Source: Terrirubrum flagellatum (GTDB lineage Bacteria; Pseudomonadota; Alphaproteobacteria; Rhizobiales; Beijerinckiaceae). From it: a stretch of 64,000 bases of DNA. This document shows positions 1 to 64,000 of this stretch, in pieces. Made by a program: the position numbers and the translations under genes. Below the pieces are notes generated by a model. That model was not told where the DNA came from. It ran no database searches and saw only the letters and a program-made list of their open reading frames with translations. The stretch's first letter is position 1; every line of letters begins with the position of its first letter. The stretch is taken from positions 3,472,001 through 3,536,000 of the forward strand of contig NZ_CP091851.1 in the NCBI RefSeq assembly GCF_022059845.1. The letters run 5' to 3'.

Positions 1-116
1 AGCGTCTCGCCAGCGCCGACATCAAATGACACGCCATCGACGGCGCGCGTCACGCCATCCGCATTGAAGAAATGCGTGCGCAGATCACGAATGGAAAGAA
101 GCGGAGACTGCGTCAT
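1..116 (-). CDS. Peptide ABC transporter ATP-binding protein, N-terminal fragment
   Basis: The start codon lies 2 bp after the DppC-type permease stop, and the gene runs off the left edge. The visible 38 residues (beginning MTQSPLLSIRDLRTHFF, then AVDGVSFDVGAGET) match the N-terminus of DppD/OppD ATPases, where this segment precedes the Walker A loop. The Walker motifs themselves lie outside the window. Position as the fifth gene of the operon (peptidase, binding protein, two permeases, ATPase) supports the call. It would energise import of peptides across the inner membrane. Confidence 0.85.
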   Translation of the reverse strand, partial: MTQSPLLSIRDLRTHFFNADGVTRAVDGVSFDVGAGET

Positions 117-118
117 CG

Positions 119-994
119 TCACATCCGGCGCGCCAGCCGGGGATCGAGATGGTCGCGCAAACCATCGCCAACGAGATTGATCGCAAGCACTACCAGCGCC
201 AGCGCAGCGCCGGGATAAAGAATGGTCCATGGCGCGCGGCTGAGGAAATTGCGCGATTGCGCGATCATATTGCCCCAGCTTGGAATATCAGGCGGCGTGC
301 CGGCGCCGAGGAACGACAAGGCGGACTCAACCAAAATCGCCGAAGCCGCGATGTAGGTCGCCTGCACAATCAGCGGCGCGATCGTGTTCGGCAGGATGTG
401 CCGAATCAGAATCTTCGGCGTGCGCGTGCCGCCGGCGACAGCCGCATCGACATAGGCGCGTTCACGCACCGAGAGCACGACCGAGCGCACCAGCCGCACC
501 ACGCGCGGAATCTCGGGGATTGCGATGGCGACGACGACTGTCGTCACGCTGGCGCGCACCAACGAAACCAGCGCGATGGCCAGCAGAATCGCGGGAATGG
601 CCATCAGCCCGTCCATCACTCGCATCAGAATCGTATCGGCGATGCGGAAATATCCGGCGACAAGCCCGAGCAGTAGTCCGACGCCGACCGACGCGATGGC
701 GACGGAAAGGCCGACCGCAAGCGACACGCGCGAGCCATAGATCGTCCTGGCATAAACGTCGCGCCCGAGGTGATCGGTGCCGAAGAGAAGGTCAGACGAT
801 GGCGCCTGCAGGCGACGGGCCGGCGACGTGACCATGGGATCGCCCGCCAGCAACGGCGCGAAAAGCGCAATCGCGAGCATGACGAGTAGAGTCGCGACGC
901 CGATCACAAGCGTCGGATTGCGGCGTGTGAAACGCCACGCGCTCTGAAGACGACGCGAGGGGGAGGGAGCGGTAGCGACCGCGACATCGCTCAT
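119..994 (-). CDS. Peptide ABC transporter permease, DppC family
   Basis: A 291-residue integral membrane protein. A short cytoplasmic N-terminus (SPSRRLQSAWRFTRRNP) precedes a first membrane helix at about residues 28-50. The FGTDHLGRDVYAR signature of the DppC/OppC N-terminal region follows, then further helices and the EAA-loop region around IRHILPNTIAPL, which contacts the ATPase. Length is normal for DppC. It forms the heterodimeric channel with the DppB-type protein encoded 3 bp upstream. Substrate is inferred from family and operon; nickel or glutathione transporters share the same fold. Confidence 0.93.
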   Translation of the reverse strand: MSDVAVATAPSPSRRLQSAWRFTRRNPTLVIGVATLLVMLAIALFAPLLAGDPMVTSPARRLQAPSSDLLFGTDHLGRDVYARTIYGSRVSLAVGLSVAIASVGVGLLLGLVAGYFRIADTILMRVMDGLMAIPAILLAIALVSLVRASVTTVVVAIAIPEIPRVVRLVRSVVLSVRERAYVDAAVAGGTRTPKILIRHILPNTIAPLIVQATYIAASAILVESALSFLGAGTPPDIPSWGNMIAQSRNFLSRAPWTILYPGAALALVVLAINLVGDGLRDHLDPRLARRM

Positions 995-997
995 GCG

Positions 998-1939
998 TCA
1001 ATACCGGATGCGCGGGTCGAGCAGCGTGTAAGCAAGATCGACCAGGAGATTGATGGCGACATAGACGCCGGCGAAAACGAGGATCACACCCTGAATAATC
1101 GGGTAATCACGCTTTGAAATCGCATCGACGGTGAGCCGCCCGATGCCGGGAATATTGAACACGGTCTCGGTGATGACGACGCCCGAGATGAGCAGCGCAA
1201 CGCCAATGCCGATGATGGTCACGATGGGAACCGCGGCGTTCTTCAGCGCGTGCTTCATCAGCATCACCGGCTGGCTCACGCCCTTGGCGCGCGCGGTGCG
1301 CATATAATCTTCCGCCAGCACGTCGAGCATGCTGGCGCGCGTGATGCGCGCGATCAGCGCGACATAGGCGAGGCCGAGCGCGATCGAAGGCAGGATGAGA
1401 TGGCGCAGCCATTCCCACAAGCCGTCTGCGATCGGCTTGTAGCCCTGCACGGGCAGCCAGCGCAGATTGATCGAGAAGATATAGACGAGCACATATCCCA
1501 CGACGAAGACCGGCGCGGAGAAGCCGAGCACCGCGAAGCCCATTACGAGCCGATCGAATGCCGATCCGGCGCGCGCGGCCGAGAATACGCCGGCGACGAT
1601 TGCGAGCGACACTGCGACCAGCATGGTCATCACCGCAAGCGAGATCGTCGGCTCCATGCGCTGAAGAATCAGCGTCGCGACCGGCGTGTTCGAAAAGATC
1701 GAGATCCCGAGATCGCCCTGCAGGATGCGCCATCCCCAGCGGCCGAACTGGACCGCAAGCGCATCCTCAAGGCCGAGAAGCTTCCTGATCTGCGCGATCT
1801 GCGCTTCCGTCGCATTGTCGCCGGCGATGATCGCGGCGGGATCGCCCGGCGCGAGATGAAGCAGCATGAAGACGAACAACCCGACGATCGCGAGCACGAT
1901 CGCCGTCGATAATAGGCGGCGAACGATATAGGCGATCAT
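998..1939 (-). CDS. Peptide ABC transporter permease, DppB family
   Basis: A 313-residue permease with the DppB start pattern (MIAYIVRRLLSTAIVLAIVG) and a first helix at about residues 8-30. A periplasmic segment with LAPGDPA follows, then five more helices. The EAA loop (YMRTARAKGVSQPVMLMKHALKN) sits near residue 215. The C-terminal YTLLDPRIRY is typical of the family. It pairs with the downstream DppC-type permease. Its start codon sits 2 nt after a strong hairpin whose loop carries GGGAG, probably the ribosome-binding site. Confidence 0.93.
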   Translation of the reverse strand: MIAYIVRRLLSTAIVLAIVGLFVFMLLHLAPGDPAAIIAGDNATEAQIAQIRKLLGLEDALAVQFGRWGWRILQGDLGISIFSNTPVATLILQRMEPTISLAVMTMLVAVSLAIVAGVFSAARAGSAFDRLVMGFAVLGFSAPVFVVGYVLVYIFSINLRWLPVQGYKPIADGLWEWLRHLILPSIALGLAYVALIARITRASMLDVLAEDYMRTARAKGVSQPVMLMKHALKNAAVPIVTIIGIGVALLISGVVITETVFNIPGIGRLTVDAISKRDYPIIQGVILVFAGVYVAINLLVDLAYTLLDPRIRY

Positions 1940-1941
1940 GA

Positions 1942-1965
1942 ATGGCCCGCGCTCCCGCGGGCCAT
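1942..1965 (-). promoter_or_regulatory. Hairpin in the leader of the DppB-type gene
   Basis: On the minus strand ATGGCCCGC and GCGGGCCAT form a perfect 9-bp stem around a 6-nt loop GGGAGC, ending 2 nt before the permease start codon. The loop contains the only Shine-Dalgarno-like sequence. No T-run follows, so it is not an intrinsic terminator. Inference: it protects the 3' end of the binding-protein message or tunes permease translation, giving more binding protein than permease. Confidence 0.6.
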
Positions 1966-2021
1966 CCGTCTCGCGTCAGAGCGCGCAGCTTTTCCGTATC
2001 TTCGGCGCGCCCTGCCGGCCG

Positions 2022-3626
2022 TCACGCGGTCTTCTCGACGTTCCAGAACGGCACGAGCTCGGGCATGCCGATCATGCCCTTGAGATTGCGCAACGCAGAG
2101 GGCTGGAACCACTGGCCGTAATAAATGTGCGGCACGAAATTCCACGCATTCTCCTGCATCTCGCGCGCGATCGCCTTGCGCTCGTCATCGGTCGCGGCGG
2201 CCGCCCATTTGTCGCGCAGCACTTCATGCTTCTCGTCGGAGGGCCAGCCGAACCATCCCTTCTCGCCGGTCGCCGCATGACCGACAAGACCGATGGGATT
2301 GCCGAAGGCGTTCACCGACGCAGAGGTGAAGAACACATTCCAGCCGCCCTGATCCGGCGGCGTCTTCACGGCGCGACGCGTCACCACTCCGCCCCAGTCC
2401 GAGGCCTGCAGCGAAACGTTGAAGCCCGCTTCCTTCATCCATTGCGCAATCAACGTCGCGGCGTTGTTCATATAGGCGACGTTCGTCGCCTGCAGGACGA
2501 CGACCGGCCGGCCGTCATAGCCCGACTCCTTCAGGAGCTGGCGCGCCTTGGCGAAGTTCTGACCGCCCTTGAACCATTCGGTGTTGGCGTCGTTCTCCAT
2601 CGGCGTGCCGCAACCGAAGAGCGAACCGCAACCGCGGAAGAATTTTGGATTGCCGAAGGTCGCCTTCATCACGTCCGAGGGATGCACGGTGTAGAGCATC
2701 GCCTGCCGCGCCTTCACATTGTTGAACGGCGGATAGAGAAAGTTGAGGCGAGCCCAACCCATGTTGCCCTGCTTGTTCAGCACTTCCTGGGTGATGGCGG
2801 AATCACCTTCGAGCTGGTCAAGCAGATCAACGTTCGGATATTCGATGAAGTCGATCTCTCCGGCCTTGATGGCGGCGATCGCTGTCGCCTCGTCGGCGAT
2901 GTTCTCATAGACGACGCGATCGACCTTCACGACCTTGCCGCCGGCGGAATAGGAGGCCGGTTCGGAACGCGGATTGTAGTTCGGATTCTTGTCGTAGACA
3001 TAGCGCTGGCCCTGCACCATCGCGCCCTGATTGAAGATGAAGGGGCCGGAACCAATGATCGTCTGAACCTGCTGATTGGGATCGGTCTGCGCTTCCTTCT
3101 CGCGCATGACGAACAGCACGTTCGTGCCGGTCTTCGCCATGTTGTCGAGAACGAGACCGTAGGGCTCCTTCAGCACGATCTGGAAAGTCTTGTCGTCTTT
3201 CACGGGCGTGTCGGCGACGCGCGCGAACATGTGCTGCGCCGCGCCGTCGCGCGCCGCCCAGCGGCGGATCGAGGCGACGCAGTCGCGCGCCGTGACCGCC
3301 GTTCCGTCAGAGAATTTCAGCCCGTCGCGCAGTTCAAAGGTGTAGGTCTTGCGATCATCCGACAGGCCATGCTTGCCGACCATCTGCGGCTGCGGCTGAT
3401 ATTTGCTGTCTACGCCGAACAGCGTGTCGTAAACCATGTGCGCGTGGTACGAGGTGATATTCGCGGTCGTCCACACGGGATCGAACACGCGCAGGTCGCC
3501 ATGCATCACGCCGCGAATCGTGCGCGAGACAGGCGGCGTGGTCTGCGCGCGACCAATGGCGGGCGCTCCCGCGATTGCGCCGGCGGCGATCGCGCCTTGC
3601 GTGAATCTGCGACGAGACGTGGTCAT
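2022..3626 (-). CDS. Peptide/solute-binding protein of ABC transporter, SBP_bac_5 family
   Basis: A 534-residue periplasmic binding protein. The N-terminus MTTSRRRFTQGAIAAGAIAG carries a twin-arginine-like RRRF motif and cleavage is likely after IGRAQ, so Tat export is plausible. The mature part has the family features: an N-terminal lobe with YTFELRDGLKFSDGTAVTARDC and the central IGSGPFIFNQ segment. The C-terminal PHIYYGQWFQPSALRNLKG is also family-typical. Length is normal for DppA/OppA-like proteins. It lies between the M81 peptidase gene and the permeases. Ligand cannot be read from sequence; peptides are the family default. Confidence 0.92.
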   Translation of the reverse strand: MTTSRRRFTQGAIAAGAIAGAPAIGRAQTTPPVSRTIRGVMHGDLRVFDPVWTTANITSYHAHMVYDTLFGVDSKYQPQPQMVGKHGLSDDRKTYTFELRDGLKFSDGTAVTARDCVASIRRWAARDGAAQHMFARVADTPVKDDKTFQIVLKEPYGLVLDNMAKTGTNVLFVMREKEAQTDPNQQVQTIIGSGPFIFNQGAMVQGQRYVYDKNPNYNPRSEPASYSAGGKVVKVDRVVYENIADEATAIAAIKAGEIDFIEYPNVDLLDQLEGDSAITQEVLNKQGNMGWARLNFLYPPFNNVKARQAMLYTVHPSDVMKATFGNPKFFRGCGSLFGCGTPMENDANTEWFKGGQNFAKARQLLKESGYDGRPVVVLQATNVAYMNNAATLIAQWMKEAGFNVSLQASDWGGVVTRRAVKTPPDQGGWNVFFTSASVNAFGNPIGLVGHAATGEKGWFGWPSDEKHEVLRDKWAAAATDDERKAIAREMQENAWNFVPHIYYGQWFQPSALRNLKGMIGMPELVPFWNVEKTA

Positions 3627-3727
3627 GGCGATCCTCCTCCATGAGAGCCGACGAAGCGGCGTCTCACCCCGCGCCAGTTACGCATGGGGAAGGCGCGTCG
3701 GGCAAGCGCCAAGAAGAGGCGTTGATG

Positions 3728-5194
3728 TCAAATCAGCAGGCGCCCTTCCGGCAATGGATCGAGCGGCCAGAGTGGGCGATTGACGCGCGTATAGGGATGC
3801 CGGTTCGGATCCTGCGGACAACAGCCGCCGGTCTCACCGCGCAGGATCAGCCTGGCGTATTTTCCGAAGCCGCCGGCGAAGTGCTGCGCGGATTTCAGCA
3901 TCAGCAGGCGATAGGCGCCGGGATCGAGACCGAGATGCGTGAACAGCTCGTCGCCGAGCGCCTGCGTCCGCTTGGAGATGAGGATCACGTCGACGCCATC
4001 GAGTCTGACGCAGGCGGTGTCGCCGAGCGGAACTTTCGCAGCGCCGAAATGCTGCCAGGTGTCTTCACACAACGCGATCACCTCTGCCTGAGCGTCGACG
4101 GGATCGCCCGAACCGGCTGACGCCTTGCCGCCGATGCGCAGCGGAATCTTCGCGCCAACGCCGGCCGCGAAGCAGAACTGCACCGAGACGGGGTCCCACA
4201 TCGGCGCGATCGCGACGTTGGTCACGCCCTTTTCCCGCAGTGCGCGCAGCGAGAAGGTGTTGTCTGACGTGGCGCCGCCGCCGGCGTTGTCGGACGGCTC
4301 GGCGATGATCGCGGTCCCTGCGTTGAGCGAGAGCGCCTGCTGCAGCGCATCGTCGAATTCCAGCGTCGGCGGACACCACTGGCCGCGCTTCGCCACAAGT
4401 TCATCAGCAAGCTCTTTCGCCAGACGATCGCCGTCCGCCTTGCGCCCGTCGGTATAGACGAGGACGCGACTCCCCATTTCCGGAACGTCTGCGTGGCTGA
4501 AGCCGTGACCGATCGAGACGGAGAGGATGCCGTTCTTGCCCTCCATCGCCTTGATGCGATCGACGAAGGAGCGCATCGGCTCCGTCGTCGTCGGATAGAA
4601 GTCATACATGCGCGGATCATAAAGCGAGACGACCGGCTTGATCTGTCCGCGCAGCGTCCGCAGCACGATATCGACCACCTCCTCGCCCCGTTCGAGGAAA
4701 TCGACGTGCGGATACTCCTTGAAGAGCACGCCGACCGTCTGCAGCCGCACGCGCTTCTCGGTCAGGTGGCAATGCGGATCATATTCGCAGCCGATGATCA
4801 CGTCAGGGCCGACGATGGCGCGAATGCGCTCCAGCATGTCGCCTTCGACATCGTCATAACCTTCGGCCGCCATGGCCCCGTGAAAACCCATGAGCACGCT
4901 GTCGACAGGCATCGCCGCCTTGAGTTCCGCAAGAATGCGGTCGCGCATCATCTCGTAGTCGCGGCGCACCACCGAACCCGAGGGCTCCGCCCAGAAGCAG
5001 GAGCCCTCGATCAACGTGAAGCCCTCCTCCTTCGCGCGCCGGCGGGCGACATAGAGGGGCGCGGTGCATAGCCGGGGCTCGTCCGGATGTTCGCCGGGAC
5101 CTGCGGCGAAAGAGTCCCGGAAATTGGAATAACCGGTCGGGATGGGAGAGAAAGTATTGGTCTCAGTCGCGATCGACGCAGCAAAAAGGCGCAT
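3728..5194 (-). CDS. M81 family metallopeptidase (MlrC-like)
   Basis: A 488-residue protein starting MRLFAASIATETNTFSP, the ETNTF motif typical of M81/DUF1485 proteins. The likely zinc ligands are visible in GFHGAM (His about 105) and in CEYDPHCH (Asp139 and His141 or His143). The C-terminal MlrC_C domain spans roughly residues 300-480. MlrC of sphingomonads cleaves linearised microcystin, but most family members have unknown peptide substrates. Being first gene of a peptide-import operon suggests it hydrolyses the imported peptide in the cytoplasm; no signal peptide is visible. Confidence 0.88.
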   Translation of the reverse strand: MRLFAASIATETNTFSPIPTGYSNFRDSFAAGPGEHPDEPRLCTAPLYVARRRAKEEGFTLIEGSCFWAEPSGSVVRRDYEMMRDRILAELKAAMPVDSVLMGFHGAMAAEGYDDVEGDMLERIRAIVGPDVIIGCEYDPHCHLTEKRVRLQTVGVLFKEYPHVDFLERGEEVVDIVLRTLRGQIKPVVSLYDPRMYDFYPTTTEPMRSFVDRIKAMEGKNGILSVSIGHGFSHADVPEMGSRVLVYTDGRKADGDRLAKELADELVAKRGQWCPPTLEFDDALQQALSLNAGTAIIAEPSDNAGGGATSDNTFSLRALREKGVTNVAIAPMWDPVSVQFCFAAGVGAKIPLRIGGKASAGSGDPVDAQAEVIALCEDTWQHFGAAKVPLGDTACVRLDGVDVILISKRTQALGDELFTHLGLDPGAYRLLMLKSAQHFAGGFGKYARLILRGETGGCCPQDPNRHPYTRVNRPLWPLDPLPEGRLLI

Positions 5195-5345
5195 GGCTCT
5201 CTCAATGGCCGGGACGTCGATCGAAATGATGCACGCCGGCGCCCCTCTGGGAAGCGGCGCGCCGGCATGGCTCGTGCGCCTTTACACGGCGTTAACCAAA
5301 TCGGGATCATGGTTAACCAATCCTTCACAAGGCCGCCGACTCGCC

Positions 5346-5810
5346 ATGCCGTCCTCGAACCGCCCAATCCGCGCCCGCTCGGACATGGCCGAGGACATGG
5401 CGAACGACTTGCGCGAACTGCGACGCCTCAAGGAGCTGCAGGCGCGGATCTTCGACGAATTGCGCCGCCGTGAGGATGAGCAGGAGATTCAGCGGCGCGA
5501 AAGCGAAATGGCCTCGCTGCTGCAGCTTTCTCGGATGCTGCTTGGCCTCGTCGAACAGACCCGGCGCGAGCGCGACGCGCTGGCGGCTGAACTCGCGGAG
5601 CGTCGCGAAACGCCGCGGCTGGATGACATCATCGAACGCCTGGCGGATGCGCTGCACGCGCGAAACTCCGGCCAGCTCGAGGAGGAGCCGCCGGCCCCCT
5701 CCCGGTCCTATTCGCGACGCGGGCCAATGCGGGTCGACCGCCGCGCGCTCGGCGGCGGCTATGCGCCGGCGGCTGCGCCCGATCGCATGGCGTGGGCCTT
5801 GAGGTCGTAA
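5346..5810 (+). CDS. Conserved hypothetical coiled-coil protein
   Basis: Function not recognised. The frame is open from 5142, but an ATG at 5346 (MPSSNRPIRARSD) or at 5385 (MAEDMANDLREL) is the likely start. Residues about 14-100 are strongly helical and charged (ELRRLKELQARIFDELRRREDE), predicting a coiled coil. A short Pro/Ser/Arg-rich tail follows. No signal peptide or membrane segment. The last 52 bp overlap the 3' end of the convergent FAD reductase gene. Upstream, a GGTTAACC palindrome at about 5313 may belong to its promoter. Confidence 0.6.
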   Translation: MPSSNRPIRARSDMAEDMANDLRELRRLKELQARIFDELRRREDEQEIQRRESEMASLLQLSRMLLGLVEQTRRERDALAAELAERRETPRLDDIIERLADALHARNSGQLEEEPPAPSRSYSRRGPMRVDRRALGGGYAPAAAPDRMAWALRS

Positions 5811-7003
5811 TTCTCGTCCGCCGCCTGATCGCGGCTCAAGGGCGTTCCGGCGAGGAAGCGCCGCGCCGCCATGTGATCCCCCGGTTTGTTGACGGATTCG
5901 ACCACCTTCACCTGTCCCGCCTGGACGCCGAACACTGAAAAGCGGCCTGAAGCCGGATCGCCGCGCGTGACATAATCATCGATATCGAAGCCGAGACCGG
6001 CGATCTGGAGCTTATAGTCGGCCTGATCGCTCCAGAACCAGGGCGTCGCCACGTAAGGCGCCGGCGATCCCGCCAGCCGCCGCGCCACGCATTTCGCCTG
6101 ATCGACGGCGTTCTGCACGGCCTCCAGCCGCACGCGGCGCCCGGAATGCACATCAGGAAAAGACGCGTTGTCGCCGATGGCGGAGATATTGGCATCGCTG
6201 GTGACGAGATGATCGTCGACGGCGACGCCGTTCTCGATCGCAAGGCCCGCTTCGCGCCCCAGCGCATCTTCGGCAAGCACGCCGACGCCAACGACGACGA
6301 GATCAGCGGGAACGTCTTCGCCATTCGCAAGCCGAACGCCCGCGACTTCGCCATCGACGCCGTAGAGCGCTTCGATCCCGACGTTGAGTCTCAGCGTCGC
6401 GCCAAGCGCGCGATGTTTCTCTGCAAACGCCTCTGACATGATCGGCGACACAGCGCGGCCCATCACGCGCGGCGCAATGTCGATCACAACAGGCGCATGG
6501 CCGAACGACGCTGCAACCGCGGCGAATTCAAGCCCGATGAAACCCGCGCCGACGACGGCGACTTTCTTCGCCTGCTCAATCCGCGTTCTCAGGAAAGCCG
6601 CATCGTCGATCGTGCGCAGCACCGCGACGCCGTCGAGATCGGCGCCCGGCGCATTGAAAGGCCGCGCCCGCGCGCCGGTGGCGAGAATCAGGTGATCGTA
6701 GGACAGCGTCTCGCCATTCGAGAGCGAGAGCGCGCGGCCGCCGCGATCGATCGCCTCGACGCGCAGGCCAAGCCTGAGTTCGATGCGTTGCTTCGGGAAG
6801 AATTCATCGCCGCGCAGCACGAGGCTTTCGGCCGTCGCCTCGCCCTTCATGAACGCCTTCGAGAGCGGCGGCCTCTGGTAAGGCTTGTGCGTCTGGGCGT
6901 CGATCAGAACGACCCGCCCGTCAAAGCCGGCCTCGCGCAGGGACGCGGCCGCCTGCACGCCCCCATGGCCGGCGCCGACGATGACGATCTTCTCCAGAGG
7001 CAA
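5759..7003 (-). CDS. NAD(P)H-dependent FAD oxidoreductase, ferredoxin reductase type
   Basis: A 414-residue flavoprotein of the rubredoxin/putidaredoxin reductase group. The N-terminal FAD-binding motif VIVGAGHGGVQAA is followed by KPYQRPPLSK. A second Rossmann motif, VAVVGAGFIGLEFAA, binds NAD(P)H, and ISAIGDNASF lies in the second FAD contact. The frame is open from an ATG at 7066. I prefer a TTG start at 7003 (MPLEKIVIVGAG) because GGGAGA lies 7-8 nt upstream and family members begin just before VIVGAG. It would pass electrons to a ferredoxin, but no ferredoxin or oxygenase gene is adjacent. Confidence 0.9.
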   Translation of the reverse strand: MPLEKIVIVGAGHGGVQAAASLREAGFDGRVVLIDAQTHKPYQRPPLSKAFMKGEATAESLVLRGDEFFPKQRIELRLGLRVEAIDRGGRALSLSNGETLSYDHLILATGARARPFNAPGADLDGVAVLRTIDDAAFLRTRIEQAKKVAVVGAGFIGLEFAAVAASFGHAPVVIDIAPRVMGRAVSPIMSEAFAEKHRALGATLRLNVGIEALYGVDGEVAGVRLANGEDVPADLVVVGVGVLAEDALGREAGLAIENGVAVDDHLVTSDANISAIGDNASFPDVHSGRRVRLEAVQNAVDQAKCVARRLAGSPAPYVATPWFWSDQADYKLQIAGLGFDIDDYVTRGDPASGRFSVFGVQAGQVKVVESVNKPGDHMAARRFLAGTPLSRDQAADENYDLKAHAMRSGAAAGA

Positions 7004-7134
7004 GGGCGGGTCTCCCGATTTGCATTTGCGCGGGCGGGCCCCCTTGGCTATCGGTCGCCGCCCCATTGGGGCGACGGTTGCGGCGCGTCCGCTGCGATGT
7101 CAACGCCGGCGCTGCCGGATGCGGGAAGCGCGAT

Positions 7135-8520
7135 ATGCCCGATGTAGATACGGATCTCCTTGCGAAGCTCGCCGCGATCGTCGGCGACGCCGGCGTGATC
7201 ACCGACGCCGACGCCAAGGCGCCGTATCTGGAGGATGCTCGTAAACGCACGCGCGCCGAAGCTCTCTGCATCGTGCGGCCGCGGACCACGCGCGAAGTCT
7301 CCGAGATCGTGAAGCTCTGCGCCCGCGAACTGGCGCCGCTGGTGCCCCAGAGCGGCAACACCGGCCTTGCCTATGGCGGCTTGCCGCTAAGCCTGAAGGG
7401 CGCCGTCGTGATGTCGCTCGCGCGTATGAACGCCATCCGCAATCTCCAACCGCTCGCCATGACCATGGAGGTCGAGGCCGGCGTCCCCCTGCGCACGGCG
7501 AAGGACGCGGCTGAGGCGGCGAACCGCTTCCTGCCGGTCACGATCGGCTCGGAAGGCACGGCGCAGATCGGCGGCGTCATCTCCACCAACGCGGGCGGCA
7601 TCAATGTCGTGCGCTACGGCATGGCGCGCAATTCCGTGCTCGGCCTCGAGGTCGTGCTGGCCGATGGAACCATCGTCAACGGCCTGCGTCCCCTGCGCAA
7701 GGACAATGCGGGCTATGACTGGAAGCAGCTCTTCATCGGCACGGAAGGCACGCTCGGCGTCGTGACGGCTGCGGTGATGAAGCTGTCGCCGCTGCCGACA
7801 AAATCCGCGACCGCGTTCGTCGTGCTCGACAGCGTCGACAAGGCGCTGGAGTTGCTGTCGCTCGCGCAAGATCGCATCGGCGACTCGCTCGGCGCCTTCG
7901 AGATGATGCCGCGCCTCTGCTACGAGCTCGTCGAGAAGCATTTCGGACAGAAGCCGCCGACAGCGCTCTCGAACTGGCATGTGCTGATGGAGGCCGGCAG
8001 CATGCTGAACGGCCTCGAAGAAGCGATTGAAGAACTGCTCGCCGATGCGCTGGAGCGCGGGATCGCGACCGACGCCGTGATTTCGCAGAACACGCAGCAG
8101 GCGGCGCAGATGTGGCTGGCGCGCGAGCGCATGGCCAATCTCGGCAATCGCGAAGGCCGCATGGTCAATCACGATATTTCCGTGCCGATCGAACGCATGG
8201 CTGACTTCGTCAGGGCCGCAGACATCGCGACCGAAGCGGAATTCCCTGATGTGCGCCATCTCAGCTTCGGTCATCTCGGCGATGGCAATCTGCACTACAA
8301 TATCCTGCTTGGGCCGGAGCCGAAGACGGAAACCGTCAACGCCTGCGTGCATCGCGTCGTCACCGAATTCGGCGGCAGCATCTCAGCCGAGCATGGCATC
8401 GGGCGTTATCGCAAGCACGAATTGCCGCTTAACAAGAGCGCGGAGGAGCTTGCGCTGATGCGGCGGATGAAGGCGATGCTCGATCCGGACGGCGTGCTCA
8501 ATCCCGGCGCGGTGGTTTAG
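7135..8520 (+). CDS. FAD-binding oxidoreductase, D-2-hydroxyacid dehydrogenase (GlcD / D2HGDH) family
   Basis: A 461-residue protein with an FAD_binding_4 domain (residues about 40-210) carrying PQSGNTGLAYGG and GSEGTAQIGGVISTNAGG. The FAD-oxidase C-terminal domain contains GHLGDGNLHYN, the metal/substrate-binding His cluster, and SAEHGIGRYRK. These features match D-2-hydroxyglutarate, D-lactate and glycolate dehydrogenases; which 2-hydroxyacid is oxidised cannot be decided. Start ATG at 7135 (MPDVDTDLLAKL) has GGGAAG upstream. Divergent from the FAD reductase gene, sharing a 131-bp intergenic region. Confidence 0.9.
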   Translation: MPDVDTDLLAKLAAIVGDAGVITDADAKAPYLEDARKRTRAEALCIVRPRTTREVSEIVKLCARELAPLVPQSGNTGLAYGGLPLSLKGAVVMSLARMNAIRNLQPLAMTMEVEAGVPLRTAKDAAEAANRFLPVTIGSEGTAQIGGVISTNAGGINVVRYGMARNSVLGLEVVLADGTIVNGLRPLRKDNAGYDWKQLFIGTEGTLGVVTAAVMKLSPLPTKSATAFVVLDSVDKALELLSLAQDRIGDSLGAFEMMPRLCYELVEKHFGQKPPTALSNWHVLMEAGSMLNGLEEAIEELLADALERGIATDAVISQNTQQAAQMWLARERMANLGNREGRMVNHDISVPIERMADFVRAADIATEAEFPDVRHLSFGHLGDGNLHYNILLGPEPKTETVNACVHRVVTEFGGSISAEHGIGRYRKHELPLNKSAEELALMRRMKAMLDPDGVLNPGAVV

Positions 8521-8605
8521 CGCCAGTCTATTTGGCGCAGGCGACGCTCCCGTCTCTTCTTGCTTTCGGGAAGAGAGGAGCGCGCCTGCGGCGCACGTTT
8601 TTCCT

Positions 8606-8750
8606 TGGGCCCCGGACTTCGTTCCACTCGCTTCGCTCGCTCCACGAATCCGGGGACGGAGAGAGCATAATGTTCAAAAATTGAAGCTGTCGCCGTCCCC
8701 GGAACGGTGAAGTGAGGCGATAAGCCGAACGGAACCGTGTCCGGGGCCCA
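8606..8750. repeat. Composite palindromic repeat bounded by TGGGCCCCGGAC
   Basis: Between convergent genes (gap 8521-8906). The outer arms TGGGCCCCGGAC (8606) and GTCCGGGGCCCA (8739-8750) are perfect inverted 12-mers. Inside, TCCGGGGACGG pairs with CCGTCCCCGGA, and GGAACGGT recurs inverted near the right arm, so it can fold into nested hairpins. The first 50 bp closely match a second element at 46105-46158. A further inverted repeat, ACTCCGGAG/CTCCGGAGT, lies at about 8861-8895. No gene or T-rich terminator was found in the gap. Confidence 0.75.
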
Positions 8751-8906
8751 GCGCAAGACTCGCGAGCGAAGCGAGCGTCAGTCAGAAAGCGCCACGGGCG
8801 CTTATAGTGTAGATTTTTTCTGAGCCCTGCATTTCATTCTAGTCGCTTACGCTTGCTTCACAACTCCGGAGACGACAGTTGCGCTCCGGAGTCGCAAGCG
8901 GATCTC

Positions 8907-10646
8907 TCAAAAAATCACCGGCTCATCGACCGGCTTACCGAACTTCGTTTCGAGGAAATCGAAATCGCAGCCTTCGTCGGCCTGCTTGATGTGCTTGGTG
9001 AACATGTAGCCATAGCCGCGCTCATAGCGCGGCGGCGGCGGCGTCCATGCGGCGCGACGGCGCGCCAGTTCCTCGTCGGACACGTCGAGATTGATCGTGC
9101 GCGCGGCGACGTCGAGCGAGATCATGTCGCCATTCTTCACCAGCGCCAGCGGCCCGCCGATCCAGGACTCGGGCGCAACATGCAGGATGCAGGCGCCGTA
9201 ACTCGTGCCACTCATGCGTGAATCCGACAGACGCACCATGTCGCGGATGCCCATCTTCAGGAGCTTCTTCGGGATCGGCAACATGCCCCATTCCGGCATG
9301 CCGGGACCGCCCTGCGGACCCGCATTGCGCAGGATCAGCACATGATCAGGCGTGACGTCGAGATCGTCGCGATCCACCGCCTTTTTCATCGAGGGATAAT
9401 CGTCAAACACGATGGCCGGGCCGGTGTGTTTGAGGAAGCGCGGGTCGCAGGCGCTCGGTTTGATCACGCATCCATCCGGTGCCAGATTGCCCTTCAGCAC
9501 CGCGAGCGCGCCTTCGGCATAAATGGGATTGTCGAGCGTGCGGATCACGTCGTCGTTGAACACCTCGGCGCCCTTGATGTTCTCGCCGAGCGTCTTTCCC
9601 GTGACGGTGATCGCGTCGAGATGCAGGCGATCCGAGATGCGATTGAGCATCGCCGGAAGCCCGCCGGCATAGAAGAAATCCTCCATCAGGAATTTGTCGC
9701 CGCTCGGCCTGACATTGGCGATGACGGGAACGAGATGGCTCGCCTTCTCGAAATCATCGAGCGTGATGTCGACGCCGGCGCGGCGCGCCTGCGCGATGAC
9801 GTGGATGATGGCGTTGGTCGAGCAGCCCATCGCCATGGCGACGATGATCGCGTTCTCGAATGCTTTTCGGGTCTGGATCTTCGCGGGAGTCAGATCTTCC
9901 CACACCATTTCGACGGCGCGCCGGCCGCAGGCGGAGGCCATGCGAACATGGCTGGAATCCGCGGCGGGGATTGAGGACGCGCCAGGCAGCGTCATGCCCA
10001 GCGCTTCGGCGATCGCGGTCATGGTGCTTGCGGTCCCCATCGTCATGCACACGCCGTAGGAGCGCGCGATGCCGGACTCGACCTCGAACCAGTCCTTCTC
10101 GGTGATCGTTCCGGCGCGGCGCTCGTCCCAATATTTCCAGCCGTCGGACCCCGAGCCCAAAGTCTTGCCATGCCAGTTGCCACGCAGCATGGGGCCGGCA
10201 GGCATGTAGATCGCCGGCAGGCCCATGCTGGTCGCGCCCATCAGCAGCGCCGGCGTCGTCTTGTCGCAGCCGCCCATCAGAACGACGCCATCGACCGGAT
10301 GGCAGCGCAGCAATTCCTCGGCGTCCATCGCCAGCAGGTTGCGATAAAGCATCGAGGTCGGCTTGGTGTAGCTCTCGGATAGCGAGAGCGCCGGCAACTC
10401 CATGGGAAATCCGCCGGCCTGCAGGACGCCGCGCTTCACGTCATCGACGCGGGTCTTGAAATGCATGTGGCAGGGCTGCGCCTCCGACCAGGTGTTCAGG
10501 ATCGCGATAACAGGTTTGCCGGCCCAATCCTCCGGTCCGAAACCCATCTGCATCGCGCGCGAACGATGGCCGAACGAGCGGAGATCATCGGGAGCGAACC
10601 AGCGCGCGCTGCGGAGGTCTTCGGGCTTCTTGCGTCGGTCGGTCAC
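8907..10646 (-). CDS. IlvD/Edd family dehydratase, probable L-arabinonate dehydratase
   Basis: Removes water from sugar acids to give 2-keto-3-deoxy acids, using a [2Fe-2S] cluster and Mg2+. The frame is open to an ATG at 10697. A GTG at 10646 (MTDRRKKPEDLRS) gives 579 residues and places cysteines at 59 (QPCH), 127 (GGCDKT) and 200 (GVCMTM). These are the cluster positions I recall for the Rhizobium leguminosarum L-arabinonate dehydratase. The catalytic-serine region RLSDSRMSGTSYGACILH is intact. D-fuconate or D-galactonate dehydratase activity is also possible. Divergent from the iol genes, so it may use a related polyol-derived acid. Confidence 0.85.
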   Translation of the reverse strand: MTDRRKKPEDLRSARWFAPDDLRSFGHRSRAMQMGFGPEDWAGKPVIAILNTWSEAQPCHMHFKTRVDDVKRGVLQAGGFPMELPALSLSESYTKPTSMLYRNLLAMDAEELLRCHPVDGVVLMGGCDKTTPALLMGATSMGLPAIYMPAGPMLRGNWHGKTLGSGSDGWKYWDERRAGTITEKDWFEVESGIARSYGVCMTMGTASTMTAIAEALGMTLPGASSIPAADSSHVRMASACGRRAVEMVWEDLTPAKIQTRKAFENAIIVAMAMGCSTNAIIHVIAQARRAGVDITLDDFEKASHLVPVIANVRPSGDKFLMEDFFYAGGLPAMLNRISDRLHLDAITVTGKTLGENIKGAEVFNDDVIRTLDNPIYAEGALAVLKGNLAPDGCVIKPSACDPRFLKHTGPAIVFDDYPSMKKAVDRDDLDVTPDHVLILRNAGPQGGPGMPEWGMLPIPKKLLKMGIRDMVRLSDSRMSGTSYGACILHVAPESWIGGPLALVKNGDMISLDVAARTINLDVSDEELARRRAAWTPPPPRYERGYGYMFTKHIKQADEGCDFDFLETKFGKPVDEPVIF

Positions 10647-10818
10647 GGGAGCTGTCCGGTCTTTTTGCGCTGCACAACGCGCTGTTTGCGCTGGCAAATT
10701 CGGACGTCGGGGTGGATATGTCCAGCCTGTTCCACCGCGCCGCGCAGTGGACAGCCATGCGCGGCAGAAGATATGCCGGCAAATCTTTCATCCGTCCTGA
10801 ACCTCGCCAGCCGAACCC

Positions 10819-12726
10819 ATGACGTTCTCGCCCACCGCCCTCGACGTGATCTGCATCGGCCGCTCCTCGGTCGATCTCTATGGCCAGCAGATCGGCGGGC
10901 GGCTTGAGGACGTGGCGACGTTCTCGAAAGCGGTCGGCGGCTGCCCCGCCAACATCTCGATCGGCGCGGCGCGGCTTGGGCTGAGATCGGCCGTCATCAC
11001 GCGCGTCGGCGACGAGCAGATGGGCCGCTACATCATCGAGCAGCTCGGGCGCGAAGGCGTCGAGACGCGCGGCGTGACAATCGACAAGGAGCGGCTCACC
11101 GCGCTGGTGCTGCTCGGCGTGCGCGACGACCACAGCTTCCCGCACATCTTCTATCGCAGCGACTGCGCCGACATGGCGCTGTGCGAAGACGACATCGAGG
11201 AAGACTTCATCGCCTCCTCGGCCGCGGTGCTCGTCACCGGCACGCATTTCTCGAAGCCAAACCCCGAAGCCGCGCAGAAGAAGGCGATCCGGCTCGCGAA
11301 GGCGCATGGCCGCAAGGTGCTCTTCGACATCGATTATCGCCCCAACCTCTGGGGGCTTGCTGGCCACGCCGCCGGCGAAGAGCGCTATCGCGCCTCGCAG
11401 ATCGTCACCGGAAAACTGCAGACCGTGCTGCCGTTCTGCGACGTGATCGTCGGCACGGAAGAGGAACTGCATATCGCCGGCGGCTCGGAAAACACGCTGG
11501 AGACGCTGCGAAAAATCCGCGCGCTGGCGCCCAAGGCGCTCATCGTGGCGAAGCGCGGCCCCATGGGCTGCGTCTGTTTTCCCGGCGACATTCCCGCTTC
11601 TCTCGAAGACGGCGTGAAGGGCCCCGGCTATCCCGTCGACGTGCTCAACACGCTCGGCGCCGGCGACGGCTTCATGGGCGGCTTCCTGCGCGGTTATCTC
11701 CGAGACGAGCCGCTGGAAAAGACGTGCGCCTTCGCCAACGCCGGCGGCGCCTTCGCGGTGTCGCGCCTGCTCTGTTCGGCTGAATATCCGACGCAGCCGG
11801 AAATGGCGCATTTTCTCGCCCATGGCGCATCGAGCCGTCGCCTGCGCGAGGATGTGGCGCTGACACATATCCATCGCGCCACGACGCGGCGGCCGCGCTC
11901 GTCCGACGAACTCATGGCGCTCGCGATCGACCATCGCTCGCAGATGGAGGCGATGGCCGACGACGCCGGCGCTTCTTACGACCGCATCGCAGCCTTCAAG
12001 CTTCTCGCGCTAGACGCCTGCCTCAAAGTTGCGAACGGACGCACGGGCTTCGGCATGCTGCTCGACGAAAAATACGGACGGCAGGCGCTCTACAAGGCCG
12101 CGGGCCATGATCTCTGGATCGGGCGCCCGGTGGAGCTTCCGGGCTCGCGGCCGCTCGATTTCGAGTATGGCGGCTCGCTCGGCGCGCGCATGATCGAATG
12201 GCCAGTCACGCAGACGATCAAATGCCTGTGCTTTTATCATCCCGACGACGGCGATGATCTCAAGGTCGTGCAGGAGCGCGAACTGCTGCGTCTCGCCGAC
12301 GCCGCAGCGCGCGTCGGCCGCGAACTGCTGGTCGAGATCATCTGCGGCAAGCATGGCGAAATGAAAGACGACACGGTCGCCCACGTCATGGCGCGCCTCT
12401 ACGCCATCGGCGTGAAGCCGGACTGGTGGAAGCTCGAACCTTTGAGGACGACCGCCGCCTGGAAAGCCGTCGAGACCGAAATCGCGGTCAATGATCCGCT
12501 CTGTCGCGGCGTCGTCATGCTTGGCCTCGATGCTCCTGAGAACGAAATCATCGATGCGTTCAGAGCGGCGCGCTCAAGCGCTCGCGTGAAAGGTTTCGCT
12601 GTCGGCCGCACCATCTTCGCCGATCCGTTCAAGACGTGGCTGCGCGGCGCGATGAACGATATGCAGGCTGTCGATGAGATGGCCGCGCGCTTCGGCCGCC
12701 TCTGCGAAGCGTGGGCGCGCGCGTAA
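10819..12726 (+). CDS. iolC: Bifunctional 5-dehydro-2-deoxygluconokinase / DUF2090 protein
   Basis: A 635-residue fusion. Residues about 8-325 form a PfkB/ribokinase-fold kinase: VICIGRSSVDLYG at the start, GGCPANISIGAARLG in the sugar site, and NTLGAGDGFMGGF with the catalytic Asp near 283. Residues about 335-630 are a DUF2090 domain, a TIM-barrel aldolase-like module often fused to IolC in proteobacteria. The kinase phosphorylates 5-dehydro-2-deoxygluconate. The fused domain could cover the following aldolase step (IolJ role), which is inference. First gene of the iolC-D-E-B series. Confidence 0.95.
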   Translation: MTFSPTALDVICIGRSSVDLYGQQIGGRLEDVATFSKAVGGCPANISIGAARLGLRSAVITRVGDEQMGRYIIEQLGREGVETRGVTIDKERLTALVLLGVRDDHSFPHIFYRSDCADMALCEDDIEEDFIASSAAVLVTGTHFSKPNPEAAQKKAIRLAKAHGRKVLFDIDYRPNLWGLAGHAAGEERYRASQIVTGKLQTVLPFCDVIVGTEEELHIAGGSENTLETLRKIRALAPKALIVAKRGPMGCVCFPGDIPASLEDGVKGPGYPVDVLNTLGAGDGFMGGFLRGYLRDEPLEKTCAFANAGGAFAVSRLLCSAEYPTQPEMAHFLAHGASSRRLREDVALTHIHRATTRRPRSSDELMALAIDHRSQMEAMADDAGASYDRIAAFKLLALDACLKVANGRTGFGMLLDEKYGRQALYKAAGHDLWIGRPVELPGSRPLDFEYGGSLGARMIEWPVTQTIKCLCFYHPDDGDDLKVVQERELLRLADAAARVGRELLVEIICGKHGEMKDDTVAHVMARLYAIGVKPDWWKLEPLRTTAAWKAVETEIAVNDPLCRGVVMLGLDAPENEIIDAFRAARSSARVKGFAVGRTIFADPFKTWLRGAMNDMQAVDEMAARFGRLCEAWARA

Positions 12727-12755
12727 GGTAATTCAGAAAGAAGCGGGGAAACGCG

Positions 12756-14603
12756 ATGACGACAGTCCGGCTGACCATGGCGCAGGCGCTGGTGCGCTAC
12801 CTCGCCGCGCAGAAGACGGAGATCGCGGGCAAGACGGTTCCGGTCTTCCATGGCGTGTTCGCGATCTTCGGCCATGGCAATGTCGCGGGCCTCGGCGAAG
12901 CGCTGCACAGCGCGCGCGATGCGCTGCCGACGTTCCGCGCGCACAACGAGCAAGCGATGGCGCACGCCGCGATCGCTTTCGCGAAAGCGTCGCGGCGCCG
13001 ACGCATGATGGCCTGCACCACGTCGATCGGGCCCGGCGCGACCAACATGGTCACGGCGGCCGCAGTCGCGCATGTCAATCGTCTGCCGCTCCTCCTCCTC
13101 CCCGGCGACGTGTTCGCCAACCGGCGCCCCGATCCAGTGCTGCAACAGATCGAGGATTTCGAGGATGGCACCATTTCAGCCAACGACTGTTTCAAGCCGG
13201 TCTCGCGCTATTTCGACCGCATCACGCGGCCCGAACAGATTCTGACGGCGCTGCCGCGCGCCATGTCTGTGCTCACCGATCCCGCGCAATGCGGTCCCGT
13301 CACGCTGGCGCTCTGCCAGGACGTGCAGGCGGAAGCGTTCGATTATCCCGAGAGCTTCTTCAACGAGCGCGTCTGGCGCGCGCGGCGCGCATTGCCTGAC
13401 GCGGACGAATTCGCGGCGGCGGCGGAAGCGATCCAGGAGGCAAAACGGCCTTTCATCATCGCCGGCGGAGGCGTGCTCTATTCCGAAGCCGAACAGGCGC
13501 TCGCATCTTTTGCAGCCCAGCGCGGCATTCCCGTCGGCGAAACACAGGCCGGCAAGAGTTCGCTGCCGCGCGATAATGCGATGAATATGGGCTCCGTCGG
13601 CGTCACCGGCACGAGCGCGGCGAACGCCTGCGCCGAAGAAGCCGATGTCGTCATCGCGATCGGCACGCGGTTGCAGGATTTCACCACGGGATCCTGGGCT
13701 CTTTTCAAGGATCCCACCCGCCGCATCGTGTCGATCAACACGCAGCCTTTCGACGCGGGCAAGCATCGCGCCCTGCCCGTGATCGGCGACGCGCGGGCGA
13801 CGATCAACGCGCTCCAGCGCGCGCTCGGCGACACCAAGGCGCCGTCCGACTGGACTGAGAAGGCGACGCGCGAACGCGCGACATGGCTTGAAACGTCAGC
13901 GAGCTATCTCGCCGCGACAAACTCCGAAGAACCGTCCGACGCGCAAGTGATCGGCGCGGTGATGCGCACGAGCGAGCCGCGCGACGTCGTGCTTTGCGCC
14001 GCAGGCGGACTTCCCGGCGAGTTGCACAAGCATTGGCAGGCCGGCGCCGCCGGCGGCTATCACATGGAATATGGCTATTCCTGTATGGGCTATGAGATCG
14101 CAGGCGGTCTCGGCGCGAAAATGGCCGATCCCGCCCGCGAAGTGATCGTGATGGTGGGCGACGGCTCCTATCTCATGATGAATTCCGAGATCGCGACATC
14201 GGTGATGCTCGGGCAGAAGCTCATCATCGTCGTGCTCGACAACAGAGGCTTCGGCTGCATCAACCGGCTGCAGCGCGGCACGGGCGGCGCGAGCTTCAAC
14301 AATCTGCTGCGCGATACGCGCCACGAGACGCTTCCCGACATCGATTTTGCGGCGCATGCGGCCAGCCTCGGCGCGATCGCCGAAAAGGTCAGCGGCGTCG
14401 CCGATCTCGAGACGGCGCTACGCAAGGCGCGCGCGTCGGCGCGCACGCATGTCATCGTGATCGACACCGATCCGCTTGCCTCGACCGACGCCGGCGGGCA
14501 TTGGTGGGATGTCGCAGTGCCCGAGGTTTCCGTGCGCGGCGAAGTGAAGGCCGCGCGCGCCGCTTACGAAACGTCGCTCGAAAAGCAGCGGCTCGGTGAT
14601 TGA
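12756..14603 (+). CDS. iolD: 3D-(3,5/4)-trihydroxycyclohexane-1,2-dione hydrolase
   Basis: A 615-residue thiamine-diphosphate enzyme that opens the ring of the diketo-inositol intermediate to 5-deoxy-glucuronate. Three ThDP-family domains are visible: an N-terminal domain with AHNEQAMAHAA (the ThDP-activating Glu), a central Rossmann domain, and a C-terminal domain. The C-terminal domain holds the metal/ThDP motif GDGSYLMMNSEIATSVMLGQ ending near NRGFGCIN. Length is normal for IolD. AAGAAGCGGGGAAA precedes the ATG, 29 bp after iolC. Confidence 0.96.
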   Translation: MTTVRLTMAQALVRYLAAQKTEIAGKTVPVFHGVFAIFGHGNVAGLGEALHSARDALPTFRAHNEQAMAHAAIAFAKASRRRRMMACTTSIGPGATNMVTAAAVAHVNRLPLLLLPGDVFANRRPDPVLQQIEDFEDGTISANDCFKPVSRYFDRITRPEQILTALPRAMSVLTDPAQCGPVTLALCQDVQAEAFDYPESFFNERVWRARRALPDADEFAAAAEAIQEAKRPFIIAGGGVLYSEAEQALASFAAQRGIPVGETQAGKSSLPRDNAMNMGSVGVTGTSAANACAEEADVVIAIGTRLQDFTTGSWALFKDPTRRIVSINTQPFDAGKHRALPVIGDARATINALQRALGDTKAPSDWTEKATRERATWLETSASYLAATNSEEPSDAQVIGAVMRTSEPRDVVLCAAGGLPGELHKHWQAGAAGGYHMEYGYSCMGYEIAGGLGAKMADPAREVIVMVGDGSYLMMNSEIATSVMLGQKLIIVVLDNRGFGCINRLQRGTGGASFNNLLRDTRHETLPDIDFAAHAASLGAIAEKVSGVADLETALRKARASARTHVIVIDTDPLASTDAGGHWWDVAVPEVSVRGEVKAARAAYETSLEKQRLGD

Positions 14604-14660
14604 GCTTGGCGTTTGAAATTCGCGACTGATTTGGCGCCCGACATCTGGAGTTAGAACGAT

Positions 14661-15563
14661 ATGGTCATTCGCATCGGCGCCAATCCCATCGCCTGGTCGA
14701 ACGATGACGACCAGACCGTTGGCGGCGACACGCCGCTGGAGGTCTGCCTGCTGGAGGCGCAGGAGGCCGGCTTTGTCGGCATGGAGCTCGGCCATAAATT
14801 TCCGCGCGCGCCGGCCGACCTGAAAGCCGCGCTCGAGCCTTTCAAGATGGCTTGCATCGGCGGCTGGCATTCGGTCGAACTTCTGCTGCGCGACGCGAAG
14901 ACGGAGTTCGAGGAATCGGCTGCGCATCGCAAGCTTCTGAAAGCGATGGGCACGACGGTGTTCATCGTTGCGGAGACCTCGAACGCGATCCACGGCAAGC
15001 GTGAGATCCCCTTGTCGCAGCGGCCGCATCTGCCGAACGCGGAATGGACTGTCTATGGCGCGCGCATGACCGAATTCGCGGAGCGGCTGCGCGACGAAGG
15101 CTTCCAGCTCGTCTATCACTATCACATGGGCACCATCGTGCAGTCGCGCGAGGACATCGCGCGCTTCGTCGATGCGACGGGCGATTCCGTGCATTTCGTG
15201 CTCGACACCGGCCACGCCACATGGGGCGGCAGCGATCCCGCCGAGATCGCGCGCAGCTATCGCTCGCGCATCAGCCATGTTCATACCAAGGACGTGCGCG
15301 AAAGCGTCATGCGCGAAGCGATCGCGAAGGACTGGAGCTTCCTTCACTCCATCCTCGGCGATGGCGCCAATCTCGGCGTCTACACAGTCCCCGGCGACGG
15401 CATGGTCGATTTCGCCGCAGTGTTCCGCGAGCTGAAAGGCTATGAAGGCTGGGTTGTCGTCGAAGCCGAACAGGACCCGAAGAAGGCGCCGGCGCTGCCC
15501 TATGCGAAAAAAGGCGTCGCGCATCTGAAACAGGTTTTCGCCGAAACCGGCTTGTCCGCGTGA
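14661..15563 (+). CDS. iolE: Myo-inosose-2 dehydratase
   Basis: A 300-residue xylose-isomerase-like TIM-barrel protein. MVIRIGANPIAWSNDD is the characteristic IolE start. Metal-ligand segments are visible: VYHYHMGTIVQ, VLDTGHATWGG, SHVHTKDVRE and VEAEQDPKKAP. It converts 2-keto-myo-inositol to the trihydroxycyclohexane-dione used by IolD. It lies 57 bp after iolD and 7 bp before iolB, so the four genes are probably co-transcribed. Confidence 0.96.
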   Translation: MVIRIGANPIAWSNDDDQTVGGDTPLEVCLLEAQEAGFVGMELGHKFPRAPADLKAALEPFKMACIGGWHSVELLLRDAKTEFEESAAHRKLLKAMGTTVFIVAETSNAIHGKREIPLSQRPHLPNAEWTVYGARMTEFAERLRDEGFQLVYHYHMGTIVQSREDIARFVDATGDSVHFVLDTGHATWGGSDPAEIARSYRSRISHVHTKDVRESVMREAIAKDWSFLHSILGDGANLGVYTVPGDGMVDFAAVFRELKGYEGWVVVEAEQDPKKAPALPYAKKGVAHLKQVFAETGLSA

Positions 15564-15570
15564 GGCCGGC

Positions 15571-16401
15571 ATGAGCGGAAAGCTTCTCGTCAAGCCATCA
15601 GCGCCGGACGCGCAGGGCCGCATCCACGCGATCACGCCGGAGAGCGCCGGCTGGTCCTATGTCGGCTTCGCCGTGCATCTCATGAAGCCGCGGCAGACTC
15701 TCTCCTTCAGCGCCGGCGAAAGCGAACTGTGCTTCGTGCTGGTGGCGGGCGTCGCGAAGATGAGCGTCGACGGCAAGGATTTCGGCCAGCTTGGCCAACG
15801 CATGTCGCCGTTCGATGGGCCGCCCTGGGCGCTCTATGCGCCGAAGGGATCAAACATTGTCATTGAAGCGACGAGCGATGTGGAACTCGCCGTCTGTTCC
15901 TCTCCCGGCGGCGGCGATTTCAAACCGCGCGTGATCGCGCCGACGCCGGAGGCGCAGCTCACGCGCGGAACCGGCACGAACACGCGCTATCCCTACAACA
16001 TCCTGCCAGAGGACGAACCGGCGCATTCGCTGCTTGTCGTCGAGGTCATCACGCCCGGCGGCAACTGGTCGAGCTATCCCCCGCACAAGCATGACCGCGA
16101 CGCCTGGCCCGACGAGACCTATCTCGAAGAGACCTATTATCACCGCCTCAACAGACCGCGCGGTTTTGCGCTCCAGCGCATCTACACCGACGACGGCTCG
16201 ATCGACGAAACGCTCGCGGCGTCGGACCGCGACGTCGTGCTGGCGCCGAAGGGCTATCATCCTGTCGGCGCGCCGCACGGATACGATCTTTATTATCTCA
16301 ACGTCATGGCGGGGCCGAAGCGCGCATGGAAATTCCATGTGCATCCTGACTTTCGCTGGATCGCGGGCATGACGAGCGAGCCCGCGGCAACGAAGACCTA
16401 A
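15571..16401 (+). CDS. iolB: 5-deoxy-glucuronate isomerase
   Basis: A 276-residue bicupin enzyme that isomerises 5-deoxy-glucuronate to 5-dehydro-2-deoxygluconate, the substrate of the IolC kinase. Metal-site residues appear in YPPHKHDRD and in the acidic segment around YLEETYYHRLNRPRGFALQRIY. The C-terminal GYHPVGAPHGYDLYYLNVMAG is a strong IolB signature. Normal length. It closes the iol operon. iolG (inositol dehydrogenase), iolA and an inositol transporter are not in this window. Confidence 0.96.
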   Translation: MSGKLLVKPSAPDAQGRIHAITPESAGWSYVGFAVHLMKPRQTLSFSAGESELCFVLVAGVAKMSVDGKDFGQLGQRMSPFDGPPWALYAPKGSNIVIEATSDVELAVCSSPGGGDFKPRVIAPTPEAQLTRGTGTNTRYPYNILPEDEPAHSLLVVEVITPGGNWSSYPPHKHDRDAWPDETYLEETYYHRLNRPRGFALQRIYTDDGSIDETLAASDRDVVLAPKGYHPVGAPHGYDLYYLNVMAGPKRAWKFHVHPDFRWIAGMTSEPAATKT

Positions 16402-16405
16402 AGTT

Positions 16406-16918
16406 TCAGCGCGCGCCCTTCGGCGTCATCTTCGGCCAGCGCTTGATGCGCTCATGCCAGCGATTGATGTTGAGGTCGTCCTCGCTGCAATGGACGCGGC
16501 CGCGCACCGAAATTCCGGCGTCATGCACGCTATCGGGATCGCCTGATTTGAGCGGATGCCAGTCGTAGAGGTCCTTGCCTTCGGCGACGAGGCGATAGCC
16601 GCAGGTCGGCGGCAGCCAGGTCAGTGTGCGAACTTCATGCGGCGTCAGCGTCACGCAATCGGGCACGCGCTTCGCGCGCCTGGGATAATCCGTGCAGCGA
16701 CAGGTTTTTCCATCCAGAAGCCGGCAGGCGATGTCGGTGTGATGGATTTTGCCCGTGTCCTCGTCCTCGAGCTTGACGAGGCAGCAGCGCGCGCAGCCGT
16801 CGCAAAGCGACTCCCACTCCGCCTCCGTCATGTCCTCAAGCGCCTTCGTCCGCCAGAACGGACGAGGCTTTGACGTCCGGCGGGAGACGGACGATCGGCG
16901 GGCGGCTTGGCGCGGCAT
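16406..16918 (-). CDS. YcgN/UPF0260 family cysteine-cluster protein
   Basis: A 170-residue cytoplasmic protein of unknown function with the conserved block [23 protein letters not shown] second cysteine set follows in [17 protein letters not shown] and PDCVTLTP. The spacing suggests metal or Fe-S binding, as annotated for the UPF0260 family. The C-terminal [19 protein letters not shown] is also family-typical. The basic N-terminal extension (first about 17 residues) is less conserved, so the true start may be slightly downstream. Convergent with iolB, 4 bp apart. Confidence 0.88.
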
Positions 16919-16965
16919 GCGCCTTGCCTAGCCGATCCCTCCGGCAGAGAACAGCAGGCGAAGAT

Positions 16966-17316
16966 TTATTTCGGCGGCAGGATCGCAAGCGGCGTCGCAT
17001 AGGGCTCGACGCGCAGCGAATTGTTGAACAGCAGGCCGATCTTGTGGAGCGGCGCCTGCTGCAACGAGCCGTCGGCGCCTTTGCGCACCGCGTACTGCCA
17101 CACGCCGAGCTCGCCCTTCTCTTTCAGCGCGGCGGCGATGTGTTCGGCGTCGAGCGAGCCGGCGGGAACGATCTCGCCGTCCTGCACGCCGATAATGATC
17201 TCATCCTTCACGGTCACGACCTTGAACAGCTTTACGGCCGCGGTCTGGGCCTGGGCGGCGCCGACCATCGCTGCGGCGATCACAACGGGAAGGATCATTT
17301 TCGAGAGCGAGAGCAT
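16966..17316 (-). CDS. Small secreted hypothetical protein
   Basis: Function not recognised. The frame is open from 17442, but ATG 17316 (MLSLSKMILPVVIAAAMVG) has GAGG 7 nt upstream and yields a clean Sec signal peptide cleaved after AQA. The mature part is about 93 residues: KLFKVVTVKDEIIIGV, then AEHIAAALKEKGELGVWQYAVRKG. It is probably periplasmic. The upstream region carries double-hairpin repeat copy A. Confidence 0.7.
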   Translation of the reverse strand: MLSLSKMILPVVIAAAMVGAAQAQTAAVKLFKVVTVKDEIIIGVQDGEIVPAGSLDAEHIAAALKEKGELGVWQYAVRKGADGSLQQAPLHKIGLLFNNSLRVEPYATPLAILPPK

Positions 17317-17415
17317 GCGAACCTCGGGAGCGGGAAGCGCGCCTTCCCTGCCGTTTCGAGGGGCGGCGTGAAGTGCTCCAGCGCACAATCGCCCGCCGAG
17401 ATCGGCGCCGCGCCA

Positions 17416-17552
17416 GATCACGCCGCATTTTGATTGAATCAATCAAATGCGGGAACGTGATCGATTCCAGAAGTCTGGAGCATGGCTCTTGCAGAGCGAA
17501 CGCTTGCGTTCGTCTCGGAAAAACCGGTTCCCACTTTTTCGCGCCATGCTCC
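17416..17552 (+). repeat. Double-hairpin repeat, copy A
   Basis: The first palindrome runs from GATCACGCCGCATTTTGATT to ATCAAATGCGGGAACGTG, followed by ATCGATTCCA. The second hairpin has arms GGAGCATGGC and CGCCATGCTCC, with AAAAACCGGTTCCCACTTTT between. Compared with the other copies, this one has about 20 extra bases (a small GAACGCTTGCGTTC hairpin) inside the second unit. It lies between divergent genes. Confidence 0.85.
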
Positions 17553-17607
17553 AAGGGTTGCATTCCGCGCGAACCCGGGCGACATCGCCGGCGCTGGGGA
17601 TGGGTCG

Positions 17608-17841
17608 ATGGACGGCAAGGCGCGCTATATTTTTCCGGTGCTGATGGGCGGCATGATGGCCTTCATGATGACGGCGATCGTGACGGCCGTGAATTTCGGC
17701 GGCGTGCCGCCTGACTTCGTCGGGCGCTGGATGCGCGCCTTCATTATCGCCTGGCCCTGCGCCGCCGTGGCCGCCTTCATCGCCGCGCCCTTCGCGAGGC
17801 TCTGGACGGCGAAGATCGTGGCGCGGATCGAGAGCAAGTAG
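17608..17841 (+). CDS. DUF2798-type small membrane protein
   Basis: A 77-residue protein starting MDGKARYIFPVLMGGMMAF, with GGGGA about 8 nt upstream of ATG 17608. Two hydrophobic helices are predicted (about residues 7-26 and 43-63), joined by the short loop GGVPPDFVGRWMRAF. Order and loop match DUF2798 proteins, whose function is unknown. Inner-membrane location. An in-frame extension to 17482 reads through repeat copy A and is not credible. Confidence 0.75.
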   Translation: MDGKARYIFPVLMGGMMAFMMTAIVTAVNFGGVPPDFVGRWMRAFIIAWPCAAVAAFIAAPFARLWTAKIVARIESK

Positions 17842-17881
17842 ACTGCGCTTTGCCCGTAGGCCTGTGACACACTTCTTCGAA

Positions 17882-17950
17882 AAGATGCATCTTGACGGAA
17901 CATACAGAGAACATTAACGACAATCTGGGACGAATCAGCGACAGTCTGTC
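17882..17950 (+). promoter_or_regulatory. Palindromic control region of the methyltransferase gene
   Basis: AAGATGCATCTT (17882-17893) is a perfect 12-bp palindrome. Its right end overlaps TTGACG (17892-17897), a -35-like hexamer; 17 bp further is TAACGA, a weak -10. GACAGTCTGTC (17940-17950) is a perfect 11-bp palindrome between the predicted transcription start and the ribosome-binding site. CTGGGAC and GTCCCAG flank it as wider inverted arms. Type II methyltransferases with an N-terminal HTH, such as M.EcoRII and M.SsoII, repress their own promoter at such sites; that role here is inference. Confidence 0.55.
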
Positions 17951-17975
17951 CAGATTCAGTCCCAGCGAGGCCCCC

Positions 17976-19223
17976 ATGAGCCGCCCCCAATCAGCCTTGG
18001 AATTTGAACGCGCGAGGACGACCTGCGGGATGTCGGTGGCCGAGGCAGCCGCCTATCTTGGTCTCTGTGAGAGGACTATTCAACGCTACGAAAGCGGGGA
18101 AACCCGCGCATCACCTGTTGCTATCAAATGGCTTCAGGAGCATGCAGCCCAGCTCGCTGCCCTCCATTCGAAAAGCGCCGAATTCACGTTCATTGATTTG
18201 TTCGCCGGGATAGGCGGTCTTCGGAAAGGCTTTGAGCACATTGGCGGCAAGTGCATTTTCACTTGCGAATGGGATCAATACAGCCGGAAAACATACAAGG
18301 AAAATTATTCGGTTGATCACGAATTTGGCGGCGATATTCGCGAGTTCGCTGCGCAACCAGAGCGCATTCCAAAGCATGATGTTCTTTTGGCCGGGTTTCC
18401 TTGCCAGCCATTCTCGATCGCCGGCGTCTCAAAGAAGAATGCCCTCGGCCGCCCGCACGGCTTTCTCTGCGATACGCAGGGCACCCTGTTTTTTGATCTC
18501 GCTCAAATCATCGCGCATCATAAACCTGCAGCGTTCCTGCTTGAAAACGTAAAAAATCTTGAACGGCACGATCAGGGCAAAACCTTTGCAACAATCATGC
18601 ACGTTCTCCGCAAGGAGCTGGGCTATGAAGTCCATACTCGTGTGATCGGTTCAGAGCCGTGGGTGCCGCAGAAGCGCGAGCGTATTTTCATCGTCGGCTT
18701 TCTAAGGGAGAGCCGTTTCGATTTTGACGCTCTCTCCGTTCCCGAGGGCAAACGCCCCATGCTGGGCAAGATTCTCGACCCGCATAATGAAGTTGATCCC
18801 AAATATACGCTGACCGCGCATTTGTGGGGTTATTTGCAGGACTACAAAAAAAAGCACGAAGCCAAGGGGAATGGATTCGGTTACAGTGTTTTTGGACCAA
18901 AAGATGTTACCCGCACCTTGTCCGCACGCTACTACAAGGACGGCTCCGAGGTTCTGATCGCCCAACCACGAAAAAGGCCGCGCCGCCTGACTCCTCGCGA
19001 GTGCGCCCGTTTGATGGGCTTTGACGGGCCGAACGAAAATAACTTTAAAATTCCTGTTTCGGATACCCAAGCGTACAAGCAGTTTGGCAACGCCGTCGTC
19101 GTTCCGGTCGTGAAGGCCGTTGCGGAACTGATGAAGCCTCACATTCGCTCAGCTCTCGGGGAAGTCGGAACGAATAGCGATGTTGATCAAAGCCTTCTTG
19201 ATATCAGGAGCCACGCGGCCTGA
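17976..19223 (+). CDS. DNA (cytosine-5-)-methyltransferase, Dcm/EcoRII/SsoII-like, with N-terminal HTH
   Basis: A 415-residue enzyme. Residues about 10-60 form an XRE-like helix-turn-helix. Catalytic motifs follow: DLFAGIGG (74-81), GFPCQPFSIAG with nucleophile Cys143, LLENVKNL (190s), PQKRERIFIVG (231-241). The target-recognition region includes GNGFGYSVFGPKDVTRTLSA, close to Dcm. RLTPRECARLMGF and QAYKQFGNAVVVPVV end the fold. CCWGG or CCNGG specificity is likely. The frame extends up to a TTG at 17892. ATG 17976 with GCGAGG 5-8 nt upstream is preferred because the earlier stretch looks like promoter. Base composition is more A/T-rich than neighbours, suggesting transfer. Confidence 0.93.
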   Translation: MSRPQSALEFERARTTCGMSVAEAAAYLGLCERTIQRYESGETRASPVAIKWLQEHAAQLAALHSKSAEFTFIDLFAGIGGLRKGFEHIGGKCIFTCEWDQYSRKTYKENYSVDHEFGGDIREFAAQPERIPKHDVLLAGFPCQPFSIAGVSKKNALGRPHGFLCDTQGTLFFDLAQIIAHHKPAAFLLENVKNLERHDQGKTFATIMHVLRKELGYEVHTRVIGSEPWVPQKRERIFIVGFLRESRFDFDALSVPEGKRPMLGKILDPHNEVDPKYTLTAHLWGYLQDYKKKHEAKGNGFGYSVFGPKDVTRTLSARYYKDGSEVLIAQPRKRPRRLTPRECARLMGFDGPNENNFKIPVSDTQAYKQFGNAVVVPVVKAVAELMKPHIRSALGEVGTNSDVDQSLLDIRSHAA

Positions 19224-19225
19224 TC

Positions 19226-19681
19226 ATGGCGGACGTCGTCACACCTGATGTCAGAAGCCGGATGATGGCTGGCATCAAAGGCAAGAATACAAAGCCGGAA
19301 CTGATTATCAGGCGCGGACTTCACGCCAAGGGATTCAGGTTTCGGTTGCATGATCGAAAGCTGCCAGGGAAGCCAGATCTTGTCTTCCCGAAACACTGCG
19401 CCGTCATTTTTGTTCACGGGTGTTTCTGGCACGGGCACGATTGCCACTTATTCAAATGGCCGAAGACCAGAGAAGACTTTTGGCGAGCGAAGATCACGCG
19501 GAATCGCCAAGTTGACTTCAATGCCTCCCAAGCGCTGCGGAAAGCAGGCTGGCGGGAATGCACGGTTTGGGAATGCGCGCTTAAAGGCCGCCGCCAGCAA
19601 CCTGTAGAAGCGACTATCCGCGAATGCTGCACATGGCTGCAGTCAAAAGTGGAAAATCTTGACATACGAGGATTGTGCTAA
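19226..19681 (+). CDS. vsr: Very short patch repair endonuclease
   Basis: A 151-residue protein with the Vsr core: RSRMMAGIKGKNTKPELIIR, then PGKPDLVFPKHCAVIFVHG with Asp51. CFWHGHDCHLFKWPKT carries the His cluster and cysteines. WRECTVWECALKGR lies near the C-terminus. Vsr nicks 5' of the T in T:G mismatches formed when 5-methylcytosine deaminates, limiting mutation at the methylated site. It starts 3 bp after the methyltransferase stop, and its TAA overlaps the A of the next gene's ATG, so translation of the three genes is probably coupled. Confidence 0.96.
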   Translation: MADVVTPDVRSRMMAGIKGKNTKPELIIRRGLHAKGFRFRLHDRKLPGKPDLVFPKHCAVIFVHGCFWHGHDCHLFKWPKTREDFWRAKITRNRQVDFNASQALRKAGWRECTVWECALKGRRQQPVEATIRECCTWLQSKVENLDIRGLC

Positions 19682-20615
19682 TGGGATTTCTTTCTTTGGC
19701 TCACATGGAGGCTTACCTTTCAAAGAGTTTGACGAGTCTAAACCAAAACAAACTAAACGGGCTTCGCGCGGAAATTGATTTTCGCACACTTATTGCGAAG
19801 CTCGGATTTGAAAGAAGAGTGTCGGCAGGCGGGTGGCTGCTGAGAAATACTCGCGGCAATTTTGGCCATCATATCGTAGCCGTCTTTCCACATGTTATCG
19901 AGCCCAACAGAGATTATTCTGGCACTCCGACGACATCAAACATTCCCACCAACCTTCATACCATTTGCGCCACATTTAATCAGTTGGGGATCAAAAGCTA
20001 TTATGCACACCCGATTATCGATAGCGCCGGCGCTATCGAATGGAAGTTCGTTAGGCTCGGAGTTCCCCACATAGACTCGTTCGTCAGCGCCACTGACCTG
20101 ATTGCGGGTTTCCACAAACGCCCTCGTCATTACAATTTCTTGCGATATCAAACAGACGCTTCGCAGATTGACCGTGTTCATCTTCCCGACGAATTCTCGA
20201 AGGAAAATTTGCGGATATTTCTAAGTTCGCTAATCATGTGCGAGATCGTGGACATTGATGGCATTATTTGGGGAGAGCGGCATACCTATCCGATTGAAAT
20301 AAAGGAAAAGACGGCGGCACCCGATCCGAATATGGGAGAATTTTTTGGGCTTGATGTCGGCCCATTCGTAAAACTAGCTTTCTATGCTGCAAAAAAAGAA
20401 ATCTTCACTCCTTGTTTGTCGTGAGAGAAATCATCGATACAACGAGCAGAACGCTCAAGAAATGGCACTATATTACGTTTGATACGTTGGCGCAGTTCGC
20501 CTCATGGCAAAAGATCGGAGGCGGAACAACTATGACTGGTGGCAGCAGTACCGTTGTAAGAATCCCAAAAGAGGCGTTCAGCGAACTCACTAGAGAAGCG
20601 CTGGAGAAACTCTGA
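19681..20615 (+). CDS. Putative type II restriction endonuclease, interrupted by a -1 frameshift
   Basis: Reading from ATG 19681 the frame stops at 20424 (247 residues). A second frame ending at 20615 continues as RNLHSLFVVREIIDTTSRTL. Joining them by a -1 shift at 20391-20397 gives 311 residues without an internal stop. The core has CEIVDIDGIIWGE (Asp193) followed by YPIEIKEK (Glu206, Lys208), fitting a PD-(D/E)XK site. The gene directly follows the methyltransferase and vsr, so it is probably the cognate nuclease, but I do not recognise a named enzyme. GTG 19675 is an alternative start. It is either a decayed nuclease, a programmed frameshift, or an assembly error. Confidence 0.7.
20391..20397 (+). 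other. A-AAA-AAA slippery heptamer at the frameshift
   Basis: In the zero frame the codons are GCA AAA AAA GAA. This gives an X-XXY-YYZ arrangement with both tRNALys codons able to re-pair after a -1 slip. After slipping, the next codons AGA AAT CTT CAC open the second half of the nuclease frame. No clear Shine-Dalgarno enhancer precedes it, and I see no strong stem-loop in the next 50 bases, so programmed shifting is possible but unproven. Loss of one A from an original run of eight would give the same picture. Confidence 0.5.
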
Positions 20616-20866
20616 TATGTTGAGATTCGCGACGTAGCCATTCACTTCCTGCGGGCCTTCAATCCGCGCGCTCTCCGGCATTGATTTCGGGCTTGCGGCG
20701 AAGATCGGCCGGTCCCAATCGCGGGTGCAAGGACGATCAACTGTGTTGCCGTCCCAAGGCCGCCCATGCAGCGCTCGCCCCACCCCTTGCCATTGCCTTT
20801 CCCCCTCCCCATTTTCCATTTGCCGGATGTCCCGGCGTTCAAGGCTGAAGCGATCCCGTCGCCGCC

Positions 20867-23113
20867 ATGCTCCCTGACGCCCCGCGCATCACCTGGGGCG
20901 CTCGCCTGAAGCGGGCGTTGCTTGGCGCGGATTCAGCCGTCGATTCCGGGCTCTGGTCGCTGACGCGCGCGGCGGGTGACGCCTATGCGCGCTTCCAGAT
21001 GTTCATGGACCGCTTCCATCTCACCGGCGCCAAAAAGGCGTCGGTCGATCTCGCTTGCGAGGCGCTGACGATGGGCGCGGCCGGCGGCGTCGTGATGATC
21101 GCGCTCGCCGCGCCGGCCTTCCGCGAGGCGCCGGAAGAGCTGATGAAGCGGCAGGAGCTCGCGGTCACTTTCCTCGATCGCTACGGCAACGAGGTCGGCA
21201 AGCGCGGCATCAAGCATGACGACTCGATTCCGCTCGATGAATTTCCCGATCATTTCATCAAGGCCGCGCTCGCGACCGAGGATCGCCGCTTCTACGAGCA
21301 TTGGGGCATCGATCCCGTCGGCACGGCGCGCGCGCTGTCGGCCAATTCGCGCGCCGGCGGCGTCGTGCAAGGCGGCTCCTCGATCACGCAGCAGCTCGCG
21401 AAGAACCTCTTCCTTAGCAATGAGCGCTCGCTCGAACGCAAGATCAAGGAAGCCTTCCTCGCGCTCTGGCTCGAGACCCGGTTGTCGAAAGACCAGATCC
21501 TCAAGCTCTATCTCGATCGCGCCTATATGGGCGGCGGCGCGTTCGGCGCCGCGGCGGCGGCCGAATTCTATTTCGGCAAATCGGTGAAGGACCTCAACCT
21601 GGCGGAATCCGCGATGATGGCGGGACTGTTCAAGGCGCCGGCGAGATTCGCGCCGCATATCAACCTGCCGGCCGCGCGCGCCCGCGCCAGCACGGTTCTC
21701 TCGAACATGGTGGAGGCCGGCTTCCTCACCGAAGGCCAGGTGCTCGCCGCGCGGCGCAATCCGGCGGCGCCCGTCGATCGCAAGCGCGACGCGACCCCTG
21801 ACTATTATCTCGACTGGGCGTTCGATCAGATCAAGAAGATGGCGGAAGCCGGCAAGCTCGGCTCCGATCGCGTGCTCACTGTCAAGACGCCGCTCGACCG
21901 CGGGCTGCAGCAGAAGGCCGAGCAGGCTCTCGAAAATTCGCTGCGCCAATATGGCGACCAATATAATGTCGGCCAGGGCGCAATCGTCGTGATGGACCTC
22001 GATGGCGCCGTGCGCGCCGTCGTTGGCGGCCGCGACTATGGCGCGAGCCAGTTCAATCGCGCGACCGACGCGCTTCGTCAGCCGGGCTCCTCCTTCAAGC
22101 CCTTCGTCTATGCGACAGCGATGTCCGATCCGCTCACCGCGGCGAAATACAAGCCTGACTCGATCGTGCGCGACGCGCCCGTCTGCATCGGCAACTGGTG
22201 TCCGCGGAATTATTCCGGCGGATTCGCCGGCGCCATTCCGTTGACCGTCGCGTTGGCGAAATCCTACAACACCATTCCCGTCTGGATGTCGCTCGACCTG
22301 TCGCCGCGCGACGAGAAAGGCGAGCGCACCTATCGCATGGGGCGCGCCAAGATCATCGCCACGCTGAAAGCGATGGGTTTCACCACCGACATCAAGGACA
22401 CGCCTTCGCTGCCGATCGGCGCCGTCGACGTCACCGTGATGGATATGACGTCGGGCTATGCGACCATCGCGAATGGCGGCAAGCTTACGCGACCCTACGC
22501 TGCGATCGAGATTCACAACAGCGCGGGCGAACTCATCTGGCGACAGGACCGGGACGCTGCGCCGCCAAAGCAGATCCTCTCGCCGCAGGTCGACAGCGAT
22601 CTCGTCTACATGATGTCGAAGGTGGTCGAAGAAGGCACGGGCCGCCGCGCCATCCTGCCGGGAATCAAGGCGGCGGGAAAAACCGGCACCACGAACGCCT
22701 ATCGCGACGCCTGGTTCATCGCTTTCACCGGCAATTATGTCGGCGGCGTCTGGATGGGCAATGACGACTACGCCAGCATGGCGACGATGACCGGCGGCAC
22801 GGTGCCCGCGATGACGTGGCATGAGGTGATGGCCTATGCGCATCAGGGGCTCGACATCAAGCCGATCCCGCTGTTGACGCGGGACCCCGCGCCTCCGCCC
22901 GTCCCTGTCGCGGCGCGCGCGCCGAAGACGGATGCGAAAGCCGAGACGCTGGCGCAGCGTCCGGCGACGCTTTCGCGCAAATCGCTCGATGCGCTCGGCG
23001 CGCTCGAACAGCAGTTCAAATCGGCCGGCGCTTCAAGGCCGAGCGCGCGGGCGCCGATGCTGCGCGAAGTCGCCGCAGCGCCACAGGACACGCCGCAAAT
23101 CCTCTCGCCATGA
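20867..23113 (+). CDS. Penicillin-binding protein 1A, bifunctional glycosyltransferase/transpeptidase
   Basis: A 748-residue class A PBP that polymerises and crosslinks peptidoglycan. There is a membrane anchor at about residues 66-86. The GT51 domain (95-270) has EDRRFYEHWG with catalytic Glu138 and QGGSSITQQLAKNLFL. The transpeptidase domain (about 365-660) has GSSFKP with nucleophile Ser408, the SYN triad in ALAKSYNTIP, and KTGTT. A Pro/Ala-rich tail follows. The gap 20616-20866 before it holds no convincing gene. The stop overlaps the next start (ATGA), indicating an operon with the DUF1214- and DUF1254-like genes. Confidence 0.95.
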   Translation: MLPDAPRITWGARLKRALLGADSAVDSGLWSLTRAAGDAYARFQMFMDRFHLTGAKKASVDLACEALTMGAAGGVVMIALAAPAFREAPEELMKRQELAVTFLDRYGNEVGKRGIKHDDSIPLDEFPDHFIKAALATEDRRFYEHWGIDPVGTARALSANSRAGGVVQGGSSITQQLAKNLFLSNERSLERKIKEAFLALWLETRLSKDQILKLYLDRAYMGGGAFGAAAAAEFYFGKSVKDLNLAESAMMAGLFKAPARFAPHINLPAARARASTVLSNMVEAGFLTEGQVLAARRNPAAPVDRKRDATPDYYLDWAFDQIKKMAEAGKLGSDRVLTVKTPLDRGLQQKAEQALENSLRQYGDQYNVGQGAIVVMDLDGAVRAVVGGRDYGASQFNRATDALRQPGSSFKPFVYATAMSDPLTAAKYKPDSIVRDAPVCIGNWCPRNYSGGFAGAIPLTVALAKSYNTIPVWMSLDLSPRDEKGERTYRMGRAKIIATLKAMGFTTDIKDTPSLPIGAVDVTVMDMTSGYATIANGGKLTRPYAAIEIHNSAGELIWRQDRDAAPPKQILSPQVDSDLVYMMSKVVEEGTGRRAILPGIKAAGKTGTTNAYRDAWFIAFTGNYVGGVWMGNDDYASMATMTGGTVPAMTWHEVMAYAHQGLDIKPIPLLTRDPAPPPVPVAARAPKTDAKAETLAQRPATLSRKSLDALGALEQQFKSAGASRPSARAPMLREVAAAPQDTPQILSP

Positions 23114-23739
23114 GCGTCGCATCCTCGTCCACGCCGCCCGCTGATCACAGACGCGGCGGCGCCGGCTTCATCATCCGCCTGCTCGCGATCCTCGCCATCG
23201 GCGGCGGCCTCGGCCTCTGGTCCGCCGTCTATGCGCTGCAGGATCAGGCGGGCTTCGGGCGCGTCGATATCGGCGCCTGGTCGACCTATCCGCGCGCCGG
23301 CGGCTTCGATGTCGATCCCTATGCGCGCGCCGCGATCGCGCGTCGCGGCGAGTTGCCGCTCGGCGCCGGCGAAGGCGTGATGCTGACCGCGATCCGCGAT
23401 GATGACGGAAGGCCGCTCAACGGCCGCTGCGATTATCTGCTGCAAGGCTTCATGCCGGTCGCGCGCGGCTGGACGCTGACAATACACAAGCCCGATGGCG
23501 GGTTGTTTCTCGAGCGCCCGGCCCGACATGGCCTGACCTCGGGCGAGGCCGTGCGCGAAGCCGGCAGCCGCGTGACGATCGCGCTGGCGCGCGAGGCGCG
23601 CAGCGGCAACTGGTTGCAATTGCCGACATCAGGCGGCTTCCAGCTCGCGCTGCGGCTTTACGACACGTCGGCGAGTTCGATCAGCCGCGCGCTCGATCGT
23701 TCGCAACTGCCGCGCATCGCGCGCGTGAGATGCGTGTGA
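23110..23739 (+). CDS. DUF1214-like membrane-anchored protein
   Basis: A 209-residue protein with one N-terminal helix (about residues 20-43) and a periplasmic domain. Conserved blocks are WSTYPRAGGFDVDPYARAAI, ELPLGAGEGVMLTA, GRCDYLLQG, ARGWTLTIHKPDG, RHGLTSGEA and FQLALRLYDT. They match the DUF1214 proteins that follow PBP1a in many alphaproteobacteria. Function unknown. Start overlaps the PBP stop by 4 bp, suggesting a role in envelope biology (inference). Confidence 0.78.
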   Translation: MSVASSSTPPADHRRGGAGFIIRLLAILAIGGGLGLWSAVYALQDQAGFGRVDIGAWSTYPRAGGFDVDPYARAAIARRGELPLGAGEGVMLTAIRDDDGRPLNGRCDYLLQGFMPVARGWTLTIHKPDGGLFLERPARHGLTSGEAVREAGSRVTIALAREARSGNWLQLPTSGGFQLALRLYDTSASSISRALDRSQLPRIARVRCV

Positions 23740-23746
23740 GGCTACG

Positions 23747-24319
23747 ATGACGCGCCTGGGCTGGTTCCTTTTCACGCTGGCATGCGGCCTTGTGCTTGCC
23801 GGCGTCGTGCATATCGCCGCGGTGCTGCTGACGCCGGCCTTCGCCGGCGACGGGCCGCTGGCGCGCATGCTGAACGACGCGCCTTTGCATCAGGCGACCC
23901 TGCTCCCCGCGCCAACGCCCGCTGCGCCCGGGCTCGCCTTCACTGACCCCGCGACGGCGATGTCGATCTGCCCCTATGATCTCGACAGGGAGCCGGTGCG
24001 CGTGCGCATCGCCGCCGGCGACGAGCTTCTTACGCTGTCATTCCATTCACCTGACGGGCGCGTGTTCTATGCGTTGAGCGACCGCGCGGCGCAGCGCGGA
24101 ATCATTGATCTCGTACTGTTCACGCTCGATCAGCTCGGCGAGGCGTTGCGCGCGGAAGACGAAGATGATGCGCCGCGCGATGTTCGTTTGCTGTCGCCGG
24201 TGCGGCGCGGCTTCGTCGTCGCGCGCGTGCTGGCGCTGCAGCCGACCGACATGCCAGACGCGCGTCTGCTCGCGAGCGGCCTGACCTGCGAGCCGGACCC
24301 GAACGTGCTGGGAAAATAA
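23747..24319 (+). CDS. DUF1254-like membrane-anchored protein
   Basis: A 190-residue protein with an N-terminal helix (LGWFLFTLACGLVLAGVVH) and a periplasmic domain. SICPYDLDREPVRVRI, LTLSFHSPDGRVFYALSDRA and IIDLVLFTLDQLG resemble DUF1254 domains. DUF1214 and DUF1254 modules often occur side by side, or fused in one protein, and here they are encoded by neighbouring genes 7 bp apart. Function unknown; probable third gene of the PBP1a operon. Confidence 0.75.
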   Translation: MTRLGWFLFTLACGLVLAGVVHIAAVLLTPAFAGDGPLARMLNDAPLHQATLLPAPTPAAPGLAFTDPATAMSICPYDLDREPVRVRIAAGDELLTLSFHSPDGRVFYALSDRAAQRGIIDLVLFTLDQLGEALRAEDEDDAPRDVRLLSPVRRGFVVARVLALQPTDMPDARLLASGLTCEPDPNVLGK

Positions 24320-24396
24320 GGCGCTCTCTACAACGACGCCGCGCTTGACGATCAATGCCCACGGCTTGCGCCGAGGGCATTCCTGCAATCAGGGAA

Positions 24397-24714
24397 CTAT
24401 CTGATCGGACGGCAGACGCCGCGCTGGGTCAGGAAGAAGCCGCGCGGGCAAACTCGCCCGGGGCGCACCACCACCGGCGGGCGCACAGGCGCCACGATGA
24501 CAGGACGCGGGCGCGGAGCGACGACGACAGGGCCAAATCCGTTGCGCACGCAGAAGCCGCGCGGCGCGCGATGGAAGCCAGGGCCGCAGCCCTGCGCGAC
24601 GAGCGTCAGCAAACCGCCTTCCGGCGCGGCGGGCGCGATCGGCATCGCCTGCGACGCGGACGCGCCGGCGAGAAGCATGGCGCTCGCGAATGCTGCAGCG
24701 ATCAGACTCTTCAT
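24397..24714 (-). CDS. GCG_CRPN-type small secreted protein
   Basis: A 105-residue exported protein. ATG 24714 has a strong ribosome-binding site (AAAGGAGG, 6 nt spacing), and MKSLIAAAFASAMLLAGASA is a clear signal peptide. The mature part contains GCGPGFHRAPRGFCVRNG, a Gly/Cys/Arg-Pro pattern typical of GCG_CRPN prefix domains in Hyphomicrobiales. A Pro/Val/Arg-rich repeat and a final CPRGFFLTQRGVCRP unit follow. The four cysteines may form disulfides in the periplasm. Function unknown. Confidence 0.78.
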   Translation of the reverse strand: MKSLIAAAFASAMLLAGASASQAMPIAPAAPEGGLLTLVAQGCGPGFHRAPRGFCVRNGFGPVVVAPRPRPVIVAPVRPPVVVRPGRVCPRGFFLTQRGVCRPIR

Positions 24715-24729
24715 GAAATTCCTCCTTTG

Positions 24730-24829
24730 GATCACGACTTGACCCAATCAAAGTGCGGGACCGTGATCGATTCCGAGAGTTGAGAGCATGGCGTGAAAAA
24801 CCGGTTCCCGCTTTTTCGCGCCATGCTCC
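24730..24829 (+). repeat. Double-hairpin repeat, copy B
   Basis: The first unit is degraded: the left arm has GATCACGACTTGACCCAATC against AAAGTGCGGGACCGTGATCG. The second hairpin is perfect and compact: GAGCATGGCGTGAAAAA, loop CCGGTTCCCG, then CTTTTTCGCGCCATGCTC. It sits 16 bp upstream of the small secreted protein start, in the 225-bp gap before the lipoprotein gene. Confidence 0.85.
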
Positions 24830-24939
24830 ATAGCCGATGCGAACGCCGGCCATAGAGGAATGCTAAGAGCACGAATTTGTATCGGGGATGAATGACAAAT
24901 TTTTAATGTCGGGAGCAACCGCCTACGCGAGCTCTTTCA

Positions 24940-25779
24940 TTATCCCTTGCGCACGACAACGTTGCCGCCAGGTCCGATGATGCCGGGCCGCGTGCGCCAT
25001 TGCGGACCAAACAATATTTCCTCGCTGTAGAAATGCCCGTCGGGCGGCATGCGCAGGCCGCGATCGATCGCGATGTCGCGGAACGGATCGGGGCGCACGC
25101 ATCCCGTGGCGCGCAGAACGCCGAAATCATGCTCGAGCGTCGTCAACTGCCGCTCTGCAAGAACAGCTTCCGCTTGCGGCATGGCCACAAACAGATGTTC
25201 GAGCGCATGCCGATAAGAGACGAGCCGCATCGCCATGCGGTTGCAGACCCAGGCGATCAACATGCTGTTCTCGCGCACGCGAATCTTCGCATTCGCGACA
25301 TCGCCCACAGTCATGTCGGGCACTTGCCACATAGCGGTCAGTCGCTGCCGGTCGCTGTCGATCACACGGGCGGCGGACGCGGCGAAGGGAACAAGCAGCG
25401 CGCGATCCTGGGAGGTGTCGTCGGCGATCCGGGCGAAGCGCGACGCCGGCGACCGAAAATTATCCGAGAGAAGCGCCTCTTTGTACCAGGTCTTCGTTTC
25501 CGGGAAATATTCCGCATCGATCGTTCCGACGCGGGCCATGTCATATACGAGATGATCGAAATATGTGCGTTCTTTCGCGGGCATCAGAAAACGCCAGGCG
25601 CGCTTACGCAATTCCTGCTCATCGTCAGTGAAAGGATAACTCGATTCGGTTGGCCCCACGATCGGCGCCACGAGGGCCGAGAGGGCGTTTTCCTTGGGGC
25701 GACCGAAATCGCCGCGTTCCGCGCAGGCGCCGAGCAACAGTGTCGCGCAAGCAAATGCGATGGCGCGTCCTGCCCTCAT
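24940..25779 (-). CDS. Hypothetical lipoprotein
   Basis: A 279-residue protein with an N-terminal signal and lipobox LLLGAC, so Cys19 is likely acylated. Function not recognised. The mature part is mostly helical: FTDDEQELRKRAWRFLMPAKERTYFDH, a central VRENSMLIAWVCNRMAMRLVSYRHALEHLFVAMP helix read in two parts, then a C-terminal GCVRPDPFRDIAIDRGLRMP segment. It is probably anchored in the outer membrane. A short gene starts upstream and ends 15 bp before it, so the two are likely co-transcribed. Confidence 0.75.
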   Translation of the reverse strand: MRAGRAIAFACATLLLGACAERGDFGRPKENALSALVAPIVGPTESSYPFTDDEQELRKRAWRFLMPAKERTYFDHLVYDMARVGTIDAEYFPETKTWYKEALLSDNFRSPASRFARIADDTSQDRALLVPFAASAARVIDSDRQRLTAMWQVPDMTVGDVANAKIRVRENSMLIAWVCNRMAMRLVSYRHALEHLFVAMPQAEAVLAERQLTTLEHDFGVLRATGCVRPDPFRDIAIDRGLRMPPDGHFYSEEILFGPQWRTRPGIIGPGGNVVVRKG

Positions 25780-25794
25780 CCGCCCGAAGCGTCT

Positions 25795-25992
25795 TCAGGC
25801 GCGCTTGCGACGCCCGCGCTGCGCTCCACGCCCCTTGGAGGAGGCGTTGGCGCCGGTCGGCTCGCCATTATCAATTCGGCGCTCATAGCGAACGCCCGTG
25901 AAAAAAAGAATCTGGCCGCGCGGCTCGTCGACTCCGAGGCTGCGCCTGCCCGCTCCGGCTAAATGCCCCGGCCAAGCGATCACGGTGCCCAT
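25795..25992 (-). CDS. Small basic hypothetical protein
   Basis: A 65-residue protein starting MGTVIAWPGHLAGAGRR, with GQILFFTGVRYERR in the middle and a Lys/Arg/Gly-rich tail. No family recognised. AAGGAG lies 7 nt before the ATG, a strong ribosome-binding site. The gene leads directly into the lipoprotein gene, which argues that it is real rather than a chance frame. Cytoplasmic. Confidence 0.6.
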   Translation of the reverse strand: MGTVIAWPGHLAGAGRRSLGVDEPRGQILFFTGVRYERRIDNGEPTGANASSKGRGAQRGRRKRA

Positions 25993-26042
25993 CCTGGTCT
26001 CCTTCGCGTCCTATCGACGCAGTTCGATCCAACGCAATCATG

Positions 26043-26057
26043 GTTAACGAGCCGCTA
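26043..26057 (+). promoter_or_regulatory. CtrA-like half-site pair TTAA-N7-CTAA
   Basis: TTAACGAGCCGCTAA differs by one base from the alphaproteobacterial CtrA consensus TTAA-N7-TTAA. It lies just inside the longest possible reading frame of the following gene (which could start at 26040), 67 bp before the alternative start at 26124. A short A/T-containing match can occur by chance, so this is a suggestion only. Confidence 0.3.
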
Positions 26058-26123
26058 ACGAGTTGGGCGTACGGTGGCGCACAGTCCTTATTTCGAGGCT
26101 CATTGCGTCTTTCGCGTCACAGC

Positions 26124-27074
26124 ATGCCCGCCGAAAAACAGCATTCCCGTGCGTTATCGACGCATTCAGGACTATCGCGCCCCGCGACGCGCGCCGCTGT
26201 GCTCGAGGACATAGCGCGCGCTTTCGTCACCGCCGCCGATCGCGATCCGCGCGCCGCCGAGACTTTCGCCGACATCGCGACAGCGCTCATCCCGCGCGTC
26301 GAGATGTCGACCGCCGTGGCCGTCGCGCGCCTGCTTGCAGGCTGCAAGGACGTCCCTGCGCCCGTGCTTGCGGCGCTCGCAGCGCGGGGCCTCAAGCCAC
26401 GCGGCGCCAAATCCACGCCCACTCTTCCGCCGGCCGACATCTGGACGTCGCCGGACGACGCGTCCGCAGCCCGCGATGAGAAAGCCCCGTCGCACGCATC
26501 CTTTCTTCCCGTTGGCGCTTCCGCCCGCGAGAAAGCGATCGCCGACGCGGCGCGGCTCGCCGCGCTCGACTCCGGACCGGAGCTGCGGCGCACGCTCGAC
26601 TCCGTCACGTCGCTGGCGCTGGCGCGGGCGGCCGAACGCAGGGACGGCGAAGACGCCGCCGCCATCCTTGCGCGCGTCGTCGGGCTCGGCGCCAACGCGC
26701 TCGCCCCCGCCTTCATCGATCCAACAGGCGAGTCGCTCGCCATCCTGCTCAAGGCCGCCGGCCTCACCGATGATGAGGCGATCCGCCTGCTCGTTGGCGT
26801 CGGTCCGACGCCGGTTCAGTCCGGCGCCGGCCTGAAAGCGGCGATGCGCGGCTTCCGGGCGCTCGATCGCGCCACCGCGATCCGGCTTTTATCCACAGCC
26901 GCCGGCGCCGGCTGGTCGGCCCGTCCGACGGCGGCTGACGAAGCGGGACCGCGACGCGGCGCCGCAATCTCCGCCACGATCTCGCCATCATTGGCCCGCC
27001 CAACGGGAGCGCCCGCCGGGCGCGCCGCCGAGTCCGCGCCCGCCCCCCGCGCCTCTTCGCGCGAGCGTGGTTGA
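26124..27074 (+). CDS. DUF2336-like protein
   Basis: An alanine-rich helical protein of 316 residues from ATG 26124 (344 if ATG 26040 is used; neither has a clear ribosome-binding site). ATRAAVLEDIARAFVTAADR and VEMSTAVAVARLLAGCKDVP resemble the repeated helical pairs of DUF2336 proteins of alphaproteobacteria. A second block, IRLLVGVGPTPVQSGAGLKA followed by FRALDRATAIRLL, is also typical. The C-terminal 60 residues are Pro/Ala/Arg-rich and probably disordered. No signal peptide. Function unknown. Confidence 0.65.
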   Translation: MPAEKQHSRALSTHSGLSRPATRAAVLEDIARAFVTAADRDPRAAETFADIATALIPRVEMSTAVAVARLLAGCKDVPAPVLAALAARGLKPRGAKSTPTLPPADIWTSPDDASAARDEKAPSHASFLPVGASAREKAIADAARLAALDSGPELRRTLDSVTSLALARAAERRDGEDAAAILARVVGLGANALAPAFIDPTGESLAILLKAAGLTDDEAIRLLVGVGPTPVQSGAGLKAAMRGFRALDRATAIRLLSTAAGAGWSARPTAADEAGPRRGAAISATISPSLARPTGAPAGRAAESAPAPRASSRERG

Positions 27075-27082
27075 AGGGCGCC

Positions 27083-27940
27083 ATGAGGCGGGTTACACGG
27101 CAGGGAATGAGTGTGTTGTTTCAACGACGTGGCGGCTGCCCGTTAACCTTGGCGACCGCCGCGATCGCAGTTCTTGCGGCGCCTGCGGTCGCGCAAATGC
27201 AGGCGGCGTCCGTCAAGGACGAGGGCTGGATCATCAGCCTGCGCGCCAACGCGGTCGTCGGCCCCGCATGGCCCGGCAGCGACAAATTCAGCTTCATCGC
27301 TTTTCCCTCGGCTTCGATCCGTCGCGCCGGAACGCCGAACCAGTTTTCCGCGCCTGACGACGGCATCGGTCTTGCGCTCATCGACAATGGCGTGCTGCGC
27401 GTCGGCCCCGTCGCGCGCTTCGTCGGCGGCCGCTACGCGTCACAGGATGCGCGCCTGCAAGGCCTGCGCACGATCAAGTGGGGCGGCGAGTTCGGCGCCT
27501 TCGCGGAATTCTGGCCGGTGCAGGACGTATTGCGCGGCCGTCTCGAAGTGCGCCAGGGCGTGCGCGCCCATTCCGGCCTCGTCGCCGATGTCGGTCTCGA
27601 TGCGGTCTACAAGGCCGGCCAGCACACGCTCTCGCTTGGCCCGCGCGTGTCGATGGGCAGCGATCGCTATGTCGACAAGTTCTACAGCGTGACGCCGGCG
27701 GAAGCAGCGGCGAATGGTCTTGTCTCCGCTTATGCGGCGTCAGGCGGCGTGACGTCGGTCGGCGCGCTCGCGGCCGTGAATTCGGCCTGGTCGCCAACAT
27801 GGTCGACGTCGGTCTACGCCGGTTACAAGCGCCTGACAGGCGACGCGGCGCAAAGCCCGATCACGCGCGGCCTCGGTTCGCCGAACCAGTACACGTTCGG
27901 CGCGACCGCGACCTACAACTTCTCGTTCGGCGGCTTCTGA
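27083..27940 (+). CDS. MipA/OmpV family outer membrane protein
   Basis: A 285-residue protein with an N-terminal signal (TLATAAIAVLAAPAVAQ). Alternating amphipathic strands follow, ending in an aromatic C-terminus (TYNFSFGGF), as in outer-membrane beta-barrels. WIISLRANAVVGPAWPGSDK, RTIKWGGEFGAFAEFWPV and WSTSVYAGYKRLTGDAAQSP are MipA/OmpV family blocks. Start ATG 27083 has AAGGG 4 nt upstream; an earlier TTG at 27071 is less likely. MipA scaffolds murein enzymes in E. coli, but most homologues are uncharacterised. Confidence 0.9.
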   Translation: MRRVTRQGMSVLFQRRGGCPLTLATAAIAVLAAPAVAQMQAASVKDEGWIISLRANAVVGPAWPGSDKFSFIAFPSASIRRAGTPNQFSAPDDGIGLALIDNGVLRVGPVARFVGGRYASQDARLQGLRTIKWGGEFGAFAEFWPVQDVLRGRLEVRQGVRAHSGLVADVGLDAVYKAGQHTLSLGPRVSMGSDRYVDKFYSVTPAEAAANGLVSAYAASGGVTSVGALAAVNSAWSPTWSTSVYAGYKRLTGDAAQSPITRGLGSPNQYTFGATATYNFSFGGF

Positions 27941-27946
27941 GCATTT

Positions 27947-28288
27947 TCAAATCTCGAAGAAGCTGCGCCCTTCGCGATCCTCGACTTCGACGAACCAGAG
28001 ATCCGGATCGAAACGGATCTCTTTCTTCATACGCTCTTCGGCGGCGAAAGACTCTGTCGTCTCCGCATCGTGCAGCCGCACGAATTTCCGATCGAGCGAG
28101 TCTTCATCGTAATCGCTTTGCGGCGCCGGTCCGAAGAGAATGGCGGTTCCGTCGAGCCGATCGACCTTGATGAAGATTGCGCCAGCGCTCGCAGCGCCAC
28201 GCCGACGCAATACGGCCGGCGCGTTCGCCGCCGCGCAACGGCGCAGCCAGGCTGACACCCAGATGTCTGATGTGACGCGCGCGGACAT
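27947..28288 (-). CDS. DUF1491 family protein
   Basis: A 113-residue cytoplasmic protein with SDIWVSAWLRRCAAANAPAV, AGAIFIKVDRLDGTAILFGP and DPDLWFVEVEDREGRSFFEI, all conserved in DUF1491 proteins of alphaproteobacteria. Function unknown. It is convergent with the MipA/OmpV gene (6 bp apart). Confidence 0.85.
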   Translation of the reverse strand: MSARVTSDIWVSAWLRRCAAANAPAVLRRRGAASAGAIFIKVDRLDGTAILFGPAPQSDYDEDSLDRKFVRLHDAETTESFAAEERMKKEIRFDPDLWFVEVEDREGRSFFEI

Positions 28289-28341
28289 GCAGCGAGGTTG
28301 AAGGCGCGCAGATGCGCGCCGTCAAGCAACAATGAAAATGA

Positions 28342-29145
28342 TCAGGGCCGGCTTGCGGCGACCGTGCCGGACTCGCGCAGGAGTTTCGGGCTGATCTCGC
28401 CCGTCACCTGCCATTTGTGGTCGCGCTCATATTTCTCGATGGCGGCGCGCGTCGCCGGCCCCATGAAGCCGTCAGGCTTCACCGACGCCGCGCCCTGACG
28501 CACGAGATAGCGCTGCACCTGCTGGATTTTCGGATCAGGCTCCGACGGCACGCCGCCGGGAGGCACGATGCCGCCACGGATCAATTCGGCCAGCGCGTCG
28601 CCCTTCGCGGTCGCAGGCGTCGCTGGCTTTGCAGCCGGCTTCTCCGCATTCGCATTCTTTTCAGGCGCGGCCGGTTTCGCCGGCTTGTCAGGCGTCGCGC
28701 GCGCAGGCTTGTCCGAGACGTCCGACATCAGACGCGCAAGCGATTGCTGTTCAGTCTGCGGCTGCGCAGCCTGCTGAGACTGAACTTGCGCCGCCGATTG
28801 CGGCGCAGGCGCTGCGACAGGCGCGGGCGGCGTCAACGCCGCGACCTCCTGCTGCGGACGCGCCGGCGGCAACGGCCTTTCAGCAGCGACGCGCGCGGCT
28901 GCGGCCGCCTTGCGGGCCGCGTCGATGCGCGCCTGTTCAACCGCTGCGAACAGAGGCGCGGGATGACGCGCCGATTGTAGCACCAGCGCGTTCACGGCGA
29001 TGCCCGTCGCCGCGATCGCGATCACGCCCGTGAGCACAATGCGGCGGCGTGGCCAGCGCGACAGGCCAAGCTTCGAGAAAAGCCCGCTCGGGCGCTTCGC
29101 CTTGCGCGGCTTTCTGGCGCGCGGCGGAGCGGGTTGCACTTGCAT
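28342..29145 (-). CDS. Membrane-anchored peptidoglycan-binding protein
   Basis: A 267-residue protein from ATG 29145 (277 from ATG 29175, which would overlap the kinase gene by 26 bp). A basic N-terminus precedes one membrane helix (RRIVLTGVIAIAATGIAVNA). A long Ala/Pro/Lys-rich linker crosses the periplasm. The C-terminal PG_binding_1 domain has IQQVQRYLVRQGAASVKPDG and GPATRAAIEKYERDHK. It follows a histidine kinase gene immediately, suggesting co-expression. Probable wall-sensing or wall-anchoring role (inference). Confidence 0.85.
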   Translation of the reverse strand: MQVQPAPPRARKPRKAKRPSGLFSKLGLSRWPRRRIVLTGVIAIAATGIAVNALVLQSARHPAPLFAAVEQARIDAARKAAAAARVAAERPLPPARPQQEVAALTPPAPVAAPAPQSAAQVQSQQAAQPQTEQQSLARLMSDVSDKPARATPDKPAKPAAPEKNANAEKPAAKPATPATAKGDALAELIRGGIVPPGGVPSEPDPKIQQVQRYLVRQGAASVKPDGFMGPATRAAIEKYERDHKWQVTGEISPKLLRESGTVAASRP

Positions 29146-29149
29146 CAGA

Positions 29150-30454
29150 TCAGGCACGGAGGCGCACCGGTTCATTCACGGCGTCGATAACAAGGCCCGG
29201 ACGAGTCTTCGTGCGGGCCACGGTGAGAATAGGAGCGACGGCTCCGGGCGCCATTTCGGCGCGGCCGTCGAGCGGCAGGCGAACGGTGACGGTCGTGCCG
29301 AGATTCTGTCCGCTTTCAAGCACGATCGCGCCGCCAAGCAAACCAGCAAGCCGGCGAACGACCGACAAGCCCAGGCCCGTGCCCTCATAGGGGCGATCGT
29401 AGGACGAACGCGCCTGGAAGAACGGATTGCCGAGACGCGGCAGATCCTCGACCGCGATGCCGACACCTGTATCCTCAACGACAATATCGAGCGCGCCGCC
29501 GACTCGCGCCGCGCGCACGGTGACGACGCCCTTGGCCGGCGTGAACTTCACCGCATTGTTCACGAGGTTGATCAGGATCTGCCGGCAGGCGCGACGATCG
29601 GACACGATCTCGCTGACTTCAGGCGCGAAGTCACGCTGCAGATCGACCTCCGCCTGGGCTGCGCGAATCCCCATCATGTCGCAGACGCCGTTCAGCAGGC
29701 CGCGCAGATCGAACGTCTCCGGCTCGACCTCGAAGGTGCCGGATTCGAGCTTCGACATGTCGAGCAGCATGTTCACGATCTCAAGCAGATGCTCGCCTGA
29801 ATCGCGAATGATCTTGGCGTATTCGCAACGACGTTCGTTGGTGATCTGGCCGAGTTGCTCCGATCCCAGAATTTCCGAGAAGCCGATGATCGCATTGAGC
29901 GGCGTGCGCAGCTCATGGCTGATGGTCGCGAGGAAGCGATCCTTGGCGACGCTGCTCGCTTCGGCGTCAGCCTTGGCGCGCGCCAGCTCATCTTCCCGCG
30001 CGCGCGCATCGCTCACATCCCGCAGCACCGCGACGCAACCGCCCTTATGAGGCGCGCAGCGCATTTCGACATCGATGAAATTATCGATCTCGCGCGTCGC
30101 GCCGCCGCGACGAACGCGCAGCGTTTCAGAGCGCGCCGCAGAGCCATGGCAGGCGTCGCTGACCGCCTTGAGAAAGGCCGGCCTGTCGCTGATATGGATG
30201 CGGACGAAAAGCCCGTCATTCCCAAGCGCATCGGTCGACACGCCGAAGAGAGATTGCGTGTCGCCGGACGCAGATACGACATTCGCCTGCGCGTCGAAAC
30301 GCGCGACAACATCGCCGAGCGCCGCATAGGGCTCGGGCGTCGCCGCTTCCGCCGCAGGATCAATATCGGGCTTCGGCAGCAGTCGAGATAGGATAATCGG
30401 AAGCCACATACTCCGCGCCGTCCCCGCGCAGATCATAAGCCTGCGCTTGTTCAT
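29150..30454 (-). CDS. PAS-domain sensor histidine kinase
   Basis: A 434-residue kinase. A PAS-like domain covers about residues 45-150. The HisKA segment has FLATISHELRTPLNAIIGFS with phospho-acceptor His180. The HATPase_c domain shows ILINLVNNAVKFTPAKG (N box), VEDTGVGI and GTGLGLSVVRRLAGLLGG. No convincing membrane helix is seen, apart from a mildly hydrophobic N-terminus, so it may be cytoplasmic. No response regulator is adjacent. The architecture recalls the PleC/PdhS/DivJ-type kinases of alphaproteobacteria, but assignment to a named pathway is not supported. Confidence 0.9.
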   Translation of the reverse strand: MNKRRLMICAGTARSMWLPIILSRLLPKPDIDPAAEAATPEPYAALGDVVARFDAQANVVSASGDTQSLFGVSTDALGNDGLFVRIHISDRPAFLKAVSDACHGSAARSETLRVRRGGATREIDNFIDVEMRCAPHKGGCVAVLRDVSDARAREDELARAKADAEASSVAKDRFLATISHELRTPLNAIIGFSEILGSEQLGQITNERRCEYAKIIRDSGEHLLEIVNMLLDMSKLESGTFEVEPETFDLRGLLNGVCDMMGIRAAQAEVDLQRDFAPEVSEIVSDRRACRQILINLVNNAVKFTPAKGVVTVRAARVGGALDIVVEDTGVGIAVEDLPRLGNPFFQARSSYDRPYEGTGLGLSVVRRLAGLLGGAIVLESGQNLGTTVTVRLPLDGRAEMAPGAVAPILTVARTKTRPGLVIDAVNEPVRLRA

Positions 30455-30749
30455 TCCCCGCGACCCTCGCAGTCGCCTCTTAAGGTCCCCCTAAAAGTAG
30501 TGAGCGCGTCCAGCGCGCAGCTGCGTTTCCGCCCCGTTTCGACGCGATTGCGCATGAGCGGCGCGGCGTTTCTCGGCGAATGGTGAACGCCGCGTTTCTG
30601 AAATTCAGCGCGAGCCGCCCATCCCCGGCATCCCCGCAACCTTCGTTGCATTCCGGTTAATTCGCGACGCGGAATGCATGCGAATCGTTTCACGCGACCT
30701 TGGCGCGCCTCTGTCATCTCTGTCGCGAGACGGGGAAGGCGGATACGCC

Positions 30750-31025
30750 ATGTTGGGACGCATCACGAAGACGATCATCTGCGTCGGCGCCATCACGGCG
30801 ATGTCGACCGAGCGCGACGTGACGAACGACCTGAAATCGCTCGCGGCGAACGCGCCGCAGGCGGCGATGGTTCAGGCCCAGGCGGCCTGCGCCGCCGATC
30901 CCGATCGCTGCGTCTCGGCGCTGCGCACCATCAGCGACCTGATCGCGCTGACGACCCCGCAGCCCTCGCGCGACACGCTCACGGCTTCCGACCGGGCGGC
31001 TGCGCCCCTGCGCCGCGGCGGCTGA
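30750..31025 (+). CDS. Small hypothetical secreted protein
   Basis: A 91-residue protein from ATG 30750 (MLGRITKTIICVGAITAMST), with GGAAGGCGGA upstream. An in-frame ATG at 30678 would add 24 residues. The N-terminus resembles a signal peptide or anchor. QAQAACAADPDRCVSALRTI has two cysteines 8 residues apart. Function not recognised. The 295-bp region between this gene and the divergent kinase gene holds no other recognised feature. Confidence 0.55.
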   Translation: MLGRITKTIICVGAITAMSTERDVTNDLKSLAANAPQAAMVQAQAACAADPDRCVSALRTISDLIALTTPQPSRDTLTASDRAAAPLRRGG

Positions 31026-31115
31026 GCCCGCAGGCCTTCACAGGCGCTCAGGGAACGCTTACCTGCCGGTGGAAGGCGCTTTAAGCCTTCGTGACGCAAC
31101 CTCCGGCCGGAACCC

Positions 31116-31568
31116 ATGACATCCGGGATCGACGCCATCCTCGACGACTTCTCCGTCCTCGACGAATGGGAAGACCGCTACCGCTATCTGATCGAGCTGG
31201 GAAAGACGCTCGAGCCCCTGCCTGACGCCGCCCATAACGACGTCAACAAGGTGCGCGGCTGCGCGAGCCAGGTCTGGATCGAGCCGCATGTCGACCATTC
31301 GACCTCGCCGCCGCGTCTGTCGTGGCGGGGCGACAGCGACGCCCATATCGTCCGCGGGCTGGTTGCGCTCACTCTCGCCTTCTTCAACGGGCGCACGCCG
31401 GAAGAGGTCGTCGCGGGCGATGCGCTGAAGCTTTTCAGCGATCTCGGCCTCGCCGAGCATCTAACGCCGCAGCGCTCGAACGGCGTGCGCGCCATGGTCG
31501 AGCGCATCAAGGCGGACGCGCGGGCGGCGCGCGATCAGGCCGCCGCGCCGTCGATGTCGGGGCGATAA
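31116..31568 (+). CDS. sufE: SufE family sulfur acceptor protein
   Basis: A 150-residue cytoplasmic protein. SufE takes persulfide sulfur from the SufS desulfurase for Fe-S cluster assembly. RYRYLIELGKTLEPLPDAAH and VRGCASQVWIEP with the acceptor Cys49 are diagnostic. LTLAFFNGRTPEEV and LGLAEHLTPQRSNGVRAMVE complete the fold. No suf cluster is adjacent. Its last 34 bp overlap the convergent DUF6456 gene. Confidence 0.94.
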   Translation: MTSGIDAILDDFSVLDEWEDRYRYLIELGKTLEPLPDAAHNDVNKVRGCASQVWIEPHVDHSTSPPRLSWRGDSDAHIVRGLVALTLAFFNGRTPEEVVAGDALKLFSDLGLAEHLTPQRSNGVRAMVERIKADARAARDQAAAPSMSGR

Positions 31569-32353
31569 CCGTCCGCGCCCCAGAAGCGCAGGCCGCCGGA
31601 GCGCTCCGGCCCCTTCGCCTCCGCCGCCAGTCCGTAATGTCGGGCCAGCCGCGACAGGCCCATCTCCAGCACCAGTTTGGCCGAACGCGCCGGCCACTGG
31701 CGTTCGCGCTCGACCTCGGGCAGGCGTTTGAGGAAGCCGCAGACATCGATCAGAAGGCCCGAGAATTCGGGGCCTATAGCGATCAGCGCGCGATCGACCC
31801 GCTGGCGAGCTTCCACCATGGCCTCGGTCGCGAGCCCGGGATCGGCGCACCGCCGGCCGCTCGCCACCGACGCCGACCAGTTGGCCGTCACTCGCGGCAT
31901 GATCTGCGCTCGTTCGAGATCGGCCCGCAGACGCTCGCCCGCCGCGAACTGCACCGCCGAAATCAACGGTTCGCCGTCCGGCCCCTTGCGACGATGCAGC
32001 CAGGCGAGCGGGCTCTCCGCCTCATTGACGAGAACAGGCCCATCTCCACGCGTCACCTCTCGGAGATCGGCGTGCTGGGCGAGAAAGGCGCGCTCGGGAT
32101 CGGCGCGGAGGCGCGCCAGTCGGGCCCGACCCGCCGCGGTGATTTCGAGCCGGGGCCGGCCGGCCGCCAACCGCCTGACGGCGAGATCGTCCGAAATCAA
32201 AGTCCCCACCACATCGGCCGGGAAGCGCGCGCCGCGACCGGGCCCGGCGAGAGCTCCGTTCGCCCTTGTGATCCGCGCCGGCCCGCTCTCCAGAAGGCCA
32301 AGCAGCCGATCCGCCCGGCCATCTCTCTGATAAGTTGTTGCGTTGCCCACCAT
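31535..32353 (-). CDS. DUF6456 domain protein (winged-helix-like)
   Basis: A 272-residue cytoplasmic protein. The first 90 residues (LISDDLAVRRLAAGRPRLEI, then TAAGRARLARLRAD) look like a winged-helix DNA-binding segment. ESPLAWLHRRKGPDGEPLIS starts the DUF6456 domain, which runs to LVLEMGLSRLARHYGL. Probably a transcription regulator, common in Hyphomicrobiales, with no defined role. AGGTGG precedes the ATG. A perfect GTTC-N7-GTTC box 11 bp upstream suggests LexA control. Confidence 0.82.
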   Translation of the reverse strand: MVGNATTYQRDGRADRLLGLLESGPARITRANGALAGPGRGARFPADVVGTLISDDLAVRRLAAGRPRLEITAAGRARLARLRADPERAFLAQHADLREVTRGDGPVLVNEAESPLAWLHRRKGPDGEPLISAVQFAAGERLRADLERAQIMPRVTANWSASVASGRRCADPGLATEAMVEARQRVDRALIAIGPEFSGLLIDVCGFLKRLPEVERERQWPARSAKLVLEMGLSRLARHYGLAAEAKGPERSGGLRFWGADGYRPDIDGAAA

Positions 32354-32363
32354 GCCGCCACCT

Positions 32364-32390
32364 GTTCACTATATGTTCCTATTGTAGGAA
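32364..32390 (-). promoter_or_regulatory. LexA-type box GTTC-N7-GTTC and overlapping palindrome
   Basis: GTTC at 32364 and 32375 are separated by ACTATAT, a perfect match to the alphaproteobacterial SOS box. TTCCTA-TTG-TAGGAA (32376-32390) is a perfect palindrome sharing the second GTTC. On the minus strand TATAGT (32373-32368) could serve as the -10 of the DUF6456 gene, placing the LexA box over the promoter. On the plus strand TATAAT occurs at 32391, but nothing reads rightward from it. Confidence 0.6.
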
Positions 32391-32495
32391 TATAATCTTT
32401 AGGAGCGTGACGCAAGCTTTTTCTTTGCGCGCGGACAAGAAAAACGCCGCGACGAAATCGCGGCGCTTGGGCGGTCTCCGGCTTTCCCGAGGGCG

Positions 32496-32906
32496 TCAGC
32501 GCCGCTTGCGCTTCTGGCCGAGACCCATCTGCTTTGCGAGATTGGAGCGGGCCTTGGCGTAGTTCGGCGCCACCATGGGATAGTCCGGCGGCAGGCCCCA
32601 TTTCTCGCGATACTGCTCCGGCGACAGGTTGTACTTGGTGCGCAGGTGCCGCTTGAGCGATTTGAACTTCAGCCCGTCTTCCAGACAGACGAGATATTCG
32701 AGATGGATCGACTTCTTCGGGCTGACCGCCGGCTTGGCGGGCTCGCTCGGCGCATCGAGCACCACGACATCGAGGCTCGTCAGGGCGCCATGCACGTCGC
32801 GGATCAGGCTCGGCAGATCAGACGCGGAAACTGTATTGTTGCTGACATAGGCCGAGACGATCTCTGACGCCAATTCGATATAGCTCGCGGACTCATCGGT
32901 TTTCAT
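32496..32906 (-). CDS. mucR: MucR/Ros family transcriptional regulator
   Basis: A 136-residue regulator from ATG 32906. The N-terminal oligomerisation half has IELASEIVSAYVSNNTVSAS. The C-terminal domain CLEDGLKFKSLKRHLRTKYN followed by EQYREKWGLPPDYPMVAPNY is the Ros/MucR signature. The prokaryotic zinc-finger ligands are Cys74, Asp77 (often Cys) and His87. The fourth position is Lys91 instead of His, so zinc binding is doubtful. MucR proteins are H-NS-like repressors binding A/T-rich DNA. Symbol given for the family only. Confidence 0.92.
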   Translation of the reverse strand: MKTDESASYIELASEIVSAYVSNNTVSASDLPSLIRDVHGALTSLDVVVLDAPSEPAKPAVSPKKSIHLEYLVCLEDGLKFKSLKRHLRTKYNLSPEQYREKWGLPPDYPMVAPNYAKARSNLAKQMGLGQKRKRR

Positions 32907-32998
32907 GATGCGCCCATCCCTTTCCCGCTCCGCGGCGGCCGCGAGGCGACGCCCCGTCAAGTTATTCCCATAGCATTTCCGCTAGGCTGATTTGCACG

Positions 32999-33015
32999 AA
33001 TATTCAAGCAATATT
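32999..33015. promoter_or_regulatory. AATATT-N5-AATATT motif upstream of mucR
   Basis: Two AATATT hexamers (32999-33004 and 33010-33015) lie in an A/T-rich stretch of the 255-bp gap between mucR and the oligopeptidase gene. MucR proteins bind A/T-rich sites with T-A steps and usually repress their own genes, so this is a candidate autoregulatory site. No direct evidence. Confidence 0.35.
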
Positions 33016-33161
33016 TCCCCATTTCACGCGTCTCTTTCATCTCAATTAGCGCAGGTCTCGCGAAGACTTCCGCAACGGACGCGAATTGAGCAAAACCGAT
33101 TCTTGCCGCGACGCGTTGCTCATCTTATCTGATCCATGACTGACGAAAGTTGTGAGACGCC

Positions 33162-35318
33162 ATGGCCGCCCGGTCCTCAAAATCGCGCCCGAAGAAAGCC
33201 GCCGCGGCGAAAACGAAGCCACGCAAGTCGAAGACCGTTCCGCCGCCTGTCGCCGAGCGCAGGCCGCAACCCTTCACGCGCCACGGGATCACCGTCGCCG
33301 ACGATTACGCTTGGCTGAAGGATTCGAACTGGCGCGAAGTGCTGCGCAAGCCGAAGGCGCTTTCGCCTGATATTCGCGCGCATCTCGAAGCCGAGAACGC
33401 CTACACCGAGAGCCTGCTTGGCCACACCGCATCGCTGCAGAAGAAGCTGGTCGCGGAAATGCGCGGCCGCATCAAGGAAGACGATTCCTCTCCGCCCTCA
33501 CCCGACGGCCCCTTCGCCTACTTCCGCAAATACAACGAGGGCGGCCAGCATCCGATGATCGGGCGTCAGCCGCGCGACGGCGGCGACGCTCATTTCATTC
33601 TCGACGGCGATGCGCTTTCGAAAAAGTCGGACTTCTTCCAGTTCGGCGACGCGACGCATTCGCCCGACCATACGCTTGAAGGCTGGAGCGCCGACGTCAG
33701 AGGCTCGGAGTTCTTCACCATTCGCGTGCGCGACTGGACGACTGGAAAAGATCGCGACGACATTATCGAAGAGAGCGATGGCGATCTCGTCTGGACCCGC
33801 GACGCCAGCGCCTTCTACTACATCAAGCTCGACGACAATCACCGGCCGCTCAGCGTCTATCGGCACAGGCTCGGAACGAAGCAGAGCGAAGATGAACTCG
33901 TCTATCAGGAAAAGGACGAGGGCTGGTACGTCAATATTTCGGAAAGCGCGACCGGGCGCTATTGCATCATCTCCGGCGGTGATCACGAGACGTCGGAGCA
34001 GAGGCTCATCGATCTCGCTGACGTCAACGCAAAGCCCGTTCTCATCGCGGCGCGCGAGACGCGCGTGAAATATGACGCGAATGATCGTGGCGACGATCTC
34101 TACATCCTCACCAACGCCGACGGCGCGATCGATTTCAAGATCGTCACGGCGCCGATCGCCGCGCCGGCGCGCGCGAACTGGCGCGATCTGATCGCCCATC
34201 GACCCGGCGCCTATCTCGAGGAAATCGAGCTGTTCAAAGGCTGGCTCGTGCGCCTCGAACGCGAGAACGCGCTGCCGCGCATCATCATTCGCGATCTCGC
34301 CACCAACGAAGAACACGCCATCTCGTTCGATGAAGAAGCCTATGCGCTCGACATGGAGGGCGGCTACGAGTTCGACACGACCACGCTGCGCTTCAGCTAT
34401 TCCTCGATGACCACGCCGAACGAGGTGTGGGACTATGACATGAAGGCGCGCACGCGCGTCCTGCGCAAGCGGCAGACCATTCCGTCAGGCCATGATCCCG
34501 CGCGCTATGTCACAACGCGCATCTTCGCGACCGCGCATGACGGCGCGCAAGTGCCGGTTTCGATCCTGCGCCTGAAGGACACGCCGGTCGATGGCGGCGC
34601 GCCGCTGCTGCTTTACGGCTACGGCTCCTACGGCCTCACCATTCCCGCCTATTTCTCCGCCAATCGTCTTTCTCTCGTCGATCGCGGCTTCGTCTACGCC
34701 ATCGCGCATATTCGCGGCGGGGCCGACAAGGGCTGGAGCTGGTATCTCGACGGCAAGCGCGAGAAGAAGACCAACACGTTCGACGATTTCGCCGCCGCAG
34801 CGCGCGCGCTGGTCGATGCGAAATACACATCGGCGAAAAGAATTGTCGGCCATGGCGGCAGCGCCGGCGGCATGCTGATGGGCGCGGTCGCGAACCGCTC
34901 CGGCGAACTGTTCTGCGGCCTCGTCGCCGAAGTGCCGTTCGTCGATGTGCTCAACACGATGCTCGACGCCGATCTGCCGCTGACGCCGCCGGAATGGCCG
35001 GAATGGGGAAATCCCATCACCGACGAAACCGCTTTCAAACAAATCCTGTCCTACTCGCCCTACGACAATGTCGCGGCGAAGGACTATCCCGCGATCCTCG
35101 CCATGGGCGGGCTCACCGATCCGCGCGTCACCTACTGGGAGCCGGCGAAATGGATCGCGCGATTGCGCGCGACGATGATGTCGGGCGGGCCTGTTCTTCT
35201 GCGCACCAATATGGGCGCGGGCCATGGCGGCGCGTCGGGCCGCTTCAACCGGTTGAAGGAAGTGGCGCTGGTCTACGCCTTCGCGCTGTGGGCCGTGGAG
35301 CGCGCCGCCGTCGCTTAG
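33162..35318 (+). CDS. ptrB: S9 family serine peptidase, oligopeptidase B type
   Basis: A 718-residue cytoplasmic peptidase that cuts short peptides, typically after basic residues. After a Lys/Arg-rich N-terminus comes the beta-propeller start (RHGITVADDYAWLKD). The catalytic domain from about residue 440 has GHGGSAGGMLMGAVANR with nucleophile Ser567. AHIRGGADKGWSWYLDGK and the C-terminal GAGHGGASGRF, probably with the catalytic His, follow. Length fits oligopeptidase B. Symbol by family resemblance. Start ATG 33162 with GTGAGACGCC upstream is weakly supported. Confidence 0.9.
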   Translation: MAARSSKSRPKKAAAAKTKPRKSKTVPPPVAERRPQPFTRHGITVADDYAWLKDSNWREVLRKPKALSPDIRAHLEAENAYTESLLGHTASLQKKLVAEMRGRIKEDDSSPPSPDGPFAYFRKYNEGGQHPMIGRQPRDGGDAHFILDGDALSKKSDFFQFGDATHSPDHTLEGWSADVRGSEFFTIRVRDWTTGKDRDDIIEESDGDLVWTRDASAFYYIKLDDNHRPLSVYRHRLGTKQSEDELVYQEKDEGWYVNISESATGRYCIISGGDHETSEQRLIDLADVNAKPVLIAARETRVKYDANDRGDDLYILTNADGAIDFKIVTAPIAAPARANWRDLIAHRPGAYLEEIELFKGWLVRLERENALPRIIIRDLATNEEHAISFDEEAYALDMEGGYEFDTTTLRFSYSSMTTPNEVWDYDMKARTRVLRKRQTIPSGHDPARYVTTRIFATAHDGAQVPVSILRLKDTPVDGGAPLLLYGYGSYGLTIPAYFSANRLSLVDRGFVYAIAHIRGGADKGWSWYLDGKREKKTNTFDDFAAAARALVDAKYTSAKRIVGHGGSAGGMLMGAVANRSGELFCGLVAEVPFVDVLNTMLDADLPLTPPEWPEWGNPITDETAFKQILSYSPYDNVAAKDYPAILAMGGLTDPRVTYWEPAKWIARLRATMMSGGPVLLRTNMGAGHGGASGRFNRLKEVALVYAFALWAVERAAVA

Positions 35319-35319
35319 A

Positions 35320-36813
35320 TCACGTTCCGGTCGGACGCGTCGTCATGCGCTCGTCGATGTAGCGGCGCAACTCATCGAAGGAGCGGAATTCGAGACGTCC
35401 CGTCGGCGTCTCCGCTTCGATCGAACCGTCATCGAACATGGTGTAGCGGTTCGGCCCGCTCGAGAAGCTGCGCACCATTTTCTTGCGCGGAGCTTCCGTC
35501 TCAGGAGCGTTCGCCGCCTCGAGCTCGGGTTCGGGCGCGACTTCGTGGAACGACGGCGCGGGTTCGTCCGCCGCCGCATCCTCCGCGACCGGCTCGGGAT
35601 CGCGCGGCGCTTCAGCCACGACCGGCTCGCTCGCGCTCTCCTCAACGGCGGCGGCTTCGACCGCGACCTTCTCGACCGCCGTCTCAACTTCCGGCTCGGG
35701 CGTGGAAGCAGCTTCGGCAGGCTCGATCTCGGGTGCAGTCGATACAGGCGTTTCGGCCTCCGCCGGCTGTTCGACCTTGTCGATCGCGTTGTTGTCGGCG
35801 GAATCGGCTGCGGCTGCGGGCTTCGCATCCTCGGCGACCTTCTCCTCCGGCGGCGCAACCGTGGGCGCAACGCGCAGATTCGCGCGATAGGATTCGCCTG
35901 ATATCGGGCCGGCTGGCCGCGCGGGCGAGCGCGGGGCGCCGGGACGTTCGCGGCGCGCGATGATCTCGTTGAGAATGGTGTCGATGTCAGGCGGCTTCGG
36001 CGTCGCGGGCTGCTCGGGCTCGACCACCGCCGCGATGGCTTCGTCGACCTGGTCCTTCTGCTCAGCGGCCGCCTCTGCGACGGGTGCGGGCTTGTCTTCG
36101 ACAGTCGCGGATTCGGCGACGGCTTCGTGCGCCGGAGTCTCGTGAGCCGAATGAGCCGAGGCGGAGAGGCGCTCGCCGAAGATGTGGGCGTCGCCGCCCG
36201 CATCAGTCGCGTCCTTCGTCTTCGTCGACGCCGCGACGACTGCGGCGCCGATCACGGCTGCAGCCGCCGCGGGCGCGGCGACAGGCGACAACGCCGCGGG
36301 AGCGGCCGGCGCGATCTCTTCCGGCTTCGCCTGACGCCAGCCCGGCGAAGCCGGAGACCGTTCGGCCTGCGACGCCGCGGCGCGCTGCGACCAGTTGCGC
36401 AAACCCGACTTCAGGATCGGATCCTGCGAACGCGCCGCGGGCGCAGATGCGGGCGCCGGCGGCGGAGGTGGAGCGGCCGCAAGCTCGGCCTCCACGGCGG
36501 CAAGCACGGCGTCAGCGGGCGCCGACGCGGCGAGCGGCGGAAGGGGCGCAGGCGCCGCAAGAGGAGCAGGCATGACAGTCGCAGGCGTCGCTGAAGCGAC
36601 CGGGCGCGCCGCCAGCGCATCGATGACGGCGAAACGCGCCTTGCGCAGCTCGCGCACCAACATCGCGATCGCCAAGACAATGCAGGCCGACGCGATGGCG
36701 ACGGCGCCTCCGGTGAGGAAAGCCGCATTGCGATCGTCGAAGCCGAGCCAGCCTGCGACGAAGCCCGCGGCAGCGAGGACCGCGCTCAGGATCGCGAGGA
36801 AGGAAAACGTCAT
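35320..36813 (-). CDS. Low-complexity membrane protein of unknown function
   Basis: A 497-residue protein. Two N-terminal membrane helices (about 4-24 and 33-54) are followed by a cytoplasmic-looking Ala/Pro/Glu-rich stretch of some 370 residues with many charged repeats. The last 60 residues are ordered: SFSSGPNRYTMFDDGSIEAE, then LEFRSFDELRRYIDERM. The compact tail is the only part likely to be conserved. Function not recognised. It ends 2 bp after the convergent peptidase gene. Confidence 0.7.
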   Translation of the reverse strand: MTFSFLAILSAVLAAAGFVAGWLGFDDRNAAFLTGGAVAIASACIVLAIAMLVRELRKARFAVIDALAARPVASATPATVMPAPLAAPAPLPPLAASAPADAVLAAVEAELAAAPPPPPAPASAPAARSQDPILKSGLRNWSQRAAASQAERSPASPGWRQAKPEEIAPAAPAALSPVAAPAAAAAVIGAAVVAASTKTKDATDAGGDAHIFGERLSASAHSAHETPAHEAVAESATVEDKPAPVAEAAAEQKDQVDEAIAAVVEPEQPATPKPPDIDTILNEIIARRERPGAPRSPARPAGPISGESYRANLRVAPTVAPPEEKVAEDAKPAAAADSADNNAIDKVEQPAEAETPVSTAPEIEPAEAASTPEPEVETAVEKVAVEAAAVEESASEPVVAEAPRDPEPVAEDAAADEPAPSFHEVAPEPELEAANAPETEAPRKKMVRSFSSGPNRYTMFDDGSIEAETPTGRLEFRSFDELRRYIDERMTTRPTGT

Positions 36814-36927
36814 GTCAAACTACGCCTCTTCTTTTTCTGACTTTTCGATGACAGGAATAGAACGGCAAAAGAAAGACGAATGACAGGAATGACATCCCAC
36901 TGTTGTTCCCGGAAGCTTGTCTGACGA

Positions 36928-37041
36928 GATCACGCCGCACTTTGATTGAATCCACCAAAGTGCGGGAACGTGATCGATTCCAAAAGCTTAGAGCATGGCT
37001 TTTGCGAAAAACCCGACTTCCACTTTTTCGCGCCATGCTCT
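36928..37041 (+). repeat. Double-hairpin repeat, copy C
   Basis: First hairpin: GATCACGCCGCACTTTGATT against CAAAGTGCGGGAACGTGATC. Second: AGAGCATGGC against CGCCATGCTCT around a shortened GAAAAAC...ACTTTTTCG middle. It occupies most of the 294-bp divergent gap between the low-complexity membrane protein gene and sodB. Confidence 0.85.
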
Positions 37042-37107
37042 ACGGTCCTCACTGACCGTCAGCGCGGCTGATCAGGCCGTCAGGTTCAAGCCTCACAGGA
37101 GACCAGA

Positions 37108-37704
37108 ATGTCCTTCACCCTCCCCGACCTGCCCTACGCCCATGACGCGCTGCAGCCCTATATGTCGAAGGAAACCCTCGAGTTCCATCACGACAAGCAT
37201 CATCTCGCCTATGTCAACAACGGCAACAATCTGCTGAAGGGAACCGAGTGGGAAGGCAAGAGCCTCGAAGAGATCGTCAAGGGCTCTTTCGGCAAGAACG
37301 CCGGCCTCTTCAACAATGCTGGCCAGCACTACAACCATCTCCATTTCTGGAAATGGATGAAGCCGAATGGCGGCGGCAAGATTCCCGGCAAGATTGAAAA
37401 GGCGCTGATCGACGGCTTCGGCTCGGTCGACAAGGCGAAAGAGGAATTCGTCCAGGCGGGCGTGACGCAGTTCGGCTCGGGCTGGAGCTGGTTCGCGGTG
37501 AAGGACGGCAAGGTGATCGCGACGAAGACGCCGAACGGCGAAAGCCCGCTCGTCCATGGCGCGACGCCGATTCTCGGCTGCGACGTGTGGGAGCATTCCT
37601 ACTACATCGACTATCGCAATCGTCGCCCCGACTATCTCAAGGCGTTCGTCGAGAACCTCGTGAACTGGGAATATGTCGAAGAGCTCTATAGCAAGGCTGC
37701 GTGA
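37108..37704 (+). CDS. sodB: Fe/Mn superoxide dismutase
   Basis: A 198-residue enzyme that dismutates superoxide. Metal ligands are in LEFHHDKHH (His27), the GQHYNHLHFWKWM helix, and DVWEHSYYIDYRNRRPDYL (Asp and His). QFGSGWSWF is the conserved core. The overall pattern is that of Fe-type alphaproteobacterial SODs, but metal choice cannot be fixed from sequence. AGGAGACC lies before the ATG, and an intrinsic terminator follows. Confidence 0.96.
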   Translation: MSFTLPDLPYAHDALQPYMSKETLEFHHDKHHLAYVNNGNNLLKGTEWEGKSLEEIVKGSFGKNAGLFNNAGQHYNHLHFWKWMKPNGGGKIPGKIEKALIDGFGSVDKAKEEFVQAGVTQFGSGWSWFAVKDGKVIATKTPNGESPLVHGATPILGCDVWEHSYYIDYRNRRPDYLKAFVENLVNWEYVEELYSKAA

Positions 37705-37732
37705 GCTATTCGCAGCAACTGCGAATTTCAGA

Positions 37733-37755
37733 AAGGGGCCGCGAGGCCCCTTTTT
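37733..37755 (+). terminator. Intrinsic terminator after sodB
   Basis: AAGGGGCC, loop GCGA, GGCCCCTT followed by TTTC. It is a strong 8-bp GC stem with a T-run 29 bp after the sodB stop. It also separates sodB from the convergent acetyltransferase toxin gene. Confidence 0.9.
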
Positions 37756-37779
37756 CGCTTCAGTTCGTTCGCGACGGTC

Positions 37780-38286
37780 TTACGCCATGGACTTCGCCAG
37801 CATCGCGAAGGGCAGGACAAGCGACAATGGCGCGTCATTCAATCGAACCGCGCCATAACCTTCATACCATCGCACGGCGCGATCGCTTTTCGCATCAACA
37901 AGCAAAGCGACGCCGCCGACCTGTTCCGCCACCGCCATGCAACGACGTGCGGCGGCGACCAGCAGCGCTCCGCCGAGCCCGCGCCCTTGAACGCTGACAT
38001 CCACGGCAAGACGACCTAATCGGAAAACCGGAATCTCATGACGCGCGAGGCCACGCTTCGCGACTTTCGGCGTTCGCGCATATTCGAGCGAAGCCGGACT
38101 TAACGAGTAGAAACCCAGAATGCGCAAAGGCGCATCTTCGGAGACCGCAATGAATGTCTTGGCGCCGCCGCTTTCGTGATTCTGACGAGCATAGCGCTGC
38201 AAATAGATGCAGAGATCAGCGTCGCCGCAGTCGAACGAGGCGCGATCGTGCCGCTTGTCGATAGGCGTTTCACGCCAAACGATCAC
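37780..38286 (-). CDS. GNAT acetyltransferase, TacT-like toxin
   Basis: A 168-residue acetyltransferase. FRLGRLAVDVSVQGRGLGGA is the acetyl-CoA-binding motif (QGRGLG). VDAKSDRAVRWYEGYGAVRL is typical of TacT-group toxins, which acetylate the amino acid on charged tRNAs and block translation. The start overlaps the stop of the DUF1778 gene by 4 bp, the usual antitoxin-toxin order. Toxin activity is inferred from family and context. Confidence 0.9.
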   Translation of the reverse strand: MIVWRETPIDKRHDRASFDCGDADLCIYLQRYARQNHESGGAKTFIAVSEDAPLRILGFYSLSPASLEYARTPKVAKRGLARHEIPVFRLGRLAVDVSVQGRGLGGALLVAAARRCMAVAEQVGGVALLVDAKSDRAVRWYEGYGAVRLNDAPLSLVLPFAMLAKSMA

Positions 38287-38561
38287 GTCAGTTTCTGGCC
38301 GGCCTTCGCCACCCGGATCAGGCGCGCAGGCGGCGGCGGCGGATTTTCCAGAAGATCGAGAATGCGCAAGCTATCGCGCTCCGACAATGCGAGTCGCTCC
38401 GCCTGCTCGACGACCTCTCGCGCGCGAGGCAGGGCGGCGCGCAGGATGAAGCCCGTCAGATCGAGATTTTCGAGCGCGGCCGCGCGCGCGATCATCGCCT
38501 TCTGTTCGGCGGGAACACGAAGCTCGATGCGGCTGCTGTTGTCGTTGATCGTGCGGGCCAT
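38283..38561 (-). CDS. DUF1778 family antitoxin, TacA-like
   Basis: A 92-residue protein with an N-terminal ribbon-helix-helix (SRIELRVPAEQKAMIARAAA, then LENLDLTGFIL) and a C-terminal extension. The extension (LALSERDSLRILDLLENPPP) would wrap the acetyltransferase, as in TacA/AtaR. It neutralises the toxin and represses the shared promoter. GGGGAG lies 9 nt before the ATG. Confidence 0.92.
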   Translation of the reverse strand: MARTINDNSSRIELRVPAEQKAMIARAAALENLDLTGFILRAALPRAREVVEQAERLALSERDSLRILDLLENPPPPPARLIRVAKAGQKLT

Positions 38562-38577
38562 AGGAGAACTCCCCAGC

Positions 38578-38606
38578 TATATAGTGTACGGCTGTATTCC
38601 GTACAA
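38578..38606 (-). promoter_or_regulatory. Promoter and operator of the TacA/TacT-like operon
   Basis: On the minus strand TTGTAC (38606-38601) and TATATA (38583-38578) are spaced by 17 bp, a good -35/-10 pair. TGTACGG-N7-CCGTACA (38585-38605) is a perfect inverted repeat lying on the spacer and -35, as expected for an RHH antitoxin operator. The ATG follows 16 bp after the -10, leaving a very short leader. Confidence 0.75.
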
Positions 38607-38619
38607 GTCTTTTTCAAAT

Positions 38620-39606
38620 TCAACCCCGTCTCATCATCGCAACCGCCAAATCGAACGCCGCGCGCAGCGATGATTCATCGGCGACGCCCTTGCCCGCGAT
38701 CTCGAACGCAGTGCCGTGATCGACGCTGGTGCGCACGAAGGGCAACCCCACCGTGACGTTCACGCCGCGATCAAGACCGAGATACTTCACCGGGATCAGG
38801 CCCTGATCGTGATATTGCGCAACGACGATATCGAACTCGCCCTTGCGCGCCCGCATGAACACGGTATCAGGCGGAAACGGCCCCTGCGCATCGAAGCCTT
38901 CGGCGCGCGCCTGCGCGATCGCCGGCGCGATGATCGCATCGTCCTCTTCGCCCATCAGCCCGTGTTCGCCCGCATGCGGATTTAGGCCGGCGACCGCGAT
39001 GCGCGGCTTCGCGATTCCAAAGCCGCGACAAGCGTCAGCGGCGAAGCGGATCGCGCGCAATTCATTCTCCGGCGTGATCATCGCGATCGCTTGCGTTAAT
39101 GGCACATGGATCGAGACGAGCAGCACGCGCAATTCGTCATTCGCGAGCATCATCGCGACGTGGTCGACGCCGGCGCGATCGGCGAGCAGTTCGGTATGGC
39201 CGGGAAATGAAACTCCGGCCGCCGCCAGCGCCTCCTTGTGGATCGGCGCGGTGACGATGGCGCGCAACGCTCCCGACAGCGCGAGATCGGCGCCGGCGAT
39301 GATCGCGTCGTAGGCGGCGCGGCCGGCGCGCGCATCGATCTTTCCCGGCGCGATGTCGGCCCCGATGTTGGACGCGGCGATGACGTTGATCGCCCGCGGG
39401 TGCGCCGCGGCCTCGCGCGGATGCGCGATCCCGATAATCTCGCGCTTCGCGTCCAGTATTTTCGCCGCCTTCTTCAGCGCGCCGATATCTCCGATCGCCA
39501 GCGCCGGATGCGGCAGGCCGCTTTCGAAAAGCCTGACGGTGATCTCGGGGCCGATCCCGGCGGGATCGCCCACGGTCACGCCAATCGGCAGTTCATGCAA
39601 AGCCAT
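38620..39606 (-). CDS. pdxA: 4-hydroxythreonine-4-phosphate dehydrogenase
   Basis: A 328-residue enzyme of pyridoxal phosphate synthesis that oxidises 4-phosphohydroxy-threonine. MALHELPIGVTVGDPAGIGP is the diagnostic start; an earlier frame to 39822 is antisense to pdxJ and is rejected. FPGHTELLADRAG, GLNPHAGEHGLMG and VAQYHDQGLIPVK carry the metal-binding His and substrate residues. It is divergent from pdxJ, whose product uses the PdxA product; the two share a 91-bp promoter gap. Confidence 0.95.
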   Translation of the reverse strand: MALHELPIGVTVGDPAGIGPEITVRLFESGLPHPALAIGDIGALKKAAKILDAKREIIGIAHPREAAAHPRAINVIAASNIGADIAPGKIDARAGRAAYDAIIAGADLALSGALRAIVTAPIHKEALAAAGVSFPGHTELLADRAGVDHVAMMLANDELRVLLVSIHVPLTQAIAMITPENELRAIRFAADACRGFGIAKPRIAVAGLNPHAGEHGLMGEEDDAIIAPAIAQARAEGFDAQGPFPPDTVFMRARKGEFDIVVAQYHDQGLIPVKYLGLDRGVNVTVGLPFVRTSVDHGTAFEIAGKGVADESSLRAAFDLAVAMMRRG

Positions 39607-39697
39607 GCGTTCATCGCTCCGTTGCGCCGCAGAGACGCAGTGTTCCCGGCGGCGGCGCGGTGATAACGGAGCAAGCGCGCTTACGAAAGACACCGCC

Positions 39698-40435
39698 ATG
39701 GCCCGCCTCAGCGTCAACCTCAACAAGATCGCGCTCCTGCGCAATTCCAGGCGTACCGGCGTGCCCGATCTCATGGCCTTTCCGAAGCTCGTGCGCGACG
39801 CCGGCGGCGAAGGGATCACCATTCATCCCCGCCCCGACGAGCGTCATATCCGCCATAGCGACGTGGCGCCGCTCGCCGCAGCGATCGCCCCGTGGCGGCC
39901 GGCCTTCGAATACAACATCGAGGGGCGGCCCGATCCGACCTTCATGGCGCTGGTCGAATCCGTGAAGCCGGAGCAATGCACTCTGGTGCCGGATGCGCGC
40001 GACGCCTTCACCTCCGAAGAAGGCTGGAAGCTTGGCGACGCCGAAATCGCCGAGTTGAAGCCCGTCATCGCAAAGCTCAGGGCGATCGGCGCGCGCGTGA
40101 TCCTGTTCGTCGATCCCGATCCCGCCATCGTCGCGCGCGTTCCCGCAACCGGCGCGCAGGGCGTCGAGATCTATACCGGCTCCTACGCGGAAGCCTTCCG
40201 CCGCGGCGACGGATCGGCGTTGCTCGGCAAGATCAAGGGACTCGCGGAAGCCGCGCGCGATGCGGGGCTCGTCGTCAACGCAGGGCATGATCTCAACCTC
40301 AACAACATTCCGCCGCTGATGCAGGCCGTTCCCTTCCTGCATGAAGCCTCGATCGGCCATGAGTTGACGGCCGACGCGCTGATTTCAGGATTTTCCGCGA
40401 CGGTCGCTGCCTATGCAAAAGCGCTGAAGAGCTGA
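39698..40435 (+). CDS. pdxJ: Pyridoxine 5'-phosphate synthase
   Basis: A 245-residue TIM-barrel enzyme joining the PdxA product with 1-deoxyxylulose 5-phosphate to form pyridoxine 5'-phosphate. RLSVNLNKIALLRNSRR, GITIHPRPDERHI, FEYNIEGRP, CTLVPD and VNAGHDLNLNN are PdxJ signatures, including the catalytic Glu and His. Start ATG 39698 at MARLSVNL; a longer frame upstream overlaps pdxA and is not real. Confidence 0.97.
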   Translation: MARLSVNLNKIALLRNSRRTGVPDLMAFPKLVRDAGGEGITIHPRPDERHIRHSDVAPLAAAIAPWRPAFEYNIEGRPDPTFMALVESVKPEQCTLVPDARDAFTSEEGWKLGDAEIAELKPVIAKLRAIGARVILFVDPDPAIVARVPATGAQGVEIYTGSYAEAFRRGDGSALLGKIKGLAEAARDAGLVVNAGHDLNLNNIPPLMQAVPFLHEASIGHELTADALISGFSATVAAYAKALKS

Positions 40436-40451
40436 GCGCGAGGTCAGCGCG

Positions 40452-40853
40452 CTAGGAATCTTTCGCTGCGCGCGGTTCGATCAGATCCCAGCGATTGCCG
40501 TAGATGTCCTCGAAGACCGCGACGACGCCGTAGCTTTCGCGCCGCGGTTCTTCGATGAAGTTCACGCCCGCGGCGACAAATGCGGCATGGTCGCGCGCGA
40601 AGTCGTCCGTCTCGAGGAACAGCGCGACGCGCCCGCCTGTCTGGTCGCCAATGCGCGCCGCCTGACGATCATTCGCGGCCTGGGCCAGGAGAAGCCGCGC
40701 GTCGCCCGCACCCGACGCGACGACGACCCAGCGCTTGCCATCACCGAGATCGCTGTCTTCGATCAGCCGGAAGCCAAGGCGGCCGACATAAAAGCCGATC
40801 GCTTCGTCGTAATCGCGGACAACAAGCGTGATCAGCGCGATGCGGCGCGTCAT
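40452..40853 (-). CDS. VOC superfamily (glyoxalase-like) protein
   Basis: A 133-residue protein with two beta-alpha-beta-beta-beta modules: [20 protein letters not shown], then [16 protein letters not shown] and [40 protein letters not shown] with Asp carries a metal-site acid. Substrate unknown. Its ATG overlaps the stop of the upstream MCP gene by 4 bp, so it is probably translated with it. Confidence 0.87.
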
Positions 40854-42499
40854 GCCGCCGCGACGCCTTTCAGGAAACGATCAACCGTCAGCCTCAACTG
40901 CTCGGCGCGGCCGGCGACATCGCTTGCGCCCGACCTCACGGCGTGGGCGACGTCCTCGGTGCGCGCGGCGTCTGCGGCGACGATCTGCACGTTCGAGGAC
41001 ACGAGCGTGCTCGCGTCAGCCGATTGCCCGATGCTTTCGGCGATCGCCGCAGTCGCGTGCGACTGGCGGCTCACCGCGCTCGAAATGGCTTGCGCGACGC
41101 CTTGCAGATCGAGCATGCGGCGCGCGATCTCCTCCATCGTCGCCACTGCTTCATTGCTTGCCTGGCGCACCGCATCGATGCGCTCGGAAATGCTTTCGGT
41201 CGCCGACGCCGTCTGATGGGCGAGCGCCTTCACTTCGCTCGCGACCACGGCGAAGCCGCGGCCGGATTCTCCGGCGCGCGCCGCCTCGATGGTGGCGTTG
41301 AGGGCGAGCAGATTGGTCTGGCTCGCGATGTTCTGGATGAGATCGACCACCTCGCCGATGCCCTGCACCTGCCCCGCGAGTTCGCGGATCGCTTCGGTGG
41401 TTTGCTCAGCGCCGGCGCTGGCGTCGATCATGGCGCGCGAGGCGCGGCCGGACTGCGCATCAATCTCGCTGATCGAACCCGTCAACTGGGAGGCGGCCTC
41501 AGCCGCGGTGCGGCCATAGGCGGAGGATTCTTCCGCCGCCGCGCTGGCGTCGCTGGCGCGGCTGAGCGTGGTCTTGACGACCGTCAGCAGGCCGCCCGCC
41601 GCCTCTCCCATCTTCTCGCTGCGCTGCTCGACTTCGGCCAACGCCGCCGAGACCTCGGCGCGGAAACCCTCGATGAGCTTGTCGACGCGCGCCTGACGCG
41701 CGATCAGCGCGCGCTGCTCGTCGTCGCGCTCGCTCTGGAGACGCACGCGGTCGCGCATGGATTCGCGAAAGCCGCTGACGGCGCGCGCGATGGCGCCGAT
41801 CTCATCGCCGCGCTCGATCGCCGGAATGTCGCCGTCGAGAGCGCCCTCAGCCATGGCGTCAATGCGTTTCGCCAACCCCCGCACCGGGCTCGCAAGGCGC
41901 GCAGCCGCCAGCCAGGTCAATCCTGCGAGAAGCAGCAGCACCGCGCCGAGCGCCACAATCATTGTTGCGGCCTCGGTGCTGGCGCGGCTCACCACGCGCG
42001 AGCGATCAAAGGAGAAGGCGACATAGCCAACGATCTTGTTGTTGCGCGCGATCTTCAGCGCGCGCAGGACGTAGAACGTGTCGCCGCGCGCGATTTCCGC
42101 ATGGTCCTGCCTTTGAACGATCTGCCACGGCGGCTCGCCGAAGACTTCGTTGAGATGTTTGACGCGGAAAGAGAGCCGCGTCTCCTCGTCCTTGCCGGCG
42201 GACGCCATGACCGCGCCGGCGTCATCGACAACGATTGACGCGCGATAGTCAGGGTCGCTCCGCAACGACTCCAGCAGATAGGTCAGCATCGCCATGTCGC
42301 GGAACAGCACGATGTTCGGCGCCGCATTGCTGACGATCGATATGCCGGCGCCGATGCGCTCGGCGAAATCACTCTGGCTGCGGTGGCTGTTGTAGAGCAC
42401 GCCGGCGCCGCCCAGCAGCGCCAGGGGAATGGCGACCAGCGGCATGACGAGCCCGACAATGCTGCGACGCATCGATTGCAGACGCGCCCGCGCGCTCAT
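40850..42499 (-). CDS. Methyl-accepting chemotaxis protein, membrane-bound
   Basis: A 549-residue receptor. Helix 1 lies at about residues 13-33, a 150-residue periplasmic sensor follows, and helix 2 at about 188-210. The HAMP domain covers 211-265, and a long signalling coiled coil has the hairpin tip [20 protein letters not shown] followed by [20 protein letters not shown]. It links an unknown stimulus to CheA/CheW. No che or fli genes are in the window. The sensor was not recognised as a named fold. Confidence 0.94.
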
Positions 42500-42556
42500 A
42501 CCCGTCTCCCGCCGCGCCCCGCGGCATTCCCCGCTAACAAGGTTAGATCGAAACTG

Positions 42557-43459
42557 TTAACCCTTGCTTGCGGAGTTGCGATCTCCGGAACGACCTCGGC
42601 CGCTCAGCCGCCGGAGCCCCAGGCCAGCTTCGGCGCAGACTTCATCGAACCGCCCGCTGGCGAGAAAAGCGAGTTCGCGCGGGCGCGTCGCGATGACGGG
42701 ATCGGCGGCGCGCAGCTCCTCATCGATCTCGCCGGGATGGCACATGACGAGATGGGCAGGACCCGGGCGTTTCAGCGCGCCGGCGAATTCCGCGCCATAG
42801 TCCGCCTCGGGATCGAAGGCGCTGAAGCCGGAGAAGCCGCGATTGGTCGCAAGGCCCGCGCGCCGGGCGCGCGCGCCAAAGCCCGCCGCGATCACGGCGA
42901 CAGAGAGCGCCTTCGCCGCCGCCGGCCGGGCGAGAATGGCGGAGAGACGATCGGCGGGATCGCGCACGAAGAAGCCGGACCGGCCGCCATAGCGCCTTGC
43001 CAGGATCGCGATCAGGTTTGCGCCAATTCCGGGCAGCGCATGGGCGTGCTGGTGCCCGTCGACGAAATCAGGCGGGCCGCCGAATTCCGCCTCGAAAGCG
43101 TCGAGCTGGCGCCCGATCTCGGCGGCGATCTCGGCGCGCGCCGAAGCGGAGAGCAGCGCCAAACGCGCGAGGCGCGGCAGCAGCGGCAGTTTCCCTTCCG
43201 GCGCCACATCAGGCATCGCGCCAAGGGGGGCGCCGCAGGTGAGATTGAGATGGACGCCGATGTCGGCCGCTTTCGCGAAGGGTTTCAGCGCCGGCGCGCC
43301 GGCGCGCCAATGCGGGCGATTGGTCATGGCGCCGGTCGCGGACAGGCGCCCAAGCGCCAGCAGCCCGAGAATCCCCTCGCTGACGGCGGGCGTCAGCGCG
43401 TAATCGTCGGCGCAAAGGGCGAAGCCGCGTTCATCATCTGTTGAGGCGGCGTCCGCCAT
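42557..43459 (-). CDS. ChbG/HpnK family deacetylase
   Basis: A 300-residue YdjC-fold protein. ALCADDYALTPAVSEGILGL holds the metal-binding Asp pair, and VHLNLTCGAPLG and FVDGHQHAHALPGI hold the His ligands. The family removes acetyl groups from sugars, for example N-acetylglucosaminyl-hopanoid (HpnK) or chitooligosaccharides (ChbG). A glycosyltransferase gene diverges from it, 96 bp away, suggesting a glycolipid substrate (inference). Start ATG 43459 or 43471. Confidence 0.88.
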   Translation of the reverse strand: MADAASTDDERGFALCADDYALTPAVSEGILGLLALGRLSATGAMTNRPHWRAGAPALKPFAKAADIGVHLNLTCGAPLGAMPDVAPEGKLPLLPRLARLALLSASARAEIAAEIGRQLDAFEAEFGGPPDFVDGHQHAHALPGIGANLIAILARRYGGRSGFFVRDPADRLSAILARPAAAKALSVAVIAAGFGARARRAGLATNRGFSGFSAFDPEADYGAEFAGALKRPGPAHLVMCHPGEIDEELRAADPVIATRPRELAFLASGRFDEVCAEAGLGLRRLSGRGRSGDRNSASKG

Positions 43460-43555
43460 CACATCTCCCACTTATCCAGTCTGCGCCCCGCTTTCGCGCG
43501 CTTCCCGTCTATGCTCAATCGCGGAGCGCCGACGCCAACCCTTACGAGTCGCACC

Positions 43556-44554
43556 ATGGGCCTTGAGCCCCCCGTCCTGTCCATCGTCATCCCGGTCTAT
43601 AACGAGGCCGGCGGCCTTGATGAACTCGTCGCGAAGCTGGCCGAAACGATGGCGCGCATCGAGCCGTCCTTCGAGGTCGTCTTCGTCAATGACGGCAGCC
43701 GCGACGCCACGGCCGACGAACTGCGCCTCCTCTGCGCTGCAGACTCCAGACTCTCGGCGGTGTCCTTCAGCCGAAATTTCGGCAAGGAGATCGCCATCGC
43801 CGCCGGGCTCGATCATGCGCGCGGCCAGGCCGTGGTGATCATGGACGCCGACCTGCAGCATCCGCCAGAGGTGATCGCCGAGTTCCTCGCCAAGTGGCGC
43901 GAAGGCTACGCCAATGTTTATGGCGTGCGCCGCGACCGCGCGATCGAGAGCCCGCTCAAACGAGCCTTCGCGCGCGGCTTCTACAAGCTCTTCGCGAATT
44001 TCGGCGAGACCGAGCTGCCGACCGGCGCCGGCGACTTCCGCCTGCTCGACCGCAAGGCCGTCGATGCTCTGAAAGCGCTCGGCGAACGCGCCCGCTTCTC
44101 CAAGGGCCTCTATTCCTGGATCGGCTTCAAATCGATCGGCGTGCCGTTCGATGTTCACGAGCGCGCGCATGGCTCGACGAAATGGAGCTTCCGCAAGCTT
44201 CTGCGCTTTGCGCTCGATGGCATCACGTCGTTCTCCACGGTGCCGCTGCGCGTGTGGACCTATGTCGGATTGTTCGTCTCGTTCTGCGCCTTTCTCGCAG
44301 CGATCAGGTTCACTATCGAAGCATTGTTTTACGGAATCACGACGCCGGGCTTCCCGACGCTGATCGTGTCGGTGATGTTCTTCGCCGGCATCCAGCTCAT
44401 GTCGCTCGGCATCCTCGGTGAATATATCGGCCGCATCTTCGCGGAAGTGAAAAGACGGCCGCTCTACATTGTCGAAGAGCGGATGGGTTTTGACGACGCG
44501 CCGCGTCCCATGACGCGCGACGAACGTCGCACGACTGATTCTGCGGCGCGTTGA
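43556..44554 (+). CDS. Family 2 glycosyltransferase, polyprenyl-phosphate type
   Basis: A 332-residue enzyme. The GT2 domain begins LSIVIPVYNEAGGLDELVAK, with FVNDGSRDAT for nucleotide binding and VIMDADLQHPPEV for the metal-binding DxD. Two C-terminal membrane helices (about 240-265 and 275-300) precede GEYIGRIFAEVKRRPLYIV, as in GtrB/ArnC/DPM1-like enzymes that load a sugar onto undecaprenyl phosphate. Start ATG 43556 (MGLEPPVLS). Its stop is 2 bp before the MurJ start. Confidence 0.92.
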   Translation: MGLEPPVLSIVIPVYNEAGGLDELVAKLAETMARIEPSFEVVFVNDGSRDATADELRLLCAADSRLSAVSFSRNFGKEIAIAAGLDHARGQAVVIMDADLQHPPEVIAEFLAKWREGYANVYGVRRDRAIESPLKRAFARGFYKLFANFGETELPTGAGDFRLLDRKAVDALKALGERARFSKGLYSWIGFKSIGVPFDVHERAHGSTKWSFRKLLRFALDGITSFSTVPLRVWTYVGLFVSFCAFLAAIRFTIEALFYGITTPGFPTLIVSVMFFAGIQLMSLGILGEYIGRIFAEVKRRPLYIVEERMGFDDAPRPMTRDERRTTDSAAR

Positions 44555-44556
44555 GC

Positions 44557-46083
44557 ATGTTCAAAAACATCCTGTCGGTCGGCGGGATCACGCTCGTCTC
44601 GCGCGTCACCGGATTCTTCCGCGACGTGGTGTTGGCGGCGGCGCTCGGCGCGGGCCCGCTGGCGGACGCCTTCGTCGTCGCGATGCGGCTGCCGAACATG
44701 TTCCGTTCGCTGTTCGGCGAAGGCGCCTTCAGCGCCGCCTATGTGCCGTCCTACACGCGTCTGCGCACGACGGAAGGACCCGCTGCCGCGCAGAATTTCG
44801 CGGCCCAGATTCAGACCGTGCTGCTCGCCTCGCAGCTCATCCTGCTTGCGATCGCGCTGGTCGCCATGCCGTGGGTCGTGCGCGCTCTGGCGCCCGGCTT
44901 TGCGGTCGATGACGCGAAATTCGACCTCGCGGTCACGCTGTCGCGCATCACCTTCCCCTATCTCCTGTTCATGACTCTGGTGACCCAACTCACGGGATCG
45001 CTGAACGCCGTGAACCGCTTCGCCGCCGGCGCCTTCGCGCCCGTGCTGCTCAATCTCTCGATGATCGCGGCGCTGCTGCTCGCCTTTCTCTTTCCCTCCG
45101 CGACCCATGCGGCGGCGTGGGGCGTGACGTTCTCCGGCGTCGCGCAGCTCCTGCTTCTCGTCGCGGCGGCGAAACGCGCGGACGTGCTGCCCGGTCTTGT
45201 GCGGCCGACGAACGAGCCCGAGATGCGCGATTTCTGGCGCGCCTTCTGGCCGGCGGTGATCGGCTCGTCAGGCGTGCAGATCGCAGTTTTCGTCGATCTC
45301 ATTCTGTCGACGCTGCTGCCCGCCGGCGGCCCCGCGACGATCTACTACGCCGACCGCATCTATCAATTGCCGATCGGCGTGCTCGCCATCGCCGGCGCGA
45401 CCGTGCTGCTGCCGGAGATGAGCCGCCGCATCGCGGCCGGCGACGTCGAAGGCGCCCATCGCGCGCAGTCGCGCATCTTCGCCTTCACGCTCGCGCTGAG
45501 CGGCCCGGTCTTCGCGGCGATCCTCGCCATTCCCGACCTCATCATGCGCGCCGCCTTCGTGCGCGGCGATTTCACCACGGCGGATGCGAGCGCATCGGCC
45601 GCGGTGCTCGCGGCTTACGGGCTTGGACTTCCCGCGATCGTGCTGATCGGCAGCGCCGTCGCAAGCTTCCGCGCCCGCGGCGACACGAAGACGCCGATGC
45701 TGATTTCGTTCGCCGCGATCGGGATCAATGTGCTGCTGAAGATCGCGCTCGCGCCGCGCATCGGCGCGCCGGGCCTCGCCTTCGCCACCGCGGTCGGCGC
45801 CTGGATCAACCTCATTGCGCTCGTCATCGTCGCGCGCAAGCGCGGTCTCATGCAGGCGACTGACGATTTCTCACGCATCCTTGCGATTGTGGCGCTGGCG
45901 ACGATCGCGGCCGGCGCGACCTATTATTTCGCGCAGGCGCCGGTGGAGCGGCTCGTCGCAATGGCGCCGTGGCTGCGCGATCTCATTGCGCTTGCGATCG
46001 TGGGATTTGCGGGATGCGCGATCTATGCGGTGATCATGCTCGCGGGCGCGCGCGCGGCTGGTGTGAAACTGGCGCGAAGATAG
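44557..46083 (+). CDS. murJ: Lipid II flippase MurJ
   Basis: A 508-residue protein with about 14 membrane helices of the MOP superfamily. MFKNILSVGGITLVSRVTGF, then FFRDVVLAAALGAGPLADAF, is the diagnostic N-terminus. RLPNMFRSLFGEGAFSAAYV carries the family arginines, and RGDTKTPM lies near residue 370. It flips lipid II across the inner membrane for peptidoglycan synthesis. Start ATG 44557; the TTG 6 bp earlier overlaps the preceding stop. Confidence 0.96.
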   Translation: MFKNILSVGGITLVSRVTGFFRDVVLAAALGAGPLADAFVVAMRLPNMFRSLFGEGAFSAAYVPSYTRLRTTEGPAAAQNFAAQIQTVLLASQLILLAIALVAMPWVVRALAPGFAVDDAKFDLAVTLSRITFPYLLFMTLVTQLTGSLNAVNRFAAGAFAPVLLNLSMIAALLLAFLFPSATHAAAWGVTFSGVAQLLLLVAAAKRADVLPGLVRPTNEPEMRDFWRAFWPAVIGSSGVQIAVFVDLILSTLLPAGGPATIYYADRIYQLPIGVLAIAGATVLLPEMSRRIAAGDVEGAHRAQSRIFAFTLALSGPVFAAILAIPDLIMRAAFVRGDFTTADASASAAVLAAYGLGLPAIVLIGSAVASFRARGDTKTPMLISFAAIGINVLLKIALAPRIGAPGLAFATAVGAWINLIALVIVARKRGLMQATDDFSRILAIVALATIAAGATYYFAQAPVERLVAMAPWLRDLIALAIVGFAGCAIYAVIMLAGARAAGVKLARR

Positions 46084-46104
46084 GCGCTGCGCGGATTCTT
46101 GCGC

Positions 46105-46158
46105 TGGGCCCCGGACTTCGTTCCGCTCACTTCGTTAGCTGCACGAATCCGGGGCCCA
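46105..46158. repeat. TGGGCCCCGG palindromic repeat, short form
   Basis: A 54-bp element with perfect 11-bp arms TGGGCCCCGGA and TCCGGGGCCCA around CTTCGTTCCGCTCACTTCG. It matches the left part of the element at 8606 with a few changes. It lies between convergent murJ and the aminotransferase gene, where it may act as a bidirectional transcript end, although no T-run follows. Confidence 0.8.
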
Positions 46159-46181
46159 GCGAAAAACTTCGCGCAGCGACC

Positions 46182-47045
46182 TTACACCGGCTGCGTCGCC
46201 GCAAACTCCCAGTAAGCCTCGCGCGCCTTGCGGTAGAACGGGCCGGGCTGCAGCTCGCGATCCCCAAATTTCAGCACCGGCATGCATTTCGAGAAATTGC
46301 CGGACATGAAGATTTCGTCCGCCGTCTCGAAATCGGGAATGCGCAGCGTGCTCTCCATCACGGTGGCGCCCTTCTCGCGCAGCAGCCTGATCATGCGCTG
46401 GCGCGTGATGCCATTGAGGAAGGTGCCGTTCGGCGCCGGCGTATGCACCACGCCGTCCTTCGCCATGAAGATGTTCGACGTGGTCGTCTCCGCGACATTG
46501 CCGAGCATGTCGAGCACCAGCGCATTGTCAAAGCCGCGCGACTTCGCCTCGCGCAGCGCACGGGCGTTGTTGGGATAGAGCGCGCCGGTCTTGATGTCGG
46601 TCGGCATCGTCTCAAGCGTGGGGCGACGGAACACCGAGACGGTCATGCTGGCGCCGCCGGGAACCGGCATCGGCGCGACAAACATGCAGAGGCAGAAGCG
46701 CGTGCCTTCAGGATCGGGCAGGATCATGCCCGGCCCATCCGACTCGCCCCAATACATCGGCTTCACATAGAGCTCAGCGCCAGGCCCGAATTTCTTCGCG
46801 CCCTCGCGCGCGAGTTCGACGATGCGCCCGGCCGGCATGGTCGCCTTCAGCCCCATTTTGGCGGCGGACGCGTTCACGCGCTCGGCGTGACGATCCATGT
46901 CGGGCATCCAGCCATTGAACACGCGGGCGCCGTCGAACACCGACGAGGCCTGCCAGGCGGCGTGCGAGCGCGGACCCATGATGCCAGGATTGCCCGACAC
47001 CCACTCGCCATCGAGCCAGGTCCAGGTCTCGGAATGCCACGCCAT
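46182..47045 (-). CDS. Branched-chain aminotransferase-like class IV aminotransferase
   Basis: A 287-residue PLP enzyme that transfers the amino group of branched-chain amino acids. ATG 47045 has GAGGAGG 5 nt upstream. SVFDGARVFNG, IKTGALYPNN with PLP Lys152, and VLDMLGNVAETTTSNIFMAK are fold-type IV signatures. FLNGITRQRMIRLL and the C-terminal FMSGNFSKCMPVL follow. Substrate class is inferred from similarity to IlvE; D-amino acid or other class IV activities cannot be excluded. Confidence 0.88.
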   Translation of the reverse strand: MAWHSETWTWLDGEWVSGNPGIMGPRSHAAWQASSVFDGARVFNGWMPDMDRHAERVNASAAKMGLKATMPAGRIVELAREGAKKFGPGAELYVKPMYWGESDGPGMILPDPEGTRFCLCMFVAPMPVPGGASMTVSVFRRPTLETMPTDIKTGALYPNNARALREAKSRGFDNALVLDMLGNVAETTTSNIFMAKDGVVHTPAPNGTFLNGITRQRMIRLLREKGATVMESTLRIPDFETADEIFMSGNFSKCMPVLKFGDRELQPGPFYRKAREAYWEFAATQPV

Positions 47046-47225
47046 ATGATCCTCCTCGTTTCGCCGTCCAATTGCGCTTTCGCTCCCGGCCCGGTCAACA
47101 CCGCGCGATGGCCGCGATCCATGAAATGGCGGCATCGTTTCCATCAGCGCCTATGATCCTGGCGATCAGGGCGCTTGATCCGAGCGCACGGACGCGGAAC
47201 AAAACCGGCCCGCAAGGAGTCCATC

Positions 47226-47903
47226 ATGCCGCTTCATCCGCTCATCGGCTCGGGCGTCAAGGCGTTCGTGTTCGACGCCTATGGCACCCTGTTCGACGTT
47301 CATTCCGCGGTGATGCGCCACGCGCCGCGCGTGGGACCGCTGGCTCAGGCGCTCTCCGATCTCTGGCGGACGAAGCAGCTTGAATATTCCTGGGTGATGT
47401 CGCTCGCCGGCCGCTGGCGCAGCTTCTGGGAGTTGACGGAAGACGCGCTCGATTTCGCGCTGGCGCGCCACTCCTCGATCGACGCATCGCTGAAGCCCGA
47501 TCTGATGGCGGCCTATCGCACGCTGTCCGCCTATCCCGAGGCGCCCGAGACGCTGCGACGATTGCGCGCCGAAAACTATCGCACGGCGATCCTGTCGAAT
47601 GGCGAGATGACGATGCTGCATCATGCGATCGCGTCCGCCGGCATCGGCGACCTCCTCGACGCGGTCTGGTCGGTCGACGAGGTGCAGATCTTCAAGCCGG
47701 ACCGGCGCGTCTATCAGCTTGCGGTTGGCGGCTTCGGACTGTCGCCGCAGGAGATGTGCATGGTGTCGTCAAACCGCTGGGACGTGGCGGGATCGACGGC
47801 CTTCGGCATGAAGGCGGTGTGGGTGAACAGGGCCGGCAATCCGGACGAATATCCCGATCTCGCGCCACGCGCCGTGGTGAAGGATTTGGGCGGCTTGCTG
47901 TAG
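47226..47903 (+). CDS. Haloacid dehalogenase, type II
   Basis: A 225-residue HAD-superfamily hydrolase. FVFDAYGTLFDVHS contains the nucleophile Asp17. AILSNGEMTML (motif II), IFKPDRRVYQLAV (motif III Lys) and VSSNRWDVAGSTAFGMKAVW (motif IV) match L-2-haloacid dehalogenases, which convert 2-haloacids to 2-hydroxyacids. AAGGAG precedes ATG 47226. Cytoplasmic. Confidence 0.92.
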   Translation: MPLHPLIGSGVKAFVFDAYGTLFDVHSAVMRHAPRVGPLAQALSDLWRTKQLEYSWVMSLAGRWRSFWELTEDALDFALARHSSIDASLKPDLMAAYRTLSAYPEAPETLRRLRAENYRTAILSNGEMTMLHHAIASAGIGDLLDAVWSVDEVQIFKPDRRVYQLAVGGFGLSPQEMCMVSSNRWDVAGSTAFGMKAVWVNRAGNPDEYPDLAPRAVVKDLGGLL

Positions 47904-48040
47904 ATCAGGCCCATCCTATTTCGCGCTCAAACTTCGCAGACATCACGCGCAGCGGCTTTGCGAGACGTCGCGCCCGCGCACCTTTGATGGGCGTCCGAAG
48001 CCGTGTACACTCGATGGATTGAATTTATCGGGATTGAGCC

Positions 48041-48454
48041 ATGCGACTATTGTCGAGAATTCTGCTGGCGGCGGCTCTCTGCCATCTCGCCCCCGCTTAC
48101 GCGCAGGCGCCGAAGAAAGCTGTGGCGTCTCCTGCCCTGCAGAAGGAATTCACTGATTTCATCGCGAAGTTTCGCGCGGCGTTGAAGGCCAACGACTCCG
48201 CCGCCGTCGCCGGCATGACCCGGCTGCCCTATATGCAGGACGAGGCCAAGCTGGACGCCGCGCAATTCCGCGCGAAAGCCTATCCCGGCATTTTCACGGC
48301 GAAAAACCGCGCCTGCATTCAGGGCGGCAAGGCGACCTACGATCGCGATGGCGAAAACAACGACAACTATTTCATCTTCTGCGGTCAGCTCATCTTCGTG
48401 TTCACGAAGACGCCTGCTGGCTTCGTATTCGCAGAAGTCGGCGCCAACGATTGA
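48041..48454 (+). CDS. Hypothetical secreted protein
   Basis: A 137-residue protein with a Sec signal (MRLLSRILLAAALCHLAPAY, cleavage after AQA). The mature part starts with a helix (LQKEFTDFIAKFRAALKAND). It then has the NTF2-like pattern MTRLPYMQDEAKLDAAQFRA and a final strand region FIFCGQLIFVFTKTPAGFVF. Function not recognised; periplasmic. Confidence 0.7.
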   Translation: MRLLSRILLAAALCHLAPAYAQAPKKAVASPALQKEFTDFIAKFRAALKANDSAAVAGMTRLPYMQDEAKLDAAQFRAKAYPGIFTAKNRACIQGGKATYDRDGENNDNYFIFCGQLIFVFTKTPAGFVFAEVGAND

Positions 48455-48533
48455 TCATCGCTGTTGTTCTTTGCGGCGCGGTCATGTTTCCGTGGCGCGA
48501 ATGCTGCTCGCTTATTCTGCTTCTTGCCGCGCG

Positions 48534-48662
48534 CCCCTCTCCCCTTGCGGGAGAGGGTGTCGCCGAAGGCGACGGGTGAGGGGGAAGCATCTCGCATCGA
48601 GTTTTCCCCTCATCCGTCGCTGCGCCAAGCGCAGCGACACCTTCTCCCGCAAGGGGAGAAGG
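48534..48662. repeat. Inverted pair of REP-like units
   Basis: Left unit 48534-48584 and right unit 48604-48662 are inverted copies: CTCTCCCCTTGCGGGAGAGG faces CTTCTCCCGCAAGGGGAG. The inner hairpin differs in length but keeps pairing (TCGCC-GAAG-GCGA against GTCGCTGCGC-TTG-GCGCAGCGAC without its mate). This class of repeat is widespread between proteobacterial genes. It lies in the 247-bp gap between convergent genes. Confidence 0.85.
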
Positions 48663-48701
48663 AACGCACTCGACTACTGCGGCTTCTTTGCGCCGCTGTT
48701 T

Positions 48702-50093
48702 TCACTCCGCCAGCGCCGCTAAAATCCGCACCCAGCTCCTGACGCCCTTGTGGAACGAGGAGAGATCATACTTCTCGTTCGGCGAATGCACCCTGTCATC
48801 GTCAAGCGCAAAGCCCACAAGCAGCGAGTCAAGGCCGAGCGTGCGCTTGAAATCGCCGACAACGGGAATCGATCCGCCGGAGCCGATCATCACCGTCTTC
48901 TTGCCCCACTCCTTCGTCAGCGCATCGCGCGTCTTCAGGAGATCGGGGCTGTCGAACGGCAACTGGATCGCGCGCGAGCCCTTGTAGCCAATGAACTCGA
49001 CGGAGCAGTCGGCTGGAACCTGGCTCTTCACGAAAGCGCGGAAATTCTTCTGGATCGCGGCTGGGTCCTGATCGCCGACGAGCCGGAACGACACCTTGGC
49101 GCGCGCTTCGCCTGCGATGACGGTCTTCGTGCCCTCGCCGGTGTAGCCGCCCCAGATGCCGTTGACGTCGCAGGTCGGTCGCGTCGACACCTGTTCGATC
49201 AGCAGACGGCCCTTCTCGCCAGCTGACTTCTTCAGCCCTATCGGCCCGAGGAACTGCTTTTCCGTCAGCTTCAATTTGGCGAGATCGGCCTTCACAGCTT
49301 TCGGAAGATTGGACACGCCCTTGTAGAAATCAGGCACGCGCACGCGGCCGTTCTTGTCGTGCAGCGAGCCGCAGATGCGCGAGAGAATATGGATCGGGTT
49401 CTGCGCCGCGCCGCCATAGACGCCTGAGTGCAGATCGCGGTTCGCGGCGCGCAGGATGATCTCCTCATAGACCATGCCGCGCAGCGACGTCGTGATCGCT
49501 GGCGTCTTCCGGTCCCACATGCCGGTGTCGCATACGAGCGCGAGATCGGCTTCGAGCTCCTTCTTGTTGGCCTTCACGAAGGGCGGAAGATTGATCGAGC
49601 CCGATTCCTCCTCGCCCTCGACCATCAGCGTCACGCCGATCGGCAACGAGCCCGTCGCCTTCTTCCAGGCGCGGCAGGCTTCGACGAAGGTCATCACCTG
49701 GCCCTTGTCGTCGCAGGCGCCGCGCGCCGAGATCACCTTCCTGTCCTTCTCGATCTGGATCAGCTTGGGATCGAAGGGATCATGGTTCCAGAGATTGAGC
49801 GGATCGACCGGCTGCACGTCGTAATGGCCGTAGAACAGCGCATGGCGCTTGGCGCCGCCATTCATGCGCCCGACGACGACGGGATGGCCAGCCGTGGGCC
49901 GCGCCGACGCCTCGAAGCCGATCGACGCGACATCCTCGGCCAGCCATTCGGCGGCGCGGCGGCAGTCCTCCTTGTAGGCGGAATCGGTCGAAATCGACGG
50001 CATCCTGAGGAAAGCGAACAGCCGCTCGAGCGACTGATCGAGATCGGCGTCGACGACGCCGAGAACCTGGTCGAGCTGGGATGAAGGCGTCAT
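48702..50093 (-). CDS. M20 family dipeptidase-like metallopeptidase
   Basis: A 463-residue peptidase of the M20 carnosinase-like group. Di-zinc ligands and catalytic acids are in FYGHYDVQPVDP (His90, Asp92), ARGACDDKGQVM (Asp128) and MVEGEEESGS (Glu161, Glu162). VCDTGMWDRKTPAITTSLRG follows, and the lid domain spans about 200-360. Cytoplasmic; hydrolyses short peptides. Exact substrate unknown. Confidence 0.93.
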   Translation of the reverse strand: MTPSSQLDQVLGVVDADLDQSLERLFAFLRMPSISTDSAYKEDCRRAAEWLAEDVASIGFEASARPTAGHPVVVGRMNGGAKRHALFYGHYDVQPVDPLNLWNHDPFDPKLIQIEKDRKVISARGACDDKGQVMTFVEACRAWKKATGSLPIGVTLMVEGEEESGSINLPPFVKANKKELEADLALVCDTGMWDRKTPAITTSLRGMVYEEIILRAANRDLHSGVYGGAAQNPIHILSRICGSLHDKNGRVRVPDFYKGVSNLPKAVKADLAKLKLTEKQFLGPIGLKKSAGEKGRLLIEQVSTRPTCDVNGIWGGYTGEGTKTVIAGEARAKVSFRLVGDQDPAAIQKNFRAFVKSQVPADCSVEFIGYKGSRAIQLPFDSPDLLKTRDALTKEWGKKTVMIGSGGSIPVVGDFKRTLGLDSLLVGFALDDDRVHSPNEKYDLSSFHKGVRSWVRILAALAE

Positions 50094-50147
50094 GTCGCGG
50101 TCCGGGGGATTCGATGGCGGCTGTGAGCGGATTAAAAGAAATCGATG

Positions 50148-51944
50148 TCAGTGATGCAATGCCGATGTCGCTGCGACAGGCTGCGCGTCGCGCAGGCCGG
50201 CGATCAGCTCCGGCCGCTCCGCCAGCAACCGCTTCGTATGCTCGTAGCCCAGCGCGACGGCGCGATCGAAATTCTTCCAGTCGAGAAGCCCAAGCAGTCC
50301 GACCGGCGGGCGGATGATCAGCGCGGCGTGATCCTGATCGCGCTTCGTCGTCGAGACGCTGCCGACGGTTCCGACGCGCCACAGCGTCTCCATGATGCTG
50401 GGAACGCCCGGCTCGGCGCCAACGAGCCGCCGCCAGAAGGGATGGGCCGGGGGATGGACGTGATCGAAATGCTCATCGCCGCTGACATCGACGCCGATGA
50501 CGGGACCGCGCAGCATCGCAGTCGCCGCATCGATCGGGAGATTGTCCATGATGCCGCCATCGACATGGACGAGCCCGCCCTCGACGACAGGCGGCAGCAC
50601 GCCGGGAATGGAGACGCTCGCCTGCAGCCAGCGGCGCAGCAGTCCGGCGCGGTGCGCCATCGGCGCGGCGCGCGTCAGACAAGAAGTCACGCAGAAATAG
50701 GGCCGGCGCAAATCCTCGATATGGATGTCGGCGAACGCCTGGGTCAGCAGCCACTCCACTTTCCGGCCGCGAAACAGCGAGACCACGGGCAGCGTCGGGT
50801 CTGACAGGGGCCTGCGACGGACGAAGGACTGGCGCAGTTTTTCATGCACGAGTTCGCGCGGCCAGCCGCCGGCGTAAGCTGCGGCGATGATCGCGCCCAT
50901 GCTCGATCCGCCGAAAATGTCGATTGATGCGCCCGCCTCGATCAGCGCATCGACGACGCCGAGATGGGCGAACCCGCGCGCGCCGCCGCCGGACAGGACG
51001 ATGGCCGTCGCACGGCGCGTGATCAGCCGCGCGACGCGCGCCACGTCGCCGTCATCGACGACATGATGATGGAAGTCATGATCGACCGCGTCGCGCCAGG
51101 CGCCGGCGCCGCGGCGCTCGACGCCGTCAGGGCTGAGCAGCACGAGTTCGCGCTGCAATTCATGCAGCGAATGAGGCGCGCGCTGTTCGCTCCAGCCGGG
51201 CGAACGCGATGGCGCGGCGCCGGCGTCAGCCAGCAGCAACACCAGATCGGCCTGGCGCGCGCAGAAGGCGCTCCATTCGGCGTCGCCGCCGCGGCCAATA
51301 AACAAGGTGTGTTCGTTTCTCGCCTCGCATTGCTGCATCCAGGCGCGCGGACGATCCGCGTCGGCGCGGGTGATCTGCGCCACCGACCCCCAGGCGCCAA
51401 GCGCTGCGCCAAGCCGTGCGATGAAATCATCGACGCGCGGCTGGGGAAGATCGACATGCGGCAGGATCGCGAACACGCGGGGCCGCGCGGTCGGCCGCGC
51501 GACGCCGCGCATCTTCGCAAGGCGCCGCGCCAGCACGCGGGCGATGGCGAGCGCCACTTCGGGATCGCGCGCGACCAGCGATCCCACCGCCTCGCGCGAG
51601 AGCTTCACGAACTCGCTGTCGCGCAGCGTGACGGCGGTCGCGGTGCGGGGATCGCCCGTCAGCATCGCCATCTCGCCGACGGTTTCGCCAGCGAAAATCT
51701 CGCCGACGCGCGCCGTTATTCCATCGGACATGCGCCTGAGAATCGCGACCGCGCCGGAGCGAATGACATAGATGTCGGAGGAGTCGTCGCCTTCGTGGAA
51801 CAAGGTCTCGCCGGCGGCGACATCAATGAATTCGGCCTCGGCGGCGAGGCTCGACAGGATGTCGGCGGGCACGCCATCGAAGAAGCGCGCGCCGCTGAGG
51901 GCCGCGATCGCAGCGCCGCCGGCGATGGGCCGCGCTTCATTCAT
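50148..51944 (-). CDS. Cyclic-nucleotide-binding patatin-like phospholipase
   Basis: A 598-residue protein. Residues about 20-130 form a cNMP-binding domain (GETLFHEGDDSSDIYVIRSG, then GEMAMLTGDPRTATAV). A linker follows, then a patatin domain from about 314 with the oxyanion loop GGGARGFAH (319-327), GGSSMG with nucleophile Ser348, and HVDGGIMDNLP with Asp462. The order matches NTE/RssA-like esterases with a regulatory domain. It hydrolyses lysophospholipids or acyl esters at the membrane; ligand control is inference. Confidence 0.93.
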   Translation of the reverse strand: MNEARPIAGGAAIAALSGARFFDGVPADILSSLAAEAEFIDVAAGETLFHEGDDSSDIYVIRSGAVAILRRMSDGITARVGEIFAGETVGEMAMLTGDPRTATAVTLRDSEFVKLSREAVGSLVARDPEVALAIARVLARRLAKMRGVARPTARPRVFAILPHVDLPQPRVDDFIARLGAALGAWGSVAQITRADADRPRAWMQQCEARNEHTLFIGRGGDAEWSAFCARQADLVLLLADAGAAPSRSPGWSEQRAPHSLHELQRELVLLSPDGVERRGAGAWRDAVDHDFHHHVVDDGDVARVARLITRRATAIVLSGGGARGFAHLGVVDALIEAGASIDIFGGSSMGAIIAAAYAGGWPRELVHEKLRQSFVRRRPLSDPTLPVVSLFRGRKVEWLLTQAFADIHIEDLRRPYFCVTSCLTRAAPMAHRAGLLRRWLQASVSIPGVLPPVVEGGLVHVDGGIMDNLPIDAATAMLRGPVIGVDVSGDEHFDHVHPPAHPFWRRLVGAEPGVPSIMETLWRVGTVGSVSTTKRDQDHAALIIRPPVGLLGLLDWKNFDRAVALGYEHTKRLLAERPELIAGLRDAQPVAATSALHH

Positions 51945-52035
51945 CCCGCCCTGGCCTCCCGACCTTTCTTTGGCCTGAGATTAGGGCAAAGGGCGGCAAA
52001 CGGCTAGAAGGCGCCTCCCGCCGCTCTGCTGGGTA

Positions 52036-53250
52036 TCACCCTTTCCGCACGAGAGCGCATTTGCTTTCCGACAACGGCCAGACCGCCTCTTCCGCCGGAA
52101 TCGTTCTGACGATTTCGAAATAGTCCCAGGGATATTTGGAGTCGGACGGCTTCTTGACCTTGGCGAGATACATCGGACGCAGGACCCTGCCGTCCTCGCG
52201 GATCGTCGCATTGTCGGTGAAGGCGTCATGAATCGGCGCGGCGCGCATCGCCGCCGCCACCTTGTCGGCGTCATCGCTTCCCGCCGTTTTGATCGCCTTG
52301 AGATAATGCAGCACCGCGCCATAGACGCCGGCGTGAAGCATCGACGGCATCATGCCTGTCTTCGCCATGAATTCCTTCGACCAGGCGCGCGTCACGTCAT
52401 TCATGTCCCAATAGGACGCCGTGGTGAGATAAGTTCCCTGCGCAGCCTGCAGGCCGAGCCCGTGGACATCCTGCAGGAAGAACACGAGCGCCGCGAGATT
52501 CTGCCCCTGCTGCACGAGCCCGAACTCGCCCGCCTGCTTCATCGCATTGATGGTGTCGTTGCCGGCGTTGGCGATGCCGATCACCTTCGCGCCCGACGCC
52601 TGCGCGCGCAGCAGGAAGGAGGAGAAATCGGCCGTGTTAAGCGGATGCCGAACAGAGTCGACGACGGTTCCGCCATTCGCCTTGACAACGTCGGTCGCAT
52701 CTTTCTGGAGCTGATGACCGAAGGCGTAGTCGGCGGCGAGAAAGAACCAGGACGTTCCTCCCGCCTTCACCACGGCGGACGCCGTTCCGCGCGACACGCC
52801 GTAGGTGTCGTAGGTCCAGTGGAAGCCGTAGGGCGAGCATTGCTCGTTGGTCAGCGCAGTGGTGCCCGCGCCGGAATACATGACGATGCGCTTCTTCTCG
52901 CGCGCGATCTCCTGCACCGCGAGCGCGACGCCGGAATTCGGCACGTCGACGATCGCATCGATCTTGTCGACATCGGTCCAGCGTCGCGTGATGGCGGCGC
53001 CGACATCGACCTTGTGCTGATGATCGGCGAAGATCACCTGCACCGGCTTTCCCAGCACCGTTCCGCCGAATTCCTTCACCGCCATCTCGGCTGCGGCGAC
53101 GGAGCCCTTGCCGGTGATGTCGGCGGTGACGCCATTCATGTCAGTCAGCACGCCGATCTTCACGACATCGTCGCTGATCTGCGCCTGCGCCGCGGTCGCC
53201 ACAGCAAGCGCCAGCGCGAGCGCGCCAAGTCCTGAAAGCCTCATCTGCAT
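52036..53250 (-). CDS. Branched-chain amino acid-type ABC substrate-binding protein (LivK family)
   Basis: A 404-residue periplasmic protein with a Sec signal (LGALALALAVATAAQAQ). DVVKIGVLTDMNGVTADITG, VVKANGGTVVDSVRHPLNTA and DFSSFLLRAQASGAKVIGIA are type I periplasmic-binding features. No liv permease or ATPase gene is adjacent, so it is an orphan or feeds a distant transporter. An alpha/beta hydrolase gene precedes it in the same direction (42 bp), suggesting ester or aromatic-acid ligands (inference). Confidence 0.9.
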   Translation of the reverse strand: MQMRLSGLGALALALAVATAAQAQISDDVVKIGVLTDMNGVTADITGKGSVAAAEMAVKEFGGTVLGKPVQVIFADHQHKVDVGAAITRRWTDVDKIDAIVDVPNSGVALAVQEIAREKKRIVMYSGAGTTALTNEQCSPYGFHWTYDTYGVSRGTASAVVKAGGTSWFFLAADYAFGHQLQKDATDVVKANGGTVVDSVRHPLNTADFSSFLLRAQASGAKVIGIANAGNDTINAMKQAGEFGLVQQGQNLAALVFFLQDVHGLGLQAAQGTYLTTASYWDMNDVTRAWSKEFMAKTGMMPSMLHAGVYGAVLHYLKAIKTAGSDDADKVAAAMRAAPIHDAFTDNATIREDGRVLRPMYLAKVKKPSDSKYPWDYFEIVRTIPAEEAVWPLSESKCALVRKG

Positions 53251-53292
53251 CTCCTCCGTTTGGCGCGTCTGACGCGCGCTTCAAAAAATCGC

Positions 53293-54240
53293 TCAGCAGC
53301 CTTTGCGGTCGAGCCAGTCGATTGCGAGCCCCGCCAGCTCGGCGCTGTTGTCCTCGATCATCAGGAGATGGCCGTTCCCGCTGACGCCGATATCGGGAAG
53401 AAAGAGAAATTCGGCGCCCAGCGCCTCGGCGGTCGCCTGATCAAGCGCGCGCGGATGGCGCGGATCATGATCGCCCGTCATGATGAGAATATCGAACGCG
53501 CGGAGCGATTTCGGATCGGCGACTTTCAAGCCGCGCCCGCCAATGTTGAAACGCTCGTTGAGCACCCGGGCGCTCTCTGGAACGATCGAGCGGCGATAAA
53601 TCTCGAAAGCATGCTTGGGAAAGCGCGGCGCATTGGCCCAGAAATCGCGCATGAAATCGACGGGAAGCCAGACCGGCGCGTTCTCCGGCGCATAGACCGG
53701 ACAGCCCAGACTTTCATCATCACGCAACGCATGAATCGCCGCAGGATCGGCCGGGAGATCGGGCAGCAGATTGGCCGGCGGCCCGGGCGCGAGACCGACG
53801 ATCGCTGCGACAAGGTGAGGCTTCTGCTCGGCGATCCACCATGCCATGGGACCAGCGGCGGAATGCGCGACGAGGACGGCCGACCCGATCTCCTCCAGAA
53901 GAACCATCAGCGATTCCGCGATGTCGCGCGTCGACAGGGTCGCGAAGTCAGGCGACATGGGAGAACGGCCATGGCCTGGCCAATCGGGAATGAAAACGTC
54001 GCGACCGCTCGCAGCGAAATGCTCAGCCCAGCCCGCGCGGCCATCGGGCGTCGCGAGATAACAGGCGCCTGTGTGACCGCCGCCATGGATCATCACCACC
54101 GGCGTCTTGCGGCGCGTGGAAGGCGCAGCCGGCAAGCTGTCGACGAAAATCGGATGCGCTTCGGAGCCGGAGTAAAGGCAGCGCGCCTTGGGCCTTTCAA
54201 GCGCAGCCGCACGCGTTCGCCGGACAGAGCCAGCGTCCAT
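53293..54240 (-). CDS. Alpha/beta hydrolase
   Basis: A 315-residue alpha/beta-fold esterase. The oxyanion region is VVMIHGGGHTGACYL, the nucleophile elbow VAHSAAG has Ser127, the acid lies in ILIMTGDHDPRHP, and the catalytic His in GVSGNGHLLMIED. No signal peptide. It is divergent from a MarR-family regulator 66 bp away, which probably controls it. Substrate unknown. Confidence 0.9.
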   Translation of the reverse strand: MDAGSVRRTRAAALERPKARCLYSGSEAHPIFVDSLPAAPSTRRKTPVVMIHGGGHTGACYLATPDGRAGWAEHFAASGRDVFIPDWPGHGRSPMSPDFATLSTRDIAESLMVLLEEIGSAVLVAHSAAGPMAWWIAEQKPHLVAAIVGLAPGPPANLLPDLPADPAAIHALRDDESLGCPVYAPENAPVWLPVDFMRDFWANAPRFPKHAFEIYRRSIVPESARVLNERFNIGGRGLKVADPKSLRAFDILIMTGDHDPRHPRALDQATAEALGAEFLFLPDIGVSGNGHLLMIEDNSAELAGLAIDWLDRKGC

Positions 54241-54306
54241 ATAATCCTCCCCATCGCATGATTCTTGGAAAGCGCCTGCGATCTCCCGGCAGGTTATGAT
54301 GGCCCC

Positions 54307-54855
54307 ATGAGCAATTCAACAAAAAAGTCACATATGAGACTATCTGCGAGCGACCGTTCGAAAAGCGGAGGTGAGACGCCGCCGGAAGCCGATCTCGCAG
54401 GCGTGCTCAGCGGCACGGAAATCCCGACCGCCTACAAGCTCGGCTATGTCCTGAATTTCTATCGCGAGCCGTCATTCCGCGCGATCGAGATGGAGCACGG
54501 GATCACGCGCCCTGAAATCGTCACGCTGCTTTTTCTGCATTATCGCGAAGGCGTGACGGCCAGCGACATCTGCGAATATTCCGGCCATCTCAAAGCCAAC
54601 ATCAGCCGCGGCATCATCGCGCTGGAGAAAAAGGGGCTGGTGAAGCGGACCCTCGACAGACAGGATGGCCGCCGACAACTGCTCCATCTCACCGCAAAGG
54701 GGCGTGCGCTGTTCGCGCGCTACATTCCCGGCCTGAAGCAACGCGAGCGCGACATGCTCGCCTGCCTGAGCGTCGCGGAGCGCGAGCAACTCGACCGGCT
54801 GCTCGACAAGCTCGCGAGCCATGTTCCGCAATGGGGACATGACATTGAGTTCTGA
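54307..54855 (+). CDS. MarR family transcriptional regulator
   Basis: A 182-residue winged-helix regulator. GITRPEIVTLLFLHYREGVT and SDICEYSGHLKANISRGIIA form the recognition region. LEKKGLVKRTLDRQDGRRQL, followed by LHLTAKGRALF, is the MarR wing signature. A basic, disordered N-terminus of about 35 residues is unusual. Probably represses the divergent hydrolase/LivK genes and responds to their substrate. Confidence 0.9.
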   Translation: MSNSTKKSHMRLSASDRSKSGGETPPEADLAGVLSGTEIPTAYKLGYVLNFYREPSFRAIEMEHGITRPEIVTLLFLHYREGVTASDICEYSGHLKANISRGIIALEKKGLVKRTLDRQDGRRQLLHLTAKGRALFARYIPGLKQRERDMLACLSVAEREQLDRLLDKLASHVPQWGHDIEF

Positions 54856-54979
54856 GGGTTGAGCCGCCTGCGAACAGTCGCCGGGGCCTCCCGGCAACGC
54901 TTCCTTAATCATAACCTGCGCGAATTGTACGGGATTGGTTCATCGCTTCGATTGCGCGGTTTCACCGGAAAGCGGGGTC

Positions 54980-56725
54980 ATGGCAGGGCTTCAAGGCGCC
55001 GCCGCCGTTGCGGTGGATGACAGCGACTTCGAGACGCCGGAGGCGCCCGAAGCGTCGCCGCACGCCAGCTCCTTTGACCGCGGCCCGGCCTTCAAGCTGA
55101 TCGAGCGCGATCTCGGCGAAGCCCATGCGGTCGCCCAGCGCGCCTCCCATGAGATGAAGCGCTCCGCCGAGGGGCAAATTCAGGGCGCCAAGCAGGTTTC
55201 CGATCTTGCCGGGTCCGTGGGCTCCGTCGCCGCAAGCTTCGCGCGCGGCGCCAAGGAGATGGCGGTCGCGCTCGACGACATCCGCACCTCCTCAAGCGCC
55301 ATCAGCGCCCATGTGGCGCGCGCCAACAGCATGACCGCGTCCGCGACCGAGAAGACGGCGCGCGCTGAAGACGCCGTGACCGAGCTCGGCCGCGTCGCCG
55401 AACAGATCGCCGGCGTCATCGAACTCGTCTCCTATATCGCGCAGCAGACGACGATGCTGTCGCACAACGCCAACATCCAGGCGGCCCGCGCCGGCGAAGA
55501 GGGCCGCGGCTTCGCCGTGATCGCGCTCGAAGTGCGCAAGCTCTCCGAAGACACGCGCGCCGCCACCGAGACCGTGCAGAAGCAGATCGCGGCGCTGCGC
55601 GCCGCCAGCCAGTCCTGCCGCGACTCCGTCTCGATGGTGACGGCGGAAGTGAAGAACACGGCGCAGCTCTGCGCCTCGATCGATGACTCCGCGCGCTCGC
55701 AGCTCACCAGCGTAGCGCAGCTCTCGGCGAGCGCGGCGGAAAGCGCCAGGGACGCCGAAGCGCTTTCCGAGCAGAGCCGTTCGCTGCAGCAGATCGCGGC
55801 GGATTCGCTCGCCGCGGCCGAATTGATCGCCAGCCAGAGCTCGACCACGGACGACGCGCTGGGTAAGCTGCACGACAATCTCTTCATCCTGACGACGCAG
55901 ACGCGCGAGCGCGATCCTGACGATCTCGACATGCGTCGGCCGATCCTGCTGCGCTGCGCATTGTCCGTTGGCCCGCTCAACTTCTCCGGCGAGACGATCG
56001 AGTTCGGCATGGACGGCGCGATCCTGCGTCTGCCGCAGGCTGATGAAGAGCTTGAAGGCGAAAAGGCTCTCTGCCGCGTCGAGAAGATCGGCGCATTGCA
56101 TACCGAGATCCTGCGCGTCGACAAGCTTGGCGTGCATGTGCGTTTCCATCGCGCTTCGGACGGAATCGCCGAGGCCGCGCGCAAGGCGATGCGCGAGGAA
56201 AATGAGCGCATGGCGCCGCTGATCGCGCGCGCCACGCAAGGCGCCTTCGCCATTTCGCGCGCCATGGAGCAGGCGCTGAGTGATCGCCTGCTCACGGAAA
56301 CGCAGCTTTTCGACACGAATTATCGCGTCATATCAGGCACGAATCCGGTGCAATATTCAAACGCCGCCGTTCACACGCTGGAGAAGCTCCTGACTCCCAT
56401 CCAGGAAGCGATCCTCGCCAAGGATGACAAGCTCGCCTTCTGCTGCGCGGTCGACCTCAACGCCTATCTGCCTGTCCACAACAAGCGTTATTCACAACCG
56501 CAGAAGGCGAACGACGTCGTCTGGAACACTGCGAACTGCCGCAACAAGCGCATCTTCGCCGATCGCGCCGGCCTCGCAGCCGCACGCAACACCCATCCGC
56601 ATCTCGTCCAGTTCTATGCGCGCGACATGGGCGGCGGAAAATTCGTGATGATGAAAGAGATCGACGCGCCTGTGGTCGTCAATGGCCGCCACTGGGGCGG
56701 CTTCCGGACGAGTTATTCGATCTGA
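54980..56725 (+). CDS. Soluble methyl-accepting chemotaxis-type protein
   Basis: A 581-residue protein with no membrane helix. The signalling domain covers about residues 50-310, with the tip ELVSYIAQQTTMLSHNANIQ followed by AARAGEEGRGFAVIALEVRK. The middle region (ILLRCALSVGPLNFSGETIE) may be PilZ-like. The C-terminal 150 residues (AYLPVHNKRYSQPQ and HWGGFRTSYSI) form a domain seen in rhizobial cytoplasmic MCPs. It would sense a cytoplasmic signal. No CheR pentapeptide is visible. Start ATG 54980; 54935 is an in-frame alternative. Confidence 0.88.
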   Translation: MAGLQGAAAVAVDDSDFETPEAPEASPHASSFDRGPAFKLIERDLGEAHAVAQRASHEMKRSAEGQIQGAKQVSDLAGSVGSVAASFARGAKEMAVALDDIRTSSSAISAHVARANSMTASATEKTARAEDAVTELGRVAEQIAGVIELVSYIAQQTTMLSHNANIQAARAGEEGRGFAVIALEVRKLSEDTRAATETVQKQIAALRAASQSCRDSVSMVTAEVKNTAQLCASIDDSARSQLTSVAQLSASAAESARDAEALSEQSRSLQQIAADSLAAAELIASQSSTTDDALGKLHDNLFILTTQTRERDPDDLDMRRPILLRCALSVGPLNFSGETIEFGMDGAILRLPQADEELEGEKALCRVEKIGALHTEILRVDKLGVHVRFHRASDGIAEAARKAMREENERMAPLIARATQGAFAISRAMEQALSDRLLTETQLFDTNYRVISGTNPVQYSNAAVHTLEKLLTPIQEAILAKDDKLAFCCAVDLNAYLPVHNKRYSQPQKANDVVWNTANCRNKRIFADRAGLAAARNTHPHLVQFYARDMGGGKFVMMKEIDAPVVVNGRHWGGFRTSYSI

Positions 56726-57037
56726 GCTCAGCGCTCCGCAGCGTCGCTTCCCGCGCTCGCCAACAAGTTATTCCTGCTTTGCTGCTCGCGTGGGAAATCG
56801 CGTAAAAGAGCCGTCGAACTCGCGCAGCGCCAAACGTGACTCGGCGAAGAGGAGTTCGGCGGACTGAGACGTTTTACAACATCCGCCGGATGCTCCGCAG
56901 CTCTCGCCACCGCATGCTCGAAGGGTTCTCGTATCAAGTGCGCCGACGCACAGGCCCGTCGACGCCTGTTCTTTCCGAAACAGCATCGCCCCGCGCCAGC
57001 TTTATGGTGCCGCACGTCGATCCGGAAGGAGGACGCC
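56726..57037. other. Intergenic region without a recognised gene
   Basis: 312 bp between the soluble MCP gene and the OmpA-like gene. Frames across it do not resemble coding sequence and have no ribosome-binding site. CGGAAGGAGG at about 57022 is the ribosome-binding site of the next gene. No clear terminator was seen. Confidence 0.6.
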
Positions 57038-57844
57038 ATGGGCGAAGTCACCACACTCTGGTCAACGCGCGATGCAATCGGGGCGCGTCTCAGTCATTTT
57101 TCAATCGGCAGCGATGTTCTCCGGCCCGCGCACATTTCCTTCATTCAAGGTGAGCTTGGCCGAAGGCTGCGACAGAATGGGAGCGTGCATCTGCTGGGAT
57201 TGGCCAGCCGATCCGGGGGAGCAGCGTTCAATCGCGAGCTTTCCCGTCGGCGCGCTAACGCGGTGCTTGCCCAATTGCGGAGTGTGGCGGGAAACAATTT
57301 CAAACATCTCAGCAGTGAGGCGGGAGGAGAAAGCGCGGCGGCGCTGGCGGGAGCAAAAGACGGCGCAGAGGACCCGAACTGGCGCGCCGTCATCATCTTC
57401 TGGTGGAGCAGACTGGAACCGCCTCCAACAACCCGTCCACCTCCACCCAAGCTGATTTCGCGTTCCGTCAGCAAAACGGTGTGGGGTGAAGAATCAGGTT
57501 CAAAGTCCTTTGGAGACAGGGGCGACAGCACGTTCAATTTCAGCCGGCAGATACTCGGCATCTGGGATCCCGACTCGCGCGTAGCGGATGACGGCAAAAA
57601 AATATCGGTCCCGGACGATTATGTGGTGACAGGAATCCATATCAAATTACATCAGGCTTCCTCGTCGCTTCCAACAGGCGTGACATCGCAGTGGTACGAG
57701 GTGACCTTCGCCTGGGGATCGCCAATCGGCTTGTCGCAGGTCGACGTCTATGACGGCACGAGTCTGTCGCAGACAGTTTCGCCAAAAAGCGCAATGGAGA
57801 TCTACGAACACCCTGGCCACTACCTCCTGCGGCCCCATCGATAG
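57038..57844 (+). CDS. OmpA-like domain protein with unknown C-terminal domain
   Basis: A 268-residue protein. Residues about 20-130 resemble an OmpA/MotB C-terminal domain: FSIGSDVLRPAHISFI, GLASRSGGAAFNRELSRRRA, AVIIFWWSR. The Asp that normally contacts diaminopimelate (GHTD) is Ser57 here. After a Pro-rich linker (PPPTTRPPPP), residues 145-268 form a domain I do not recognise. There is no signal peptide or membrane segment. GGAAGGAGG lies about 7 nt before the ATG. Composition is slightly more A/T-rich than its neighbours. Function unknown. Confidence 0.65.
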   Translation: MGEVTTLWSTRDAIGARLSHFSIGSDVLRPAHISFIQGELGRRLRQNGSVHLLGLASRSGGAAFNRELSRRRANAVLAQLRSVAGNNFKHLSSEAGGESAAALAGAKDGAEDPNWRAVIIFWWSRLEPPPTTRPPPPKLISRSVSKTVWGEESGSKSFGDRGDSTFNFSRQILGIWDPDSRVADDGKKISVPDDYVVTGIHIKLHQASSSLPTGVTSQWYEVTFAWGSPIGLSQVDVYDGTSLSQTVSPKSAMEIYEHPGHYLLRPHR

Positions 57845-57937
57845 CCTCAGGCGTACAGCCCGGCACAAAGAAGCGCGCAAGCTTCAGGTCAAGAACGAAG
57901 TCGCAATCTCATCACGCAATCCGATTTCGCCTGAGCT

Positions 57938-59461
57938 TCAACGCCTTCCGCCCATGATCGAGCCGAGCACGCCGCGCACGATGGCGTTGCCGACCTGGCT
58001 CGCCACCGTCGAAGCGACGCGGCGGGCGACAAGCTCGCCCATCCCCATGCGGCCCCGGCCGCCGCCCGATCCCTTGCCCGATGGCGCCGGCGCCGAGCCG
58101 CCGCCGAAGATCGAGCCAAGGATGCCGCCGATGCCGCCTGAAGCGGACGCTTCTTTCGCCGGCTGTTCCGCCATCTCCCTGCGCTTCTGCAGGAGTTCGT
58201 AGGCGGATTCGCTGTCGATCGCAGTGTCATATTTGCCGCGCACGACGCTGCGCGAAATCACGTCGCGGCGCTCTTCCGGCTTGAGCGGCCCGACGCGTCC
58301 CGACGGCGGATGAACCAGCGTGCGCTCGACCATGGTCGGCGTGCCCTTGCCTTCGAGCACCGACACCAGCGCCTCGCCGACCGCGAGCTGCGTGATGGCT
58401 TCGGCGGTGGAGAATTTCGGATTCTGGCGGAAGGTGTCGGCCGCCGTCTGCACCGCTTTCTGATCGCGCGGCGTAAAGGCGCGCAAGGCATGCTGCAACC
58501 TGTTGCCGAGCTGGCCGAGCACGGTGTCGGGCACGTCGAGCGGATTCTGCGTGACGAAATAGATGCCGACGCCCTTCGAGCGGATCAGGCGCACCACCTG
58601 CTCGACGGCGGTGAGCAGCGATTTTGGCGCGTCGTTGAAGAGGAGATGCGCCTCGTCGAAGAAGAAGACAAGCTTCGGCTTGTCGAGATCGCCGACCTCG
58701 GGAAGCTTCTCGAACAGTTCGGACACGAGCCAGAGCAGGAACGTCGCATAGAGCTGTGGGTTGGCCATCAGCTTGTCGGCGGCGAGAATATTGATGATCC
58801 CGCGGCCGTCGCGATCGGTCTTCATCATGTCGGCGAGATCGAGCGCCGGCTCGCCGAAGAATTTCGCTGCGCCCTGATTCTCGAGCACCAACAACGTGCG
58901 CTGGATCGCGCCGACCGACTGCGTGGCGATGTTGCCATACTGCGTCGTGAGCTTGGCCGCGTTCTCCGAGATGTAGGCGAGGAGCGCGCGCAGATCCTTG
59001 AGATCGATCAGAGGCAGATGCTCGTCATCGGCGATGCGGAAGACGATGTTGAGCACACCTTCCTGCACGTCGTTGAGTTGCAGCAGGCGCGCCATCAACA
59101 GCGGCCCCATTTCGGTGATGGTGGCGCGAACGGGATGGCCCTGCTCGCCGAACATGTCCCAGAAGGTCACGGGGAACGCGTCCGCCTGCCACTTGTAGCC
59201 GATGTCGGCGCAGCGCTTCTTGACCCAGTCCTTCTCCTCGCCCATCGCCGCCACGCCGGAGAGGTCGCCCTTGATGTCGGCGGCGAAAACGGGAACGCCG
59301 GCGTTCGAGAAGCCTTCGGCCATCACCTGCAGCGACACGGTCTTGCCGGTGCCCGTCGCGCCGGTGACGAGGCCGTGACGGTTGCCGAATTTGAGATAGA
59401 GCTGCTCGTCCTTGGCGTCCGGCGCAGCGGTCTTCCCGAGATAGATCGAATCGTCAGCCAT
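57938..59461 (-). CDS. HerA-like / DUF853 P-loop ATPase
   Basis: A 507-residue ATPase. Walker A is [18 protein letters not shown] and Walker B is [32 protein letters not shown] contains the sensor/arginine-finger region. The DUF853 family is related to HerA and FtsK helicases; its cellular role is undefined. The C-terminal Gly-rich stretch ([17 protein letters not shown]) is flexible. Cytoplasmic; no nuclease partner is adjacent. Confidence 0.93.
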
Positions 59462-59490
59462 ATCAGGCGCGTCTCCAGCAGCTCAGGGAT

Positions 59491-60045
59491 TTATAGGACG
59501 GGCCGCGGCGGATTTCCAATGACGGCCAGACGTCTTTGCAGCTCTTCGGGCGGGGTGTCCGTGGGTGGAAGGCTCGCCGCGATCCCCGCGATCTGGTCAG
59601 GATCGGCGAAACCGTGCGCGATCGCTGCGGCGATCCATTCCCGATCCTTCTCGCGCCATGCGACCAGCTTCGAAAGGGCGATATCATTGATCGAGGGAAT
59701 GACAGCGGTCGCGCCTCCGCTGTCCTCGCTGCTGAAGATAGTTGCGCGCGTCCGCCAGTCAGCCGGCAGAACGGCTGTGCCGGGCGACACGCCATCGGCG
59801 GCGTAACCGAATGTCGATTCAAAGAGGGAGCCCGAGCCGATCGATCCGTCGATCAGATCGGACACCCGTTCGACATCCGACGCGTCCGGCGCATAGAGGT
59901 CGATCTCGCGCGTTTTCAACATCTCCGGCGGCGGATTATCGACTATCGCAACAATGCCGGACGACCCGACCACGACGAATCTCTTCTCGCCGGTAATCGA
60001 CGCGCAAGCGCGCAGCACATGTTCGAGCGCGCGACGGGTGATCAT
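59491..60045 (-). CDS. Nucleotidyltransferase-like protein (DUF6036 type), possible toxin
   Basis: A 184-residue protein. RFVVVGSSGIVAIV followed by MLKTREIDLYA resembles the Gly-Ser and Asp-x-Asp region of nucleotidyltransferases, although only one acid of the pair (Asp in EIDLY) is clear. SINDIALSKLVAWREKDREW is typical of DUF6036/AbiEii-like proteins. Its start overlaps the stop of the upstream gene by 4 bp (ATGA). A toxin-antitoxin or abortive-infection role is inference from this pattern. Confidence 0.7.
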   Translation of the reverse strand: MITRRALEHVLRACASITGEKRFVVVGSSGIVAIVDNPPPEMLKTREIDLYAPDASDVERVSDLIDGSIGSGSLFESTFGYAADGVSPGTAVLPADWRTRATIFSSEDSGGATAVIPSINDIALSKLVAWREKDREWIAAAIAHGFADPDQIAGIAASLPPTDTPPEELQRRLAVIGNPPRPVL

Positions 60046-60359
60046 TGGCGGGCGCGCAGCATCTCGGCGCGCTCGGCCGCCCCGATCGGGAAGATCGGCG
60101 GAATTGTGTCGCGAAGGAACTCGCCGCGATCGTCATCGGCCAGAACAAGCTTGGCGATCTGCTGCGGATCATTCGTCAGCACACCGCGCCAAAGGCGCAG
60201 ACTTTCGGCCGCTGCCGGATCGCCGGCCCAATGCGCGTTGATCCATTCCACCACCTGGCGAATGCTGGATGGATGGGCCGCAACGCGGTCGGTGAACCGA
60301 ATGGCGCGGTCCCATGCGCGGCGTTTCGATCGGTCCCAGAACCTGGGCTCGCTCAGCAT
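60042..60359 (-). CDS. Small partner protein of the nucleotidyltransferase gene
   Basis: A 105-residue cytoplasmic protein, mostly helical (KRRAWDRAIRFTDRVAAHPS, VVEWINAHWAGDPAAAESLR). Family not recognised. GAGGA lies 7 nt before the ATG. It is the first gene of a two-gene unit preceded by three GATAATCG boxes, the position usually taken by an antitoxin. A helix-turn-helix cannot be assigned with confidence. Confidence 0.6.
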   Translation of the reverse strand: MLSEPRFWDRSKRRAWDRAIRFTDRVAAHPSSIRQVVEWINAHWAGDPAAAESLRLWRGVLTNDPQQIAKLVLADDDRGEFLRDTIPPIFPIGAAERAEMLRARQ

Positions 60360-60386
60360 TCTCAGTCCTCAACTCCCTAGCATACC

Positions 60387-60423
60387 GATAATCGGCATAC
60401 TGATAATCGGAATAACGATTATC
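60387..60423 (-). promoter_or_regulatory. Three GATAATCG boxes (candidate operator)
   Basis: GATAATCG occurs at 60387-60394 and 60402-60409 as direct repeats 15 bp apart. It occurs inverted (CGATTATC) at 60416-60423, so boxes 2 and 3 form a perfect 8-bp inverted repeat with a 6-bp spacer. They lie 28-64 bp upstream of the small partner gene, in a stretch much more A/T-rich than its surroundings, and are also upstream of the divergent RidA gene. Confidence 0.65.
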
Positions 60424-60550
60424 AATTTCCCCCTCCGCTTGTCAGCCCACGCAATCCCTGGCCCGGCGAAGCCCGTGAACGCGTCGCAACGGCTTCCCGC
60501 CGCCGCCCCGGCCGTATAGAGGCGGTCATCTCCCGCAACGAGGACTTCAT

Positions 60551-60907
60551 ATGATCCGGCGCACCAGCCCCTATGGCGGCATCCTGCATGAGGTCGTCGA
60601 GCATCAGGGCGTGCTCTATTTCGGCGGCATGGTCTCGGAAGACCTGTCGCTCGATATGGGCGGTCAGGCGCGCGACGTGTTCCGCCAGCTCGACCTGCTG
60701 CTTGGCCAGCATGGATCGGACAAGACAAAAATTCTCTCGGCGCTCGTCTTCGTCTCGGACCTCGCGCTCAAGTCCGCCTTCAACGAGGAGTGGAAGAGCT
60801 ATTTCGCCGCAGAGCATCTGCCGGCGCGCGCGGCGGTGCAGGTCGGCGGACTGGGCGAGGACGTGCTGCTCGAAATCGTCTTCACGGCGGCGGTTAGATC
60901 ACGATGA
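60551..60907 (+). CDS. RidA family enamine/imine deaminase
   Basis: A 118-residue trimeric enzyme of the YjgF/YER057c/UK114 family, which hydrolyses reactive enamines made by PLP enzymes. LYFGGMVSEDLSLDMGGQAR and TKILSALVFVSDLALKSAFN are family regions; AEHLPARAAVQVGGLGEDVL, followed by LEIVFTAAV, holds the active-site Arg/Glu region. The natural end is probably at TAAV. The final residues RSR and the TGA come from repeat copy D. Confidence 0.9.
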   Translation: MIRRTSPYGGILHEVVEHQGVLYFGGMVSEDLSLDMGGQARDVFRQLDLLLGQHGSDKTKILSALVFVSDLALKSAFNEEWKSYFAAEHLPARAAVQVGGLGEDVLLEIVFTAAVRSR

Positions 60908-61009
60908 TTTTGGATTGAATCAATCCAAAATCATGAACGTGATCGATTCCAAAAGCTTAGAGCGGGATTGGCGCGAAAAACCGGTTCCCACTTTTTCGCA
61001 TCCCGCTCT
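60897..61009 (+). repeat. Double-hairpin repeat, copy D
   Basis: First hairpin: GATTTTGGATTGA and TCAATCCAAAATC, enclosed by ATCACG...CGTGAT. Second: AGAGCGGGAT against ATCCCGCTCT, with GCGAAAAACCGGTTCCCACT between. Both stems differ from copies A-C on both arms, preserving pairing. It starts inside the RidA reading frame and ends about 95 bp before the next gene. Confidence 0.9.
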
Positions 61010-61105
61010 AGCGGCGCCTGAATTCCGCCACAGCCCGCTTGCTTGTCAGCTTTCCCGATCCGTGGCTCATGCTGGGCCTCAATCAGATTCGCTCAGGAGA
61101 CCGCC

Positions 61106-61489
61106 ATGGATGAACTCGTCAGCCGGCTCGCCACCGCCGCGGGAATCGACGCCGACACCGCGACGAAAGCCATCGGCATCATCCTCGGCTTCCTGCGCAA
61201 GGAAGCGCCCGGCGAAGCCGTGGAATCGATGATTTCGCAGACCCCCGGCGCCGAGGCCGCCATCGCCGATGCGGGCGGAGGCGGAGGCGGGCTGATGGGC
61301 GCGCTCGGCGGGCTGATGGGCGGCGGAGGCGTGATGGCACTTGGCGGCCAGCTCATGGGCGCCGGCCTTTCCATGGACCAGATGCAGACTGTCGGCCGCG
61401 AGCTTTTCGCCTTCGGGCGCGAGAAAGCCGGCGAAGACAAGATGGGCGAAATCATCGGGCAGGTTCCGGGCCTCAGCCAGTTCGTCTGA
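61106..61489 (+). CDS. DUF2267/DUF2780-like small protein
   Basis: A 127-residue protein. MDELVSRLATAAGIDADTAT, KAIGIILGFLRKEAPGEAVE and the Gly-rich hinge GLMGALGGLMGGGGVMALGG are typical of small proteins annotated as DUF2267 or DUF2780. AGGAGACC precedes ATG 61106. No signal peptide. Function unknown. The next gene starts 2 bp after its stop. Confidence 0.7.
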   Translation: MDELVSRLATAAGIDADTATKAIGIILGFLRKEAPGEAVESMISQTPGAEAAIADAGGGGGGLMGALGGLMGGGGVMALGGQLMGAGLSMDQMQTVGRELFAFGREKAGEDKMGEIIGQVPGLSQFV

Positions 61490-61491
61490 CC

Positions 61492-62535
61492 TTGCGTTCC
61501 GCTTTCGCGGCGGCCTGTCTTCTCGCCTGCGCGGGGTCAGCCCTCGCGCAGGAGCGATGGCAGTCAACGTTCCAGCAGGGCTATTCCTTCGCGACGATTT
61601 CGAAGCGCAACGGCCCGAGCCTGCAGCTCTCCTGCGATACGAGCGGGCGCAAGCCGGGCCGCGGATCGATCTCGATCGAATTCCGCGTCGCCAAGGCCGC
61701 GCCGGCGCCGGCCGCGCGCGCGGAATTCGTCGCGACCGCAGCCGGCCAGATCATCCGCTTCGAGGCGAAAACCCGCGTCTCTCCGGCGCGCGATGAAATC
61801 GCCGGCAGCGAGCGACGCAATGGCGCCGGCCGCACCCTGGTCTCGACACGGCCAAGCGCGACCGAGGATGTGGTCGAGCTGACCTATGATCTCGATGGAT
61901 CCCCTGACGCCGCGCGGCCGATGACGGCGCTCGTCGCCGCGCTGGCGAAGGAGCCGCGCGAAATCATCGTGAAGGCGCCGGCGCTCAATCTCGAAGCGAA
62001 GCTCGCGACGCAACAGGCGGCGCGTGCGGTGCGCGGCTTCGAGCAGGGCTGCCAGGACGCGATCCCTGCGGCCGACGACGAGATGCAATGGGACTGGCAA
62101 CAGGGTCTCGATCGCGTCGACGGCAAGTCGCAGCCTACGATCGCCGCGGCGGCGGAAGGCGGCGACGAGACTACAGCGAAGCTGATGCTGCGCTGCGCCG
62201 GCGACCGGCTGCAGGCGGTCGTCACGCGACCGCCGGGCGGCGGCGCAGACAATGACGCGCCGCTCGCGCTGACCGTCGAGAACGCCAATAGCGATTCCAC
62301 GCAGTCGCTCTGGCATGGCTCGCACGAGAGCGACGGCAAGGGTAATGGCTCCTGGAAACTCGAGGGCGAACATGCGGCGCGGCTCATCGCAACGCTCTGG
62401 CGCGGGACGCGCGCAAGCTTCGCCGCGCCTTCCTCGACCGCCGCTCCGCTCGCCTTTCCCATCGACGGCGTTCCGCTTGCCGCGCGCAAGCTGATCGAAG
62501 CCTGCCCGACCCCTTTGTTGCCGCCCAAACCCTGA
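61492..62535 (+). CDS. Hypothetical secreted protein
   Basis: A 347-residue protein starting with TTG, 2 bp after the previous stop; no ATG fits the signal peptide MRSAFAAACLLACAGSALAQ. The mature protein has two similar-looking halves: LQLSCDTSGRKPGRGSISIE early, and AKLMLRCAGDRLQAVVTRP from about 223, each with a Cys-containing strand. Repetition is suggested, not proven. Function not recognised; periplasmic. Confidence 0.7.
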   Translation: MRSAFAAACLLACAGSALAQERWQSTFQQGYSFATISKRNGPSLQLSCDTSGRKPGRGSISIEFRVAKAAPAPAARAEFVATAAGQIIRFEAKTRVSPARDEIAGSERRNGAGRTLVSTRPSATEDVVELTYDLDGSPDAARPMTALVAALAKEPREIIVKAPALNLEAKLATQQAARAVRGFEQGCQDAIPAADDEMQWDWQQGLDRVDGKSQPTIAAAAEGGDETTAKLMLRCAGDRLQAVVTRPPGGGADNDAPLALTVENANSDSTQSLWHGSHESDGKGNGSWKLEGEHAARLIATLWRGTRASFAAPSSTAAPLAFPIDGVPLAARKLIEACPTPLLPPKP

Positions 62536-62688
62536 CGTCCCGGTTTCGCCTGCGGGGCAGCCATTTTTCGTCACGATCCGTTCAGCGTGAATTCAGCATC
62601 GCGCCAGCAGATTTCTCGCGCCTGAGGAATGCTCAGGCGGCGGGTTAAGTCCGCGTCGCGAGCGGCTCCCGGCCTTGATTGGGTCGCG

Positions 62689-63114
62689 ATGGAGATCGTG
62701 ATGACAGTGATTTCTTTCAGCCGCCGCAAGGCGATGGTTGGCGCGGCCGCGCTCGCGGCGACGCCCGCTGCGGCCAGACTCCAGTCAACCACCGCGCAGC
62801 AGACGCCGATCGCGCGGCTCTGGGCCGAAATCGAGGAAGCGGATCTCGCGCTGGCGCCGCATCGCGCGGCCATCGCCGCCGCCGAAACGTTGCGCCACAA
62901 CGCGGCGCCGGGCTGGATGTATCTCTCCGGCAAGGGCCGCGAGATCGGCGAGCAGCGCTATCAGGCCCTGATCGCGACGTTGCGCGAGACGCCGCGCAGC
63001 GCGAACGATATCGCGCTGATGGCCCAGGCCGCGCGCCATCCCGACATCGCGAGCGGCCCGCTCAGTTGGGCCGGCGCGCGCGTCGCCGAAGCGGCGAGCC
63101 GTTTCGCCGCCTGA
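62689..63114 (+). CDS. Hypothetical protein with Tat-like signal
   Basis: A 141-residue protein from ATG 62689 (MEIVMTVISFSRRKAMVGAA); ATG 62701 is also possible. SRRKAMVGAAALAATPAAA resembles a twin-arginine signal. The mature part is helical (IARLWAEIEEADLALAPHRA, QRYQALIATLRETPRSANDI). Function not recognised. Its 3' region runs to an intrinsic terminator about 70 bp downstream. Confidence 0.6.
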   Translation: MEIVMTVISFSRRKAMVGAAALAATPAAARLQSTTAQQTPIARLWAEIEEADLALAPHRAAIAAAETLRHNAAPGWMYLSGKGREIGEQRYQALIATLRETPRSANDIALMAQAARHPDIASGPLSWAGARVAEAASRFAA

Positions 63115-63184
63115 CGAAGACAAGACGGGGCGGGATTTTCGCTTCAGTCCGCGTCGCGCTGATCCCGCCCTCGCCCTGTGGGGA

Positions 63185-63223
63185 GGCGCGCTCCACTACG
63201 CCCCATTATGGAGCGCGCCTTTT
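63185..63223 (+). terminator. Intrinsic terminator
   Basis: GGCGCGCTCCA (63185-63195) pairs perfectly with TGGAGCGCGCC (63209-63219), followed by TTTT. It ends transcription from the small secreted-protein genes before the methylmalonyl-CoA mutase gene. Confidence 0.85.
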
Positions 63224-63276
63224 CAGGCTTTCAAGCCCTGCTTTCCCTTCCGCGCCGCCTGTGATCATGTGCGGCG

Positions 63277-64000
63277 ATGACCCGTCTGTCTCTCGCCGCC
63301 GAATTTCCCGCCGCCACGGAAACGCAATGGCGCGACGCCGTCGCGCGGGCGCTGAAAGGCGCCGATTTCGACAAGAAGCTTCTGTCGCGCACCGCTGACG
63401 GCATCGTCATCCAGCCGCTCTACGCCAAGGCGAATGGCGCGGTGATCACGAAGGCCGCGCCCGGCCCCTGGCGCGTGATGCAGCGGGTCGACGCGCCTTC
63501 GCCGGAGCTCGCCAATGAACTCGCGCTCGCCGACCTCGCCGGCGGGGCTGATGCGCTGTCGCTCGTGCTCGCCGGCGCGCAAGGCGCGCGCGGCTATGGG
63601 CTGTGCATCGAGACCGCGGCCGATCTCGCGCGCGCGCTCGATGGCGTGAAGCTCGATCTCATTTCGCTGCGCGTCGAGACGGCGCCATGGATGGGCCGCG
63701 TGATCGCGGGCATGATCGCAGCAATGATCGAGAAGGCGGGCTATGATCCCGCCGCGCTCGACATCGACTTCGGGCTCGACCCCATCGGCGACTTCTCGGT
63801 GCGCGGCAAGGCGCCGGCGCCATTCGAGACGATGTTCTCGCGCGTGCATGAGGTTGCCGCGACCTTGCGCGAGAAAGGCTTCTCGCGCGCGCGGTTCCTG
63901 CGCTGCGACGCGCGCTGGGCGCATGAGGCCGGCGCGAGCGAGGCGCAGGAGCTTGGCTATGCGCTCGCCGCCGGCGTCACCTATCTGCGCGCGCTCGAAG
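63277..64000 (+). CDS. mutA: Methylmalonyl-CoA mutase small subunit, 5' part
   Basis: Open from ATG 63277 to the right edge (about 241 residues). ETQWRDAVARALKGADFDKK, LLSRTADGIVIQPLYAKANG and GPWRVMQRVDAPSPELANEL are the mutase N-terminal signature. ARALDGVKLDLISLRVETAP continues the TIM barrel. The missing C-terminus should hold the degenerate B12-like domain of the MutA subunit. With MutB it interconverts methylmalonyl- and succinyl-CoA. Assigned to the small subunit by its N-terminal spacing; mutB is expected just downstream. Confidence 0.88.
   Translation, partial: MTRLSLAAEFPAATETQWRDAVARALKGADFDKKLLSRTADGIVIQPLYAKANGAVITKAAPGPWRVMQRVDAPSPELANELALADLAGGADALSLVLAGAQGARGYGLCIETAADLARALDGVKLDLISLRVETAPWMGRVIAGMIAAMIEKAGYDPAALDIDFGLDPIGDFSVRGKAPAPFETMFSRVHEVAATLREKGFSRARFLRCDARWAHEAGASEAQELGYALAAGVTYLRALE

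Follow-up and report, generated by a model that had tools for sequence, protein, structure and literature searches.

The window analysed here (the whole stretch of 64,000 nucleotides) harbours, at positions 17976-20615 of the forward strand, three genes arranged head to tail that encode a C5-cytosine methyltransferase, a Vsr endonuclease and a third protein with an interrupted reading frame. The operon is foreign, horizontally acquired and lower in GC content, and we consider that it is likely to be best explained as an acquired, mosaic type II restriction-modification operon that is controlled by LexA and by the HTH of its own methyltransferase, and in which the nuclease has been broken.

The three genes are tightly packed: the stop codon of the methyltransferase (19221-19223) and the ATG of vsr (19226) are separated by a gap of 2 nt (and not by the 3 bp given in the original prediction), and the ATG of the third gene (19681) shares one base with the vsr stop codon (TAATG), an overlap that the same prediction had described correctly. 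The GC contents of the methyltransferase (0.536), vsr (0.539) and the 5' part of the third gene (0.466) depart strongly from the genome mean (0.637, sd 0.033; 307 sampled ORFs of at least 200 aa), and among the sampled ORFs values of 0.54 or lower were recovered solely for the methyltransferase and the third gene. The latter differs by 7 points from the methyltransferase-Vsr pair, which fits an operon of mosaic origin. The initial view of the locus as a transferred, tightly coupled and lower-GC module composed of a Dcm/EcoRII-like methyltransferase, a Vsr and a PD-(D/E)XK-like nuclease is upheld by composition, family matches and homologue context.

The genes flanking the locus (YcgN-like, 16406-16918, -; PBP, from 20867, +) are close divergent neighbours in 8 of the 11 relatives sampled for the presence of the island; the site is therefore empty in these genomes and the operon represents an insertion. 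Relative to the same genomes, two small genes with normal GC content belong to the inserted segment as well. The direct repeats found at the island edges were only short and chance-like, and the promoter and terminator scan of the locus performed no better than on shuffled sequences.

The methyltransferase (17976-19223, +; 415 aa) belongs to the Dcm/EcoRII type and has an N-terminal HTH (PF00145, 1.8e-76; TIGR00675; best PDB matches 3lx6/3me5). Its start is most likely the ATG at 17976, the TTG at 17892 falling in the promoter. At E <= 1e-40 the genome contains no other gene of this type. The enzyme shares 60-75% identity, over the conserved part, with its relatives from the same family (Beijerinckiaceae). 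The target-recognition region was found to be 58% identical to that of the plasmid-borne M.EcoRII (L071) and 52% identical to that of an SsoII-like enzyme (L070, a plasmid methyltransferase taken here as M.SsoII), from which the LW-YL-KH block is absent. As this region is EcoRII-like and lacks the SsoII-like divergence, CCWGG is the best guess for the target, and we infer from the sequence that the enzyme most likely produces 5mC at this site. CCWGG depletion, considered as a sign of methylation history, was discarded as not specific (0.72 here vs. 0.78 in relatives). The neighbouring gene (19226-19681, +) codes for a very-short-patch-repair endonuclease of 151 aa (Vsr; PF03852, 1.1e-30; TIGR00632, 138.8 bits against a cut-off of 97.9).

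Upstream of the methyltransferase, the promoter region contains an alphaproteobacterial LexA-type box, GAACATACAGAGAAC (17898-17912, +; GAAC-N7-GAAC), that is the complement form of the GTTC-N7-GTTC stated as the LexA consensus of Caulobacter (PMC12907096). It abuts a tentative -35-like hexamer (TTGACG, 17892-17897, +), read from the sequence and absent from the automatic promoter matches, near which no good -10 hexamer was found. Boxes of the same form precede the genome's own recA (742732-742746) and lexA (1691796-1691810), together with genes that resemble ssb and dnaE by sequence. Across 29 methyltransferase-Vsr loci (the window, loci from across the order and one plasmid locus, L072), the exact box was present in 22 and a one-mismatch version in another 6, at a similar distance to the catalytic domain. 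By comparison, spacings of 5, 6, 8 and 9 yielded no occurrences, the reversed pattern one, and shuffled sequences 0.35 on average (at most 3); among six methyltransferase loci without Vsr, the box was present in two. The pattern was spotted by eye in the family loci and counted afterwards; the loci fetched from other families of the order after it had been defined (L143-L158), most of which carry the box, constitute a partly independent test. Third-gene loci from other phyla displayed no consistent exact LexA-type box upstream; L050 had one isolated GTTC-N7-GTTC, and sites with one mismatch were seen in L046 and L055.

Taken by itself the pattern is not specific, as its exact form occurs 126 times in the genome vs. 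118 times for the reversed control, and the box might thus be inherited sequence that has no regulatory function here. We regard this reading as quite improbable, given that the box recurs at a similar position in 22 of 29 methyltransferase-Vsr operons, in two orientations and with mostly unconserved flanking bases, that the controls are close to zero, and that the same form is found at the organism's own recA and lexA. LexA control of the operon is consequently the reading that we retain as a prediction.

Boxes of the LexA type were also observed elsewhere. Within the window, a second one (GAACATATAGTGAAC; 32364-32378, -) is located just upstream of an uncharacterised ORF of 272 aa (31535-32353, -), and in two further loci (L135 and L136; G000:C1:1797024 and 2189697) an identical box, GAACATATAGAGAAC, precedes uncharacterised ORFs that closely resemble each other (243 and 269 aa). 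Those of L133 and L140 are placed ahead of small ORFs that resemble ParD/RelB-type antitoxins, which suggests SOS-linked toxin-antitoxin pairs.

Downstream of the LexA box, a long imperfect inverted repeat (CTGGGAC-GAATC ... GATTC-A-GTCCCAG; 17925-17965, +; z -2.6 as RNA and -3.6 as DNA) encloses the palindrome GACAGTCTGTC (17940-17950, +), of the form GNCA-N3-TGNC. This form was recovered upstream of 20 of the 27 methyltransferases of the HTH type, in most cases at a comparable position (mean of shuffles 0.77), and of one of the eight methyltransferases without the HTH or with a match that stops short of it. Since the EcoRII and SsoII methyltransferases are reported, in titles cited by PMC3874152, to regulate their own promoters, the palindrome is likely a binding site of the methyltransferase's own HTH, and we predict from its distribution that the operon is subject to HTH control. 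The HTH had been recognized in the original prediction. The operator and the LexA box, which are more unusual than any other feature of the locus, went unmentioned there.

The third gene (5' part 19681-20424, +) matched nothing in Pfam, NCBIfam, PADLOC, PHROGs or the PDB sequences. Profile comparison of its product with restriction enzyme families, suggested at the outset, gave no match to EcoRII-C (PF09019, looked at up to E 10) or to MvaI/BcnI (PF15515, with L029 and L051 as comparison loci), while sister operons match PF09019 strongly; the SsoII-type nuclease was compared through the Pfam and PDB searches only. The plasmid and phage collections, queried with the window protein or with the L046 homologue, returned nothing, and in 397 genomes of the order, 385 of the class and 299 of the phylum the only convincing match was the gene itself (two marginal ones, located inside unrelated genes, were rejected as chance).

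Homologues were recovered by pattern scans steered by the window protein aligned with artificially varied copies of itself, every match being confirmed by tblastn with the real sequence. Nine intact genes (47-55% identity along their whole length or most of it) were obtained in this way: one from a phage-like contig (L046) and eight from bacterial genomes labelled as Endomicrobiales, Burkholderiales, Verrucomicrobia (two), Chloroflexi, Proteobacteria, an unclassified bacterium and Peribacillus; two of the nine (L053 and L054) have nearly the same sequence. Homologues placed outside restriction-modification loci would have spoken against the proposed role, yet eight of the nine adjoin a Dcm-type methyltransferase, the ninth (L052) being situated at a contig end after an HNH gene; Vsr, MvaI or EcoRII also occur at some of these loci.

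A D...E-x-K motif (D191/D193 and E206-I-K208 in the window) is invariant among the homologues. In the AlphaFold2 model of the L046 homologue (pLDDT 79, pTM 0.78) its counterparts (D195/D197 and E210-x-K212) belong to the alpha-beta core expected of PD-(D/E)XK nucleases. The best plausible Foldseek matches (RecU, HincII, DpnI and PvuII) were weak, none reaching E <0.05, which indicates that no close solved relative was found. The product thus likely fits a predicted PD-(D/E)XK nuclease, and the modelled core together with the Dcm-type neighbours (8/9) points to an uncharacterised family of restriction nucleases, whose members would presumably cut unmethylated sites.

A different role, as an accessory nuclease that travels with Dcm-type modules and is not their cognate restriction enzyme, may be suggested by the coexistence of the family with EcoRII (L055), MvaI/BcnI (L051) and HNH domains (L052, L053/L054). 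We hold this to be rather unlikely, as, Vsr aside, L046, L048, L049, L050 and the window show no nuclease candidate other than the third protein, whose start overlaps the methyltransferase stop by 4 bases in L046 and L051. In one locus of the family, L046 (1-5948), an intact methyltransferase and a new-family nuclease sit on a viral contig downstream of structural-protein-like genes; phages may thus carry the system. In L054 (3487-5556) the Dcm-type methyltransferase just upstream of the homologue is a fusion with an HNH_2 nuclease domain.

The type of methyltransferase found in the window occurs in 23 of 298 family genomes, usually with Vsr after it. In the family loci examined, Vsr is followed by an EcoRII-type or MvaI/BcnI-type enzyme (or, in one locus, by a GHKL ATPase), and the window's third gene is absent from them. 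The nuclease slot is interchangeable, being filled by EcoRII or MvaI in related methyltransferase-Vsr operons. The ATPase-bearing locus (L024:1934-3655) has a GHKL/HSP90-type gene (HATPase_c_3) and no type II nuclease after the methyltransferase-Vsr pair, and possibly represents a different system linked to such pairs. Two other loci combine one methyltransferase with two unrelated restriction-type nucleases: L055 (3576-6963) holds an EcoRII and a new-family enzyme, and L051 (4865-8673) a new-family nuclease and an MvaI/BcnI enzyme, followed by a Vsr-like gene.

In the window the third gene is broken, as originally proposed. It is read in frame 1 up to the TGA at 20424, so that the 5' part finishes with a frame-shifted tail, and in frame 0 onward to 20615. 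The frame changes inside GCA AAA AAA GAA (20389-20400), where homologue alignment and codons show the sequence, at a run of A7 followed by GA (20391-20399, +), to be net one base short of the intact homologues. The 3' part (20397-20615, +; the last ~72 residues) was recovered as a separate second match in the searches. Its identity to the homologues (53-67%) is on a par with that of the catalytic core (53-65%), and this lack of drift implies that the break is recent, or possibly an assembly error. All nine homologues are read without interruption through Y-A-[AS]-K-[RH]-G-N-L-[HQ]-S, and the joined reading of the window (K-K-R-N-L) has the correct length and misses the invariant Gly. Both observations make a recent inactivating indel or an assembly error likelier than programmed recoding, and the recent loss of one base is the simplest reading of the sequence. 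Truncation would remove a core strand together with the conserved C-terminal tail (G-G...S-x-V-V-x-I-P), and the product is thus probably inactive here.

The main rival is a sequencing or assembly error, in which case the operon would be a complete and active restriction-modification-repair system. The adjoining A7 run and the undiminished identity past it agree with such an error, which we nonetheless judge unlikely: a codon-model scan of 464 kb of the genome detected a single gap-free frame switch lacking a start codon nearby (hence, indel errors look rare in this assembly), and adjusting the length of the A run alone would still leave the invariant Gly missing.

Far less probable is the second alternative of the original prediction, namely recoding; here, -1 ribosomal frameshifting or transcriptional slippage at A7 would yield the nuclease and set its dose. 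A slippery A-AAA-AAA heptamer is indeed present in the right phase and the -1 product matches the length of the homologues through the junction, but no stable RNA structure was detected downstream of the run (z -0.45), an Arg takes the place of the Gly found in 9/9 homologues, and neither the heptamer nor the break occurs in any of them. Programmed recoding would normally call for a conserved site, and the uniqueness of this one to the window disfavours the explanation. The intact homologues and the missing Gly thus leave the first alternative, a solitary methyltransferase accompanied by Vsr, as the better of the two.

Under the reading that we prefer, LexA bound at the promoter-region box would repress the operon until DNA damage occurs, while the N-terminal HTH of the methyltransferase would restrain its own transcription through the GACAGTCTGTC palindrome; expression would then be low in healthy cells, tuned by the methyltransferase itself and raised by damage. 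The methyltransferase would generate 5mC (most likely at CCWGG), and Vsr would repair the T:G mismatches that arise at methylated sites. The third gene, from an undescribed PD-(D/E)XK family, would occupy the slot that sister operons give to EcoRII- or MvaI-type enzymes, and would presumably have cleaved sites lacking methylation; the loss of one base near 20391-20399 would remove the conserved last quarter of the nuclease, so that the working output here is probably that of a solitary methyltransferase and Vsr (5mC plus very-short-patch repair).

On a broader scale, and with somewhat less assurance than for the window itself, we think it rather probable that the Dcm-Vsr-restriction operons of Alphaproteobacteria form an SOS-inducible class under double control (LexA and HTH), with an interchangeable slot that may also be occupied by the undescribed PD-(D/E)XK restriction family. 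If so, DNA damage, including that caused by phages or incoming DNA, would raise methylation, mismatch repair and restriction together. Restriction enzymes pose a danger to the cell that carries them, and their amount is kept under tight control. The SOS model is directly testable in genetically tractable alphaproteobacteria, and the third gene would define a family of restriction nucleases missed by the profile libraries searched, with intact members ready to be assayed. Within the open-access literature searched we encountered no report of a LexA-boxed restriction-modification operon or of the third-gene nuclease family.

Among known systems, the E. coli dcm-vsr pair resembles the window in having a Dcm-type methyltransferase followed by vsr, and may represent a possible end state of its operon; to our knowledge, the described pair comprises neither a third gene nor an HTH operator nor a LexA box. 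The methyltransferase-Vsr-nuclease architecture is already known from the EcoRII methylase-Vsr-EcoRII-C module of Burkholderia phage KL3 (PMC3091744), which shares with the window the tight operon, the gene order and the Dcm/EcoRII-type methyltransferase, and differs from it in that the nuclease is EcoRII-C; none of three LexA box types tested was found within 400 bp upstream of the KL3 methyltransferase. The plasmid-borne EcoRII (L071) and SsoII (L070) methyltransferases are 60% and 50% identical to that of the window over the conserved part, and both systems have, according to titles cited by PMC3874152, a methyltransferase that regulates its own promoter; unlike in the EcoRII system, the window's nuclease has no match to the EcoRII profile. 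A parallel for a damage-linked Vsr is the Caulobacter vsrA, whose mRNA rises with DNA damage and which contains an internal GTTC-N7-GTTC (PMC12907096). It shares with the window a Vsr gene associated with this box form and a link to DNA damage, but its box lies inside the vsrA ORF, it forms an operon with another gene, and ScmA, the Caulobacter methyltransferase, is a solitary enzyme that lacks a restriction partner (PMC12907096).
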